Source of the DNA: Periconia sp. R9002
Lineage: Eukaryota > Ascomycota > Dothideomycetes > Pleosporales > Periconiaceae
Direction: 5' to 3'
Assembly: GCA_023627715.1 (NCBI GenBank)
Contig: JAMAHW010000033.1
Coordinates: 186,001-250,000, forward strand
DNA length: 64,000 nucleotides
The position numbers were made by a program, and so were the translations under genes. This document shows positions 1 through 64,000 of this stretch, one piece after another (position 1 is the first letter of the stretch; the number at the start of each line of letters is the position of its first letter). Under the pieces are notes generated by a model, which saw only the letters and a list, made by a program, of their open reading frames with translations, ran no database searches and was not told the origin of the DNA.

Positions 1-465
1 CAAAATCAACGCAGGAGTCAGAGTGCTAATCGCGCATTCCATGTAGGAATCGCTTTATGAAGAATATCACGATACACTATGAGTTATTTCCAAATACGCA
101 AAATGCTGAAAACTCAGAACCAATCTATCCCATTAAAAAAGGCTCAAAGGGCCCCCGGATGCCCTAAGCAGAGCCGGCTTCGTGCCAACCCGGCACGGAA
201 AAAAACTACCAAAAACACCAAAACACACCCTGTTATATTACACCGAGGTGTAGGGGGTGGAGATTTTACCCTCCACCACCCTACACCCCGAAAAACAAAC
301 CCCACCAACCTACTCCCGACGGTCCAAAGCCCCCTGATCAAGCGTCAAGTTGAGACGCTTGAGCGCCTCCAGACGCGCCGCACTGCCCATTCCCTCCGTC
401 AAACTACGGACCTTTGGGGGGTCCGGAGAGGAGGCACCCGCCTCTGCACGCGCGGCATCGACCTT
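1..465. other. Intergenic, left edge
   Basis: No gene is supported here. The stretch lies downstream of the minus-strand gene ending at 466 and probably holds its 3' UTR. The open frame crossing 79-750 on the plus strand is the complement of that gene and has no recognisable protein features. Confidence 0.5.
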
Positions 466-1474
466 CTACTGATGCCGGGCGGCACGCTCGGCGTGGTAGT
501 CCGCCATTTCTTGCTCCCCGTCCTCCGTCATCTCAGCGGGCTGGACGACCGGCTGGAACCAGCAGTCCCAACCAGTCGCCAGCTCCGCCTCGAGACGGCG
601 CCAGAGCGCGACGTCGATGACAGCGTAGAAGCCGCCCCAGTTCTCGCGGATTTTGCGCGCGCTGTTGAGGTCCTTGTACTTGCACGCGTGCAGTTGCTCG
701 AAGAGTCCGCGCTGGTCCTCTGGTACCCAGCGGATGTCGCGCTCGGTTAGCTCCGAAGAGCACTTCCACACTACGCGCATGTCGATCTTGTCATTGTGGT
801 AGAGGTAGTGTGCGTGTTCTCGGTTGTAGCGTTCGATTTTACCTAGTAGCATCTCCTTGAGCTCTGATGTGATGTCGTGCTTGTAGATGGGCTTGATGTA
901 GTCGACTTCTGGTAGGAGCTTGAGTTCTTCTTCGCCCTCGGGGAGAGCAAGATCCTTGACGATGAGGGAGACGATGTTGCCGGCATCTGGCTTGAGATAT
1001 TCGACGAGACAGTGGACGCGGTCGGTGAGCTGCTTGATTCCTCCAGGAGCGTTGGGCGGCAGGGTTCGAAGAGTAGGATTTCCGGGCCTGCTGGACGGGT
1101 AGAAATGGTTTCTGATTAAATTAGAAATGTGCAAAAGTTTGAGAGCAGTGTGATTGATACTTACTCTGTCGCTTCCTCAAAGGTCTCTCCTTGAGGGCCG
1201 AGACCAGGCCACTCGTACAGACTAATTTGTTAGTCTGGGAAGTTCAAAGAAGCCAAGTGAAAGGCTTGAGGTTTGTTTGTGTCCAGATGGATCAAGAAAA
1301 AAAGCAAATAGGAAAATACAGAAGCCAAAGCCAAACACCTAGGTAGGTTGTTGAACCCCGGGGGACAAGCCTTTTTAAAAGACCCGCATGCATGCACGAT
1401 ACTTACGGAGTGTTCGCGGATGAGGTCTTGCCCTTTGCTTTGGCGTTGAAGGTGGAGAAAGAAGAGGAAGCCAT
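466..1474 (-). CDS. Conserved hypothetical protein, three exons
   Basis: I do not recognise a named family. The model joins exon 1 (1474-1407), exon 2 (1221-1165) and exon 3 (1090-466). Both introns start with GTAAGT, and the first ends in a TAG just after an ACTAAC box. The product is about 249 residues. It starts MASSSFSTFNAKAKGKT, then has a Trp/Gly/Pro-containing linker (YEWPGLGPQGETFEEAT), followed by a mixed, charged domain with many Glu, Lys, Tyr and Trp residues. No signal peptide or membrane segment is seen, so a soluble cytosolic or nuclear protein is likely. The exon 3 acceptor is ambiguous by three bases (1090 or 1087), which changes one or two residues only. I am confident it is a gene, but its function is unknown. 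Confidence 0.7.
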
Positions 1475-2688
1475 TGGATCAGAAGAGGAAATTGGTAACT
1501 TGCAGAATTGAGTTTTTGAAGTGACGGTTAAGTTAGACTTGAGACGCTGGAAGCAGCGGTTGCGAGACAAAGTCGAGAGACAGAAGAGAAGGCTAAGCCA
1601 GAGAAGCTTGGAGCCGCGTCGAGAGACAAATGTGTCTTGAAAGGAAGATGTCGTGAGCAGTACCGAGATACAGAAGAAACGCTGTGAGTTGAATCTGGAG
1701 ACAGACGAAAACAGCAAGGTAGATTGTGAGTTGCGTCGTTAGACAGAAATGACTAGGCAAGCGGGTTTGTGCGGATTGCGTCGTGAGCCAAACGAGTCGA
1801 GTGAGGTGGATGTCGTCAGCAGTCTTGCGTATGTTCTTCGACAGACAAAAGAAGTTGGTGATTAAGAAGAGAAGCAGAAACTAGGCAAATGGGCAGAAAA
1901 CGCCAGGGTAGCAAGCAATGATCGAGGCAAAATAGTGAGTGAGTGAGGTGAGGTGCGGTGACAAAGTCCAGGTGACAGAGGAATATGAGCCTTTTCCGAC
2001 TGTGATTTGTTTATGTGGAGGGCGGCACGTGCTCACGAGCAACTATTGGAGGTGACTTATGTTATTGTATTGACGGTTTACGCGTAGAGGCGTCTGTTAC
2101 GTGTTATTGTTTATACACAATGGTTAGACTAGGCAAAAGCCCACCAAAGCACTGAAGCCCATTCATCTTCCCCCTCTGGGCAAGAAATTAATACACACTA
2201 TTGATTGGAGTTTTTAAATTGTTGAGAGACAGAGGAATTGAAGCTACATGGACTCGACCTCGAAGTATGTATGGTCTTGACCTCGGCGAGGCGAAGTGTG
2301 AACTATATATCAAGAAGTGCAGTGCAGTTTACAAAATAACATAAGAATGAATTAAACACGTCTTTAAATTTACATCACATGAAGTGTAAGCCGGTATGTT
2401 AATTGGCCCAAAAGCAGTACTAATCTGTTTTGGAGGAGATGGTCTGTTCACACACAAGGTGTTGACCGCCATTGGCTCACTGCCTAGGTTGAGTAACATC
2501 ATCATTTGAAACGTCTATTTTTTGGTAGCAAACCGGCAGCATAGTGTCTACTCAAGCAGCCTGTTTGCTTGCTTTTCACTTCTTGTGACCAACCTAAAAG
2601 GAACACCGCACTGACCACAACTCACCTGCGTTTGTTCAATCCCGTTTATCACCACAAAGCACTTCTTAAAGCTTTCCGTTCCCCCCAA
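1475..2688. other. Divergent intergenic region
   Basis: This holds the 5' regions of the minus-strand gene at 466-1474 and the plus-strand gene at 2689. The part just upstream of 1474 is purine-rich on the plus strand (pyrimidine-rich on the coding strand), as in many fungal leaders. No further gene is seen. Confidence 0.4.
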
Positions 2689-5542
2689 ATGAACCTAGAA
2701 GATCTCATCAACGACGCAAAGAGGTTCAACCTCAACCGCGCAGACTTTCAGATAACTCGAATCTTTCTTTCGACCTCGACCTCGACCACACCCACATGGG
2801 CATCAACCTCACTCGAGGCGACCAATAAGATGCCTTCACTTCGGGACCTCAATTGTTCTATCTCAATCCCCGACTTCGACTTGACTCTTCCCGAGGGTAT
2901 AACAACTTGTGATGAGCCAACCGTTTGGACACACGTAGCCATACCGCCGGCTAGGTCGCTGCCTTTTGAAATACGACTCACATCTGGTAAAGACATTGCT
3001 CCAGGACTGGTTATATATATTTTCGTGAACGGCGAGTACCGCTGGAGGCTGAAGCGAACCGGAATGTATTTGCGGGACCCGTCGAGCGAGACACGATCTT
3101 CAGTAGACGTTCGCGTGCGCCAGCAAGCGAAGCATTTGGAAGATGGGTCTACAGAGCCCACGAAGATGATGTTTGAAGGTATGTATAACTCTCATTTCTG
3201 ACCAATTCATATACTTTTTATCGAGCTAGACGCTTACGTCTGTACAGATAAGGTGAAGGGAGACGGAGTAGCGACATTGAATATTGAGCGTATCGAGGTC
3301 GTCGTCCTTCGATGTGCCGAGCCACGAAGTGAGAGGTCGTCGTCTCGCACACATCTACAATCGAGCATCGCCCATAGTATGAGTAATGCAGACAACATTC
3401 TTGATGAAGGAATGGCGAATCTGGGTCTAGATGGTGCGAATGACGAACCATATATCCATAGGGGTTGGGACGGAGCCCCTAGAGAATTTCGTACCCGACC
3501 GCATGCTGCCAACTATCCTGCATATCCACCTCCTCGAGTTCCTTATCACGATCCACCCCCACCCCCACCGCAATATCTGAGGACTGGGCATAATAGTCAA
3601 CCGCACACATCATCCATGCCAGTACCACCTCCACCAGGACAAGGTCACAGCGGGTATGGGAACAGGCGACACCACGTAGACGTCCCGTCTGGGTGGTGGG
3701 AATATGGAGCAGGACCTGTTCCTCAAGATCCCCATCACAGGGAGTCACCGCCGTATCCGCATGAGTCCAATTGGGCGCCTCGGTCACAGTGGCAGGAACA
3801 TCCGCATCCTGGACATGACAGAACATACACGGCGCCGTCGGCAGCACAACCTGTACGATCTGTGCCTGGATCATGGCCTGAAACCCCTCCGACGAACTAC
3901 CCCCCGTCTGAATGGCGCCCTCAAACACCGGAGGAACAGATGAAATATGATCCGGCCGGGTTTTGGGGAAATGCTGAATGGAAACGCTGGGAAACCTCTC
4001 CCGCGCCGATCAACTACCCTTTGTCGGAGACGGACTCGGACACAAGCTCCAGTGACACATGGGGCGTCGAAGACAGGCGCTACAGCAAGCCGCAGACAGC
4101 TCCATTTAGCGGCGATTCGTCGAGGTCGAGAAATGATGGTTCAAGCACCCGCAGTGAAAACACTTCCGTCTCTCGCTCTTCGCAATCGAACTCGACCTCG
4201 ACTGTCCGCGGACCAAAGACCAGTGCTCGAAATCCATACTCGAACCGTTATCGCCGTCAAGATTCTGACCCAGAAACATCATCCTCGTCTTCAGACACTG
4301 AGAGCGATGACACATGGACACCACGGAGCCGTAACCGACAACCACCTGCTCCTCCCCAACCAACCGCTCCCTCCGCAGATCGAACCTCAGCAGAACCAAA
4401 TTCCCGAGTCTGTCCACCATTGCAAGGGAGTTTCAAAGACGAATACGCTAAATATTTGGCCGGAAACGTAACACCCTCAGCAACCACCACTTCCACAACG
4501 CTCCCTCCTTTCATCCCTCCACCGAACCTTGCACCTCCTCCTTTATCTTCATCTTCTTCGCAACCTCCGCAACCACGATTTACACACCGTCGACGGATTG
4601 TCCGTGTTCTCCCCGAAAACTCCAACATCCCTATTCTCCCGCCGGCGGACAGCACTACAAGTGCGACCCGCAATGTCTGGACTGCGTATGGCGAGAAGCA
4701 GCTAGGCGAGAAACCTGGAATCTTTGACGCGTTGTTAGGTCCCGTTGCGGATGGAATTGCAAAGAAAGCGAAAAAGAATAAGAGCTCGAGAAGTCACAAG
4801 ACACATTCACGAAAAGAGGAAGGTGTGTGGGTTGACACAACGCGGCTCAAGGGATACGGAGAACGGAGGGCGGAGAATCCGTATACTACTCCAATGACGC
4901 CTGAATATTGTTACTCCGCATATGGAGTTGGAGTCCCGACGGCGACAGCAAACTCGGAGTCGGAGTCTCACGGAAAGTCGAAGTCGCAATCTGAACGCCA
5001 TTCCCACAAACATCACAAACATCGCAAACACCACCATCGACGCCATCACCACCATCACCATGATGAAAACTCATCCTCTCCTCCCTCATCTCCCGGTTCT
5101 CACTCACGCTCTCACTCCCACCGCCACTCCTCTCACTCCTCTGCCCACCCCTTCAAACACTCAGAGGACCTCGCGCCCCCCGCGTTCCAAGCCACCTACA
5201 CTACCACCCACACAACTCGCACTCCCTCCAAACACCCACGATCCCGGTCAATCCGCCACACCTCACACACCCACCATTCCAGCAACACCACCTCTACTTC
5301 CACTGACGACGACCTCATCGACTCGCTCGAGAAACCGGTACGTCCTCCATCCTCTCTACCCCTTTCTCCTTTCATGTTGGATATAGCTAATAATAAGACA
5401 GTTCGCGAAATTCATATTCGACATTAAGCCGGTATCTTCCAGCATTTTTGACGAAGTACTTCGGCGTGCGGAGGACGAGCAAGAGAGGAAGAGGGCGGAG
5501 AGGGTTGGTGCGTGGGTGCGGGGACAGAGTCGACGGAGGTGA
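2689..5542 (+). CDS. Large Ser/Pro/His-rich protein with small N-terminal fungal domain
   Basis: Three exons join in phase: 2689-3178, 3248-5337 and 5402-5542, giving about 906 residues. The first ~160 residues look like a folded beta-rich domain (a GLVIYIFVNGEYRW stretch and a NIERIEVVVLRC strand). This arrangement recalls the fungal DUF7918 type of domain, but the match is tentative. The rest is low complexity. It has Pro/His/Tyr-rich segments, long Ser/Thr/Asp tracts, a basic Ser/Lys stretch and, near residue 780, a cluster dominated by histidine (HKHHKHRKHHHRRHHHHHH). The last exon adds a compact charged tail (FAKFIFDIKP to GQSRRR) that ends at the TGA at 5540-5542. Starts further up (2569) or at the Met of MPSLRDLNC are possible. 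Most of the protein is probably disordered. Its role is unknown; His clusters can bind metal, but that is inference. Confidence 0.65.
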
Positions 5543-6768
5543 GCTATGTAAGGCGGACCTTGGTTGTCAGGACGTAGGTGATGAATCTGCCTCGTGGGAA
5601 ATCTGTCGTGGGTAATGGACGTGGTTTCCTGCGGTTTAGGGTAGGAAATAGGAAAGATGACGACGAGAAAAAAAACAATGAAAAAGTTTGGAATCGTCGT
5701 ATCACTGCATTAGATTTTGGTGGATTTGTTCACATATGCACCTTGTTTCTACCCTGAAAATATACTTCGGCCATGTTACTATATATGCGCTAAACCGTGC
5801 ACACTCCTAGAGGTGCCTCCCTAACCCACCAGTCAAATCTCTCATAATGAAACCTGTCAAGAAATGTACCGGAGATCTTATGTACTAATCTTGACAAACT
5901 AACTTTCGAGAGGATAGAGAAGGATGAGGAGATGTTTGTCTGCATCGTTAATCGGATATGAAGAGCAAGGGAAGAGCATGTCAAATGATTGAGTGAATAG
6001 TGCTGTGTCGGAATGTGACTTGAGTTTTAGGAAAGAGCTCGTACATGCTCGTTGTTCGTATTAGATGTGCAATGTCTTTGCGTTTCATCGAAGTGACGTT
6101 CTTTACCTAGGTTATGCAGTTATCAGTCAGTTTTGGGAGGGAAAAATTGAGCGAATTATAGTGGTGGATTCAACAGATAGGTAGAAATATTCAGATGTCA
6201 TGTCTGAACATTGACAACTGTAGCTGCGTAGCACTTGAGAGTGAAAGCGATGTTCAACGTTTGAAGAGAAAAAGGCACTAGTCCTGATCAGGTTAGCCCA
6301 CTTCCATGCACCAACCCAACCACCACTCCACTTCAACCTACCAGTTCTTTCCTACAGCTTACTTGTGGCAATACATAGAAACAACACTTTCGTGAAGTTC
6401 CAAATCCCCATATTCTCATGTACAAGTACCGCGTAAGATTCAATTCTCAATCATAATAGGCTGAACGCGTGCGCCCAATGCCCCGCGTGCAGTTTCCACG
6501 CCGCCAAGATGAAACATCTCGCGTCGCCAGGAGTTTGAGACAGGGCGATCATACAAACTGTCGCCATAGCCCATGATAACCCCAAGGCATCCCTTCGATT
6601 TGTTTCTTCTTCTTCTTCTTCTTCTCCTCCTCTCAACTCTCGTCTTTCACCTCTCTCATTCTAACCTTCCCTTCTTTTCTTGCGGCACCTGGTGTGCATT
6701 TTTCTTTTCCTTTCGCGCACGCGTGTGTACATATATATCTATTTATTCTTTACTTATTTTAACCAACC
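5543..6768. other. Intergenic with (TTC)n tract
   Basis: No gene is supported. A pyrimidine-rich TTC/CTC repeat at about 6603-6634 sits 135-165 bp before the UstYa-like gene and probably belongs to its promoter or leader. The short frames seen here are broken and low in complexity. Confidence 0.45.
6603..6634. repeat. (TTC)n microsatellite
   Basis: This is a run of TTC triplets passing into CTC triplets, upstream of the start codon at 6769. It is a simple-sequence repeat seen directly. Confidence 0.8.
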
Positions 6769-7694
6769 ATGTCGAAAATGTACAAACCCGTCCCAATAGA
6801 AGAAGAAGAGTCAGCAGTCCACAGTCGCAACCCTTCGAGCGACAACAGCAGCGACGACAACGACAAGTGGGAATGGAGAAGGAACGATAAACGGACATCA
6901 TGGCGAAGTTGCGCGAACTCGAATATCGCTTGGATCATACAGACCGCCATGCTCTCCGTCTCCATCACCCTTTTCGCGGTAACCATGTGCAAGCAATCGG
7001 GAGGAAACACAATGCGAGTGCCAACGACATGGTGTAAGTTTCGATCAGTGCGGGGGGGAGAGACAAGAGAAGTCCTAACATGTGTCCACCAGCGCCGCTG
7101 AACGAAGCCGTCAAATACGAAATCAAACACTTCGACCTCGCGCCTATCCCCGAAGGACCCTTCGTAGGAAAGGGCGACGACGTCGATGCAATGTGGCAGT
7201 GGGCCACCGACGGCAGTACGTCCCCACTACCCTCCCACCCTTCACCTATACTAACTCCCCACAAAGTCCCGGACACAATGGTTTCCAAGGAAGAAATGAT
7301 AAAAATGAACATGGACCCCGTCGGCGCGCTCGAAGTCACCGACCCCAAAACCGGCCGTCGAGGCTACCGCGTCGCCATCGAAGTCTTCCACCAACTCCAC
7401 TGCCTCAACCTCCTGCGCCAAGCAAACCACAAAGCGCACTACGCGCCTCTCGGCGGAGACACAGCAGCCGAGCCCGAAGACTTGCACGGCCATCTCGATC
7501 ATTGCATCGATGCGTTGCGACAGTTCGTCATGTGTCAAGGCGATACGAACGTGTTTCCGTTCCGGTTCCCGTTCAACGATGGCGACCCATGGCCGGATTA
7601 TTCGAGCCCTAGGATGTGCCGGAATTTCGATAGGATTAGGGATTGGGCGGTTGAGCATGGGGTGGAGCAGGGTGTGGATGAGCCGGAGCATTAG
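6769..7694 (+). CDS. UstYa-like (DUF3328) membrane-anchored protein
   Basis: Three exons (6769-7033, 7093-7215, 7267-7694) join in phase to give 271 residues. A hydrophilic, acidic N-terminus of about 50 residues is followed by one membrane segment (about 52-73). The C-terminal domain carries two HxxHC motifs, HQLHC at 171-175 and HLDHC at 205-209, which are the hallmark of the UstYa family. Characterised members act in secondary metabolism, for example oxidative cyclisation in ustiloxin and cyclochlorotine-type pathways, as type II membrane proteins. No precursor peptide with repeated cores, no NRPS/PKS and no second UstY gene lies nearby, so a cluster role is not supported. The coding strand changes from C-rich to G-rich near 7500. 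Family assignment is firm; substrate is unknown. Confidence 0.85.
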
Positions 7695-8232
7695 GGATGA
7701 AAGCGGTTGCGTGCTCTATTCTGTTACAACATCACAAAATCCAACTTTCATCTAACTTGAAAAAGAAACCATTATCAATCTACATCGTGTATAAACCTGC
7801 CCTAGCCACATCAACTTGTGAAATCCCCAATTCTTAATTGAACTACACATTACCACCCCAACCATCTCGCAACCCCACCCCCACCACCCCTCCATATAAC
7901 CGTACCTATCTTATAATATCACCAGTTAGTTGCCTTCTCCACCATGCCGTTTACCATCCATAATCAGATAACCAAGGCGCGGGGATGATGAGTAGGATAT
8001 TATTACTGAGTGAGTGTTATTGGATTGTATTGTGAAGAAAGCGTGTTTTCCAGTGCTCCTCAGTCACTCGTTTCCTAGGGGGAAAAAAGGAATGGTAACG
8101 AGGGAGGAAACTGGAGGGACGTATGGGGATGGTAAGGATTGTGGTTCCCATCGACTCTTACATTACTTTTGAGAATCCATATCTAGTTGCAGTGAGTCGC
8201 CAGCTAGATAAGGTAGGTAGATAGTTTGGACA

Positions 8233-8248
8233 GATAGATAGATAGATA
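8233..8248. repeat. (GATA)4 microsatellite
   Basis: Four tandem GATA units are seen directly in the intergenic region. Confidence 0.8.
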
Positions 8249-8644
8249 CATTTCTACGCAGATTATGTATACATACAAGATATAAAATGTAAGTAGGTAG
8301 ATATTTAGAGTGAGAGATAGAGAGCAGAGCAAGCAAGCAGGGTATCCCAAGGTGCAGCACGCAAGCAAGCAAAGGTACGTTAATAAGGTAAGGTAAAAAA
8401 ATATTGTGGGCGGATGGATGGAGAGGTGGATGTGAAGGAAGGGAAATTGTGTATGACGCCGTTTTAGGGGAGGTGTGACGTTAGGGAAGGGGTGATGTGA
8501 TGTTCATCTAACATAGAAGGATGGATGGATAGATCGAAGAAGCTCAACGACCGACTCGGAAAAAGCGTATGTGCCAGAACCATCTTCGGACATGCAAACT
8601 CACGCCACCCCGTAGTGAAAGAAAAAATCAGGATATACAAGAAA

Positions 8645-8675
8645 GGGAGGAGGAGGAGGAGGAGGAGGAGGAGGA
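8645..8675. repeat. (GGA)n microsatellite
   Basis: About ten GGA triplets in a row lie about 140 bp beyond the kinesin stop codon, in its likely 3' UTR. Confidence 0.85.
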
Positions 8676-8817
8676 AAGGGGCGGCCGTACGCATACATGC
8701 ATCCATGGACAATCATAAAAGACCCAAAAGAGGAAGGACGCAATCATCATGCAAGGTATGTGACAATTCAAAAAACCACACGCCAGAAAAAAAACCAAAA
8801 CCCAGAAAAATGCCAGC

Positions 8818-11800
8818 TCATGATGATTGATCTTCTTCGCTCCCCTCGCCGCTGAAGTAACTCTGATCGATTCTCAGGATCCACTCAATCTTCTCCCTTT
8901 CGGATCGGGCGCGGAAAATGTACGTGTTGCTGCGCGCGAAAACGGCCCAGACGGTGTCTCCCATGGACCCTGTGGCGCCATGGCCGTTGCTGCCATTGGG
9001 CGATGCCGTCGCGCCGCCCGAGAGGAGACGTGCAATCTGCGGCGAGTGGTCTACCCGGGCATTGGTGAGGTTAATGGCGTTGAGTTCGTCGCCCTCGGCG
9101 CTGTAGACGTGCAGATATGGGCGGCGCAGTTCGACGAATCTTCGGATCCAGCGCGTGTTTGTGGGGTCGGGGGTGAGGAGGTAGCTGGCTTTGAGGCAGT
9201 CGGGATTCTTTGGGACAAAGCGAACGGTGGCTACGAGGCTGGGGCGTTCTCGGGAAAGGGAGCGATTGCGTGAGGAGGGGGAGGGCGAGCTCGGGGCGAA
9301 GGCGGCGCCGTTGGTTGGTGGCTCGAGATTTGTTGGGTTGAGGATAATTTCGGCTGGCTCTTTCTTGGTTTTCCAGAGGGCGATGACGCGGTTGAGGAGG
9401 GCGGTCTGATGTTGGGTGAGCGCGGCGGAGGCTAATGGTGCCGGGGGGAAGGTGGAGAGGGCGCGCGAGGAGAGGACTGAGCGTGCAGTCTCGATGTCTG
9501 AGGTGCGCTGACGCCGTTTGAGGAGCGCGATATAGTCCCGAACGAGAGAAACGCTGCGCGGCGTCCACCCACTCAGATGTTCTTCACCTTTGATGTAGTC
9601 GTCCCGCGTGTTCATGCGCCACAGATCGGTGGCGCGTTTCACGCTAGTCGGTCGAATAGCGATGCTGAAGATGCCAACGGTGGAGTGAATGACGCGATTT
9701 TGTGACCAGAGGCTCGAAAAATTGAAGAGCGATGTTGGGCGGAGGTAGGTGCGTGAGCGGATTTGCAGGGCAAGGTCTAGACTAAAGAGCATGGGTTCGG
9801 AGAGTTTGGCTGAAGTGACGTTGAAGAGGAGGTTGGCCTGTACTCGATATTTATCGGGTGTTGCTCGATCGAGAAGCAGGGAGCTGTGCATGGAGGAATC
9901 CCACTGCCCGATGAAAGTTACGTTGGTAGTCCCGTCGGCATTGTTCTTTACCACAGGGGCTGAGACAAGCTTCACAGGAACCTCTCGTACTGGACTGCTA
10001 TCCAGGCCAGGGGAGTTACCCGAAGCATCGATAAGCCGGATACGCCCCACACGCATCGATGTAACGTCCTCCCACTGTAGAGTATCTCCACACGTGTGAG
10101 TGAGATTCACCACGACACGACGTTGGAGACCGTGGTGCAGCTGGTAAACGCCAGCATCCATAGCACCGCTCTGGATGACTTCGACTGGAAGATATGTGCC
10201 GTCTTCAGAGATTTCCTGGATCTGGATACGTGAGAAGATATCATGCGAGTCCTCCGTGTAGAATTCCGACTCTGGCAATCTGGCATTTTTACGCTTTTGC
10301 TTGGGCTTTGGTGCAGAATCGCGCATGTCGTCCCAACTCAGCAGCTTATCAAGATGCATGGATGTGACCTTCGCGAAGATGGATACTCGTAAGAAGGTAT
10401 TTCTAGGACTGGGATACGGAAGGCTCATGCTGTGCACACTCTCGAACCGCACGGGCCCCTCGTCGAAGTCGGTGATCATCTGGGTGGTGGTTGCGCCGCT
10501 CTCGTCGGAAATACCGGGGACGAAGAGCTGTGCGTGTACCTGTGTGCCTTCTCGTTCAGGGAATCCGACAAGATCGTGCATAACCACGTTGAACTTCAAG
10601 GTGGTGGAAGGAGCTTCTGCTGAGGACGGCTCCATAGCTAGTCGGATGATACCTATGACGTTGGTAGTGTACGGCGAGATGACATCGAGACTAAAGTCTT
10701 GCACCCTGGACTCAAACACGGCAGCTAAGGGGACATCTACATCTCCAATGCGCGAAAACTCAGGCATGCAAGGTTCGGAAAACGGGTTTTCCAAAGAGAA
10801 GTGTTGTAGATATTCGGGGCGATTCATATACTGGTGGACTTGATGCATGACCCTAACGCGGAACCGTAGTTTTTGCAGGGACCAGAGATGCACTACCTCA
10901 TTTTTGAAATCAACGACGCGCACGCCTACGCATGGCTTGGGCGTGCTCTCGAGGTACATGTCATCCTCACCAGGTATGCCGTTGAGGACCAAGTCGTACG
11001 AGGAGGGGACATTGTGGCCAACATCGACAATGCAGAATTGAAATACAACGTGCTTGTCCATCTGCTGGCTCATCACTTGGGCCTCTTTCAACGTCGCCGC
11101 ATTTTGCAATATCGTTTCGGCCATGGTAACAAATTTGCGGGATCTCCAATGCTGGAAGACGTGTTTGACAAGCTCGAGCTGCTTCTCCGTGGGTTGGTCT
11201 GAACTGTGTCCATTGCTGACTGTGACTGGCTCATCTGGGGGCGGTTCATGACCGAGCTCTTTCAATTGCCGGTGGAACGCTTCTTTCTGTTCTTGCAGTT
11301 GCCTTTGCATTTCCTGTTTGGCGGCACGGAGCGTCTCCTCCATGACGGCCTTTTCTGATCTAATTTCCCCTGCTTCTACATTTGCATCTTGCTGAGACCT
11401 GAGTCTAGCTGTAAAATCTTCTTTCCGTTTTTCCAACTTGTCCTGCATATCCTCGCGAACTAGTCGTAGGCCATCGTCTTCTTCTCCAAATTGTGGTGTG
11501 GAAGGCATCGTCAGCATTGTATCCAGAGAGAAGTTGTCGATAGTACCATTAGAGGCGTATTTTTCCCGCACGGGATACGAGCTCACAGACTCCATGTCTT
11601 CATCAGCCTCATACACCCGACTTTCGGGCCGAGCTTTTCGAGTGGCGCGTAATTTCTGGAGGTCATCAAACAAAGTGTCAAATTCTTCGTCGGATAGCGA
11701 TGCAATCTTTTGATCGGATCCAGTAGAGCCTAAAAGTGCGGTGACGGCTTCTCTTCTGGCCAGGGACCAGTCCGAGTCTCGTCCTCGCCCAAAGAAGGCA

Positions 11801-13846
11801 GGCGAGGCGGCCCTGCTGGGACTTTCGGAATCAAATTCGGAATTTGCAATGCTCACTGTACTGTACGATCTGTCGTGTCCACTGGGTCTCGGAGAAGGGG
11901 AGTTTAACTGGCTGGGTGTGATGGAGTGGCGAAGCAAACTAGATCCAATCGGTCCAACAGGCCCAATCTCAGCACGCTCTGCGCGAGCCTCTTGGGGATT
12001 GTTAAAACGAAATATGTGGAAGTCACCGAGGATAATACGGAAACCACTTCGAAGTCGCTTAGGCTTGTCTATCCGTATACCGTTGACCATGATGCCCGCC
12101 CCGTCCTTGGGAATCACCGTTACAGCACCATCAACATTTTCAAACGTGCAGTGTTCGTGCAAGATTTGCGACCCGGTCAGTCGTACATCCGCTGTTTGAC
12201 CTTCGGTGTCCACATTTCCAACGGTAGTGGTTCCAGGCTTCAAATTGTACACCAGGCATTCGGCAAGCAACGGGTCATCACTGAGGTTGACCAAATGCGG
12301 CATCTTTTTGGGCGTAGACAAGCCCACCGATCCTTTCTCAATAGTAATTCCGAGTTCCTCCAGTGCAGCTTCGCGCTCTTTTTGAATTTCTTCCGTCTTT
12401 TGCATCTTTTCTTCCCACGTTTGATTGAGATCTTTGTAGAGCTTCTCTGACTGATTAAGCTGCTCAACGATTTCCGCTTTGGAGACTTTCTTCACAGATC
12501 CATCCGGCTGTGCAATGGACACTATCTGCTTCTCAAGCGGCGTATCGGGCGCATACTGCTCCTCGACTGGACCTCCCGAACCTCCCCCGCCTAGTTTGGA
12601 GCGCAACTGCGCCAGTTCCTCCTTCAACTCTCGAATCATGCGTGCATTTGGATCTTCGTTTACGACAGCGTGGTTCTTGATACGTTTGGCGGAATCGGCG
12701 TAACGAAGCGTGGACAGAGTCTCTTCAAAGTTGATATCGGCAGGGGAAATGGCGGCAATCATCGCGGTCAAACTGTTTCCTCCCAGGGAGTCTTTGAGCA
12801 ACCATGTAAGAACGGAATCTCGATATGGCACTTGGCCGGCTTTTTTCTTGCCCATGGAGATATCGGCGAGCGACGCAATGACACGACCGAGCGTAGACAG
12901 CGACCTGTTAATCTCGGCACCTTCCTTCAATCTTGCGCCGGTTGCACCGGTCGACTGAGCTCTTTCGGAACCTGCCAAATCGACTAAACTGATCTTGGCG
13001 ACTTTTTCTCCGCTCATGCTCGTTTCTACATCGTGGCGTTTTTGCGTCAATGTCAGGGTGAAGACGGCGTGGGATCGCGAAGATGTCTCGTTCATGTTGG
13101 TGGCGGCAACGGTACGGGCTTTGTTACCCTCGTCCATTAGGTTTTCGATCTCGGAAAAGGAGCTGACGACCAGTTTTGCCAAATCTTCCACATAGGGACC
13201 GGTCGAAGGATGTTCGCGAACCTTGAGGTTCCCCTTGGTGGACGGGTTGAGCAAATCGCGAACCTTTTCATTGTAGATTTCCAGGTATGACACTTCTACC
13301 GTGCAGCTTAGGTTCTTGTCGCTCTGCATGGCCTTGATGCGCTCAAACATGTCCTGGCAAATCATGGGAATGATACCGGCGTCCTTGCCATAACCCATCA
13401 TGGAATAGGACTTTCCCGAACCCGTCTGTCCATATGCAAAGATACAGTTGTTGTAACCTCCGAAAGCATTCTCAAGAAGGGGTTTGCCCAGATCTTCAAA
13501 GAGGTTGGACTGGCCGGCGTAATTAGGGGCGGCGCGGTCAAAGGACCAGTAGGACTTGTCGAATGCGAAGGTTTTGGTGCCCTCGAGAGCAGCTTTGGCA
13601 GCCTTGCCTTTTATTTCGGTGCCGCTGGGGGGAGTGAGGACCGTCTGGCCCCCTTCCATTTTGACGATACATTGTGCATTGCGGGCGATTTCTGGAAGAC
13701 ACGGAGGAGTCAGTCATGTTTCGGTGAGAGTTGAGGGTACCATGCAAACATCTCAGATGAATCGAGGAGGGAACGGCAATCTCACCTCTGCTGTTGAAGG
13801 GACGACATCGCACCACGACCTTGATATTTCCCCCTCCTGAGGCCAT
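8818..13846 (-). CDS. uncA: Kinesin-3 motor (UNC-104/KIF1 type)
   Basis: This is a microtubule motor of the kinesin-3 class, which carries endosomes and other vesicles toward microtubule plus ends. Exon 1 (13846-13786) encodes MASGGGNIKVVVRCRPFNSR and exon 2 (13691-8818) the rest, for 1644 residues, typical for fungal kinesin-3. The motor domain covers about 1-375, with the P-loop GQTGSGKS at 108-115, SSRSH (switch I) and DLAGSE (switch II). An acidic/basic coiled-coil neck follows, then an FHA domain (about 490-600), KIF1-type central domains with further coiled coil (about 830-860), a region matching DUF3694, and a C-terminal PH domain (about 1495-1630) that binds membrane lipid. It is divergent from TRM5, with 458 bp between the starts. 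The symbol follows the Aspergillus name for this class. No defects are seen. Confidence 0.97.
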
Positions 13847-14304
13847 GGTGTTGTTCGCGAAGGCTCGCGCAGCCTGGCCGGAATCCTGCGCAAGGTGTAA
13901 TCAGTTCGTAATGTTGTGGTTATAGGTATGCGCGTGTGCGTGGCGGCTTCATGGCACGTCTTCGGAGCGGTAATGCGGGAGGATGTTTTGTAGGAAAAGG
14001 AGGAAATATACTGAGCACGGGCAGATGTGGATACAGGAGAGAGGAGGGGGTTGTTGTTGATTGAGATGACGGCCAAAACTTGAGATTGCCTACGCGAACC
14101 CTTGCCCATTTGCAGGGTCTCCCCAGCGGGAACACGGAATTCACGTGACCATGGACCCCTACCAACTCGCTTAGCGGCGTGGGAGCATTCATGACTCTTT
14201 TTTCGGAATTGCATCAATACTCACAGATCGCATGGGAAACAAAACATTTACATTCATACATATAGTTGCGCATACGCAGCATTTGGGATAAAAAGTCTCC
14301 ATAG
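13847..14304. promoter_or_regulatory. Divergent promoter, kinesin-3 / TRM5
   Basis: A 458 bp gap between two divergent start codons must hold both promoters. I see no clear TATA element or named factor site. Confidence 0.5.
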
Positions 14305-15708
14305 ATGGCTGACGACATGTTCGCCCCGCCCGTCAACCGCGCCATGAAGGTGCTCGACCGCGCTTTCTTCCAGAAAACCGTTCCGACCTCCGTCGCCCGC
14401 ATCTTCAACAACAAAGACATCTCACGATGCCGCAAGGAACTCGACCGCTCCCACGACACCCTGCACCGTCCACGTATCCAGCCCATCCTACCCGACCCCG
14501 ACTCGGAACGCGCACGCGCCGGCAACAAATGTCTCCTCCTCCGCCCCGAAATCCTGCCCGCCAACAAGACCACTTGGAGCGAAAAGCTGCAAGAGCTGGA
14601 GCAGGATGGCACCGTCGGCGTCATCCCCTACGATTTGAAGCTCGACTACTCCCACTTTTCCTATCTAGACATCATGAATGCGATCCTGCCACCGCCCAAT
14701 CCAGACGAACAATACCACGATGAAATCCCCTCGGGCTTCACCCGCGCCGGACACGTTGCTCACCTCAACCTGCGCGAGCGTTATCTTCCCTATAAACATC
14801 TCATAGGCACCGTCATTGCCGATAAAAACCCCATAGATGTCCGCACCGTCATCAACAAGGTCGAACACCTCGGCGCTGAGAACAAGTTTCGCGTCTTCCC
14901 ATACGAAGTCCTCTACGGTCCCGACGACCTCAACGTGACGTTGCGCGAGCAGGACTGCACTTTCCAATTCGACTGGGCCAAGGTATACTGGAATACACGC
15001 CTCCAAGGCGAACACGAGCGTCTGTGCTCCCAATTCCAGGAAGGCGACGCAATCTGCGATGTCATGGCGGGCGTGGGACCCTTCGCTATCCCCGCGGGGA
15101 AGAGAAAATGCTTCGTCTATGCCAACGATCTGAACCCGGACAGCTACAAGGCCCTCGAGCACAATGTGCCGCTCAACAAGATCACAGACTACGTCAAGAC
15201 CTTCTGCACCGACGGCCACGACTTCATCCGCACCTCCGCCGCCGACCTCCTCAAGACCACACACAGTGTCACCATCTACGAGAAGAAGAAATACTCCCGC
15301 TCCAACCCTGCACAAAACACCCCGCCAAAGCCCATAAAAACCCTCGTTCAGCCAAAGACCTTTGCGCACTACGTCATGAACCTCCCCGGTTCTGCTGTCG
15401 AATTCCTCCCTGACTTCATCGGGCTGTACTCCCGTATTCCAGGCCTCCCAGTCGACGAAGCCCGCAAGCTATTCGCCCCGCACACTAACACAAAGTTGCC
15501 CATGGTTCACGTGTACTGCTTCTCGTTCAAAAATGACGAAGAGGGCGCGCAGAAGGATGTTTGCGACACCATCAGCGGGTTCCTGGGCCACAAGGTCACA
15601 CCTGACACGGAGGACCTGCACATCCAAGATGTCAGGGAAGTGAGTCGGGGAAAGAGTATGTACTGCGTCAGCTTTAGGCTACCCGAGGAGGTTGCATTCA
15701 GAGCGTGA
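14305..15708 (+). CDS. TRM5: tRNA (guanine-N1)-methyltransferase Trm5
   Basis: This enzyme methylates G37 next to the anticodon of tRNAs, using S-adenosylmethionine. It acts in the nucleus/cytosol and also supports mitochondrial tRNAs in fungi. It is a single-exon gene of 467 residues, close to the usual length. Family landmarks are the N-terminal tRNA-binding part with GHVAHLNLRE and VINKVEHLG, the SAM-binding motif DVMAGVGPFAIPAGK (about 252-266), and HYVMNLPGSAVEFL in the catalytic domain (about 357-370). The Met at 14305 is the first in frame and precedes conserved sequence. No clear mitochondrial presequence is seen at this start. No defects are visible. Confidence 0.96.
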   Translation: MADDMFAPPVNRAMKVLDRAFFQKTVPTSVARIFNNKDISRCRKELDRSHDTLHRPRIQPILPDPDSERARAGNKCLLLRPEILPANKTTWSEKLQELEQDGTVGVIPYDLKLDYSHFSYLDIMNAILPPPNPDEQYHDEIPSGFTRAGHVAHLNLRERYLPYKHLIGTVIADKNPIDVRTVINKVEHLGAENKFRVFPYEVLYGPDDLNVTLREQDCTFQFDWAKVYWNTRLQGEHERLCSQFQEGDAICDVMAGVGPFAIPAGKRKCFVYANDLNPDSYKALEHNVPLNKITDYVKTFCTDGHDFIRTSAADLLKTTHSVTIYEKKKYSRSNPAQNTPPKPIKTLVQPKTFAHYVMNLPGSAVEFLPDFIGLYSRIPGLPVDEARKLFAPHTNTKLPMVHVYCFSFKNDEEGAQKDVCDTISGFLGHKVTPDTEDLHIQDVREVSRGKSMYCVSFRLPEEVAFRA

Positions 15709-16496
15709 ATGAGCATAGCGCATATGGCATGGCATGGGTTGGGAGTTTTGATCAGCATTTTCCATTCGGCATCAGGCCCAAAGATAAAAGTTTTATTACT
15801 CGAAAAAATAATAGACGCGATACCCCTCTCTCCTAAAAACAAGTAGTTAAAGCAAAAGAAACAAACGAAGTAATTGCTTGGTGCGGTTTAGTTGTTTTCC
15901 TTGGGCCCACTGACTAGAGACGCGGACAGGATAGATCGGACGAGCGAGGAAAGTTGATGTGGTTGGTTATGTTATCTCCGCCGTCCCATTTCAACTCCAG
16001 ATTCCACACCCACGAAATAGTTATTTGTCTGGACGAGTTTAAACATTGAACTAACTTTACGACTACATTTTTTATATAATTTTGGCCATTAGCCACTCCC
16101 TAGAGTTTTAATAGAACGACGTACTGTAGACTAACGGAAATAGGGTATGGCATTGTCTCGCACGAGACGTAAACAAGACAACAAGTTTCGCAATATATAT
16201 AATTTCGTCCACCAACGCCCAGGACGTTAACGCCGAAGATGGAATCTTAACTATCATCAAAAACAGTACTAACATTTGTTTAATTCGTCCGTCGAGACAC
16301 TTGAAATTGATATGAGCTTTTTCATATAAAAGCTTCTGTCTTCAAATGTCTCTTCGAAAACAAGAAACGATTCTCAGTGTGATAAATCCGTACATTCAAC
16401 ACCACATCACTACGTCCTATTAAGGCCACTTGCCTCTCACAAAAACATCTCCAACTTCCCACCAACCACCCAACCATCCTCCTCAAACCACCCAAA
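15709..16496. other. Intergenic
   Basis: This is 788 bp between two plus-strand genes. It is AT-richer than its surroundings between about 15840 and 16330, and the last ~70 bp before 16497 are C-rich leader sequence. No gene is seen. Confidence 0.4.
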
Positions 16497-17249
16497 ATGC
16501 ACGTCCTCCTCACCGGCGCAACAGGCCACATCGGCTCCTCAATCTTCCTCTCCCTCCTCACCCAACACCCACACATCACCCACGTCACAACCATAACCCG
16601 ACGCCCACTCTCCACCCCACCCCTCCCACCCACCACCACCAACCCCCCAACCCACACCAACATCGTCCTCGCATCCTTCACCACCTGGCCCCCCACCACG
16701 CTCTCCCACCTCGCCACCGCAGACGCCATGATCTGGGCCCTCGGCTCCAACACCGCCTCGGAAGAAATAAACCACACCTACCCCGTGACCTTCTGCACCT
16801 CCTTCCTCCCCATCCTCAAATCACGACCAAGGAAAAAACCCTTCAAATTTATATACCTCTCCGGCGCCCTCTCCTCCCCCTCGCAAACCCAAACCCTCTA
16901 CTTCCTCCCCGCGGCCCGCAAAATCAAAGGCCGCACCGAGACGTTTCTCCTCAACTTCGCGGATGAGAATAGGGGGGTTTGGGAGACGTGCGTGTTGAGG
17001 CCGGGCGGGGTGTATAAGGAGGGGGGGTGGAGTCAGGTCGCGAGTTGGGCGCTGCCGGAGTGGTTTCGGGTTAGTGCGGAGGAGGTTGCGGCGTTTGTTG
17101 GGGGGGTGCTGTTAAGTGGGAGAGTGGTGGAGGGGGAGGGTGGGGGAAAGGGGTTGTGGGGTGAGGAGGTGGATGGGAGAGTGATGCTTAATGGGAGGAT
17201 TGTTAGGGAGGGGAGGGAGGTTTTGAGGGGGTTGGGAGAGGGGAGGTGA
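16497..17249 (+). CDS. NAD(P)-binding Rossmann-fold protein (atypical SDR / NmrA-like)
   Basis: This single-exon gene encodes 250 residues. The N-terminus MHVLLTGATGHIGSSI carries the GxxGxxG dinucleotide-binding motif at positions 7-13, so a reductase, epimerase or NmrA-like regulator is likely. A FIYLSGALS strand (about 118-126) precedes a region where SDRs place the catalytic Tyr, but there is no clear YxxxK, so enzymatic activity is uncertain. The C-terminal PEWFRVSAEEVAAFV segment resembles the substrate-binding end of atypical SDRs. The coding strand switches abruptly from C-rich to G-rich near 16960. It faces a second Rossmann-fold gene (18582-19452) tail to tail. Confidence 0.8.
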   Translation: MHVLLTGATGHIGSSIFLSLLTQHPHITHVTTITRRPLSTPPLPPTTTNPPTHTNIVLASFTTWPPTTLSHLATADAMIWALGSNTASEEINHTYPVTFCTSFLPILKSRPRKKPFKFIYLSGALSSPSQTQTLYFLPAARKIKGRTETFLLNFADENRGVWETCVLRPGGVYKEGGWSQVASWALPEWFRVSAEEVAAFVGGVLLSGRVVEGEGGGKGLWGEEVDGRVMLNGRIVREGREVLRGLGEGR

Positions 17250-18581
17250 GGGGTGTGTGTGGTATTGAGATTGCGGATGAACTGGGTGTGGATGTAAGTG
17301 TCGCCGCGAGTGCTGTCAGTCTTGAATGCTTTGGATTTTTTTCCCCCCTGAAACTGAACTGAACTGCCTGGATTGATAAATCGTTGTAGAAGCGACGGAG
17401 TATGGGAAGGGGCTTTATGCGTCTTGAAGGGTTTGAAGTGAAGTATAAATGAACTACGCCTTTCATGCCGGGGAAGTGGGAAGGACGTGAGACGCAGTCG
17501 TTTTCGGTGGATGGGCAGACGTAAGAGTGTGAGGAAGAGCGGAGGGTGAGGGGAGATGGAGTTTTGAGTTGGGAGATTGGGTTTGTGGGATTTGGAGTTT
17601 ATTTGGAATTGGTTTTGGGGCTGCGTTTCTGCAGTTGGTTTAACTGTTGATGCTCTTAATACACGTGGCTCCATCGTATGTAGTGAAAAATCTCGAGTTG
17701 GAGGTGTGAGCTCCCTTTTACGATTGATGAAAATATAGCAGAATACGAAATGTTATGTAGTGTAGTACTTACTGTGTTTCTCATGCCTCACCTGATGAAG
17801 TAGGAAGATAGATGAATAAGTAGATAACTACGGAGACGTAGATGACTCTGCCTATGTGCGTAACAATATAGCATATATAATATCTAACAATAATCGGTCA
17901 TCGTCTCATCAAAACATCCCCTCTTGTACGGACTCGTCTCACGTGGATTGCGAAACGGCGGTGATGCTTGTGGGGGTGGGGACGGTGGTGAGTTGAGTTA
18001 ATGAGAAGAGAGGGATAGCGGGTCAAGGGTGGGTGGGAAGTTAGTTGATTAGCAGTAATAATAGTATCTTGAAGATAATTAGGTATGTAGAAGCGCTGGT
18101 TTAAGGCTCCTTTTTGTCGATGTTTGAATCGGGGGGCTGGGGGGTTTCAATTGGACGGGGAAGGTGGACTGGGTAGTAAGTACTAAATTGAGTGCTATAT
18201 GTGTAAGTTTGTATGTATGTGCTAGTATTACTGTAGGGGAAGAAAGAGTTACAGATGGGTCTAAGGATTAGAAGCGTGAAAATGGGGCGTGGAACTCCAA
18301 GTGAGGTGTCCAATGTGAATTATAGAGTTCATCACCATTGAAGAAACTATATTTCTCACAGTATCAACATAAAGCGGAAAAACAAAGGCATAGACGTTCC
18401 CTCACCCCAGGACATAAAACACAGGTATGTATAGGGATTCAAATATTACAACATTAAAAGTTATAAAATACATGATCACTCACGCAATCTCTCCATCTCA
18501 TCTAGAACAAAAGAAATACTTACAAAACGACAGAAACCCCAACCAACTCCTTTTAACATCTCTAACCCCGTTCCAACTCCC
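17250..18581. other. Convergent intergenic region
   Basis: This is 1.3 kb between two converging Rossmann-fold genes. Frames on the minus strand at 17033-17674 are the G-rich complement of the upstream gene's tail. No gene, tRNA or repeat is recognised. Confidence 0.4.
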
Positions 18582-19452
18582 CTACACCGAAACAACACCA
18601 ACCCTGCTCCCCACCCACTCACTCCCCACCCCCCTATCAAGATCCCCCGCAATAAACTCCGCCGCCTGCTCCAGCGTAATCGCGTACCGTGGCGCATTAA
18701 TCGCACACACGATCGGTTTCCCTATCAGCGGGACAAACCTAAGCCATAAATTCCACCAGTGCGGTGGCGTTGTCGCGCTCGCGGTGAGTTTCTTCTTCGG
18801 GGGTTTGGCGGGGACGGTGAAGGCGGGGATGGTGAAGTCGGTTGTTGGTTCGGGGGTCATGGTGTTGGGGCAGAGGATGGACCAGGAGAGAGGGGTGGTG
18901 GTTGAGAGGGAGTGGAGGATGTGGTAGTTTTTTCGGTGTTCGCGGTAGATGGGGATGCTGTTGCATGTCGTGAGTATGTATTTTTTTTGTAAGGGGGAGT
19001 CGAGGGTTGGTGGTGGATGAGGGTTCAGACTGGACTTACTAGCTCGAAAGCATCGTTTCTGTCCCCGGGAAATGTAATAGTCCTTGTCCTCCTAAAAACC
19101 ACACCCGCAACGGCCGTTTCCTTTCCTCTGCTTCTACCGCTTTTGTCACGCCTTCCAGCACCGATTTGAATATTTCAGGGAGGTCGCTGTGGCGCCATGG
19201 AGCCAGTGCCGCTACGCCCGCCGTGTTGACGACGGCGTCGCATCGTGCGTTCAGTATGACATTCCGGATTGAGGTCGAGTTTGTAGCTGAGCCTTCGACT
19301 ACGATGATTTTTTGGTAGACGTCTTTGGGGAGGAGAGAGGCGAGTTTCCGTGGTGAGCGGACGAAGGCGACGACGTCGTGGCCGTGGGTTAGGAGGGCTG
19401 GGATTAGGCGGATTCCTAGGTTCCCGGTTGCGCCAATGAGGAGGACCCTCAT
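18582..19452 (-). CDS. NAD(P)-binding Rossmann-fold protein (NmrA-like)
   Basis: Two exons (19452-19040 and 18957-18582) join in phase to give 262 residues. The start MRVLLIGATGNLGIRLIPALL shows the GATGxxG dinucleotide-binding motif (positions 7-13). ARCDAVVNTAGVAAL is the usual strand-turn over the cofactor, and RVWFLGGQGLL follows. After the splice the frame continues YIPIYREHRKNYHILHS and LSWSILCPNTM, a typical NmrA/atypical SDR pattern in which YxxxHxK-like residues sit near the active site. It ends with ITLEQAAEFIAGDLDRG. It is probably an oxidoreductase or redox-sensing protein in the cytosol; substrate is unknown. It converges with a related fold at 16497-17249. Confidence 0.8.
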
Positions 19453-20118
19453 TTATTATGATTAGGATTACGATTAGTGGGAGTGTAGTTGTGTGATTGT
19501 TGAGAGATGCCAGGTTGCAAAAGGAACGATGTTGTTTCGATTTGGGAATATATGTGTATTGGTCACTCGTGAATGTGTACATCAATTGATGTAAGCGCAG
19601 TTTGAACTCTTTATAAAAACTAGTACCATCGTTCGCCCCCAAGATTCTATACTCGGACTCGAACCTTCGTCCGAGCCTGGAACATCATGAACCCCCGAGT
19701 GTGCAATTCAATGAATGCAAGGCAGTGATCCTGAGCGCTTGAGTCAGCCGATAATTCACCTTTGTAACCACGCGGGCTAACTCGACGCCGTTACGCACAA
19801 CAATGTTCTACCGCGAATTCCGCACTAGCAGGGCTTTAGGAGAGCTGTGATTTGCGGACTCTGCTCTCGGATGAATATTGAATGGGATGGTAGTTCGTAT
19901 TCGGTTGCATAAATTTACGCCCCGCGGATTTACGCCCCATCAAGTTTACGGCCCCCACTAGTAATCTGCTTGTCTGAAGTAAGCAAATGCTGCGGTCGTT
20001 GCGATAAAAGCGGAGAAATGTAACTATATCCCCGTGTCCGACTTATTAACAGTGAAAAGCCAGTAGGTAGACAGGAAGCATCGCAGCTTGTAATCGTTCT
20101 GTGCGTCTGTAGGGCAAA
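19453..20118. other. Divergent intergenic region
   Basis: No gene is seen. A perfect 7-bp hairpin (arms CTCGGAC / GTCCGAG, about 19652-19675, either strand) contains a sequence resembling a Pol III B box on the minus strand, but no tRNA cloverleaf can be drawn around it. Confidence 0.35.
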
Positions 20119-20986
20119 ATGTCTAAGCCATGGGCGGACCAGCCGTATACATTAATTTCAACCACTGATTTCTCGAAAAATGTAAGTCAAGTCTTCATGT
20201 GATTTGACGCATGATAACCGATTTCCGATAGACATCTCACGCAGCCTACTATGTCGCGACGCAAATGGCCCTGGCCCACAACGGCATGATCCGCGGCTTG
20301 AACTCGATCTACCTGCAATCGACTCACCTTCCGCGCGGTGATCTAAAAACGGCCCAGGATTTCTTGACGTATTGCCAGTGTTGGTGCGAATCAATGCACC
20401 ACCACCACGACATGGAAGAGGAGAATTTTTTCCCAGCCATAGAAAAGTTGACCGGCGTCCAGGGGCTTATGGAGCGCAACGTCGAACAGCACCGAGCTTT
20501 TACGCCAGGGTTCGATAAGTTCCAGACGTATGCTCGGACATGTTCGCCTAAAGACTACGATGGAGCAGAGCTTAGAAAGCTTGTTGAGGATTTTGCGGAG
20601 CCGTTGACTCGTCATTTACACGACGAGATAGACACTCTGAAGAATCTGCATGAATACGATAGTGAGAAAGTGCGAGAAGCGTACAAGAATTTTGAGAAGC
20701 TCTTAATGGCGACAGACAATGTCAGCACCACCTTTAAGATTGAGTTGCTCTGATTTACGAGACTGACTTTTTCATTTAGCAACGCATTGCGCCTCTTGTG
20801 TTTGGCACTGCTGATAGAGGCTTCGAAAACGGCATGCATGATTTCCCGTCTGTACCGTTCTTCGTGCCGTATATCATACATTATTTGTTCGGCATGAAAC
20901 ACCGTGGAGCCTGGCGGTTCAATCCGTGTACGATTTGGAGAGACCGAAGAGAGTTGGCTTTCGTCGATGCAAATGCGACGTCATGA
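20119..20986 (+). CDS. Hemerythrin-like (HHE) domain protein
   Basis: Three exons (20119-20181, 20232-20720, 20780-20986) join in phase to give 252 residues. The HHE cation-binding domain is shown by successive His/Glu ligands: AHNGMIRG (helix 1), HHHHDMEEENFFP (HxxxE, helix 2), EQHRAF (helix 3) and HLHDEIDTL (helix 4). Such domains bind a di-iron centre; in fungi their roles are mostly unproven. The last exon (QRIAPLVFGTADRGFENG to RRELAFVDANATS) matches the C-terminal tail common to fungal members. It is reached through an intron with donor GTCAGC at 20721 and a CTGAC box shortly before the acceptor at 20779. Without that splice the frame would stop at 20753. The product is likely cytosolic. 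Confidence 0.85.
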
Positions 20987-21354
20987 TGAGATTCGTCTCC
21001 CCTGAATGAGGAGGGATCAGGTGATGAACTTTGGAGTTTGGCGCTTTTTTTTTTGGCAAGATCGAATTGCTCAAGCACTTGAGAGAAGAGGTCGTTGTCA
21101 CTCACATGTTTTGCTGATTTAGCGCGTATGTTGAATTGAGGTTAAGCTATATCCCAACTTATTTTCAATTAAGAAAGAGCGACCCACAACCTCAAGATCA
21201 CTTGGGAGTGGAACCGCGATAGAATTTGAAACTACTCAAGAATACTGCAAATGGGACTATTATTTCTCGTGAATCATCACATTCCTATCAGTGCAGCATC
21301 GTTACATAAGCTTTTGAGTACGGTGGCTGAGAAGTATATATGGATATCACTCCA
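20987..21354. other. Convergent intergenic region
   Basis: 368 bp lie between the hemerythrin and PEBP stop codons. Only presumed 3' UTR sequence is seen. Confidence 0.4.
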
Positions 21355-22001
21355 TCACAGCTCGTCCTTCCCGCCATTCCAACCATCACCAGCTCCCAAC
21401 ATCCAATTAACCCCAACCAGTTCTAGCCCATGCTTCTCCACCCACTCCTTAGCCCCAAAGCTCCTTCTCTGCACAAACTCCTCACCGCCAACATCTTCTT
21501 TCGTCAACCCTTTATAATTCTCGGGCTCGCGGTACAACAAGAACAAATAACGATGAGGTTTTGAATCGTCTTTCGGTCCAGGCCCCAGATACTCCGTCAA
21601 AACCTGTCCATTTTCCGCAACATTGTGCCCACTGCCTGATATAGACGATACAACCCAGTGGCGCCAGTAGGCGAATTTGGGGTCATCGGGAGTAGGCGCA
21701 TCGGGATCTATCAGTATAAAGGTATACTTTGTCGTGGAATTGACTCCGGACTGAAGGAGAACGTGTTAGACGTTGAGGACGGAAGATGCAGGTTTGTGCA
21801 TAGTACCTCGGGGGTGAATGTGACTTCGGGGGCAGTTTTGCACGTGCTAGCACGGAAAAGATTGCCAGCTGCAACTGGAGTCTCGTTGAAGGAAACGGAG
21901 AGTTGCACTGTGGGTTTGAAGGTTGAGGGGATGACGGGGGATGGGAGGAGTGATGCAGAGGAAAGAGAGGAGAGGAGAGCAGCGTTATCGATTGTAGCCA
22001 T
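21355..22001 (-). CDS. Phosphatidylethanolamine-binding protein (PEBP) family
   Basis: Two exons (22001-21807 and 21750-21355) join in phase for 196 residues. The PEBP signature is intact: YTFILIDPDAP at about 74-84, then YWRHWVVSSI (93-102) with the conserved His, and a later HRYLFLLYRE strand. Together these form the anion-binding pocket. Family members include carboxypeptidase Y inhibitors and Raf-kinase-inhibitor-like proteins; which role applies here is open. The start MATIDNAALLSSLSSASLLP was chosen because related fungal proteins begin with a short helix just before the FKPTVQLSVSF strand; the frame is open further upstream (to 22121). No signal peptide is obvious. Confidence 0.88.
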
Positions 22002-22531
22002 AGTTGCAGTAAGATATGTTATATTGTTTGAAGCTTTCTTGGGGAACAATGTTGGAATTTCTGTCAAGTATACGTTGACTGTGCCAATGGTGGAGATCGT
22101 GGCGGGATGGTATACCGCCATCTGATTGGTGGAATTTTTATTGGCCTCAAGATACCTCGTGATGGTTGGACCCGAGCATTGCTCCCACTCCTCTACTTTT
22201 TAAAGGCATGATGGGAATTGTTCTGGGAATTCAGATAGGAACAAATCAGATATTTCTGTATTCAATTTACGATGTAATGTTCTTCGTAGGCCATGACTCT
22301 CAAGTTCTTCGAATGTCTGCTGTGTCAAGTGCTACTCTTTTTCACATGGGAATCCGACTTTTGATATTCTCCATGCTGTTGGACAATTAATATCATAATT
22401 TCCTATCATATCTAACACGATAAAAGTCTAAAGGTTCCAAAACTGATCAAGCTATATAAAAGCCTAGCCATCACACAAAGAACAGAACAGCCCTTTCCAT
22501 CTCCACACGCTTATCATCTCACCAAAACCTC
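22002..22531. other. Intergenic
   Basis: This holds the promoter of the PEBP gene and the 3' region of the hydrolase gene. No gene is seen. Confidence 0.4.
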
Positions 22532-23765
22532 CTAAACCGTCTTCAAAAATCCAAAAACATGCTCATACATCCCATTATCCTTCTGGAATACCGTTCCATG
22601 TCCCGCACCCGCCTGCACAAACTCCGAAACATTGGCGGCCGGGAAAATGAAGTCTCTCTGCACCCCATACTGATACGTAGTATAACAATCCCCTCCGCAG
22701 AGAAGATCATACTGACCTGCAGTCATCAAAACCTTACCCTTGAAGCCAGGCGAAGCGAGCCCTCCCATACCCAAGGACGCGAACTCGCTCACCGCGAACG
22801 GCTGCGCGATGCTGAACGAGTAATTCGCGACGGCGATCTCTTCCTCCGTCTGGGGATGATGCAAGAAGACCATAGCGTACGAGTATCGATCGCCGAAAAA
22901 GAGGTAGCTCGAGTCGAAGGTGGCGGCGTTGGAAGGGACCTCCGAAGCAGGGAGACTGGGAATCAAGCGCCCGTTGAAAGCCGTGAGTGCGGATTTGCCA
23001 ATGATGTTCGTTATGTCGGTCGTGTTGGGGAATGCGATGCCCGTGAGGACTGCTCCCTCGACGAGGTCTGGGTAGTTGGAGAGAAGGCCGGTAGAGATGA
23101 AGGATCCGAGGGAGTGGCCGACAACAACAATTTTGCTGGCTTTGACGCTGTCGGTGTATTCGCCTTTGCGAATTGATTTGACTAGGCTTGCAAGAAGCTC
23201 GATTTGTGGCTGGGGGAGGGCTTTGTAGTCTGGTGTGCGGCTTGAGGCGCCGACGCCGGCACGGTCGTAGTAGAAGACTGGGTAGCCGGCTTCTAGGGCG
23301 TGGTATACGAAGGAGTATTGCTCGGGCTTGTAGGTCGAGGCCCAGTATCTAGATGCCATTTAGTTTGTGTGTGCATTCAGTGTGCAGATAGTCGTACCTT
23401 CTGTCAAAACCGGCGCCATGAGTGGCTACCAAAACAGTCGTGTCGTTCCCAGAGGCAGCCTTCTTGGGACGGCAAAACGTCGCTGCTATTTCGTACGTTT
23501 TGGTGACATTCTTGGAGCCCGCAAAGACGTTGAACTCCGAGGCATTCCTACTGGCCATGCGCGAGTTCAAATCCACAACGTCATAGTTGGTTTTGAAAGG
23601 TGGGACTGTCCATTGTGGCTCTTCGAAGGTGACGGTGCTTTTGATCTTGTAGTCGGTGCAAATGCCGTTGGACGGGTGGCCCTGGGTGGTTTGGTAGGTC
23701 GCAGCGGACAGAGCGGATTGGCACAAGGCCAGGGTCGTGAGGAGGCCGCTTGAGTAGGATTTCAT
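22532..23765 (-). CDS. Secreted alpha/beta hydrolase
   Basis: Two exons (23765-23398 and 23348-22532) join in phase to 394 residues. A signal peptide is visible (MKSYSSGLLTTLALCQSALSA). The alpha/beta hydrolase fold is shown by an ATHGAGFDRRYW oxyanion-type turn, YDRAGVGASS, the nucleophile elbow GHSLGS (Ser about 202), an acid in AGQYDLLC, and the catalytic His in GAGHGTVF near the C-terminus. Several N-glycosylation sequons (NAS, NVT, NDT, NTT, NYS) fit secretion. It is probably an esterase or lipase-like enzyme acting outside the cell or at the wall; substrate is unknown. Confidence 0.88.
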
Positions 23766-24558
23766 AGTGATCGAAAGTCGAATTGTTGTTTGGGAAGTGG
23801 ATTGGATAGAGTGGTGTGAACTGCGATAGATGAGATTGACCTTTTATACAATTTCAACAATGTTCAGCTTCTCTCCTGGCTATGCCAATACGAGCTGTTT
23901 TTGCGCGTCGTGCTGTGCTATGAACGAGCATCGTGGTCTCCGGTCAATTTCTTGCCTAGAATCTATGCCGTATAGTAAATGATTGCTGACTGTGCCTTGC
24001 GTATCTTGAAGTTCGTACGAACAAAAAGTGCTAAATTCCAGTGGCTGCGGCCGAAGTATTCCAAATAGAAGGCTCGCCCTACTGTAAGCGAACAGCGGCG
24101 TATGAACTGCTGTTGGAGAAGCGATATGCGAGTTCCGAATCGCGAATAAGCTCGCCTCATATAGGCATTTGCGCAAGAAAACAAATGCGGTCAGTCTTTA
24201 ACTAGAAAGATTGTTTAATTTTCACAGAACAATTCATATCATGTGTGGATAATTCAATTCAATTGCATCGTGACGTCCTACCGTGTGTGTGCACGACTTA
24301 ACAGAGTGGATCCATTTGGTGGCAATTTTCGTTGTGTGAGAGAGTTGCAAACCGAAATAGAGCAACCATTTGGAATTAGAAACCGAGGGCTGTCCCAATA
24401 CCTATTTCATTGTACTCTTCGGAAATGATATATCTATCTCATTATGGCATGGTATAGAAAAATTGCCTAACGAGCCGTGATGTAGCAACTAATTAACTCC
24501 ATAAGCTTACGTTACCTCGGCCGAAGCTGGCAGTTGCAAATGCTCACTGATTTGGAAT
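23766..24558. other. Intergenic
   Basis: This is 793 bp between two minus-strand genes. It contains the hydrolase promoter and the permease 3' region. Nothing else is recognised. Confidence 0.4.
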
Positions 24559-26425
24559 TTATGCCTTCACATCCTCGTGGCTGGTGACGACGTTTTCTAC
24601 GTAAACATGCGGATCCTCATGCAAGAGGGCGACTCCAATGCGCCGTGCTTCTGTCGGAGTAAATGTTCCAAATACATCTACGTCGTCTATTTGATCCATG
24701 TCTGGGACAGGGAACACCAGGTTGAGAGTGTAGAAAATGATCGCACTGATGAAAAAGCCTTGCATAGTCAGTAAGATATATATATGTCGTTAGTGCTGGA
24801 CATACCGATCAAGAAAGCCATGTAATATAATTGGACCAACGCTCGAGGTGGATTTGAATCCAATCGCACAGTTACAATGAGTCCCGGTAAAGTAGGAACC
24901 CAGCCACACACCCAAGCCGGTATAGCTCTCCAATTCACGCCTTTCCAAAAATAATAAATTGAGTCTGTGTGATATAGGTGGCTGAGCCTGATCCGTCTTT
25001 TCCGGAGTAGATAGTAATCGCAAGCCATGATACCAATTATGGGCGCCAGAAAGACCGAGAAGGAGGACAAAACCATGATGAATGTCGTTGCCTTATTGAT
25101 CAGCTGCCATGGCTGCACGACCCACGCAGCGACAAATGTGATGATTGCTCCTCGTCGAATATCGATATACTTTGGGAAAAGACCTGCAAGATCAATGCCA
25201 CCGGCGACTGCATTGCCACAAATGTTCTCGAACATGGCCGTGAAAGCAAAACCAGCGGACAGAAAGAAAACAGCAGCCCGCGCTTTGGACGATCCGTTGC
25301 CATTATCCATCATGACTAACAGAAGATCAGGGGGGTTCCTTAAAAGCGTTAGCATATTCGAGGCAACATAAGGAATAGATAATCAAATCGTTAGAATCTT
25401 ACCAATAAATCTCGCCGTAGATCTTCTGCGCCGCTGCAGCAGTAACCAAACCCACGAACGATACAAGTACACCGCATATCAGACAACTGGTAAGAGTACC
25501 AATCAAATAGTGCCTTCGCGCAGACGCATAACGCGAGAAGTCGGACCCGTTGGTGATTCCAGCCGCTAGAGAACCGATGCTCTGATTAATACCGGCCATC
25601 ATGAGCCAGGATGAGCTCCACGGCGACCCTGCTGGCAAAGTTTGGCCAGTATTCCATAGTGGGCCAACACCTTTGGCAACTGCGAGAGCCCAGATCATCC
25701 ACGCGATCATTCCAATTCCGCACCAGGCGCAGACAATTAAGAACGGTAATTTGAATTTTTCGGGTCGAAGCCAGAGAAACGGGGTCGAAAGAAACCAGAA
25801 AACAACGAATCCGACGAACTCGTTTGTTGTCGTGGGCATGTTTGGACCGAAAGTATTTTTCATCCGCGCAAAAGAAGGCCATATGGCGGTGATGCACACA
25901 GCGATCAATCTTCCGCCGTTCCAGCACTGCACGGCGTTCCAGATAAAGTTCAATAGAATGCGCTGCAGAAGGGGAATGTAACTCGCTCTCATGCCCCACG
26001 AATATCGATTCTGTACTGTGAAACCAATGTGCCATTTTAGACCCGCCCAGGCGATCAATGTCGAGAAAAGGACGATTAAGATTCTACCGATAACGATGAT
26101 GGCCATGGCTTGTGGGACGGATAAACCCATAGCTACAATATTCAGTATTAGATCTCATGATAAATGGTGAATTGAAGGTGCCCATACTTAGATAAGTGTT
26201 CGGTGTCTGCCAATTCGATATGTTCAAACTTCCAATAGCCCAAAACCCAAAGAAGTTGAACCAACCCCAAGTTCTCCGCCATGGTGGAAGTGGAATGAGA
26301 TCGCGGTTGCTCCACGCGTCAGTCTGCTCGTGCTGAGATTCATCGCCCTTCAACCGTACCGTGCGGTCGATGGACTTGAACCTGTGTTTGACAGACATTT
26401 CGAAAGAAGGCGATGCGATGCGCAA
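24559..26425 (-). CDS. NCS1-family nucleobase/hydantoin/allantoin permease
   Basis: Four exons (26425-26188, 26132-25403, 25338-24806, 24758-24559) join in phase to 566 residues, the usual length for fungal Fur/allantoin-type NCS1 carriers. Features are a charged cytosolic N-terminus with NRDLIPLPPWRRTWGWFNFFGFW, about twelve hydrophobic segments, the GLSVPQAMAIIVIG stretch, NGSDFSRYA in the middle of the protein, ICGNAVAGGIDLAGLFP, and a C-terminal tail with FTPTEARRIG. The protein imports a nucleobase, hydantoin or allantoin with cations at the plasma membrane. It is divergent from a hydantoinase fusion gene across a promoter with GATA sites, which suggests uptake of the same compound. A second possible start is the Met at 26398. 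Exact substrate cannot be read from sequence. Confidence 0.9.
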
Positions 26426-26950
26426 AGGACTGTAGGGATCGCCGACGCTTTTTAGATTTCTACCGTCCTCATATCAGGTCCTTATCCAGCCAAGAGCTAT
26501 CGAGAAGGTAGCGCTCTCACAGGGGGAAAAACCTCTAGGAAGAGCTAGCTGCATATGTGCATCTATCGACGACTATGTTGTGATTGCAACATTTTGCAAT
26601 CACCGCTCCTTCCAAAGGAAGCAACCCCATGTCGACCGCAACTGGTGATAGTGCACGATGGCATGCAGAAGCGGGGTAATTATCTTGATAAGAGAGAGCC
26701 CGAGATCCACAATTCTGGGATAACGCAGGGAAGAATGATCCGATAATGTAGGGAGTGCATTAGGATGGTTGGTTATTCGCGCGAGAGCGGAGAATCTACG
26801 CATCGGCAAAAAACGTCCGATTCTCGGCTTAAAGACTGTCGGAGGGATCTTATCTGATGATCGGGATCAACATAATCCTTCAATCCCCTCTTTTGCTCCG
26901 ACGAAAAGATATAGTGTCTTGAACATAATTTCTGGGATATATTGATCAAA
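26426..26950. promoter_or_regulatory. Divergent promoter with GATA-factor sites
   Basis: Several HGATAR sites lie between the permease and hydantoinase starts: GATAAG on the minus strand at 26481-26486, paired opposed sites at 26680-26692 (TTATCT followed by GATAAG), and AGATAAG on the minus strand at about 26849-26855. In ascomycetes such sites bind AreA/NIT2-type regulators of nitrogen use. Control by nitrogen supply is therefore likely but inferred. Confidence 0.55.
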
Positions 26951-29900
26951 ATGGCTGCGACGAAGAATCTACGCATCGGTGTCGATGTGGGCGGGTGAGT
27001 GACATTCTACCACACAGTACATGTATGAGCTTCATTGTTAGCAACAGGACTGACATTCGTTAGTACGAACACCGATGGCGTTATAATCGATCCTACACGG
27101 TCATCAGAAGCTGATAGAGGAATTGTCGCGTGGTAAGTTCTGTCGACATTCAACGTGCATGTGGCGGACCGGTATCACAGAACACGAGATTTCTAGATCA
27201 TCTCCATACCTTTGGAGACTACAATCTGCGGTGCTTGTAAGAAAATCAATAAACTGACTATTCGTAGGCACAAAGCTCCCACGACAAAAGACCCAAGCCA
27301 TGGAATCGCCGATGCGATTACCACAATGTTCAAGTCCGCATCGGTGGATCCAGCTTCCATAGCCAGCGTGACGATAGGCACAACGCACTTTGTGAATGCG
27401 GTCATTACCCGGGATGCGACTCGACTATCGCGCGTCGCTGTCGTACGATTGACCGGTCCATTTAGTAAACACGCCCCACCCTGCGTGGACTGGCCATCAC
27501 CGCTTCGCAACCTCATTCTCGGTCATTTCGCACTCGTAAAGGGTGGGTTGGAAGTAGATGGGGATCTGATCAGCGACATTGAAGAGAATGAGATTGTGGA
27601 ACAGTGCAAGAAAATCAAAGAAAAGAGTATAAGAAGTATAGTCGTCAATGGGATATTCAGTCCTATCGACACTGTCCAGCGGCAAGAGGAGCGAGCTGCC
27701 GAGATCATCAAACGAGAGCTAGGTAGTGTAGATGTTGTCTTGAGTAAAACGGTGGCCAATCTAGGTTTCTTGGAGCGAGAAAATGCCGCTATCTTAAACG
27801 CATCTATCCTAGCTTTCGCTCGCCAAACCATCTCTTCTTTCCAAACACCTATCAAGAAACTCGGCCTCACCTGCCCGGTTTTCATAACACAGAATGACGG
27901 GACCATTCTTTCCGGAGAGGCTGCGTCTCGACTGCCAATCCGTACTTTCAGCTCCGGGCCTACAAACAGTATGCGTGGTGCTGCTTTCCTAGTCGGCAAC
28001 GAAGGAAAGGGCGAAGCGATGATGGTGGTGGATGTGGGTGGTACGACTTCAGATGTCGGGTTGTTGCTCGCCACCGGATTTCCGAGACAGCAGGCAGCAT
28101 ATTCTGAGCTCAGCGGTGTCCGCATGAACTTTTCTTACCCGGACGTGAAAAGCATAGGGCTGGGCGGAGGATCGCTCGTGACTAAAGTTGGGGATCGGCT
28201 CAAAGTTGGCCCTGAATCTGTGGGATACAAACTCCACGAAAAGGCACTGGTGTTCGGTGGAGACACCGCTACTGCGACAGACTACACCGTTGCATCTGGA
28301 AGCGAGTTAAAGATTGGTGACCCGGAGAAGGTTCAGAATAAATTCCCACAAGAAGACATAGAAGCCTTCCGGGCAGAGACTCGGCATATGCTCGAACAAA
28401 TCATTGACACGATGAAAACATCACCAGAAGATCTTCCAGTCCTTCTAGTTGGAGGTGGTGCTGTGATCGCGCCAGATACCCTCAAAGGCGCCAGCAGAGT
28501 CATCAAGCCGGAATGGTCAGGCGTCGCAAATGCAATCGGTGCCGCCATGGCTCGAGTAAGCGCCGTAGTCGACACTGTCAGGTCAACAGAGTCAAAATCT
28601 GAGAAAGTAGTCCTCGCCGAAATAGAAGAAGAAGCAAGGCGAAGAACTATCGAAGCGGGTGCCTCCGCAGACTCCGTTAGCATAGTAGAAGTGGAGACCT
28701 TGCCATTGCCATACATTGCAGACAAAGTACGCTTTGTCGTGCGAGCAGCTGGAGATTTCGATTACGCAAGAGCTGGTGATTTTGCGCAGTCTGATACACC
28801 GCTTGCGATCCAAAGTGACCCAGAATCAGAAGCTAATCATCAGGACAATTCTGGTAATGCACACTCAAACGAGACTGTGCCAGCTTCCAACCCCGAAGAA
28901 GATAAGGACTACGCTACCGCCGTCGACTTCGAAACCTATAGGCCCACAGTCACCAACCGCGAATGGATCATTTCGGAAACAGATCTCCAGTGGATAACAA
29001 TCGGCTGCTACATTCTCGGCACCGGAGGAGGCGGCTCGCCGTATTCAACTATGTTGCGCGTGCGCGGTATTCTGCGAGCCGGTGGCACTATCCGTGTAGT
29101 TAGCCCGGATGATCTTAAAGACGACGACCGCGTTGGCTGTGGAGGTGGTGCGGGAAGCCCTACGGTGGGGATCGAGAAATTATCTGGTGACGAGTAAGTC
29201 AAGAACTACAGAGGTCATGATACAGTTTGCGTTATCAGTACTAACTAGGACTTAGAATGATGCACGCGCAAGAACATCTCTACTCCCTCTTCCCCGGTGG
29301 GCGCCCAACCCACTTTATCCCCATTGAAATCGGGGGCTCCAACGGTCTTCAAGGCCTCGTCCTCGGTGCATCCCCCAACCTCAACATCCCCTGCGTAGAC
29401 GGCGATTGGATGGGTCGCGCATATCCCACAAAGTGGCAAACCACACCCGTTGTCTTCGGCGAGCGCGACATCGTCTTCGCACCCGTCTCTGTCGCTGATG
29501 GTAACGGGAATGTCTTGTACATTCCGACGGCGACGAGTGATCTGAAGGTCGAGCAAATAATTCGTGCGGCGTTGAGCCGGATGGGGAGCCATGTGGGTGC
29601 GGCTGATGGGCCTGTGTCGGGGGCGGAGACGAGGAGGTGGGCAGTTGAGCATACACTGAGTTTGTCGTGGCGGATTGGCCGTGAGGTTGCGCGTGCGAGA
29701 AAGGAGAATAGAATTGATAGCGTTGCGGAGACAATTATTGATGCAGTAGGTGGTAAGGAGACGGGGCGTGTGCTGTTCAAGGGGAAGATCGTGGGGGTGG
29801 AGAGGAAGCTTTGGATGGGACATGTCTATGGGGAGGTCATAATTGAGGGGAGTGATGCCGACAATAGCTCGTCACCTTACTCTGGGAAGATCAAGATTCC

Positions 29901-30228
29901 ATTCAAGAACGAGAATATTGCAGCGATTCGGTTGCACGAGGGTGGGGAGAATCGGACAGGCGAAGAGAAGAACGATGATGTGTTGGCCATTGTCCCGGAT
30001 CTTGTTTCGGTGATTGATGCACAAAACGGCGAAGCAATTGGTACGCCGGAGTACAGGTATGGGTTACTTGTGCTCGTTATCGGAATAACAGCTAGTGAGC
30101 GTTGGACAAGCCCGAAAGGTATCGAGATTGGCGGGCCGAAAGCTTTCGGTTTGGATCACTTGGAATACAAGCCCCTCGGGAAGTTCGTCAAGCCAGTGAG
30201 CGTGATCGACGAGTATGACGGGAAATGA
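26951..30228 (+). CDS. Hydantoinase/oxoprolinase-type enzyme fused to DUF917 domain
   Basis: Four exons (26951-26994, 27064-27132, 27268-29193, 29256-30228) join in phase to 1003 residues. The N-terminus RIGVDVGGTNTDGVIID is the ATP-binding start of the hydantoinase/oxoprolinase A family, and MVVDVGGTTSDVGLL (about 290) is its second phosphate motif. TIGTTHFVNAVI, the GGGSLV stretch and LLVGGGAVIAPDTL are further family motifs. From about 630 a DUF917 domain follows (IGCYILGTGGGGSPY, CVDGDWMGRAYP). The enzyme probably opens a cyclic amide such as a hydantoin or 5-oxoproline with ATP, in the cytosol. The adjacent NCS1 permease supports a hydantoin-like substrate. Intron 2 (27133-27267) is longer than usual and contains an in-frame ATG that can mislead automatic start choice. 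Confidence 0.92.
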
Positions 30229-30292
30229 ATCTATAGAGGGACTTTTGCTGTCTGTGCTACATAGTAGAGCAGCTCACACAGACCTGTATAGT

Positions 30293-31522
30293 CTATGCCG
30301 AATCAGCGCCTACTTTACACTTGGTTCCTTCATACAGAGGTAGAATGACCTTGACGGCTGCCTCGTAGCTCGTGAATAGAATGCCTCCTGAGAATACAGT
30401 TCGTCCTAGTCGCATCGTGGTTCCCTTCCAAAATCCGCGAATTCCATAATCGAGTAAGACACTCTTAACTGCTTCGACGGTGCTGGCGCCCGTAGCACTC
30501 TGTGAGCGCGTTTTAATGACGTCGAATGGCTGATATGAAACGTCAGTCTCCAGCAGAACAAGTCAAAGATGGGCGTAACCGTGTCTTACTTGCGTCGCCA
30601 AAGTCGTCACTGTACCCGCAACGCTTCCATTTGCGAAGTTTACAAGCGTACTTTGCTGAATATCGCGTTTCTTCTCGTAATCTTTGAGGATATTGTAGGT
30701 TCCCATACGGAACGCCGTGGCGCTAGCCTGTTTCAAAGTTGTACCCACGAATCCACGATACAAGCCTGAGATCCCGTGCTCCTTCCAGATAGTTGTTGTT
30801 GCATGCAGACCGCTACGAAATCTTTTCTCGTTCCGCGCATCATCGATAAGTGCAGTCTTGATGCGCTCACTGGGGGTTACAGCTGTGATGGATGCTACAA
30901 CTCCTGCAGTCATTCCGGCGGCGAGGTTACGAAGTGGAGAGAGGGTGCCAGTTTCCGGGTCGGCAAAAGCATTTTTGATCTGGTCAAAGAACAGAAAACG
31001 AACGCCATCTTTTCCTATGGAGCCCTGCGCAGCGTCAATTTAGAGCTCAATGCGAGCTCTCGGGGAAGCCCTGGCTAAATTTTGCGGAATGATAAACCGA
31101 TAGCAAATACTCCCCAGAGCAAGTACCACGATATTGGGAAGCCGAGACGATCAGAACATACGACAACGAGGGCGGCGCAGCCTTTGTAGAGAGCTCTTAG
31201 GCCTTCCTTTTGATACACTTGCGTGACTACCCAGAACGGGTTTTTAGGTGTCGGGATGCCTTGCTGATTCCTCAATTGCACCCTGGTTTTTGCGAATTCG
31301 AGAGGATACTGAGAGACTCAGCCATTAACTTACAACAACTCGCAATCTTACATGTATATTTAGGAAGGACGACCTACAGAAGTAAATGCTTCTATTCCTC
31401 CTGCCACACCGCCTGCAAGCAGAGACACGATGGGAGGCGTGTTCGCGTCCTACATAGTCCCAGTCAGCTTGTGCACCACTCGCGATGTCAGATAGTTAAC
31501 CTACATTAGCCCCAGAAACCAT
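30293..31522 (-). CDS. CTP1: Mitochondrial tricarboxylate (citrate) carrier
   Basis: This carrier exchanges citrate/isocitrate across the inner mitochondrial membrane. Five exons (31522-31505, 31449-31378, 31308-31162, 31024-30590, 30529-30293) join in phase to 302 residues, the normal length. The three mitochondrial-carrier signatures are present in order: YPLEFAKT (31-38), TPSERIKT (129-136) and QPFDVIKT (224-231). The Ser-Glu-Arg-Ile-Lys-Thr-Ala-Leu sequence in the second repeat is characteristic of the tricarboxylate subgroup. The first exon codes only six residues (MVSGAN) and two introns begin with GTAGGT, so automatic prediction may miss the 5' end. It converges with the hydantoinase gene, with only 64 bp between stops. 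Confidence 0.92.
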
Positions 31523-34500
31523 GAGGTATTAGAATTAAACCAGACGTGCGAAGATTGAAGACGAAGTAGAGGGCTAAGGAAGTACTTAGGTAGGTACATG
31601 TAAGTGAGATGGTGAGCCGAGAGCCGAATTAGGAGCTAGCGCAATGGCTCCGTCATAGTCAGATCACGTGCGTTCACGCTAGTGCTTGCACCCAACAACA
31701 TCAAATGATGCGTTGATTCACACAGAAAACCTATAACACGGGTATTTTGATCAATTGAGGCCCCCCTAGATGTGATTTAAGCACGGAAAACTTTCATCTG
31801 AGGATGACGCAATTAGCGTCCGCTTCCTGTCTTGGATCAGCCCTACCATCACCCATAGCACTCAAGAGATTGATAGCTAGAGAAATCGGAAGCTTTACTT
31901 ATTGAGAAATAGTCTCAATTTGGTGGACTAGCCATCTAAGAGAAGATCAATCCAATTATGAAGATCGTCCATTCTAACGGTCCCCTATTTTGAGCACTGA
32001 GATACATGTACATTTCTTCTCGATCTGTTCCTTACATATGCATATCTAAATAGTTGTTATTTACTGAGATAGCCATTGATTTCAAAGCACATAACTTCTT
32101 TACATATATGCCGCAATTTTTTGTTAGATTCTGAGGTTAAGACCCCGCATCGTTCTATGACAGATGCAAATGCAAACCGCTGGCATATGTACAGTGCTTC
32201 GACGGCACAGGTAGAAAGACAATTTTAACAAACGAGCAGATTCTAGAAGGAACAATTGCATCAATTGAAAGCTCTTATCTAGCTCTGTTCCCTAACTTGG
32301 GATAAGCATTAGATCACGTACATATGCAGATGTAGATCAGTGGCGTTCACGAATACTTGCGTACATTGACAGGACCAAACAGCATGTCTTCTGGTAACCG
32401 GGTCTGATAGCAACTGGACCGATGCCCAATCAGGACATACTTAGTGAATCGTACATACCCATCCATAAATTCAGTGAATCGCGTTTTTGCATCCTATAAT
32501 TTCACAGAAGTGCCCCGCGGTGAGTCGCCAAGACGACACTTTTGCTTAGAAAACATCACAAACGCACATTGCAGTATCAAGTCGATTCGTGAAATTCAAC
32601 TGCGCGCGAGAATTCCATACTCTCCAACATTAGCGTCTTGGAGCCTCTTTGAAACACGGGTCCCAGTTACCGCCTGCCGGTGTTTAAAAACAGGGGGGTC
32701 GGTCGTCAATGTTTCCAATGTCACGTTTCCACTAATCACTAGCTAGAAGCCTATCTCTCAGCAAGTCGCAAGCCACCTAAACGCTTTGGTGACCTAAGAC
32801 ACATCTCTCACAGCCAAGACTTCGCGGAGCCCGCAACGCAAATCTTCCGCGCAAGACATGATTTGAGAAAGGCTTCTTATCAACTGTCGCAATATCGTCC
32901 CCCTTACAATACCAAGAAAATATTTTTAGAAGCAAGCTGGATTTGCCCCCCGTCCCCCCCACGAACGCGCGCGGGAAAAACCGGAATTGAATGATTTTGA
33001 TCGTCAGTCATCTAGACTTTTCGTGCTGTGGCGATTGATAGTCGTGCGGTTACCAGCATTCTCAAATCCCAGCGAACATCACACCGACTAGCTCTTCTTC
33101 ATCTTCCGCTCCGCCTCCGCTCGCACAGTGATTCCGCATTCAACAATCGCTGCCCAGGCGAGCATCATACAGCGCGTAGGAGGGTATATTTTTGGATTTT
33201 TTCTTCGGCGTGCGTTCCTTTTTTGCTTATGTGGTGATAGCATCAAAGTTGATGCTTACATGTTATGGGATGGATGATTGTCGCTGCAAAAGCACATTCC
33301 TTCCTGTTACAGAGTCTGTCCGATAGGCGCCAAGATTTCCAGATATCGCTCTTATTTCCTCTTCTCGCACTCTTTCTACACCCACGCAATGCCGGGAGCA
33401 GGAGGGAAGAAGCAAGGAACTCTTGTTACTCGTCGACCTATTTGCCTATTCTCATAAGACGAGGGTTTTTGGGTGCGGTCGGCCTATGACTCTAACAGGC
33501 TGAGGAAGCGCTGAGTTGTAGCTTTGTAGGCAGCGGAAACGTGTGTTTCCGTTGTCTTGGTGTTTAGGGAAGGTGGTAGATCTGAGCGCGTCTTTGGACA
33601 TGGTGTTGTGGAAGCCAGCGTTACTGGGTGACGAGGGGGACAAATAATTGATGGAAAATTGGTTCATTGTTCACTGTGACGTTGAAGCTTTTGCAACTCT
33701 TGTCCTTGTTTTATGAGCGACTTGCGTGCGCTCCGGTTCTACTTGAAGGTTTTTTTCTTGGGAGGCGGGAGTGGAAACAGCGCTCCAAACCTTCTCGAAA
33801 TTAAAAATCTTGTGTCTTGAATCTTGGATCAGTGAAGTAATGACGAAAGCTTATCGTGAACTCCCGTCGTTTGGATTTCTTATAAGGTTTCTCTTGACAG
33901 TTTTTATACTTTGCGTCGTGAGCGCAACCTCTCGACAGCCGTCCAACAACATACGTCAGCGACAACAACAACAGACTGAGGGGAAAAGGGAAAAACCCGG
34001 CATGTAGCATTGAGAAAGGTATGAGGAATCTAAATTACGTATGTGTCGCCCCAAATAAACAGGGTATGCGACGTCTATGGTGAGGATATCAAGCCCACGT
34101 CTCCCATTCCTTCCTTAACATTGCCCGCCCCATGCGCGTGGATATATTGTAAATACATCAATTTTGATGCCCCTTTCCCCCCCTGAAACGCCATCGCTGA
34201 AAAAACAAAATGCACAATAAAAAAAGGAAAGGATTTGGTGGGAATGGCGGGTTGGAAACGCCTGATGTCCCTTGTTTTGTTTTTTTATGAATACAGTAGG
34301 AGAGCACCGTAGCAACTCGTAACTGCGCTGAAGGAGCCTGGCTGTGGTGTCTTTTGAGATAAGGAAATGAAAAGCACATGGTAAATGTATCAGTGGAAAT
34401 CCAAAAAAAGGGTCGAAAGACTCCACGACAGATTAAAAGCGACATTCGAGAAAAACGAGGGAAAGTGAGCGCTGGCCACGCTCAAGAAATGAAAGAAAAT

Positions 34501-34654
34501 ATCGTTCGCCTCAAGTGGAGAGGGCGACTCTCGGAAACAGCCTTTTGGCGATGTATATGCGGTCGAGCCTGTGCGTGAGCTTGTCGGTACACGGCTTGTA
34601 TCGCTATTGTTTGTAGCGCACTTTCGTTTTTTGACGTTAAAGTGTTGCATTGCT
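31523..34654. other. Gene-poor region, 3.1 kb
   Basis: This contains the CTP1 promoter at its left end and the transporter 3' region at its right end. The stretch about 31700-32400 is moderately AT-rich. Open frames are short, without splice-linked partners or recognisable motifs. I see no transposon ends, tRNA or long repeat. An unannotated non-coding RNA cannot be excluded. Confidence 0.4.
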
Positions 34655-36616
34655 CTAATCTTCGACGTCTTCGTCGCGTCCTGGGTACATGATGTCTGCG
34701 ACAATCACGGCACGGACGTTATGGTACATAACAAATGCCCACATGGCGACCACTGCAATCGTAAGACCGTTTGCCACGAACAAGATCGTCTCGTCTTTGA
34801 GACTGTTTCCGATGTTGATGGTTGCAATGATGAAACCAGAGTTGGGGAACACCATTGCCCACCAGCCGAGATGGAAGTACTCCGGTCGCGAGTGAAGTAC
34901 CTATGGCAGAGATTAGTCGTGAAGATAGTAGAACTCGAGAAGACATGTACTTACAGCGACGAAAGCGATAACGAAAAACCACATAGCCAAAGCCCACAAA
35001 AAGATAGCAGACACGAAAGCCATTGTGCGTAAAACCTTGGCATCCATAAGACCATCACCCTGGAGATCGAACTCATCGGGAAGAGCATTGGCCATGCCGA
35101 TGAATGCAAGCGCAGTGAAAGATGGCGGGCCGACACCGATGAACATGGCGCCGCGGTGCTCGCGGTTGGGGTAACCAACCTGCATCAAGCGTCCAATATA
35201 GTGCGCATACATCAAAATGCAGACCGTGAAACCCAGACCTTGACACGCGAGACCCGCCAGCAGAATAGGCATTCGGGCTTCTACAGGCTGATCTTTTGCA
35301 ATAACAGACGCGATCGTTCCTCCAAGCATAATGGGGAAGATGGGAAGAAGCCACGATGGCATGAACTTGGTAAGAGGATATGTGTGAGCAGCGAAAAGGA
35401 ACGAGTACTGGAAGGACGCAAGGCAGAAGGTCAAGAAGACGTAGATCCAGAAAGCAATGGCCATGCTGGTGACTATCCACCCACGCATTGGGTGCGAAGC
35501 CTCGTACGACTCGACGACATACTTTTGTGTGCCCGTGATGATGGTGGCGATGGAGAGGAAGAAGGGACCGAGGAAGAGAGCTTCACGCTCATGCATGACC
35601 GACTCTTTGAATGTGCCAGGAAATTTGGTGAACCGAAGGATCATCATGGCATTGAGTGTCGCAAAGAAGATGAGGTTGACGACGTAGAATACCGCGCCGA
35701 TGGAGATGAGGCCAGGAAACTTGTGGGGTTGGATAGCGATGAGCGTCGAGATACCGCCGGTGGCCATCGTCAGTGTGTACCAAGCCCACGTGAAGTGTCG
35801 GATGCGCTGACCGAAGGGCATGAAAGGCTGGTTGGGATCTTTCTTGTGAGGATCGTGAGGCACAGCGTGTGCTTCCGCCTTCTCCTTACCTACGTCGATG
35901 GAATCGCGAGGGGTCTCGGCTGGTGTGGGTTGAACTGAACGTTCCTCGACATACGGCTGCTTGCCCTTCAAATCCACTGGGTAGCCATTGACGTCCCGAG
36001 CACCAACGAAGTATCCATCTTGACCGTTGTTGTTATTGCTGCCGCTGCCGTTGCCGTTGTAAGGATTTGGTGGCATGGGTGCATTGATCCATGTGGCTGT
36101 CCGCGAAGACTGTCCCGATACATTGCGAGAGTGGTACTGGTAGCCGTTTTGGTTCTGAGGAACAAAGCCATTCTGGAATCCGTTCTGCATTTGAGGTCCG
36201 TTGTTGTTTTGGAAGTTGCCGTTCTGGTTCTGGGGACCGTTGTTGGTAGCATAGCTGTTCTGGCGACTATGCTGGATCGGCGGGCCGTTGAAGCTTTCGG
36301 AATCCTGAAAAGGGTTTTGATTCTGGAAGTTGCCTTGGTTTTGGAAGTTACTTTGGCCCTGGAAGCCATTCTGATTCTGATACGCGTTCATTGTCTGGTT
36401 CTGGAGACCATTTCCGTTCTGTCCCTGCATTCCATTTGCATTGCTGCCGTTGAAACCGTTGTTGTTGTTGTTCTCGTTGTTGTTCATGATGGAGCTTCCG
36501 TTACCATTGTTTCCTCCGTTGCTGTTGGGACTGATGCTGCGGTTGTTTGGGTTTAGAGTGAATGAGGTGTTGCTGTTATCAAACGTGATGTTTGCTGGTT
36601 GGTAAGGAGGGTCCAT
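34655..36616 (-). CDS. TDT/SLAC1-family transporter (Mae1-like) with Asn/Gln-rich N-terminus
   Basis: Two exons (36616-34955 and 34900-34655) join in phase to 635 residues. Residues from about 265 form the ten-helix voltage-dependent anion channel/malate transporter domain: RHFTWAWYTLTMATGGIS, FPGTFKESVMHEREALF, PTFPIMLGG-type loop (here LPIFPIMLGGTIAS), and after the splice VLHSRPEYFHLGWWAMVFPNSGF. The relatives are Mae1 malate permease and Ssu1 sulfite pumps; the Mae1 type fits best. About 210 N-terminal residues are highly enriched in Asn, Gln, Gly and Phe, with runs of Asn and many QNQNG-like units. This extension is not part of the transport domain. Start MDPPYQPANITF was preferred; the frame is open for 11 codons further upstream. 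Plasma membrane location is likely. Confidence 0.9.
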
Positions 36617-39600
36617 TGCTGCCGACTCGAGCAGTGACCTGCACCGCAATAAAAAGAATGGGGAATTATGTCAAAAGGGTGAACAATGCTCACAAATGAA
36701 ATGAAAGAATTATTAGTTCAGCACCGGGCTGCAGAGAAAGGAGAGTGATAGCCAAGTGGGGAGGCGAAGTAGACATACTATGCCAGTGGAGAATTACAGC
36801 ACGGTTCCGCTGTATCTAGACTCCGTTTCAAATTGGGCAACTTGAAGAGGACATCATGTTCGACAGCGGTTAGTAACGTCTTGGAAGCCAACAGGTTGGG
36901 CGGAATGGCACTGTGATTCTCTTGGCGGCGGTTTAATGTCTTCGATGCATCTCCTTGTATCCACACTCTAGCTTCAGATGAGTGTCGTGCCCACTAAAAA
37001 GCACGTGCAGAGACACTAGTCACTACTCATGGTGACGAGTCTATTTCTTGGCTGTTCCGCCCCTAAGGGGGCGAAGCTTTGGTTCCCCAATGGGAATCTA
37101 GGTGAGGCTTGCGTTATCATTGCATGGCGGTTCTTGACCGTGTAGAGATTGCGATGATCACTGAATAGTTTTCCAACCAGCTTCCCAAGAGAGGAGTATC
37201 CAGAGCTCCATTGCACAAGATTCCGGTCATAATTTTCTCATCACGGTGCTCAACAAAAAGTGCTATCATCTTGGTATTCTTGGCAGTCAATGGAAAGGGT
37301 AGGAGGGAAGGCGGTGCTCGCGTTTGATCTATGGGAAAGCCAACTGCGAAGTTTGATAGGTGCGAATGTTTGAGACGTTGTAGCGACCTTGATAGGGGAA
37401 ACCGGAAAGTGGACATGGAACAAGGGGAAAGCATTTTTCAAACGGACCATTAGTGATCTAACCGCTATCGTGAGGCTCCTACAGCACACTGAAGGACAGT
37501 GTAGAGTGTTCCGTAATTTTCCGAAGCAAAATCTAGGCTTCAGGGACCCCTACGCGACGGGAGATGGACGATATACGAGGGAAGCGTTACGCGGCTGAAA
37601 ACACAGAGTTTGCCGCCGGGGTTTGTGCTTGAAACTGACGTCGAAACAACCAAAGCGGATCCTGTTGTATCGGAGAAGACTGCCAAGCATCCCACGTAAA
37701 ACGCACCCCCACCCCGTATACCTCAACCCCCAGTCGATATCTCATGGGTTGTAGTGTTGGCGATGCCCAGTACCCTAGCCGTTTGAAAAAGTTTTCAGCA
37801 TGACTTTTCGTGTGTCGGAGTCTGCTGGCGAATAGGCGATGGTGTCGATCTGTCGCAAATACGATAAGGCGAAGCGCGAAAGGCTTGTACCCGACGTATT
37901 TTCCTCCATTGGGCGCCAAAGCCTTAGGCAAACTTTGTCTTGACCACGTCTACTTGGCCGGATGATCTGTTCTGGCATTAGGGGCTCAGACGGTGACGAA
38001 TTCTTATTTTGGTCCCCCACGTGTATCTCGTATTGGGCAGATTCACAAGTATTTGTGATGCTCCTTTACAATATTCCCTTCACATGCCCAATGGCTGACT
38101 CGATATCGATGTCTTCAATATTATTTCTGCCCGACCAATGTTGATCGCGATTATCGCTTTCTTGGCGACCATCAATCAGTCTTTTTGCATTGCCCTTTAT
38201 GCCCAGCAGTTCAGCACGCAATGCTTCCTTTCTTAGAATCAATCCAAGATGCCGTGAACATGTACTTGGCAGTCTGGAAAGGACGGCCTGGCTTGTAAGG
38301 CTTGTAACGCGGCGGGAGCGGGTGGAAGCGCTTGGCGTAGCCGCTTTGCCATCGGTGAGCCCTGAAGCTTTTGAACAACGGCACATTTACACGAAGCAAG
38401 CCATGAACACCAGTATATACAAAGAAGCGCCGTAGAGGCGCAATAGACAGCAGAAGGCACGTACTTGGAGTCGAAGCGGAGCTTGCGACACCCGCAACGG
38501 TCCAAGCCGCTCAAACCAGGCCGGGAGACCCTGCCGCTCTGTGTCGTGTCGCCGCTCGCGTACAAACCCCCTATTTGCAGGCGAAGTTATCCTCGACGGC
38601 GGTTTTTTGTGCTATACAAGACAGTTTGATCGCCATACCCATCTTTCATAGTTACCAACCTCCGCCTTTTTCCTCCCGCTGCCTCTCCACTGCCTCTCCG
38701 CACTCTCCTCAATTAACGCCCACCCAACTCTATCTCATACCGCGCCAGCAGAATCGTGGAGAAGTTCGTGTCCGAGGCTGAAGAGCGCCAGGTTTGATTA
38801 TTGATCGCCTACGACTCGCAGACACTTCACATGTGAAAGTAGATAAGGAGAATCTGACACTAGTGCCGTATCATCGAGACTCGAGTAAAGCCTAGGGCAG
38901 AAATTCTCCGAGAACAGCAAGTCACACTCAACACCATTCCAGCAAGCGCCTTTGACAACGCAACAATACCACAAACGTCATCAAACTCTCTTCGAAGCGG
39001 ATGTGGCTGGTCGGAGGTATTTGCTCCAGTGAAAAGGGCCACTATTTTCGCCGGCTCTCCACTGGTGCACTGCATATCCACTGATCCTCTTCCCCTGCTG
39101 GGTACAGTGGAGAAAAATGTCACACATCTCCTTCATGCCCTGACTTAATCGCGTGCGCAAAGTGGATGATTCGCGTCGACATGACGAGCTTCAAAACCTT
39201 AACATAAGCTCTGCGAATCGATTCTCAACAACGTGACAGCTTACGCAGCGTGTGCTCCATCGCGACATTCGGAACTTTGAGTACGCGTACTCATCTACGC
39301 CGATCCGAGTGTCTATTCATGTCTCATACCTATCGTGATCTCGGAGAATTCCCCCGAACTACTTCCATGTCCAATCCACTCCAAAAACTTCCCGGTTCAC
39401 ACTATATGCATATCCATAATTAACCTCTACCACGCAAGCTGTGAATGCGCACCACTTCATGCGCCTCACACAAATACGTGTCCCAGCTTCTCTGTCTAGA
39501 AAATTGAGCCTCGTGATACAGGCTACGGTTGCCAAGGCAGTGGATCGCCCATGCGCTACATGAATGGCAGGCACATACGTTGTATGCTATACTTTTGACA

Positions 39601-40256
39601 ACCACCATCTTCTGGAAACTCTCTAGGCACTGCGCTACTTCAATCCGCTTCAAGGTATGAAGATATCGATATAAGACCGAGAGATCGCGATTGACTGAGA
39701 GCAGCTACTGCAAGAGCGAGATAGTAGGGTGACTGGGAAACGAAGGAATGATTGCTAGAGGTCAGGAGCTTCCTAGTGAGTGAAAGACAGAGCGAGCGTG
39801 CGCTTTTGAGAGTTTCGATATATCGCCATAGGTTGTGATGATCTTATCGCGAGTCACAGGTTAGAAGATACACGCTCACTAAAACTCGATTCATTTAAAC
39901 ATCATCTTGTATCCGGGAACTCAAGATGCACGGATGTAGAGCGGACCTGACAGCTTTACGTGGTATTTTGGGACCGCCCGTTCAAGGTGCATGCCAGCCG
40001 TGAGAAGCAGTTGGAAGCAACCGACGCAATGTTACATTCCCGTGTAAAGCATTGAGCATTTTGCGCTATCTGCGGCAGCTCAAACGATAGAGGTCAAGGT
40101 GAAATCTTCGTCGGTTATGGATGCCTTGCAACAGCTCACTTCTCTAGTATATACACCTTCTCAATTCCTAGTTTTCATACATCTCACTAACTTGAACTGC
40201 AAGAAGTTCGCCAACTTCTTCCTATCGTCTCTGACTTGTACAGCTGCTGGCTTGAT
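36617..40256. other. Gene-poor region, 3.6 kb
   Basis: No intact gene is seen. Broken minus-strand frames between about 37000 and 38560 may be the remains of a Zn2Cys6 regulator (separate entry). The segment 38640-38790 has a CT-rich tract followed by a short exon-like frame, without continuation. The remainder to 40256 has nothing recognisable. Confidence 0.4.
37117..38565 (-). pseudogene. Possible degraded Zn2Cys6 transcription factor
   Basis: On the minus strand near 38480 the frame reads LDRCGCRKLRFDSK, close to the first half of a fungal Zn2Cys6 finger (CxxCxxxKxxCD) but lacking the first and third Cys, and followed by a GTACGT donor. In a different frame after it comes CSKASGLTD and later LRKEALRAELLGIKGNAKRL, which resembles the linker and coiled coil after the finger. 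Further broken frames continue to about 37117. No continuous model can be joined. This is a low-confidence reading based on pattern only. Confidence 0.25.
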
Positions 40257-42092
40257 CTACGAACTAACCACGTCTCCCAACCCAGCATACCTATTCCGCC
40301 TCCCCGCCGTCCAATCCTTAATCCCCTCGCCCTCATCCTCACCTTCCTTCCCCCTCCGTCTACCTTTCCGCAGCAAATCCTCAATCCCCCAAGCAACCCT
40401 TTCCGCCCCAATCCTCGCTCCCACGAGGTTCGGCGCCCCAGGTCCCAATCGCAGCCCAGCGAATCGTCCCGTCACAAAAAGAGGCACTTCATCGCTCCAC
40501 ATCATATCCTCCGTGAGACATGGCAGTCCCCCCGCGCAAGCCACGGGATGCGATGCCTGCAAAGTAGAAAGAAAAGGGATGGTGCGGATGTCTGATTGCA
40601 CACCTGTTGCGAATATGATGTAATCGAAGGGTGGGGGTAATGAAGGGGGATCGGATGTCGCTTCATGCGTTGGAAGATGAGTATTTGTATTTTGCTTCGG
40701 CGATCTTTTCATGGTAGTCGCCCATGTGCGTGTCGTCGTATCCCAGGAGACGGATTCGAGCGTGGTGTAAGTACACAGCGAGATCTTCCCGCTTGACACA
40801 TGAGTATTTAAAATTTTCCGGTATCGGGGAGTGATGCTTCCTCCGTTGCGCGCCTCAAGGTACATCTCCAGACGTTCTAGTAAATGTTAGCGTCTCGATA
40901 CCTTGATCTCTAAGACGCTGGGATCACGTACCTTCGTCGGTATCGGCAGACCAAAATTCCGCTTGCTTTACGTTTCTAAATTTGCCGACCCAATCGAGGC
41001 CGATGTCGAAGTACTTGACCTTGACGTCTCCTCTCATAAGAAGCCAGACTTTGTTGACGCCCTTTTTGAGCGCAAGATCGGCTAATTGAATGCTCGTGAG
41101 TCCACCGCCGACGATTAAAATGTTTGTTGGGGCGCCGGAATTTATTCTAGCTTGGAGGTAAGGAGTTGGGAATTGAGGCAGATTCAGCGCATGACTAAAC
41201 CCAGGGTGAGGTATTTCAGCGGTTGAAGATGGTAGACCACGAATCGTAGGTACTTTCGGTGTGTTGCCTGGACCAATCGCCAGCACGACTGCGCGGGCGT
41301 AATGTGTACCTTGATCGCTTTCTACTTTAAACACCTTTGTGTATGTGTCTTCGACATCTTCTTCAATAACACTGTCGTGCTCTGTGTCTCGGAAAGCGTC
41401 GATGTCGCCATATGTGACGTCCACCACCTTCTCTTTCCTCACGAGCTCGTCACCGAGTCCATAGCACCTAGCAACCTCGCTACAATGAGCACGGAAAACT
41501 GAGGTCGAAGGCGTGAAATAATCCTGCCGATCCCGCTCATCCACGTCTGGCCCACTTTGTGATACGTGTCCACGAGCATGTATGCGCTTCTTTTTGCGGT
41601 GCTTGCTAACTTCCTTACCTGCGCACCCAGGTAGACATTGAAGCTCTCTCTCGCGACCTTGAGCGTATGCGTATGCGAGGAGTGCGTCACGGTCTGAAGG
41701 GTCCACGTGGAAAAACATTGGGCTGCGTAGGTGCTCGATACCGAATAGAGAGAAGAGGCGGTTCCATTTGGCCATCCATGTATCTCCATCAGCATCAAGT
41801 ACGACCATGTCAATCTTTTGGAACTCCGAGATGGATGCGGTTGAGGGACGTGGGAGTTGATCTTTGTTCTTTCGTCGGTTACGAATAGTCATCTTCTGGC
41901 CATGTTTACGAATCCCTAGTGTCCAATCTTGTCAATGTAGCTCTCCTGTGAGATATTTTGGAGCTTCTTACAATGATATCTTTGATGCTCGTCATCGGTG
42001 AAAGTCGCTGATGGCGTATGCTCGTGCAGTCTTGCGGCGATCGCGAGACCGCAGGGCCCAGCGCCAATAATGAGGACGTCGTGGATATGCAT
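40257..42092 (-). CDS. FAD-dependent monooxygenase-like oxidoreductase
   Basis: Three exons (42092-41972, 41915-40932, 40876-40257) join in phase to 574 residues. The FAD-binding Rossmann motif is HDVLIIGAGPCGLAIAARL (GxGxxG at 10-15). A second dinucleotide site, ILIVGGGLTSIQLA, in the middle fits NADPH binding, and FDYIIFATGVQSDI near 460 is the ATG-type motif of flavin monooxygenases and L-ornithine N5-hydroxylase relatives. The central GPGNTPKVPTIRGLPSS stretch is also usual for this group. It may hydroxylate an amine or a small metabolite; substrate is unknown and no siderophore synthetase gene is near. The start at MHIHDVLIIG was chosen because the FAD motif follows directly; the frame extends upstream to 42200. 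Confidence 0.82.
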
Positions 42093-42761
42093 GGCAAGCT
42101 GCTTAGAGATTTCCGCGTCGAAAAGTTGATGACGGATTAGTTGTTCTGTTAATATATATTTATCGACATTGAGCACTTGTGATTCCATGGCGCATACCAT
42201 GATGGCTCCTCAGCCAACAAGGTGCTAAGACGCCAGACAACATTATGAATTACGCGTTCAACTGGTAAGGCTATATCACAATCGCACAATGTAAATGAAA
42301 CGTTCTATACGTATTACGCGGGTTTTGATATATCCCGCACTTACAAATTTGATATTATTAAGTATTAATAGGTACAAAAGAAATCCATATTTTTAAATAG
42401 TAAAACTGGGGAAAATTAGTAATAAAATAAAGACAATAAGAACTTCGTACCCTACTTACCTCTAATAGAATGATAGGGAAAAGGTACTCTAAGCACATCT
42501 ATAGTAGTAAGTGTTGTAAATGCGGGCTATTTGTACACCTAGGTGAGGCTGTTCAGTTCTTTGCAAGATGATCACGCTAATATAATAGCCTGAGTTTTAC
42601 AGCTCTTGAAATTTTGTCATTTTAGATATTATAGGCAATTCCGATATCAATTATCTAAAAGCACATAGATCAGTCGGATTCCCGGTGGAAAAGTGTAGCA
42701 CGTGATTCGACTTGACACACCAGACTGCTCCCCAAAAAGATGTCCAGGACAATTTTTCTAC
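42093..42761. other. AT-rich intergenic region
   Basis: From about 42330 to 42680 the sequence is clearly AT-rich compared with its surroundings, with no reading frame of note. It may have been degraded by repeat-induced point mutation, but no parent repeat is visible. Confidence 0.4.
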
Positions 42762-42850
42762 AGGTCTTGGGCGGAATCGAACCGCCATTACTGGAACAAT
42801 GACTTCAAACAATTAGAATTCGATATAATGAGCTATTACACTACAACACC
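42762..42850 (-). pseudogene. tRNA-like sequence, probably a decayed tRNA gene
   Basis: On the minus strand a perfect T-arm is seen (GGCGG, loop TTCGATT, CCGCC). The 3' acceptor arm CAAGACC pairs with GGTGTTG at 42850-42844 except for one G-G mismatch. A TA and a GTGT D-arm start follow the acceptor at the expected place, but the D-stem does not close well. The anticodon arm can be drawn only with a mismatch and an intron of about 16 nt; the loop would then read CTA. A T-run on the minus strand (complement of 42734-42738) could end Pol III transcription. The poor stems suggest a pseudogene; identity is not assigned. Confidence 0.4.
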
Positions 42851-42993
42851 GTTAAATTGTGAATGAAGCTCACATAGCCCAAATTCAACATACATATCCA
42901 CGTGGGAATTGCGACACATCAAAGAAAGCGCGTGGCAGCCACCCAAAAAAGCCACAATCTTTAAGCCACCATCTTGTTTAAGACTAGCGCTCT

Positions 42994-44648
42994 TTACAGA
43001 CTACTTTTTAAAGTCTCCCTTTCTTTCATGCCGCGGATCATTTCACATGCCGTGTCTAGACTTTTCTTCGCGTTGTCGAAGTAGAGATGTGAAAATTCAC
43101 TACTGGCCGAGCCGCTGATGGTCCGTGCTTGGATGCCGTGGGTAATAGTGGCACCCTAGTAAAATATAATCAGTACATGTTTGCGATGGAATTGAATTCG
43201 CTATTTCGTAGAAGTCTTTGCTGTGACATAATGGTGTACTATATATTAGAAATACGCTTCAAGAATCGGAACTCATTGAATTTCAATGGCCGGGTGGCGT
43301 AAGTTTCTTCATTCGACAAAGGGTTTCGAGCTGAAGACTAACGGAACATCAGGCAATGGTAGCGCGTGGCCCTCCTACTTCGATTGGAAAATAAAATCCT
43401 CTTGAAAGGCCAAGGTTGCGAGTTCGATCCTCGTCTCGGTCGATAAATGTTTTTTTGGTCCCATTGTTGGCTGAAAGGTGTGGAGTGGGTTTTGCGGTGT
43501 TTCCTTTTTTGTTACCCCTCAAATGCACCGAACCCCACTCCACTAGTTGCCCACATAGTCATAGACGTGAAAAAAAAAACTGGGTGATGGGAACAACGAA
43601 ATGGCACTTACCCGCATTAGATGGAACACTTTTGCAACTTTCCACCGGTCTTCCCTTGGATCCCATCCCGCTATTTTCGTGTACTCGTCTAACAATTCAT
43701 CCACGGCGGGCAACCCGCTTTCTCTCTGGTTTGCGGGATCATATACCTCACCGCCCTGGTCGTCTCTAGGTTTACTGGCTCCTGCCGACCGGTTCCAGTA
43801 CGGGCCAACAACGTAGACCACATCCATGAGCGGGTGTCCAATCGTGCTCAATTCCCAATCCAGAATTGCAATGACACGAGGCTCCGTAGGATGTAATATG
43901 ATGTTATCGAACTTGTAGTCTCCATGGATGATGCTATAACGGTCGCTAGGCACGTTGTGACGAACATAGTCTACTATCTCGTCGAATCTAGGGTGGGCCC
44001 GACCAAGTTCCTTTCCAGTTTTGATATCTTTGACTTTGGACTGCTGAGCTTCGATTCTGGAAAAAGTGTTGCAATGACGGGTGTAAAATCCCGTCTTTTT
44101 GCCGTAACCTTCGAGACCGATGGTGTCTGGGTCGATTGAGTGGAGCCAGGCAAGTGTTGATATCACAGAGAACCACGCTGCACGACGTTGTGTAAGTGGA
44201 AGTGTCGAGAGATTTGAGTCGGTGATTATTCGACCTTTGACGAATTCCATAACCTGCTTCGTGTGAGATGGCTTGAAGGTACCCGTGGTTGACACCATGG
44301 TAGCGAACTGACATAGAACGCTGTTCCAATGATTTTATCATCCATACATAAGCAGTACACCTTTGGAACTGGGAATCCTTCCACCGTTCCTAACGCTTTC
44401 AAGACTCTGTACTCACGGTCGACTTGATGTGCAACAGGGGAGATGATCTTGCCAGTTGGTTTCTTTCTCAAAATATACCTCGATTTCCTTGCATCATCGA
44501 CATAATAAGTGGGATTACTTTGGCCATACCCTATCTTTGTCGAAATTATTGGAAGTTGGAGATTCGCGATGTGTTGTTGAAGGTAAACTCCTAGAGATTC
44601 GTCATCAAGGTCATGCCGAGTCTTTGTATATGGACCGTCGTCGGACAT
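42994..44648 (-). CDS. Aminoglycoside phosphotransferase-like kinase (ACAD10/11 type)
   Basis: Three exons (44648-44313, 44253-43612, 43155-42994) join in phase to 379 residues. The APH fold is shown by the nucleotide-binding N-lobe (GYGQSNPTYYV, YILRKKPTG) and by the catalytic loop YSIIHGDYKFDNIILHP followed by VIAILDWELSTIGHPLMDV, which contains the Brenner His-Gly-Asp, Asn and metal-binding Asp. The last exon (GATITHGIQARTISG to MKERETLKSSL) lies 456 bp away. That final intron holds a tRNA gene on the opposite strand, so simple prediction would stop wrongly at 43543. Related proteins are the kinase domains of ACAD10/11 and stand-alone fungal homologues thought to phosphorylate small hydroxylated acyl compounds; substrate here is unproven. 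Confidence 0.88.
43288..43442 (+). tRNA. tRNA-Arg(CCU) with two introns, one spliceosomal-like in the D-stem
   Basis: The mature tRNA is assembled from 43288-43298, 43353-43377 and 43407-43442. The acceptor GGCCGGG pairs with CTCGGTC over seven pairs, two of them G-U. The D-stem is GCGC/GCGC with loop AATGGTA. The anticodon stem is TGGCC/GGCCA with loop CTCCTAA (anticodon CCT at 43374-43376). The T-arm is GCGAG, TTCGATC, CTCGT, and the discriminator is G. A normal intron of 29 nt lies after position 37 (43378-43406). The D-stem is split by a further 54 nt (43299-43352) with GTAAGT, an ACTAAC box at 43337-43342 and a final CAG. A run of seven T (43450-43456) follows as a Pol III stop. Orientation is opposite to the surrounding kinase gene. 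Confidence 0.8.
43299..43352 (+). other. Putative spliceosomal intron inside the tRNA gene
   Basis: This 54-nt insert starts GTAAGT and ends CAG, with an ACTAAC branch-site match 11 nt from the end. Length and signals match the mRNA introns in this window. Its removal rebuilds the tRNA D-stem and the Pol III A box exactly, and no other GT-AG choice does so. Confidence 0.65.
43450..43456 (+). terminator. Pol III T-run terminator of tRNA-Arg(CCU)
   Basis: Seven T residues begin eight bases after the tRNA discriminator base, the standard Pol III stop signal. Confidence 0.7.
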
Positions 44649-45151
44649 GATGTTGAGGAGGTAAGATAGTGAAATTATGTATATTAGATTTCATTGGAAG
44701 GCGAAGTACATTCTGATTTCGAGGGTATTCGAGAACGCTCACTGACATCCTACGAGTAAGTCTGGGCGAGGAGTGATGACCTCGGAGTTCCCAAAGCGGC
44801 TAGTGGCCACCAGTACTATGCGGGGTCTGTCATACTGCACGTCGATGTATTGCTCTCTCAGCTCCTATGGAGGATGCCAAGCCTGAAACATAATCTTGCA
44901 TATTTATTCATTTTTTGAATACTGCTATATAATGACTGATTGGTAGCTCTCGGCTTATGAAAACCCCTCATCTCAACTATTTTACCTGCCAATTAGATAT
45001 TAAGCATAATCAATAACAACAAAGGTTACAATCCACTCAATGTATACAGTACAGTGACAATCAACATGCGATCCGTGCCTTCTCATGAGAGGGAGCGAAT
45101 GGACTCCGGTATTTACAAGATTCTTCCTTTCACCTTAACAGTTTGATAAAG
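44649..45151. other. Intergenic
   Basis: 503 bp containing the kinase promoter and the 3' end of the rhodopsin-type gene. Nothing else is seen. Confidence 0.4.
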
Positions 45152-46302
45152 TTACACCCTGTCTGTGGCCGAAACCGTCGTAGTAACGCCAAGTCGTGGT
45201 GGTTCATTATCCTCATCCTCCAACATGTCAAAATTAGTACGACCAGAAGAGTTCTGCCATTTCTTGCCACCGCTCCCGATGGTACTGATCGTGTTCCGCT
45301 TGCGCGTATTGTAGTGTTTTGTTTTCTTCTGCATGCGGAGGAGGCGAGGAATGTACGGGCAGCATCCCACAATAATAACGATACTCAATTCGGCCATACT
45401 GCGCACATGTTAGTGGGAGCCTGATGATTCGAACAGCGCAGAATTACCATATAATGGCAGTCTGGGTGAGAAGCCACGTTTTATCGGGGCGCTGGAGGAT
45501 AAGAACGCGGAAATACATTCCTAGACAGCCTATTGCGACAGCACTGCGATCCGATCAGTAAGGAATTTTTCAACCAAAATACGAAAATCACTTACAGAGC
45601 CCCGATGGCAAACACTGCAAACACTGATAGCTTTCTTTTCACATCCATGTGGAGCCGCCAAATCGCCCAAGCCGGCACGCAGAAAGCCTCGACATCAGAG
45701 AACGTGTTCAAGCCACCAATAGCCATGTTAAGCTTGTTCGAATCCATACAGTGGCCCGGCACAGTTTGGTTCCAAATCTTCTCTCTCGGCCAGCAGGTGA
45801 AGATGTATAAGAACAAAAAGATCGTATACGCAAGGGCGTTCGCCAACAGCGAGATCTTGATCACCCAATACACTGCACCCTTGATATTCGGCGTCGTGAA
45901 GATTCTCTGGAACTGTAAAAACACAGTCGCCTTTGCAAAACCACCGGAAATGGTGTAGAACATGAAGATGATGTTGTACAGGCGACTTCCGTCGATCAGC
46001 GTACCGAGTGATACGTCCCAGATGTGTACGGCCATCCCCCGCGAGCTGTTGAGGCAGATCAAAGCTGCTTGAATGATGAAGGCCATCCAGGCCATACAGG
46101 AACAGTAGTCCTCGAGTCGGATCCTGGGCGCGTGGTAGTTTACATAGAAGCGCGCGAGCATGAAAACGAGCGTGAGGAGCTGGATGACGACGGTGCTTGC
46201 GATGACGGCGCCGAGGAGACTCGGGGGGTTGACGAGGTTGGATTGCACGCCTGGGGGCGGTTTGCCTGCGGGTATAATACTTAGATCCATAGTAGAAGAC
46301 AT
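45152..46302 (-). CDS. Fungal rhodopsin-domain integral membrane protein (PTH11-like)
   Basis: Three exons (46302-45596, 45543-45448, 45398-45152) join in phase to 349 residues. Seven hydrophobic segments are visible, with family landmarks YHAPRIRLEDYCSCMAW after TM1, LNSSRGMAVHIWDV, YTISGGFAKATVFLQFQRIF, the Cys-containing TCWP loop, and DVEAFCVPAWAIWRLHMDVKRKLSVFAVFAIGAL followed by CLGMYFRVLIL. The C-terminal tail is basic then acidic. The group is large in ascomycetes; a few PTH11-type members sense surfaces, but most have no known role, and this one lacks the extracellular CFEM domain at its N-terminus. Plasma membrane location is likely. The start MSSTMDLSIIPAG was chosen over upstream Met codons, since sequence before it is not protein-like. 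Confidence 0.85.
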
Positions 46303-48495
46303 GTTGCGTATGCGTAGTTTGCTGAGTTGGCTCCGCCACCAGACGTTCGCGTGCTGGACTAAGGTTAAAACATTGGGGTGGACAAAGGATCGATCAACGC
46401 ATGTCCGTAGGCTTGGGTTACCAGTTTCTCGGGACACACGACAAAGACTCCACCTCCATAATTCATGATCTTGGGCCAACGAGTTCTGCTTTCGGTTTTG
46501 GTAATGTTCTGGGTCGGGCCGGTGCACTTCCACGTGTAGATGTATCATCCTTTTGGCGGAAATGTCATCATACATCTCCCAAAGGGAGTTTTTCGAGTGA
46601 GAACAGATGCGGATTATGATCTTGAAACTATACTAGGAGCTTTACCATCAACGGAGCATGACCTGGCCAATATTTTGCACCGGGTATCTGTATTAATCAG
46701 AAATCAATGTTGCTGGCTGTTGTTAAACGAGTGATGCGTGAAAATTAAAGATATGTTCATGAAATTTGAAATTTGAAATGATCCTCACAAAGTATTACTA
46801 CCTTGGGTATCGACACAGGTAGTGGAAAAAAGATATGTTCATAAATCATTAATCGGTCCTTTGCTCAATTCCTTTAATATTCTTGCGCATGATCCTTCGA
46901 TTCTGCGTAGACCGTTATTCTTGGCTGATAAAATCCATGATTTGGGCAGGGATTGCCATCGGGCCAACATACTCCCCAAAGACCGCACTGGGTGCAAATA
47001 AATATGCTCATCTGACATTGAATGAATATGGAGTTCCTCTTTTACATTATTTGTAGCTCTGATTGTGAAAAGAACTAGGTGAAATGATGTGGTTGAAGAA
47101 TTCACTGCAAGCATGCTCGCTGGCTGAAAAAACGCTTGAGCTCTGAGTAGGTGACAATCCTGATATAGAGATACAAGTACAAGGGGAAATGACCATAATT
47201 AAAGAATTATATTATTGACACATGTCCCAAAAAAGCGGCCTGGTACTAATCACCTCTTTGTGAATCTAGGGCCATATATATGCGACAACACACTTTATCC
47301 CTTTTGTAACAATAAGCCTGCCGTCTACTCAGCCTCGATCGCTGACATTATTCGTGTGACTTAATTTCATTCATTGCGGAATCAAAGCTAAAGAGGAACA
47401 GTCACAGTTCAGAAATGCGGGATAGCGCAGCCATATTGCGCGTTTCAAGTCACTTCGCAGTCATCCTTCACGTGGTAAAGATGTCTGGAAGTGAGTACCC
47501 ACCGTTGCACGCCTCATTCATACCACTCCTGATTCGCAATATAAGTAATTTTCTTAAAGTGCTGGTTCATCATCCATTACATCTTTCGCGCTTCATTTGG
47601 TGAAAGACTGTGTTTTCCAATGAAACAGGCACGCTTATGTTATGATACCTCGCATGTGACGAGTATGCACCTACCACGTTACGACTAGTATGACGAACGC
47701 AAATAGAGCGCAAATTATGCTATGTATATACGCTCTAAAAGACTGCCACAAGATAGCCCCTAAAGTTTTCGCGTGACATTCATAGCACGTGCATAACTAA
47801 TAGCTTCATGTGATCAGTTAGTTTGTTCCCTAATATATATGCCTGTGCGCCTATAGAGTTGGCAGTCAACCAATCGATATCTCTTCTTTCTACACATTGA
47901 ATCATCGTCAGTCGCATATCTGAGTACACTGAACATCCTTCCATCACAGCAGACTCATATCGTCACACAAGAACGCAATGGATCATGGCACAAAAAAAAC
48001 TCATATCTGAGAAATGGCTCGCAAACCACAGTTGGGGAGATTTGATAGGTTGTCGTTGAGTGACACCGGAGTCACAATCGGTTCATGCCATTGAAAAGTG
48101 TTCAAAGGTTAATCTAAAAAAGTTTATAAAAGAGATGCTTGACCACCACTACTGTCTCCAAGTCCACTCTCAGAATACTCTTTCGAACTCATTCTATATT
48201 TTTTATAACAGCCCTTCCATTACAACCAACTCAGAGAGCCACTTGGAGCGAGTCTTGAAGCGACTTTAACACAAAAATTCGACATATATACTTGTTCAAT
48301 ATACGAATTCTCCCAGCGGGGGGAAGCCAAAGCAAGATATAAGACAGTCATAAGGCAGAAACATCGGGTATTTCTAGTGCACTTGGAACTTCCTCTCAAC
48401 AACTACAAAATCCGTCCTCCCGGAAAGCAAGAAACTGGCCATTAATTGCCGACGATCCCCGCAACTACGAAGCTTACGAACACGGCACTAGCGAT
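46303..48495. other. Gene-poor region, 2.2 kb
   Basis: This contains the promoter of the rhodopsin-type gene and the leader of the gene at 48496. AT content is raised from about 46740 to 48300. A short plus-strand frame at 46540-46734 looks protein-like but has no partner. An open frame continuous with the gene at 48496 reaches up to about 48344, so that gene may have an earlier exon; an exon-like start at 48014 (MARKPQLGRFDR) is one candidate. Confidence 0.35.
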
Positions 48496-49449
48496 ATGAA
48501 CGAACCACGGGCAGAGTGGGTCAGGATAGAGTCAGAGATATTAAACCAAGATCCAGAAAGAATCAAGCGTTTCACTGAGGTGAATAAACCTGATCCTTTG
48601 ATGTACGCGCCTGGAAAAACACCTGGGGCGTCTGAACTTGATAATATCAAGCGTCGCACTGATATTACGTATGAGGGCCGAGCGTATCTCATAGAGCAAA
48701 GTATTACTCTACAAAAGGCTAAATATCGCAAAACAGTCGAAGATTACCAGAAAGAGTTGGACTCGCATATCAATAATATGAGAAAGTATGAGCAAGACCA
48801 TGATGCGAATGGCGAAGTTAAAACGGGAAAGGAACTCGATAACATCAAACGACGGCATGATCTGCCTATATGGTACAGGAGTGAGCTCATATACAGTAGC
48901 ATTGCTGGTCGAAAGCTTAGAGCAAGGTATAAAAACGAGGAGCAGAAATTCATCACCTGGAGGGAAAACCATATACGCGATCTGGAGAATTATCCGTATT
49001 CAGGCGAAGAAGATCCCTTTAGGCATTTGCTTCCACCTGGCCTGGTAGAATATACACCTCCAAGTGCCATCGCACAGTCTAGCTCAAGTTCTACACAACA
49101 CCAAGATGGTCATCAACCTGAAAGACAAGCAGCCGCTCCAAGGCCGTCGCCAGACCAGCCGCAAACTTCACAGCAGACGGTTCCTCCACAAGCCTTTTCC
49201 TGGGAGGACTTAACAGAACTATCTGACGACTCTGCAGACGAGCCTTTAGTCACACCCTCCAATATTCCATCGGAATCACGGGAATCATTGGGAGACTCAG
49301 CGGAAGGATCATCCATGGACTCTTCAGCTGTACCCCATGAGGCTGAATATCGACATCCAGAGGGTATGCGTTATGGATATAACGATGAAACTCTGCTTCC
49401 CAGTCCCGAGAGACGTAATCCATTCGATGAAGATGAGGCTATGGAATAA
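48496..49449 (+). CDS. Unknown protein with internal repeat; possible truncated C-terminus
   Basis: I do not recognise this 317-residue protein. Two related segments follow each other: ELDNIKRRTDITYEGRAYLI (about 46-65) and ELDNIKRRHDLPIWYRSELI (about 113-132), each continuing with a basic helix ending in KYRK or ARYK, so an ancient internal duplication is clear. The N-terminal half is highly charged and probably helical; the second half is Ser/Pro/Gln-rich and acidic. After the TAA at 49447 the same frame stays compositionally coding-like (acidic Ser/Thr-rich, then SR/KR-rich) across a further TAA to a TAG near 49660. This suggests that stops have truncated a longer protein, or that it is spliced in a way I cannot define. 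The frame is also open upstream to about 48344. Function is unknown. Confidence 0.5.
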   Translation: MNEPRAEWVRIESEILNQDPERIKRFTEVNKPDPLMYAPGKTPGASELDNIKRRTDITYEGRAYLIEQSITLQKAKYRKTVEDYQKELDSHINNMRKYEQDHDANGEVKTGKELDNIKRRHDLPIWYRSELIYSSIAGRKLRARYKNEEQKFITWRENHIRDLENYPYSGEEDPFRHLLPPGLVEYTPPSAIAQSSSSSTQHQDGHQPERQAAAPRPSPDQPQTSQQTVPPQAFSWEDLTELSDDSADEPLVTPSNIPSESRESLGDSAEGSSMDSSAVPHEAEYRHPEGMRYGYNDETLLPSPERRNPFDEDEAME

Positions 49450-50367
49450 TGGAGTTTCGAAACCAAACGCCCTGCAAAACAGCTTCATTCAAGCTTGCCT
49501 ACAGACGATAGTGACGCATTCGATACCACAACTAGCTCGTCGGTTTCTTAAAAAAACGACCGAGCCTCATCTAGAGATAATTCGAGATCATCCAAATCGC
49601 GACGCTCACCGCCGTCAAAGAGGCCTAGAACAAAATCCTCAACTGGGCCGACTTAGAGCACTACCTAAACCTGTTCATTCAAGCGCGGTGGAAGCCCTTG
49701 AATCCTGAGATCCAACAAGCAGCGAATCCACTCTATCGGTATGACTTGCAACTGTTTTCCAAGGGTTTGTTTTGGGAGTTGTGAATTGGATAAATTTTGC
49801 AATTGGTTTTCTTGATCTGTTTCTTCATTTGTTTAGTTATGTGTCTTTTCCCCTCCTTAATCCCCCCCCTTCTTTTCTTGATATGTATTGTTTTTGGACA
49901 TTGCCGATTTTTGGAATATCACAATCCTTGCTCCTTTCCTACCTATGTACATTTCTATAGTTTCAAAATTACCTCTAATCTTCGGATTAATGTATGTATC
50001 AATCTAGCATGTTAAATGTCAATTGCTTCCTAGTATGCGTGACTTCCCTTTTGCCTTTGAATGGCGGTGATGACGACAAATCGAGTGACAAGGTACCAAT
50101 CCATGAATTGATAGCCTGTGCGTAAACAACCACACAACGCGCGCCTTCCCTCTCCAAGTCCGAAGCAAACTTGCTCTTTCCCACTACCCGCTAAACGAAT
50201 GCAGAGTAAACAAACCACAAACCACATCGTGACTCCCCTCATTTTACCACAACCCATCGTCAACAACCAACCACGCTCCCCCATCTACCCAACTCCAAAC
50301 CCCACAAAACCACACCAGGCCCAACAACACACTAACACCTCCACCCACACCTCTCATCTAAAACAAC
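49450..50367. other. Intergenic
   Basis: The first ~210 bp continue the coding-like frame of the preceding gene. The rest is AT-rich to about 50000 and then becomes C-rich leader before the gene at 50368. No separate gene is seen. Confidence 0.4.
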
Positions 50368-51380
50368 ATGATATACTACAGCATCCCCCGACCCACCCTA
50401 ATCGCAGAGCTACAACGACGAAACCACACGTCCATCTGGGACCGCAAAGACTCGCTGAGCGAAACGCTCCAACGACTCGACGAACGAGGTGGGTCTGAAG
50501 CTACCGCCGTCCGCACCGAGCCATTTACAGAGCCGTTTAGTCCCCCCGTCGAAGAGGTGATGCGGTTGGTGCCGAGAAATATGCTTGCTGAGCAGCAGGA
50601 TGGACAAGGTAGTGTGCCGTCGTCGATTGGTTCGGGTCCAGGTTTAAAAATGGTTAGGACGACGAGGTCGCGTTTGACGTCCGGGGAGGCGCTGGTGGAT
50701 GTGGGGTTGTTGGTTGGACAGAGTGAGTCTTTTTTTCCCCCCTTTGATGTGGATCACAGATATAACACGAGAGATAGAGGAGCAAGCTAACTCTCTCTCC
50801 CCCAAAATCCGCAGGAATATCCTACTACACCCTCAACACCTTCACCCCAACCCTGCACCTCCACCTCACCTCAAACCTCTCCTTTACGATCTCACCCCTC
50901 CTCCCTTCCACCATCATCGGCATGGACGCCACCCTCCACACGCGCCTCACCGATCTCGCCCACGAGGAAAACGGCATCGTCCACAGCTCCATCATCGCGC
51001 CCCCTAAACCACCTCAGAACTCCAGAAAGATAGAAACAGGGATCCGCATCGTAGAAGCTACGATGGCGAGGCGGACGAGCGTGGCTGTTAAACAGGTTCC
51101 TATCGATGTGAAGATGGGGATGGTTGGGAGACCGTCTGCGACGTTGGTGCATGAGGAGCATGTTGTGTTTGGGTTGAGGTTGGAGGGGATGGGGGAGATG
51201 GGGTTTGTGTGGGCGAGGGTGGAGGGTGTGGATAAGGTGGGGGTTGGGGGGAGGACGTGGGGGGATGTTGGGGTTGGCGGGTTGGGGGAGGTGAGGGAGA
51301 ATGGAGCGTTGCGGTTTTTTGCGGAGGGTGTGGGGAAGGGGAGGGTGGTTGTGGAGAGGGGGAGTAGGGTTGGTAGGTAG
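50368..51380 (+). CDS. Hypothetical protein, two exons
   Basis: I do not recognise a family. Exon 1 (50368-50722) and exon 2 (50815-51380) join in phase (donor GTGAGT, acceptor CGCAG) to 306 residues. The first ~115 residues are polar with a basic helix near the start (LIAELQRRNHTSIWDRKDSLSETLQRL). The second part is beta-rich with alternating hydrophobic residues (LNTFTPTLHLHLTSNLSFTISPLLPSTIIG), then Gly-rich strands (VGGRTWGDVGVGGLGEV). No signal peptide or membrane helix is clear. Codon use swings from strongly C-ending to strongly G-ending near 51040. It converges with KRE33, 214 bp away. It is probably a real gene because the frame and splice are clean, but its role is unknown. Confidence 0.6.
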
Positions 51381-51594
51381 TGGTTTGCTGCTTTGTGGGT
51401 GGAATTTTGAGGTGTTGGGAAGGGATGGCGGAGAAGAAGTTGATGGTTTTTTTGGTTTGATACCCCGGTACGACGGCGTTTAATGTCACTTGTTGAGGAC
51501 GGAGAACAAAACAGCAACAAGAAAATAACATAACATGTCGTACACGATATCATTCATCATCATACAACACCAACAATCTCTCGACTAATCAGAA

Positions 51595-54500
51595 CTACCT
51601 ATGCTTCCCCGACTTACTCTTCTTCTTCCCACCGCCCTCCCGATTCGCCTCCTTATACGCCTCCTCGACAGCCTCACCCGCTTTCCTCTTCTTCTCCTTA
51701 CCCGTCTTCACGCTGACAATCATGCTGTTGGAACCCGAGCCGCCTTGCTTGGCCGCTTTGCTGATCTGGCGCTCGGCATCGGCCCAGTCGGTTGCTCCGG
51801 CTTGGATGGCGTATCTGATCGCACACAGCGAGGTTAGTTTACATGTCGTGTTTTGAGGGGTGGTAGGTGGTTTGACTTACTTGTCTAAAGGCAGAGAGTC
51901 GATCATGGCCTTTGCGCGTTCGCGCTCTAGATCGCGCATCGCTTCGTCGCCGCCTTCGCGCAACTCCTCGTCGAGGTCCTTGTCGAGCGGTTTGAAACGC
52001 TGCTGTGCGTCGTTGTCGTCGGCGCCACCGGGAGCGCTGCCGTTCTCGTCGACTTCCATGGCGGCGGGGAGTGTTTCTTCGACGGCGCCTTCGATGATTT
52101 GGCGGAAGGCGGTGGCGAATTTGCGGATCAGCTTGATGAACATGGCCATGAGTTGGCTGGACTCGAGGGTGAGTTCCTTCTGGACGTCTGCGAATTCCTT
52201 GCGCTGGAGGCCGACGGCGAGGAGGATGGCGGTTTGGATGCCGGTTAGTTTGACCTGGTCCTTGATGCGGCCTGTGAAGTAGAGCTGGGCGATGGTGGGC
52301 AGCATGTCGAGGATGACGTGGTAGTCGAGCATGTTGTTTGCGTACGAGTCGAGGCGCTTGAGGTCGTAGGCGCTGAAGAGGTCGTCGAGTTCGGCCTTGC
52401 GGATCGGTTTCGCGGCGAGGTCGGCGTCGAGTTTGGAGCCTGCTGAGGCGGATTCGTCGATGGAGCAGGCGGTGATGGCGGGGAAGGTGCGGAACTGGTA
52501 GGAGAGGAGCGATAGGAGGCGGCGCTGGAAGTCCTTGGCGAAGGCGGCCACCCAGCTGCCGTCCGACGAGGTGGTTTCGAGCGAGCGGAGCATGACGCAC
52601 GTGTGCTCGCCGGTGAGCTCATTGGGGGTCTGGCGGAGGTAGACGGGGACAAAGGACGCGCGTTTCCAGAACTTGTGGAGTTGGGGAGTCAGGCCATAGG
52701 AGACGCCGACGTAGTCGAGTTGAGGGGCTTTGAGTTCGGGGAGGCGAGCAAAGAGCGGTGGCATGTCTTTGGCTTCGCGGACTTTGACGTCGTCTTTGAG
52801 GAGGGTTGCGTTTTCTAGCTCTTCTTCGCTCACCCGGCGCATTCCTTGGACTTCCTGGGGCTCGGTTTCGGACAGGCTGGCTAGCTTGCCGTCGTAGAAA
52901 TCGACGAGGAGTTCTAGGGCGCGAGAGCCGTATCCCATGCCGATGTATTCTGGGTTCGTTGCTATCCTGATCACACGGGCACCGGAAAGACCAGCGAAGT
53001 TCTCATCCTGGAATTGCTGGGAAACGATCCAGGGAATGAGGTCGCCACCGGCGCGCTGCCCTCGGCTGAGACTGTTCAACACGCTCTCCCTGCTGATCTG
53101 GCCTTCAAGCGCGACTTGCACGACGCAGAGCGGCTCGGGGAGTTTGTTGTCCTCGGTGACGGGAGGAACAAGCACGAACAGCTGGTGAGCAGGGGCGTCG
53201 GACATCAACTGTAGGTCATTCGGAGAATTCTTGTAGTGGCTGGCTACGTAGAGCGCCATCATTTTTTGAAGAAACTTTTCGGCCGCCGGGTTAAAGGAAA
53301 ATAGGGTATCTCGGTTTACATGAAGAAGCTGGCATTCAGAGGGATGTGGGCATCCCCGGGCACTCATTTTGTTGCGTGGAAGGGTTGCGTCGAGACAAAG
53401 TACATCGTTCAGCCACCGTTCGACGGCATCGCCTTGGGCGTAACGAATGGGCTCAGAAAGGGTAATTTCGCGCAGGGAACGTCCAGCCATTGACATTTCG
53501 GTCCCGTCCTTAGTCTCTTTGCCAGTGGATCGATCAATGACGGAGTCCGCACCGTTGGCGCCTCGGCCTCTCGACTGTTCCCGCAATTGTTGGATCAACT
53601 TCAGGGACAGCGATCGACCAGTTCCTTCGTATCCGTTGATGGTAGATGCCATGAACACGAGGTATGGACCCATAAGTTTTCTGACTAATGGTAGAGGGAT
53701 GGCTGCGGCCTCGTCAATGACAACCAATTCTGCTTGCCCTAGAGTGTACGAGTCTTGAGGCTGGATATACTGAATCGTCTGGCGGTGCTGCCGGTGCACG
53801 TTGACGCGCACGATGGCCTTGTTGAAGTCGGGGTTCGTGGACTGCATGATAGTGTAGTCCTGGTGATCCATATACCCAAGCGCATCGAAACCTTTGAAGA
53901 CAAACTCAAATAAGGTCTTCAAGTTCTCTGGGCTAGGCGAGGTGATGAAGATGTTGGAGTAGCCGTGAGCAATCGCAGTCGCCACTGCTACACCAAGCGC
54001 CGCAGATTTTCCTCGACCACGGCCAGCTGTCAAGGTTACTGTGCTTTGGAGGCTCTTCTCCGCTATCGCATCCACGAATGTAAGGAGTGCCTTGGCCTGG
54101 TCTACAGTCCTGGCAAGCTTAATAAGATCGCCTACAGGTGGTGTGTCCGCTAAAGACTCCTTTATTTGCTCCAACTCTTTAGCTCTCGGTGTCTTGCCCT
54201 CTGCCTCTGGGTCCGGCGGTGGTAGCTGCTTGACATGCTTTCCTCCTGATATGGGTAATACATTGAGCTCGTCGTCCACTACCAAACACGACTCGCATTT
54301 GCCAAGGGACAAAATAAATCGCTCGTTGAACCGTGCCACGACATCGCTATGCGCTTCGGTTCGATACCTCGAGTGAACATCCATAGACAGCGTGTAAAGT
54401 TGCTTCAAGCTGCTCATGCCCTTTAACAGCAAAATCACCAATCCACCTCCTTCGACTGTTTCTATCGTTCGTGCCAAAAGATTTGGCGTGATGGCCTCGA

Positions 54501-55050
54501 AATCTTGCAATATACACATGCCATATGTGTTTCCCAAAATCTTCTCCGTCTCTTTGTAGTACACATATCGGATGTTCTGGGTGGATACGAATAATTCGAA
54601 AGGGTCTTCGGTGTCGGCGTCACGGATACCGCGTTTGATCTCGCTTTTGATTTTCTTTTCGCGCTTCTTTCGGTGACTATGGGATGCACGCGTCAGCAAT
54701 TTTCCCTTCTAACACTCCAGCGAAATTCTTCGCACCTTGAGAATCCGAGAAGTTTGTTCTTGTATGCCCACAACACAGACTTGTTCAGCTTTACGTCCAC
54801 GTTCAGGAGGATGTGATATAGATTGACTATAACATCTTTCTGGCGATCACCAACAACCACGAAAAAGCTTCGTTTTTTCTCCTGCGAAAAAAAATCAGTA
54901 CCGAGATCGAGTCTAACCCTGGGCTAGAAAATCGTACCTGAGCGCCATTGCGAATCAATGCAGGTATGCGCGCATCACTAGATCAACCATTAGTCTCTTC
55001 CAATCTTTCTGTCACCCTGGAATATTCACATACATTGCTTTCTTAGGCAT
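51595..55050 (-). CDS. KRE33: RNA cytidine acetyltransferase Kre33 (NAT10)
   Basis: This nucleolar enzyme forms N4-acetylcytidine in 18S rRNA and some tRNAs, using acetyl-CoA and ATP, and is needed for small-subunit assembly. Five exons (55050-55034, 54977-54938, 54881-54736, 54676-51881, 51814-51595) join in phase to 1072 residues, as expected. The N-terminus MPKKAIDARIPALIRNGAQ is conserved. The helicase-like domain carries the P-loop GRGRGKS (286-292) and a DEAAAIPLP box. The GNAT domain follows with RVIRIATNPEYIGMGYGSRAL. The tail is Lys-rich (KKKSKSGKHR) and probably nucleolar. The first two coding exons are only 17 and 40 nt, so they are easily missed. Confidence 0.97.
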
Positions 55051-55998
55051 TGCGACAAACTCCGCAGGCTTCCCCGCCGCCTCCAACAGATTCGAACGAA
55101 GAGGAGGTAGCGCAAATTCTACCAGTCGCTAGAAGCCTCCGGAAGTAATTAGAGGGCTTTTAAGCAAGTGAGAAGTGCTGTAGAATTCGAACGAGAGTTC
55201 TGCGCAAGTGAGTGGTGATGGAAGCTCCGAAATCTTGGCAATGCAAAAAGTTAGAACCAACGCCTCGGTCGATAAGCGTTATCGCCACGTGATTGCGTGT
55301 CAAGTCCGCGGCGGCTTGGGGAACCCGTATCCTCCAATTGACCTCCCTAGGTATATCAAAATAAAGCACATTTTCAAAAGCTAGGAAGACTTCTGTGAAG
55401 AGTGGAAAGAAGAAAGTAACACATTCGATACAAATCACGAAGAATTGAGGGTGAAAGTGGGTTGGTAATGTAAAGTGACGACTCGATATCCATCGAGCTC
55501 GCCTCTCTCTGTTTGCCAGAGCACAGGTCTTATTGATTGAGATTGAGTGGTTGGGTATCTAGGAGGACATGCAAAACAAACAGGCAAGAAAAGCAAGGAA
55601 AGAAAAAGGAAATCTAGCAGAGGCCACAAACCAGCCTATGAAGGAGTAAACTCCAAATCCCAAATGCAGTGTGCTGCTCATGCAAAACTCCTTAGCAGAT
55701 GATGTGTTGCGCCTCCGTCCCATGTATAATCCTTTCCGATGATTTTTGTTTGTACACCCAAGTAAGATCCACCGCTTGTATTAACCTTTGAATGAGTCGA
55801 ACAGGAATAAAAAGGAAATCCCTCACTGCCGTTCTGATGATATGAAAGTCACAAATCGTGATACAGTTCCTCCGCGATGAATACCAGATGTCGGAAAGTT
55901 GTCGGTCGTAATGTTGGTGAAGGTATGCGCCGGCGACGTACGCTTCAAGTCATGGCCAGAGCGACATGGCGGACAGTCTCCATAGGTTCAACCAACTC
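55051..55998. other. Intergenic
   Basis: 948 bp contain the KRE33 promoter and the 3' region of the MEX67-like gene. No further gene is supported. Confidence 0.4.
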
Positions 55999-57210
55999 CT
56001 AATTGAACGAATCCGGTGGAAGACTGTCTTTCTGCGCAAGGAAGAGCTGAGCTGCATTGTCAATGTTCCAGCTGCCAGCTTCTAGGCACTGGATTGCAAG
56101 CTCGCGCTTGAGGTTGGTTTCTTTGATGACATAGGCAAGCATTGCTTCTTGCTCTTCAGTGAAGGTCGAGGGAGCAATTGGTGCCGGTGTAGGAGTGGTG
56201 GTCTTATTGGCTGCGCCGCATGTAGCAGGAGGGTCTGGGCGGACTTGCTGGCCATTCAAGATGCGAAGCTTTGGGAACCATGAAATAAGCTCCTCTTGCC
56301 AGTTTGGCTCGCCAACCTCGATGATGAGGTGCTCGAGGAATCGGAATCGGTTCTTGAACGCCTTGAGATCCTTGATGCTAGCAAACTTGTTGCCGGAGAG
56401 GTCAAGGTTGCGGATGTGGGGTAGGGTGATGGCCAGACTCTTGATGAGGTCGGCATTGGGAAGGTTATTGCCCGCCAGTGTGACGCTTTGAATAACGTCC
56501 TTCTTGCTTTGAGCTGCCGTCTCGAGAGTGCGGTCGCAGATTGTCATCAAAGCGGGGAAGAACTTGGCTTGTGTCCTAGGTGAATCGAACATGCCAGATT
56601 TTGCGACTTCAGCATCTTCGGCAATGGCGTTCAAGTTCAGAAGCTTCTCATCCATGTTGTATCGACGGCTGAGGAAATCCTTCAACATGTCGGCAATTTC
56701 GTTGGGTTTCTCATCGGGTTTGGCATCGGTTGTGTCCATGGCCGAGGGAGACTTTTGGCGAATTCCCTGCCCAGCGATTGTGAGCTTCTGGGTGCCATGC
56801 TCGGAGGTGAAGGTAAAGCCGTTGATCTTGCTGAAAGGTGTGACGTCTTCAGGGCGAACCCAGATGGTGAGGGTCGTGTCGACCACACGGTGGCGCTTGA
56901 TCATTTTGGGAGGTACACCGTTCTTGGAGACATTGGGGGAGCGTCGGGCGGAATGGCGTTCGAGAAAGTTGAGAAGTTTGCTCAACTCTTTGACGTCCGT
57001 CCAGCCTGTGACTTTGAGCTCAGTAAAAGGTTGTGTGGGCGCGCCGTTGTTGCGATGACCGGATGGCTTGCTGCCGCCGCGGCCGCCTCGATCCGAGCGA
57101 CTGCCTGAAGCAAGAATTGGAGTGGCGCCCATGATGAGGTCGCCATCGCGGTCGCGCTTCTGCTGGATCTTGCGGACTCCTCCCTTGCGAACGCGTTGGG
57201 AAGGAGGCAT
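55999..57210 (-). CDS. MEX67: mRNA export factor Mex67-like, without NTF2-like domain
   Basis: Mex67 (TAP/NXF1) carries mRNA through nuclear pores with Mtr2. This single-exon gene encodes 403 residues. A basic Gly-rich N-terminus is followed by an RNP-like beta domain (TTLTIWVRPEDVTPF), the leucine-rich repeats (VTLAGNNLPNADLIKSL, NLDLSGNKFASIKDLKAF, WFPKLRILNGQQV), and a C-terminal UBA/TAP-C domain (FTEEQEAMLAYVIKETNLK, SWNIDNAAQLFLAQ). The NTF2-like domain of about 180 residues, which normally sits between the repeats and TAP-C and binds Mtr2, is absent; only a Thr/Pro-rich linker of some 30 residues joins them. The frame is continuous and no splice signal points to a missing exon. The start at MPPSQRVRKGG fits known N-termini; upstream Met codons give non-conserved sequence. 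Confidence 0.88.
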   Translation of the reverse strand: MPPSQRVRKGGVRKIQQKRDRDGDLIMGATPILASGSRSDRGGRGGSKPSGHRNNGAPTQPFTELKVTGWTDVKELSKLLNFLERHSARRSPNVSKNGVPPKMIKRHRVVDTTLTIWVRPEDVTPFSKINGFTFTSEHGTQKLTIAGQGIRQKSPSAMDTTDAKPDEKPNEIADMLKDFLSRRYNMDEKLLNLNAIAEDAEVAKSGMFDSPRTQAKFFPALMTICDRTLETAAQSKKDVIQSVTLAGNNLPNADLIKSLAITLPHIRNLDLSGNKFASIKDLKAFKNRFRFLEHLIIEVGEPNWQEELISWFPKLRILNGQQVRPDPPATCGAANKTTTPTPAPIAPSTFTEEQEAMLAYVIKETNLKRELAIQCLEAGSWNIDNAAQLFLAQKDSLPPDSFN

Positions 57211-58111
57211 TTTGTAGAGGTATCGTTGTGCGCAGCTGTTGGTGTTGTAATGATTCGGTCGAGGTTGGGGTGGGGGGTTGACAGTAGCTGCGTGGGTTGA
57301 AAGAATGAATGTATCAAGAGGGCAAAGACAAGAGGGCAAGTATTTGTAGCGACGATGAGTGAAAGCCTGCCGCCAAGACGCGCTAAGCCGAGCAAAGCCT
57401 CACCCGGAGGCACGCATCCACGGCCCATGATCAAACGCACAGCGCAATTGTCTACTATTGTGGCTGATTAATTTGTACAGTTGCTTTCTTATTGTACCAT
57501 CTCTCTGGTCATCTATCTGGCTGAATGCTCCTAATTGATATATGCTTGTTTGCCCATTACTGGCTGCCATTCTGCTACTAATACTCGTTTGAATGTCGAG
57601 ATTTCCTCTCAACGTGCATGGCTACTTACTAGAAAGACTGATATCGTTCTATAAGATTGATGACTGCCTACATAGGTACATACGTGCTGGCTTGTTGGAG
57701 GTCAAATGATTACATGTAGGCTTAGCCCAGGCAACGTTAGGCTCCAACGTCTGCCTGTATAATCAGTAGGCTGCCATCAATTGAACGATTGAACACGGAT
57801 TTTCAACGCGCCATTGCTTAATCACCTTTCACGCAAGATTCGAGTGCATCTCCAATCAATGTTGCACTTTAGACTTTACTCACGTTAAAGACAAACAATG
57901 GTGCCGACACCCATGGCTCGAACTGAGAGACCCCTGTCTGGCATCTGAAGAGCAGCTGCAAGATACCCCGCTATTGCCCCACCACAAACGCAACGCGGAT
58001 ACCCTTAAAAACAACCACCCCTCCAGCACGCGATACCCCTCAACCACACATCACTCCTCGACCACACATAAACAGCCCGAAACCACCTCCCTTTCACATC
58101 CGACGTGCAAA
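57211..58111. other. Divergent intergenic region
   Basis: 901 bp between the MEX67-like and TMA22 starts. It holds both promoters and leaders; the last ~130 bp are A/C-rich leader of TMA22. No gene is seen. Confidence 0.45.
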
Positions 58112-58907
58112 ATGGCCGTAGACGGCTATCCAAAATCGGTCCTGTACTGCGGAGGTAAGCTTCCCCGGCATCCCCGCCTTTATTTGGCTGCTTGCTGGGC
58201 GACAAACTAATCGTGGTGTGAAGTATGCAGTCTGCCACCAGAAGTAGGTACGACTCGAGCGAGCACTGGTAGTCCACAGACCCGCTGACATCGATTCCCC
58301 AACGACAGTACTGCGAATTCGGCGGCACGACCAAGAAGTGCGAGGAATGGCTTGAGCAGCACCACCCCGACCTCCATTCGCAGCTCTACTCCAAGGGTAC
58401 GACGCCAAACAGTCCCTTCCCCTGTCTCTATCCTCTCGAGTATATGGAGAGAAGAAACGAAATTCGAACCCCTCTCTAACCAACCCAAAAACAGAAGCCA
58501 TAGAACAAAACCTCGCCTCCCTCTCCCTCGACGCCCAAAAACGCGCCGAAAAAGACTCCCAAAAGAAAGCCGCAAAAGCCGCCACCGCCGAGGCCCGCGC
58601 CGCCGAAACCCGCGCGTCCTCCAAGATCCTCATCAAGCGCATCGAGCGCAACAAGCGCAAGTACGTCACCGCCGTGCAAGGGCTCGAGGCCTTCGGTCTC
58701 GACATCAAGAAGGTGGCGAAGGACTTTGGGAAGAAGTTCGCGACGGGGAGCTCCGTGACCAAAGTTCCTGGTGGCGGCGATGAGATTACGGTCCAGGGAG
58801 ACTTGAGCGATGATATTTTCGATTATATTGTGGAGAATTATAAGGATGTTCCGGAGGATAATTTGGAGTTGGTCGAGGATAAGAAGAAGAAGAAGGCGGA
58901 TGGGTGA
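58112..58907 (+). CDS. TMA22: Translation machinery-associated protein 22 (DENR homologue)
   Basis: With its partner Tma20/MCT-1 this protein releases deacylated tRNA and recycles 40S subunits after termination. Four exons (58112-58154, 58224-58243, 58309-58396, 58495-58907) join in phase to 187 residues, the usual length. The N-terminus VLYCGGVCSLPPEYCEFGG has the paired Cys residues of the DENR N-domain, and KCEEWLEQHHPDL follows. The C-terminal SUI1/eIF1-like domain (about 96-180) contains KRIERNKRKYVTAVQGLEAFG, KFATGSSVT and ITVQGDLSDDIFDYI. The second exon has only 20 nt. Cytosolic. Confidence 0.95.
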
Positions 58908-59231
58908 GCGGTTCGTGTGTGTTTAGGAATGGGAAAATGTTGCATTGGTTGAGGTTATGATGGACTAAAAGGCCATACTTCTGCAGAAAAAGACGGATAA
59001 TCAATCATGGCTCGTTATGACGCATTATGGTACGAATCTGTGGTCTTTTTGTTGGATACAGAGGATTTGTGGAAGGGATCATCAACATATGTATATGTAC
59101 GTAACACGCGTTCTACTCATCCACGCAAATAGATTCATCCCGAAGCATCGTACTCTACAAAGAAAACATACACCGTGAACGAATCCCCCAATTTCTCCAT
59201 CTAATCCCAAAACCCTTTTTTATCCCACCCC
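58908..59231. other. Convergent intergenic region
   Basis: 324 bp between the TMA22 and ALG12 stops. Only presumed 3' UTRs are seen. Confidence 0.4.
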
Positions 59232-61038
59232 TTACCTAGCCATAACATTAATCTTAGGCTCCATCCTAACCTCAACCCACCACCCCCTAAACACCCTCTG
59301 CCTAAGCACACCCTCCAACCCCTTCCACGCGACCGCAACACGATCCGCCCACGCCTTCCCCCCATGCACATCCCTCACGGCGCCATCATCCGGCACAATC
59401 CCACCCCCGCTCACCTCCCCGGGGCGCAAAACCTTCACCCCGCTAAATCCATACACCACATACTCAATCTGCCACTTCCCAATCACGGTCTCGGGGTGCT
59501 CGGCCAGGACCAAGTCGAATTTCTGCCAAAAGGTAGGGTCGCGGAGGGTTTTTTGGTCTTCGGTCTTGTCGTACGTCCACACGCGCTTCGCGAGCGTGTC
59601 CTGCGTGGCCAGCACGTCGAGGATGGTCTCTGCGCCGCGGTGGTTCTCGAGGAAGCGCGTGGCGCCTGTTTGGCAGGCGAGGTTGTCGAGGTAGACGTTG
59701 ATGCGGGACGTGTTGGTCGTGGGGTAGTAGTGGGTGTGGAGGTAGTGGAGGGCTTCGCCGCCGGGGTAGTTGAGACTCGAGATGGCGAGGAGGGCCGTCG
59801 AGGCTGCGAAGGAGAGGAGGACGGAGGAAACGAGGGCGAGGCTGAGGAGGGCGTAGGTGGTGGATTTGGCGCGGCGCGTCCAGATCCAGGATGCGCCTGC
59901 GGCGCCGGTGGCAGTGAGGCCGGGGATTACGTAGATGATGAAGCGCCATTCTTTGTGCGGGAGGAAGCTGTACAGGGCGACGAAGGAGAGGATCGGGATG
60001 AGGAGGTCAAGGGTGCGTTGGCGGGTTGCGGCGTTGAGTAGCGCGACGGGGATGCAGAGGAGGTAGATGGCTGGGTTGAGCAGCAGGCGCGGGAGCGCGT
60101 TGCTGAAGTAGTGGTGCCAGGGAGATACGCCCCAGTCTGAGGAGTGCCCGAGGATGGTGTTGTAGTAGAATGCGATCCATTCGGGCCATAAGGGGACCGA
60201 TTGCCAGAAATAGGAGTCGATGCTGACGGTGCAGAGGAGGCCAATTGCTGCACCCGCGAGGCCGGCGGGGAGGATGATTTGCAGGATAGAAATCCTTTTC
60301 GTGACGAAGAGGTACAGGGTAAGCGTGCCGACGAGGATGGCGAGTTCGGAGCGGAATGCTACTCCCGCGAAGGTAAGGAGGTAGAGGGTTAATCTATAGC
60401 CTTTTGGGACGACGGTGCTACTCCATGGTGTTGCAGAAGTGTTGAGCAGGCTTCCAAATGCTAGAGTACCTGTCGTGGATTAGACCACAGAGATCCAAAT
60501 AAACGGAGTCACAAACTTACTCAAGAAGAACGCAAACATATTGGGAAGCGTCCGTGATGCATAAAATATTACATGGAACTGGCTGGCCTGGAACAAGGCA
60601 TACCAGATTCCAGCACTGGTGCCAAAGGTCCTCTGCACGCTTCTGCTAAAAGCAATCAATGCGAGACCATTCAAACCACCTAGAATACCCCTAACTATAA
60701 CACACGTTAGTCTGAATAACGATACGAAGCTAGAACATTGACATACCGAGCAATTGCGCTTGATCCTGCGAAGCCAAAAGCCCCATAAACGGCCTTGCCA
60801 GTCCGCTCAAAACCAGCGCACCGACAAAAGTCCTCGGCACGCTCCCAGGAAATGAAACGTGGTCGTAATTCGAAGTAAAAAACTGGTCCGCATTTTCCAA
60901 TGGCACGCCATGAACTAGGATATCATGCGTGGCTTGGATATTGAAGGATTCTTCAACCTTGGTGTACGGTGCCACAAAAAGGTGTACGAAAATGAGGGTC
61001 GGGATAAGCAGGTAGAAGAGCAATTCGAGTCGCGCCAT
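59232..61038 (-). CDS. ALG12: Dolichyl-P-Man:Man7GlcNAc2-PP-dolichol alpha-1,6-mannosyltransferase
   Basis: This GT22 enzyme adds the eighth mannose to the lipid-linked oligosaccharide in the ER lumen during N-glycan assembly. Three exons (61038-60747, 60694-60521, 60469-59232) join in phase to 567 residues, typical of the family. A first membrane segment is followed by the lumenal loop [15 protein letters not shown] with its catalytic acidic pair, then [35 protein letters not shown] and [15 protein letters not shown] are further ALG12 signatures. About ten or more membrane segments are visible. The coding strand turns G-rich near the 3' end (below about 59470). It is divergent from PFA4. Confidence 0.95.
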
Positions 61039-61319
61039 GGTGTGTAATGAGCGTTGTGGGTTGTTGGTGCCACTACTTATTTTGGTGATTGAGAGAGTTT
61101 TCACCGGAGGTTCATTTCTGAACAAGTTGATTTATATACACACATCAATGGGTGTATGTAGTGGTCGATACCTTGAAAGATGACGCAGGGCTGGTGGTTG
61201 AAACAAGCACCAATCACGTGTAGGATCAGCAGCCGCTAAACCGCTCCGACCACACTTTATACACAACCCCATCCCAACTTCCATATCAACACTTGGTTCC
61301 CCCTCGTGTTCCTCCTCAG
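61039..61319. promoter_or_regulatory. Divergent promoter, ALG12 / PFA4
   Basis: 281 bp separate the two divergent starts and must contain both promoters. No specific factor site is clear. Confidence 0.45.
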
Positions 61320-63077
61320 ATGGAACTCAATCGCCTAGCGGTTCCAGCCGTCTACCTCCTAATCGCCTTCCTGGGCTACCCCTCACAGATCCTATTTCTC
61401 TACCTGGACCCCAGGCCGCTGACCAAGAACGAGCTGATTCTATCTAATGTGCTGCTCTTGCTGATTTTTATAACGTATACGAGAGCTGTGTATGTGGATC
61501 CTGGGACGATACCGAAGGATGCGTTGAAAGAGCATGGGGCTTCGTCTGAAGGTGGTGCGAAAGATGGGAAAGCAGGAGGGCAGCGGACGAAGTGGTGTCG
61601 GAAATGCGATGCGGTGAAGCCACCTAGAGCGCATCATTGCAAGGAGTGTAAAAGGTTAGTTTTTGAGTGCTGGATATGTGCTTAATTTTCTTTTTTCTCT
61701 GGTCGATATAGGATCATACGCACACCCACCTTTTTCCATTTCTACATTTTCTGCGTCCAAAAAAAAGGCGATCTATATTAAAAAAAGCCAACCCGTGACC
61801 AAACAGCCTATCGAAAAACAAAACTAAACTCACTCAAACTACTTAGATGCATCCCCAAAATGGACCACCACTGCCCCTGGACCGCAAACTGTGTATCCCA
61901 CACGACCTTCCCCCACTTCCTCCGCTTCCTCTTCTACACAACCCTCGGCCTCTCCCTCCTAGCCTACTTCCTCTGGATCCGTCTCACAGCACTCTGGTCC
62001 CAGCGTGACCTCCCCTCCTACCTCGGCCCCTCCATGTTGCACGTCGGCCACCTCTTCCTCACGACGCTCGTCAACTCCATCACGCTGTTCGCGCTGGGCA
62101 TCCTATTCGTGCGCAACGTGTGGTGCTTGGCAGTCAACACGACGACGATCGAGGGGTGGGAGATTGAGCGGCATCGCACGCTGGTGCGGCGGGCGCGCCA
62201 TTTTGGAGGGTGGTTGGATGCGCCGGATGGGACGAGGGTGAGGATCCGGAGGCAGGAGTTTCCGTATGATGTTGGGATTTGGGCGAATGTGGTGCAGGGG
62301 ATGGGGAGTGCGAATGTATGTTTCTTTTTCTCTCCTTTTCGTTGTTTACCCCTTGTCTACACTTCCCTTTCCCCACAAGAGCACGATATCAACAGACAAA
62401 CAAACCCCCCAACCAACTCTCCACCCCCCATCCCGAAAAAACCTCACTAACCCCCCCTCCCCCACACACAGCCCCTAACCTGGCTCAACCCCCTCGCCCC
62501 AACCCCACCCCTCTCAACCGGCCTAACCTTCCCAACCAACGACTTCGAAGACGCATCCACCTCCTGGCCCCCACCCGACCCCGACCGCTCCTTCGTGCGG
62601 CGCCCCGCTACCTCGACCGCCGACGCCGCCCGCGCCCGCGGTCCGGATGCAGGTTTCATCTACGAAGCCACGACGCTGTCGCCGAAAGAAACGATTGAAG
62701 CGTTCCGCGCGAGACAGCATGCTGATGTTGTGAGGAGGAGGAAGCCGTTTGTGCAGCGTGTTAGGGGTGCTGGGGGGGTTGGTGGGGTGGGGGGTGTGGG
62801 GTCTGATGAGGATGATGGGGAAGGGGATGAGGAGGTGGAGGAGGAAGAGAAGAAGGGGAAGAAAGATGGTGGTGATGGAGAAGAAGCGTGGCGGAACTCG
62901 GAAGGGGAGCGGTTGTTGGATTTTGGAGTCGATGAAGAGGTCGAGTTTTATGATGAGCCGGTGGTTCGGGATGGTGGTGGGCAAGAGGAGGAAGATGAGG
63001 ACGAGGATGTACCGTTGAGTGAGCTGTTGGCTCGGAAGCGTAGGGCGAAGGAGGAGGAGGTCGTGGGTGGGTATTAG
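61320..63077 (+). CDS. PFA4: Palmitoyltransferase Pfa4 (DHHC family)
   Basis: This ER membrane enzyme attaches palmitate to Cys residues; in yeast it acts on chitin synthase Chs3. Three exons (61320-61654, 61847-62315, 62472-63077) join in phase to 469 residues. Two membrane segments precede the zinc-binding Cys-rich domain, which has WCRKCDAVKPPRAHHCKECKR in exon 1 and CIPKMDHHCPWTANCVSHTTFPHFLRFL in exon 2, with the catalytic DHHC at 118-121. Two more membrane segments and the TTxE-type motif (TTTIEGWE) follow. The C-terminal tail is long and very acidic (DEDDGEGDEEVEEEEKK). The first intron (61655-61846) is long for this window. The coding strand flips from C-rich to G-rich near 62700. Confidence 0.95.
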
Positions 63078-63655
63078 AAGGGAGGAAGTAAGGTGAAGCG
63101 AAGTGGAACGAAGCTTTGATTTTTTTTTGTTTGAGTAGCTCGGAAAGGAAAGATGGAAGAAAAGAAGAATAGACCAAGGATAGAGAAGAAGACGAGAAAA
63201 AGATGGTATATCATTCATAATTTCCCCATCATCGTCCAGCATGCACAAGGAGGGGACGAACAAGCCGGGGCCATGGGGAGGCGGGAGGCAAGAAGAATAA
63301 AAGAAGCTCGCGTGAGCGAACATAAAAAGAAAACAAATGTTAAACAACAAAAGTCTAGTCCTAAGCAAACAATCGTAGAGGGAGAGAGAAGGGGCGCGGT
63401 TGAAGTCGTAAAATAAATAAGATAATGAACGGCCCCCTTCTTCTCTCATCTCACACATAGACATCAAAATTTCCAAACCAAATGAATAAGGACAAGACTC
63501 CGAGAGAACGAAAGAAACCAGACAACATGTGTACTCCTTTCCATCGCCGTTTGAAATTTGAACCCATCATTAATAATTACACATGACAGGGACCGAAAAA
63601 GGAAAAAAAAGGGAGAGGTGTACGGTCCCTTGTCGACCTCGAAAAAATCATTTTT
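63078..63655. other. Convergent intergenic region
   Basis: 578 bp of A/G-rich sequence between the PFA4 stop and the stop of the edge gene. Frames here are purine-rich low-complexity artefacts. Confidence 0.45.
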
Positions 63656-64000
63656 TTACTCGCTCGTCCAGTCTTGATAGATCTTTGAGCTTTCGTACTC
63701 GCGCTGCTTGGGATCCCAGGTAGTCTTCTTCTCCCTGGTGGTGGTTAGGAAGCCGTCCAAAGGCTTCTCGTCGCCACTAAAATCATTCTGCACCTGCTAC
63801 TGGGGATCCATTGGCGGCAGTGGTCGTTCAGAATTCGCCGCCGCCGTTCTGGACTGTGTAGCCGAAGGAGGTGGTATCGTTGTCTGCTACTTCCGGGTTG
63901 GCATTCATCGGGTTAGGATGTTGCGCGGCACCTTCTCCGGTAGCGCCAGCATTCGAGGTAGAACCGTTTGCGCCGCCGACATATTGACCGCCTGCAGCTG
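63656..64000 (-). CDS. C-terminal end of an unknown protein, cut by window edge
   Basis: The gene enters from the right edge. The visible upstream exon (to 63855) encodes a Gly/Asn/Ala-rich stretch (NAGATGEGAAQHPNPMNANP) ending FGYT. If a 61-nt intron with a weak GTCCAG donor is removed (63854-63794), the frame continues VQNDFSGDEKPLDGFLTTTREKKTTWDPKQREYESSKIYQDWTSE and stops at 63656. Without this splice the frame stops after GGGEF. The conserved-looking acidic/basic tail supports the spliced form, but no family is recognised. Confidence 0.5.

Follow-up and report, generated by a model that had tools for sequence, protein, structure and literature searches.

Can a nuclear tRNA gene carry an intron of the kind that is removed from messenger RNA? 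The question is raised by a tRNA-Arg(CCU) gene of Periconia sp. R9002, which lies in the 64,000-nucleotide stretch of DNA analysed here (the window, C33:186001-250000) of a 42.9-Mb genome in 267 contigs. Canonical nuclear tRNA introns lie after position 37 and are removed by the tRNA endonuclease together with a ligase. The window gene has an intron of this type, and it also has a second insert, in the D-stem, with the splice-site and branch signals of an mRNA intron. An earlier note, made from the letters of the window, had proposed that this gene combines both types of intron.

Anatomy of the window gene

The letters and coordinates given for the gene in that note are all as described, as are the GTAAGT, ACTAAC and CAG signals, and the features are collected in Table 1. 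The D-stem insert has two equivalent placements, and the splice signals pick the one that begins with GTAAGT and ends with CAG. Lying between positions 11 and 12, it does not occupy the canonical site after position 37, which is taken by the separate intron at 43378-43406. Removal of both introns leaves a 72-nt product whose minimum-energy structure is exactly a cloverleaf (-28.1 kcal/mol). The predicted fold has 7, 4, 5 and 5 pairs and the anticodon CCU, and thus bears out the cloverleaf that had been claimed. Before splicing, the predicted fold of the precursor is no more stable than that of shuffled sequence (z 0.11).

It had also been expected that tRNA finders would miss or misjudge such a gene, and they do. 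In the raw window the gene was missed by ARAGORN and, at the gathering score, by Rfam, and ARAGORN found 0 genes in the unspliced piece. Once 43299-43352 is removed, ARAGORN does draw a complete tRNA, with the canonical intron in the wrong place and the name Trp(cca).

The insert also affects the internal promoter. The best A-box-like match that remains in the DNA, TGGCGTAAGTT, joins exon 1 to the start of the intron and is created by the 5' splice site itself. It scores 0.5; in 71 intact tRNA pieces the lowest score is 6.0 and the median 14.2. The earlier note was right that the insert splits the A box and leaves a weak remnant, but its choice of remnant, TCAG plus GCAATGG, has to be replaced, since that match scores -4.3 and the one formed by exon 1 and the insert start scores higher. 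Because the A box is broken and the remnant falls far below all 71 intact pieces, the window gene may be poorly transcribed, and its expression is the least certain point of the analysis. A TATA-type element was present within 80 nt upstream in 50 of the 71 intact pieces and absent in 21.

Table 1. Features of the window tRNA-Arg(CCU) gene, in window positions, and three insert-bearing tRNA genes on other contigs
Feature	Location	Strand	Description or basis
tRNA-Arg(CCU) gene, whole (locus L058)	43288..43442	+	cloverleaf once two introns are removed; paralog L052
Upstream TATA-type element TATATATTA	43240..43248	+	sequence, TATA-type search
Exon 1: acceptor 5' strand, T8 G9, D-stem bases 1-2 (tRNA positions 1-11)	43288..43298	+	sequence, paralog alignment
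Best remaining A-box-like match, weak: TGGCGTAAGTT	43295..43305	+	exon 1 and intron start; score 0.5
mRNA-type D-stem intron of 54 nt, GTAAGT...CAG, between positions 11 and 12	43299..43352	+	absent in L052
Branch-site-like ACTAAC	43337..43342	+	branch A to intron end 11 nt; splice-signal check
Exon 2: remaining D-arm, anticodon stem 5' strand, anticodon CCT, A37	43353..43377	+	sequence, fold
Canonical anticodon-loop intron, 29 nt, after position 37	43378..43406	+	fold
Exon 3: position 38, anticodon stem 3' strand, variable loop, T-arm, acceptor 3' strand, G73	43407..43442	+	fold
B box GTTCGATCC, intact	43422..43430	+	sequence, B-box pattern
T7 run, Pol III terminator-like	43450..43456	+	sequence
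Leu(CAA), L131	contig C93	-	52-nt insert GTGAGT...ATTAAC...CAG, D-loop
Val(AAC), L164	contig C36	+	55-nt insert GTACGG...ACTAAC...CAG, after position 25
Ala(CGC), L183	contig C180	-	54-nt insert GTAAGT...ATTAAC...TAG, D-loop

Inserts in other tRNA genes

A scan of the other tRNAs for mRNA-type inserts, which the earlier note had recommended, yielded four more genes: L052, which is a second tRNA-Arg(CCU), and the Leu, Val and Ala genes of Table 1. At least five tRNA genes of this genome therefore have an insert of 50-55 nt with the form GT...TAAC...AG outside the anticodon loop. Four additional genes with like inserts at other sites, three of them compared with uninterrupted paralogs, strongly support the reading of the window gene as one with an mRNA-type and a canonical intron. 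L131, L164 and L183 also carry a canonical intron; L052 does not.

The survey behind this count was partial. It covered 63 of 1247 Rfam candidates that were scored (59 of them Rfam matches) and a small number of B-box patterns, several of which found no more places than reversed controls did. Phe, for example, was not clearly recovered. In a cloverleaf scan with artificial deletions, the 112 B-box pieces whose T-stem was good divided into 76 that parsed intact and 36 that did not. Deletions of 45-80 nt rescued four of the 36. The window gene, L131 and L183 were rescued by deletions with the full intron signature among others, and L133 by other deletions only; the rescuing deletions total 168, 6 of which are GT..AG. 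The Val gene stands among the 76 intact parses through a spurious reading, and has an intron-signature deletion as well. A stricter first scan recovered 42 intact pieces and found an intron-signature deletion for the window gene and L131, though none for L183; its rule of four D-stem pairs excluded the Ala and Val families, and for this reason the scan was superseded. A canonical anticodon-loop intron was read in 61 of the 76 intact-parsed pieces, a seemingly high share in a set that includes a few spurious parses and a few mitochondrial pieces.

ARAGORN recognized a tRNA in all five spliced sequences and gave the right anticodon in three. Unspliced, four of the five drew a report; L052 and L183 received the right anticodon but a wrong arm, and two were misnamed. 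No T-loop interruption beyond that of L052 was found among the 64 of 71 pattern hits that were examined (the reversed control gave 44 hits).

The inserts share their signals and differ in their sites. All five have a 5' splice site of the form GT[AG]NG (GTAAGT three times, GTGAGT and GTACGG), a TAAC branch site whose branch A is followed by the intron end after 10-12 nt, and a 3' AG (CAG three times, AAG and TAG). By our reading, the five sites are all different: positions 11/12, 18/19, after 20, 25/26 and 53/54. Each insert has 1 to 4 equivalent placements, and uninterrupted paralogs fix the borders, to within 2-4 such placements, in four of the five genes, the exception being Ala. In every case the spliced exons give a cloverleaf, by ARAGORN and by reading. 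Among 3,000,000 random segments matched in length and taken from the sequence analysed, 234 had a laxer form of the signature (7.8e-5 per segment). The insert lengths lie close to those of eight mRNA intron candidates in the window that restore a reading frame (51-66 nt); because these candidates were chosen by like signals, length is the only property that compares independently. None of the five inserts contains TTTT, which is not discriminating as a Pol III signature because TTTT is absent from the mRNA intron candidates too (0 of 8).

The inserts do not appear to be recent copies of one mobile intron. This idea was rejected because the window, L052 and L164 inserts with their flanks, the three that were searched, matched only themselves in a genome search for near-identical copies that skips very common words. 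As for mutual similarity among the inserts, a first run gave 2 of 10 pairs at z 3.5 and 3.1, and a repeat gave a mean z of 1.15 with a maximum of 3.2, while a pair made of one tRNA and one mRNA intron reached 4.2.

The second tRNA-Arg(CCU) gene, L052 (C21:171737-171858; 45.7 bits as an Rfam match), has the same D-arm as the window gene, uninterrupted. Its 50-nt insert, GTAAGT...TCTAAC...AAG, lies at the border of T-stem and T-loop, between positions 53 and 54, and leaves AAGTTCGAGTCC, and the B-box core therefore survives. Because each of the two genes is uninterrupted at the other's site, both inserts are clean insertions. The earlier note had called for a search for a second, intact tRNA-Arg(CCU): a second gene is present, but it too bears an insert. 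An exact genome search with 14 bases of the shared D-arm found five places, namely the window gene, L052, Arg(TCG), Arg(TCT) and, by eye, one non-tRNA. A 20-base pattern across D-arm and anticodon, allowing 3 mismatches at most, found six, the two Arg(CCU) genes, three Ser(GCT) and Arg(TCT); the reversed control gave four. These two patterns found no uninterrupted and no third Arg(CCU) gene, and a strongly diverged copy could escape them. Of the 422 Arg codons in 11 of the 12 listed window ORFs, 42 are AGG.

The stems of both Arg(CCU) genes appear to have been maintained. Five base pairs differ on both sides between them with pairing kept, compensatory changes that could predate the inserts. 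Four Arg tRNAs (the two Arg(CCU), Arg(TCT) and Arg(TCG)) were aligned, L041 after its canonical intron had been trimmed by eye. Pairing holds in 84 of 84 stem cells, and both sides have changed in 13 of 21 pairs. No shuffle of 500, in a procedure that ignores relatedness, was as high in covariation.

Paralogs are also informative for the other genes. Outside the canonical intron, the Leu gene differs from the uninterrupted L075 by one exon base. The exons of the Val gene show 0 differences over 74 bases from those of L160 and L165, and 2 from each of L161 and L162, and its canonical intron differs from those of L160 and L165 despite the identical exons. The Ala gene has no close uninterrupted paralog. 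The nearest seen, L148, differs in the D-loop and several exon bases and is too different to fix the insert, whose border is therefore placed by the signals and the cloverleaf. For Val, Leu and Ala, other uninterrupted genes with the same anticodon are present. B-box cores and T-runs are kept in the insert-bearing genes, the T-run of the Val gene beginning 32 nt downstream, and a full A box is kept in four of the five (all but the window gene; scores 11.5-15.4). The search used found no TATA-type element at L052 or the Val gene.

Proposed spliceosomal removal and its alternatives

The 54-nt insert is likely a U2-type spliceosomal intron in a Pol III tRNA-Arg(CCU) gene, one of at least five genes of this kind. 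Transcribed by Pol III, the window gene would yield a two-intron precursor. In the nucleus, the spliceosome would recognize GUAAGU, ACUAAC and CAG and join 43298 to 43353, which would restore the D-stem. The tRNA splicing endonuclease and ligase would then remove the canonical anticodon-loop intron from the folded precursor. We infer the transcription, the spliceosomal splicing and the order of the two reactions; the spliceosome is placed before the endonuclease because the tRNA endonuclease requires the mature tRNA fold. Since at least five tRNA genes, including both that were found for Arg(CCU), carry mRNA-type introns, maturation of these tRNAs probably needs the messenger-RNA splicing machinery.

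Intron-like DNA might instead have landed in tRNA genes and never be removed, which would make the five genes dead copies. The weak A box of the window gene and the decayed tRNA-Gln-like sequence that adjoins it would fit such an origin, as would the missing TATA-type element and distant T-run of the Val gene, and the uninterrupted same-anticodon genes available for Val, Leu and Ala. A dead copy, however, has no need for splice and branch sites at the ends of its insert, and these are present in five of five, as are exons that form a cloverleaf. The Val exons have stayed identical to those of L160 and L165 while the canonical introns differ, both Arg(CCU) genes found are interrupted, and five compensatory pairs separate the latter, though their inserts could be younger. 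We regard decay as rather unlikely. Far less credible is a chance arrangement of an unrelated GT-AG segment next to a half-tRNA-like sequence. Deletions that are not introns also yield a cloverleaf (at L133, and many at the window gene, L131 and L183), but nothing in the five genes themselves speaks for chance. Coincidence is made very improbable by L052, the same tRNA with an uninterrupted D-arm, and by a signature that is rare in random segments and occurs in five of five inserts.

Two other routes would accept the inserts as introns and assign their removal differently. Archaea and red algae have ectopic tRNA introns with a bulge-helix-bulge (BHB) motif at noncanonical positions, several of which may occur in one gene, and positions outside 37/38 are thus known in other lineages. 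A review of disrupted tRNA genes is available (PMC3978253). The present inserts resemble them in lying at noncanonical positions. Those introns are endonuclease substrates, whereas the inserts have full GT-AG signals and no BHB helix: under the 4-bp rule for the central helix, intron and exon 2 form 1 or 2 of 4 pairs in all five. The eukaryotic enzyme tolerates relaxed structures, and this count is therefore not final, yet the GT...TAAC...AG signature is unexpected for endonuclease introns. Judged from these motifs, removal of the new inserts by the endonuclease is unlikely, and we give it very little weight. Scarcely more weight goes to splicing on occasional Pol II read-through, with the Pol III transcript left unspliced and the tRNA supplied from elsewhere. 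Spliceosomes do usually act on Pol II transcripts. The genes have nevertheless kept their B-box cores, T-runs and, in four of the five, full A boxes, and in fission yeast an mRNA-type intron is removed by splicing from U6 RNA, which Pol III makes (PMC10484740). Spliceosomal removal from the Pol III precursor remains the reading that we prefer.

Relation to known introns, and neighbouring sequences

The new inserts differ from canonical tRNA introns in lying in the D-arm or T-arm and in having splice-site and branch signals. The Dothideomycetes, the same fungal class, are known for introner-like elements, through which short spliceosomal introns have recently been gained; unlike these, the three inserts searched have no similar copy in the genome. 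The comparison of the Val gene with L160 and L165 may show an intron gain caught shortly after the event.

The closest known relative is the intron of the fission yeast U6 snRNA gene. A passage of PMC10484740, citing Tani and Ohshima 1989, 1991, describes this mRNA-type intron in Schizosaccharomyces pombe and gives reverse splicing as its proposed origin. The two cases are alike in placing a spliceosomal-type intron in a small noncoding Pol III RNA of a fungus. U6 is a single snRNA gene and itself part of the spliceosome, whereas the tRNA genes comprise several isoacceptors with inserts at different sites, and their Pol III promoters are internal and so can be divided by an insert. Spliceosomal introns are also reported from fungal nuclear rRNA genes in a passage of PMC11782384, whose reference list has Rogers et al. 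1993. These too, as presented there, are mRNA-type introns in a structural RNA, but rRNA is a Pol I transcript and the present RNAs would be Pol III tRNA precursors. No report of spliceosomal introns in tRNA genes was found in the open full-text literature, a body that leaves subscription papers and preprints mostly or wholly outside.

The introns of tRNA and mRNA are treated as belonging to separate splicing worlds, and tRNA genes with both would mean that Pol III tRNA precursors can be substrates of the spliceosome. It seems likely that Periconia sp. R9002 belongs to a lineage in which the spliceosome is a regular tRNA-processing enzyme, with several intron gains in tRNA genes and all Arg(CCU) genes found dependent on it. 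AGG decoding would then be coupled to pre-mRNA splicing, because every Arg(CCU) gene found would depend on the spliceosome. Such genes would offer a natural way to ask if splicing requires a 5' cap or coupling to Pol II. Paralogs that share identical exons but differ in having the insert would serve likewise for the question of how introns are gained. Some tRNAs would be missed or misread by standard gene finders.

Several other sequences were noted during the survey. The tRNA-like sequence at 42762-42850 (-) of the window is a weak match (31.6 bits) and is called Arg(tct) by ARAGORN; by eye it is a decayed tRNA-Gln resembling L064. Its differences from L064 are mostly G-to-A and C-to-T (RIP-like), its acceptor has a mismatch and its anticodon loop reads CTA. 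L133/L168 (C117:64489 -) and L081 (C21:134543 -) are tRNA-like genes that start with GGGCYGGTAGTTCAG and have odd anticodon arms. L133/L168 has internal tandem repeats where an anticodon-loop intron would sit, and L081 adjoins a second, similar 3' half. L053 (C19:499973 -) is a tRNA match that is rich in AT and mitochondrial in appearance; its contig is not C137, and it may be a mitochondrial insertion. Among the T-loop pattern hits, L204, L205, L207 and L208 belong to a diverged dispersed repeat family that shares about 200 nt upstream of YAGTTCGAATCCT. The window also holds a Trm5 ORF whose best named match is from Periconia digitata, with 87% identity; the next named matches are from Pleosporales.
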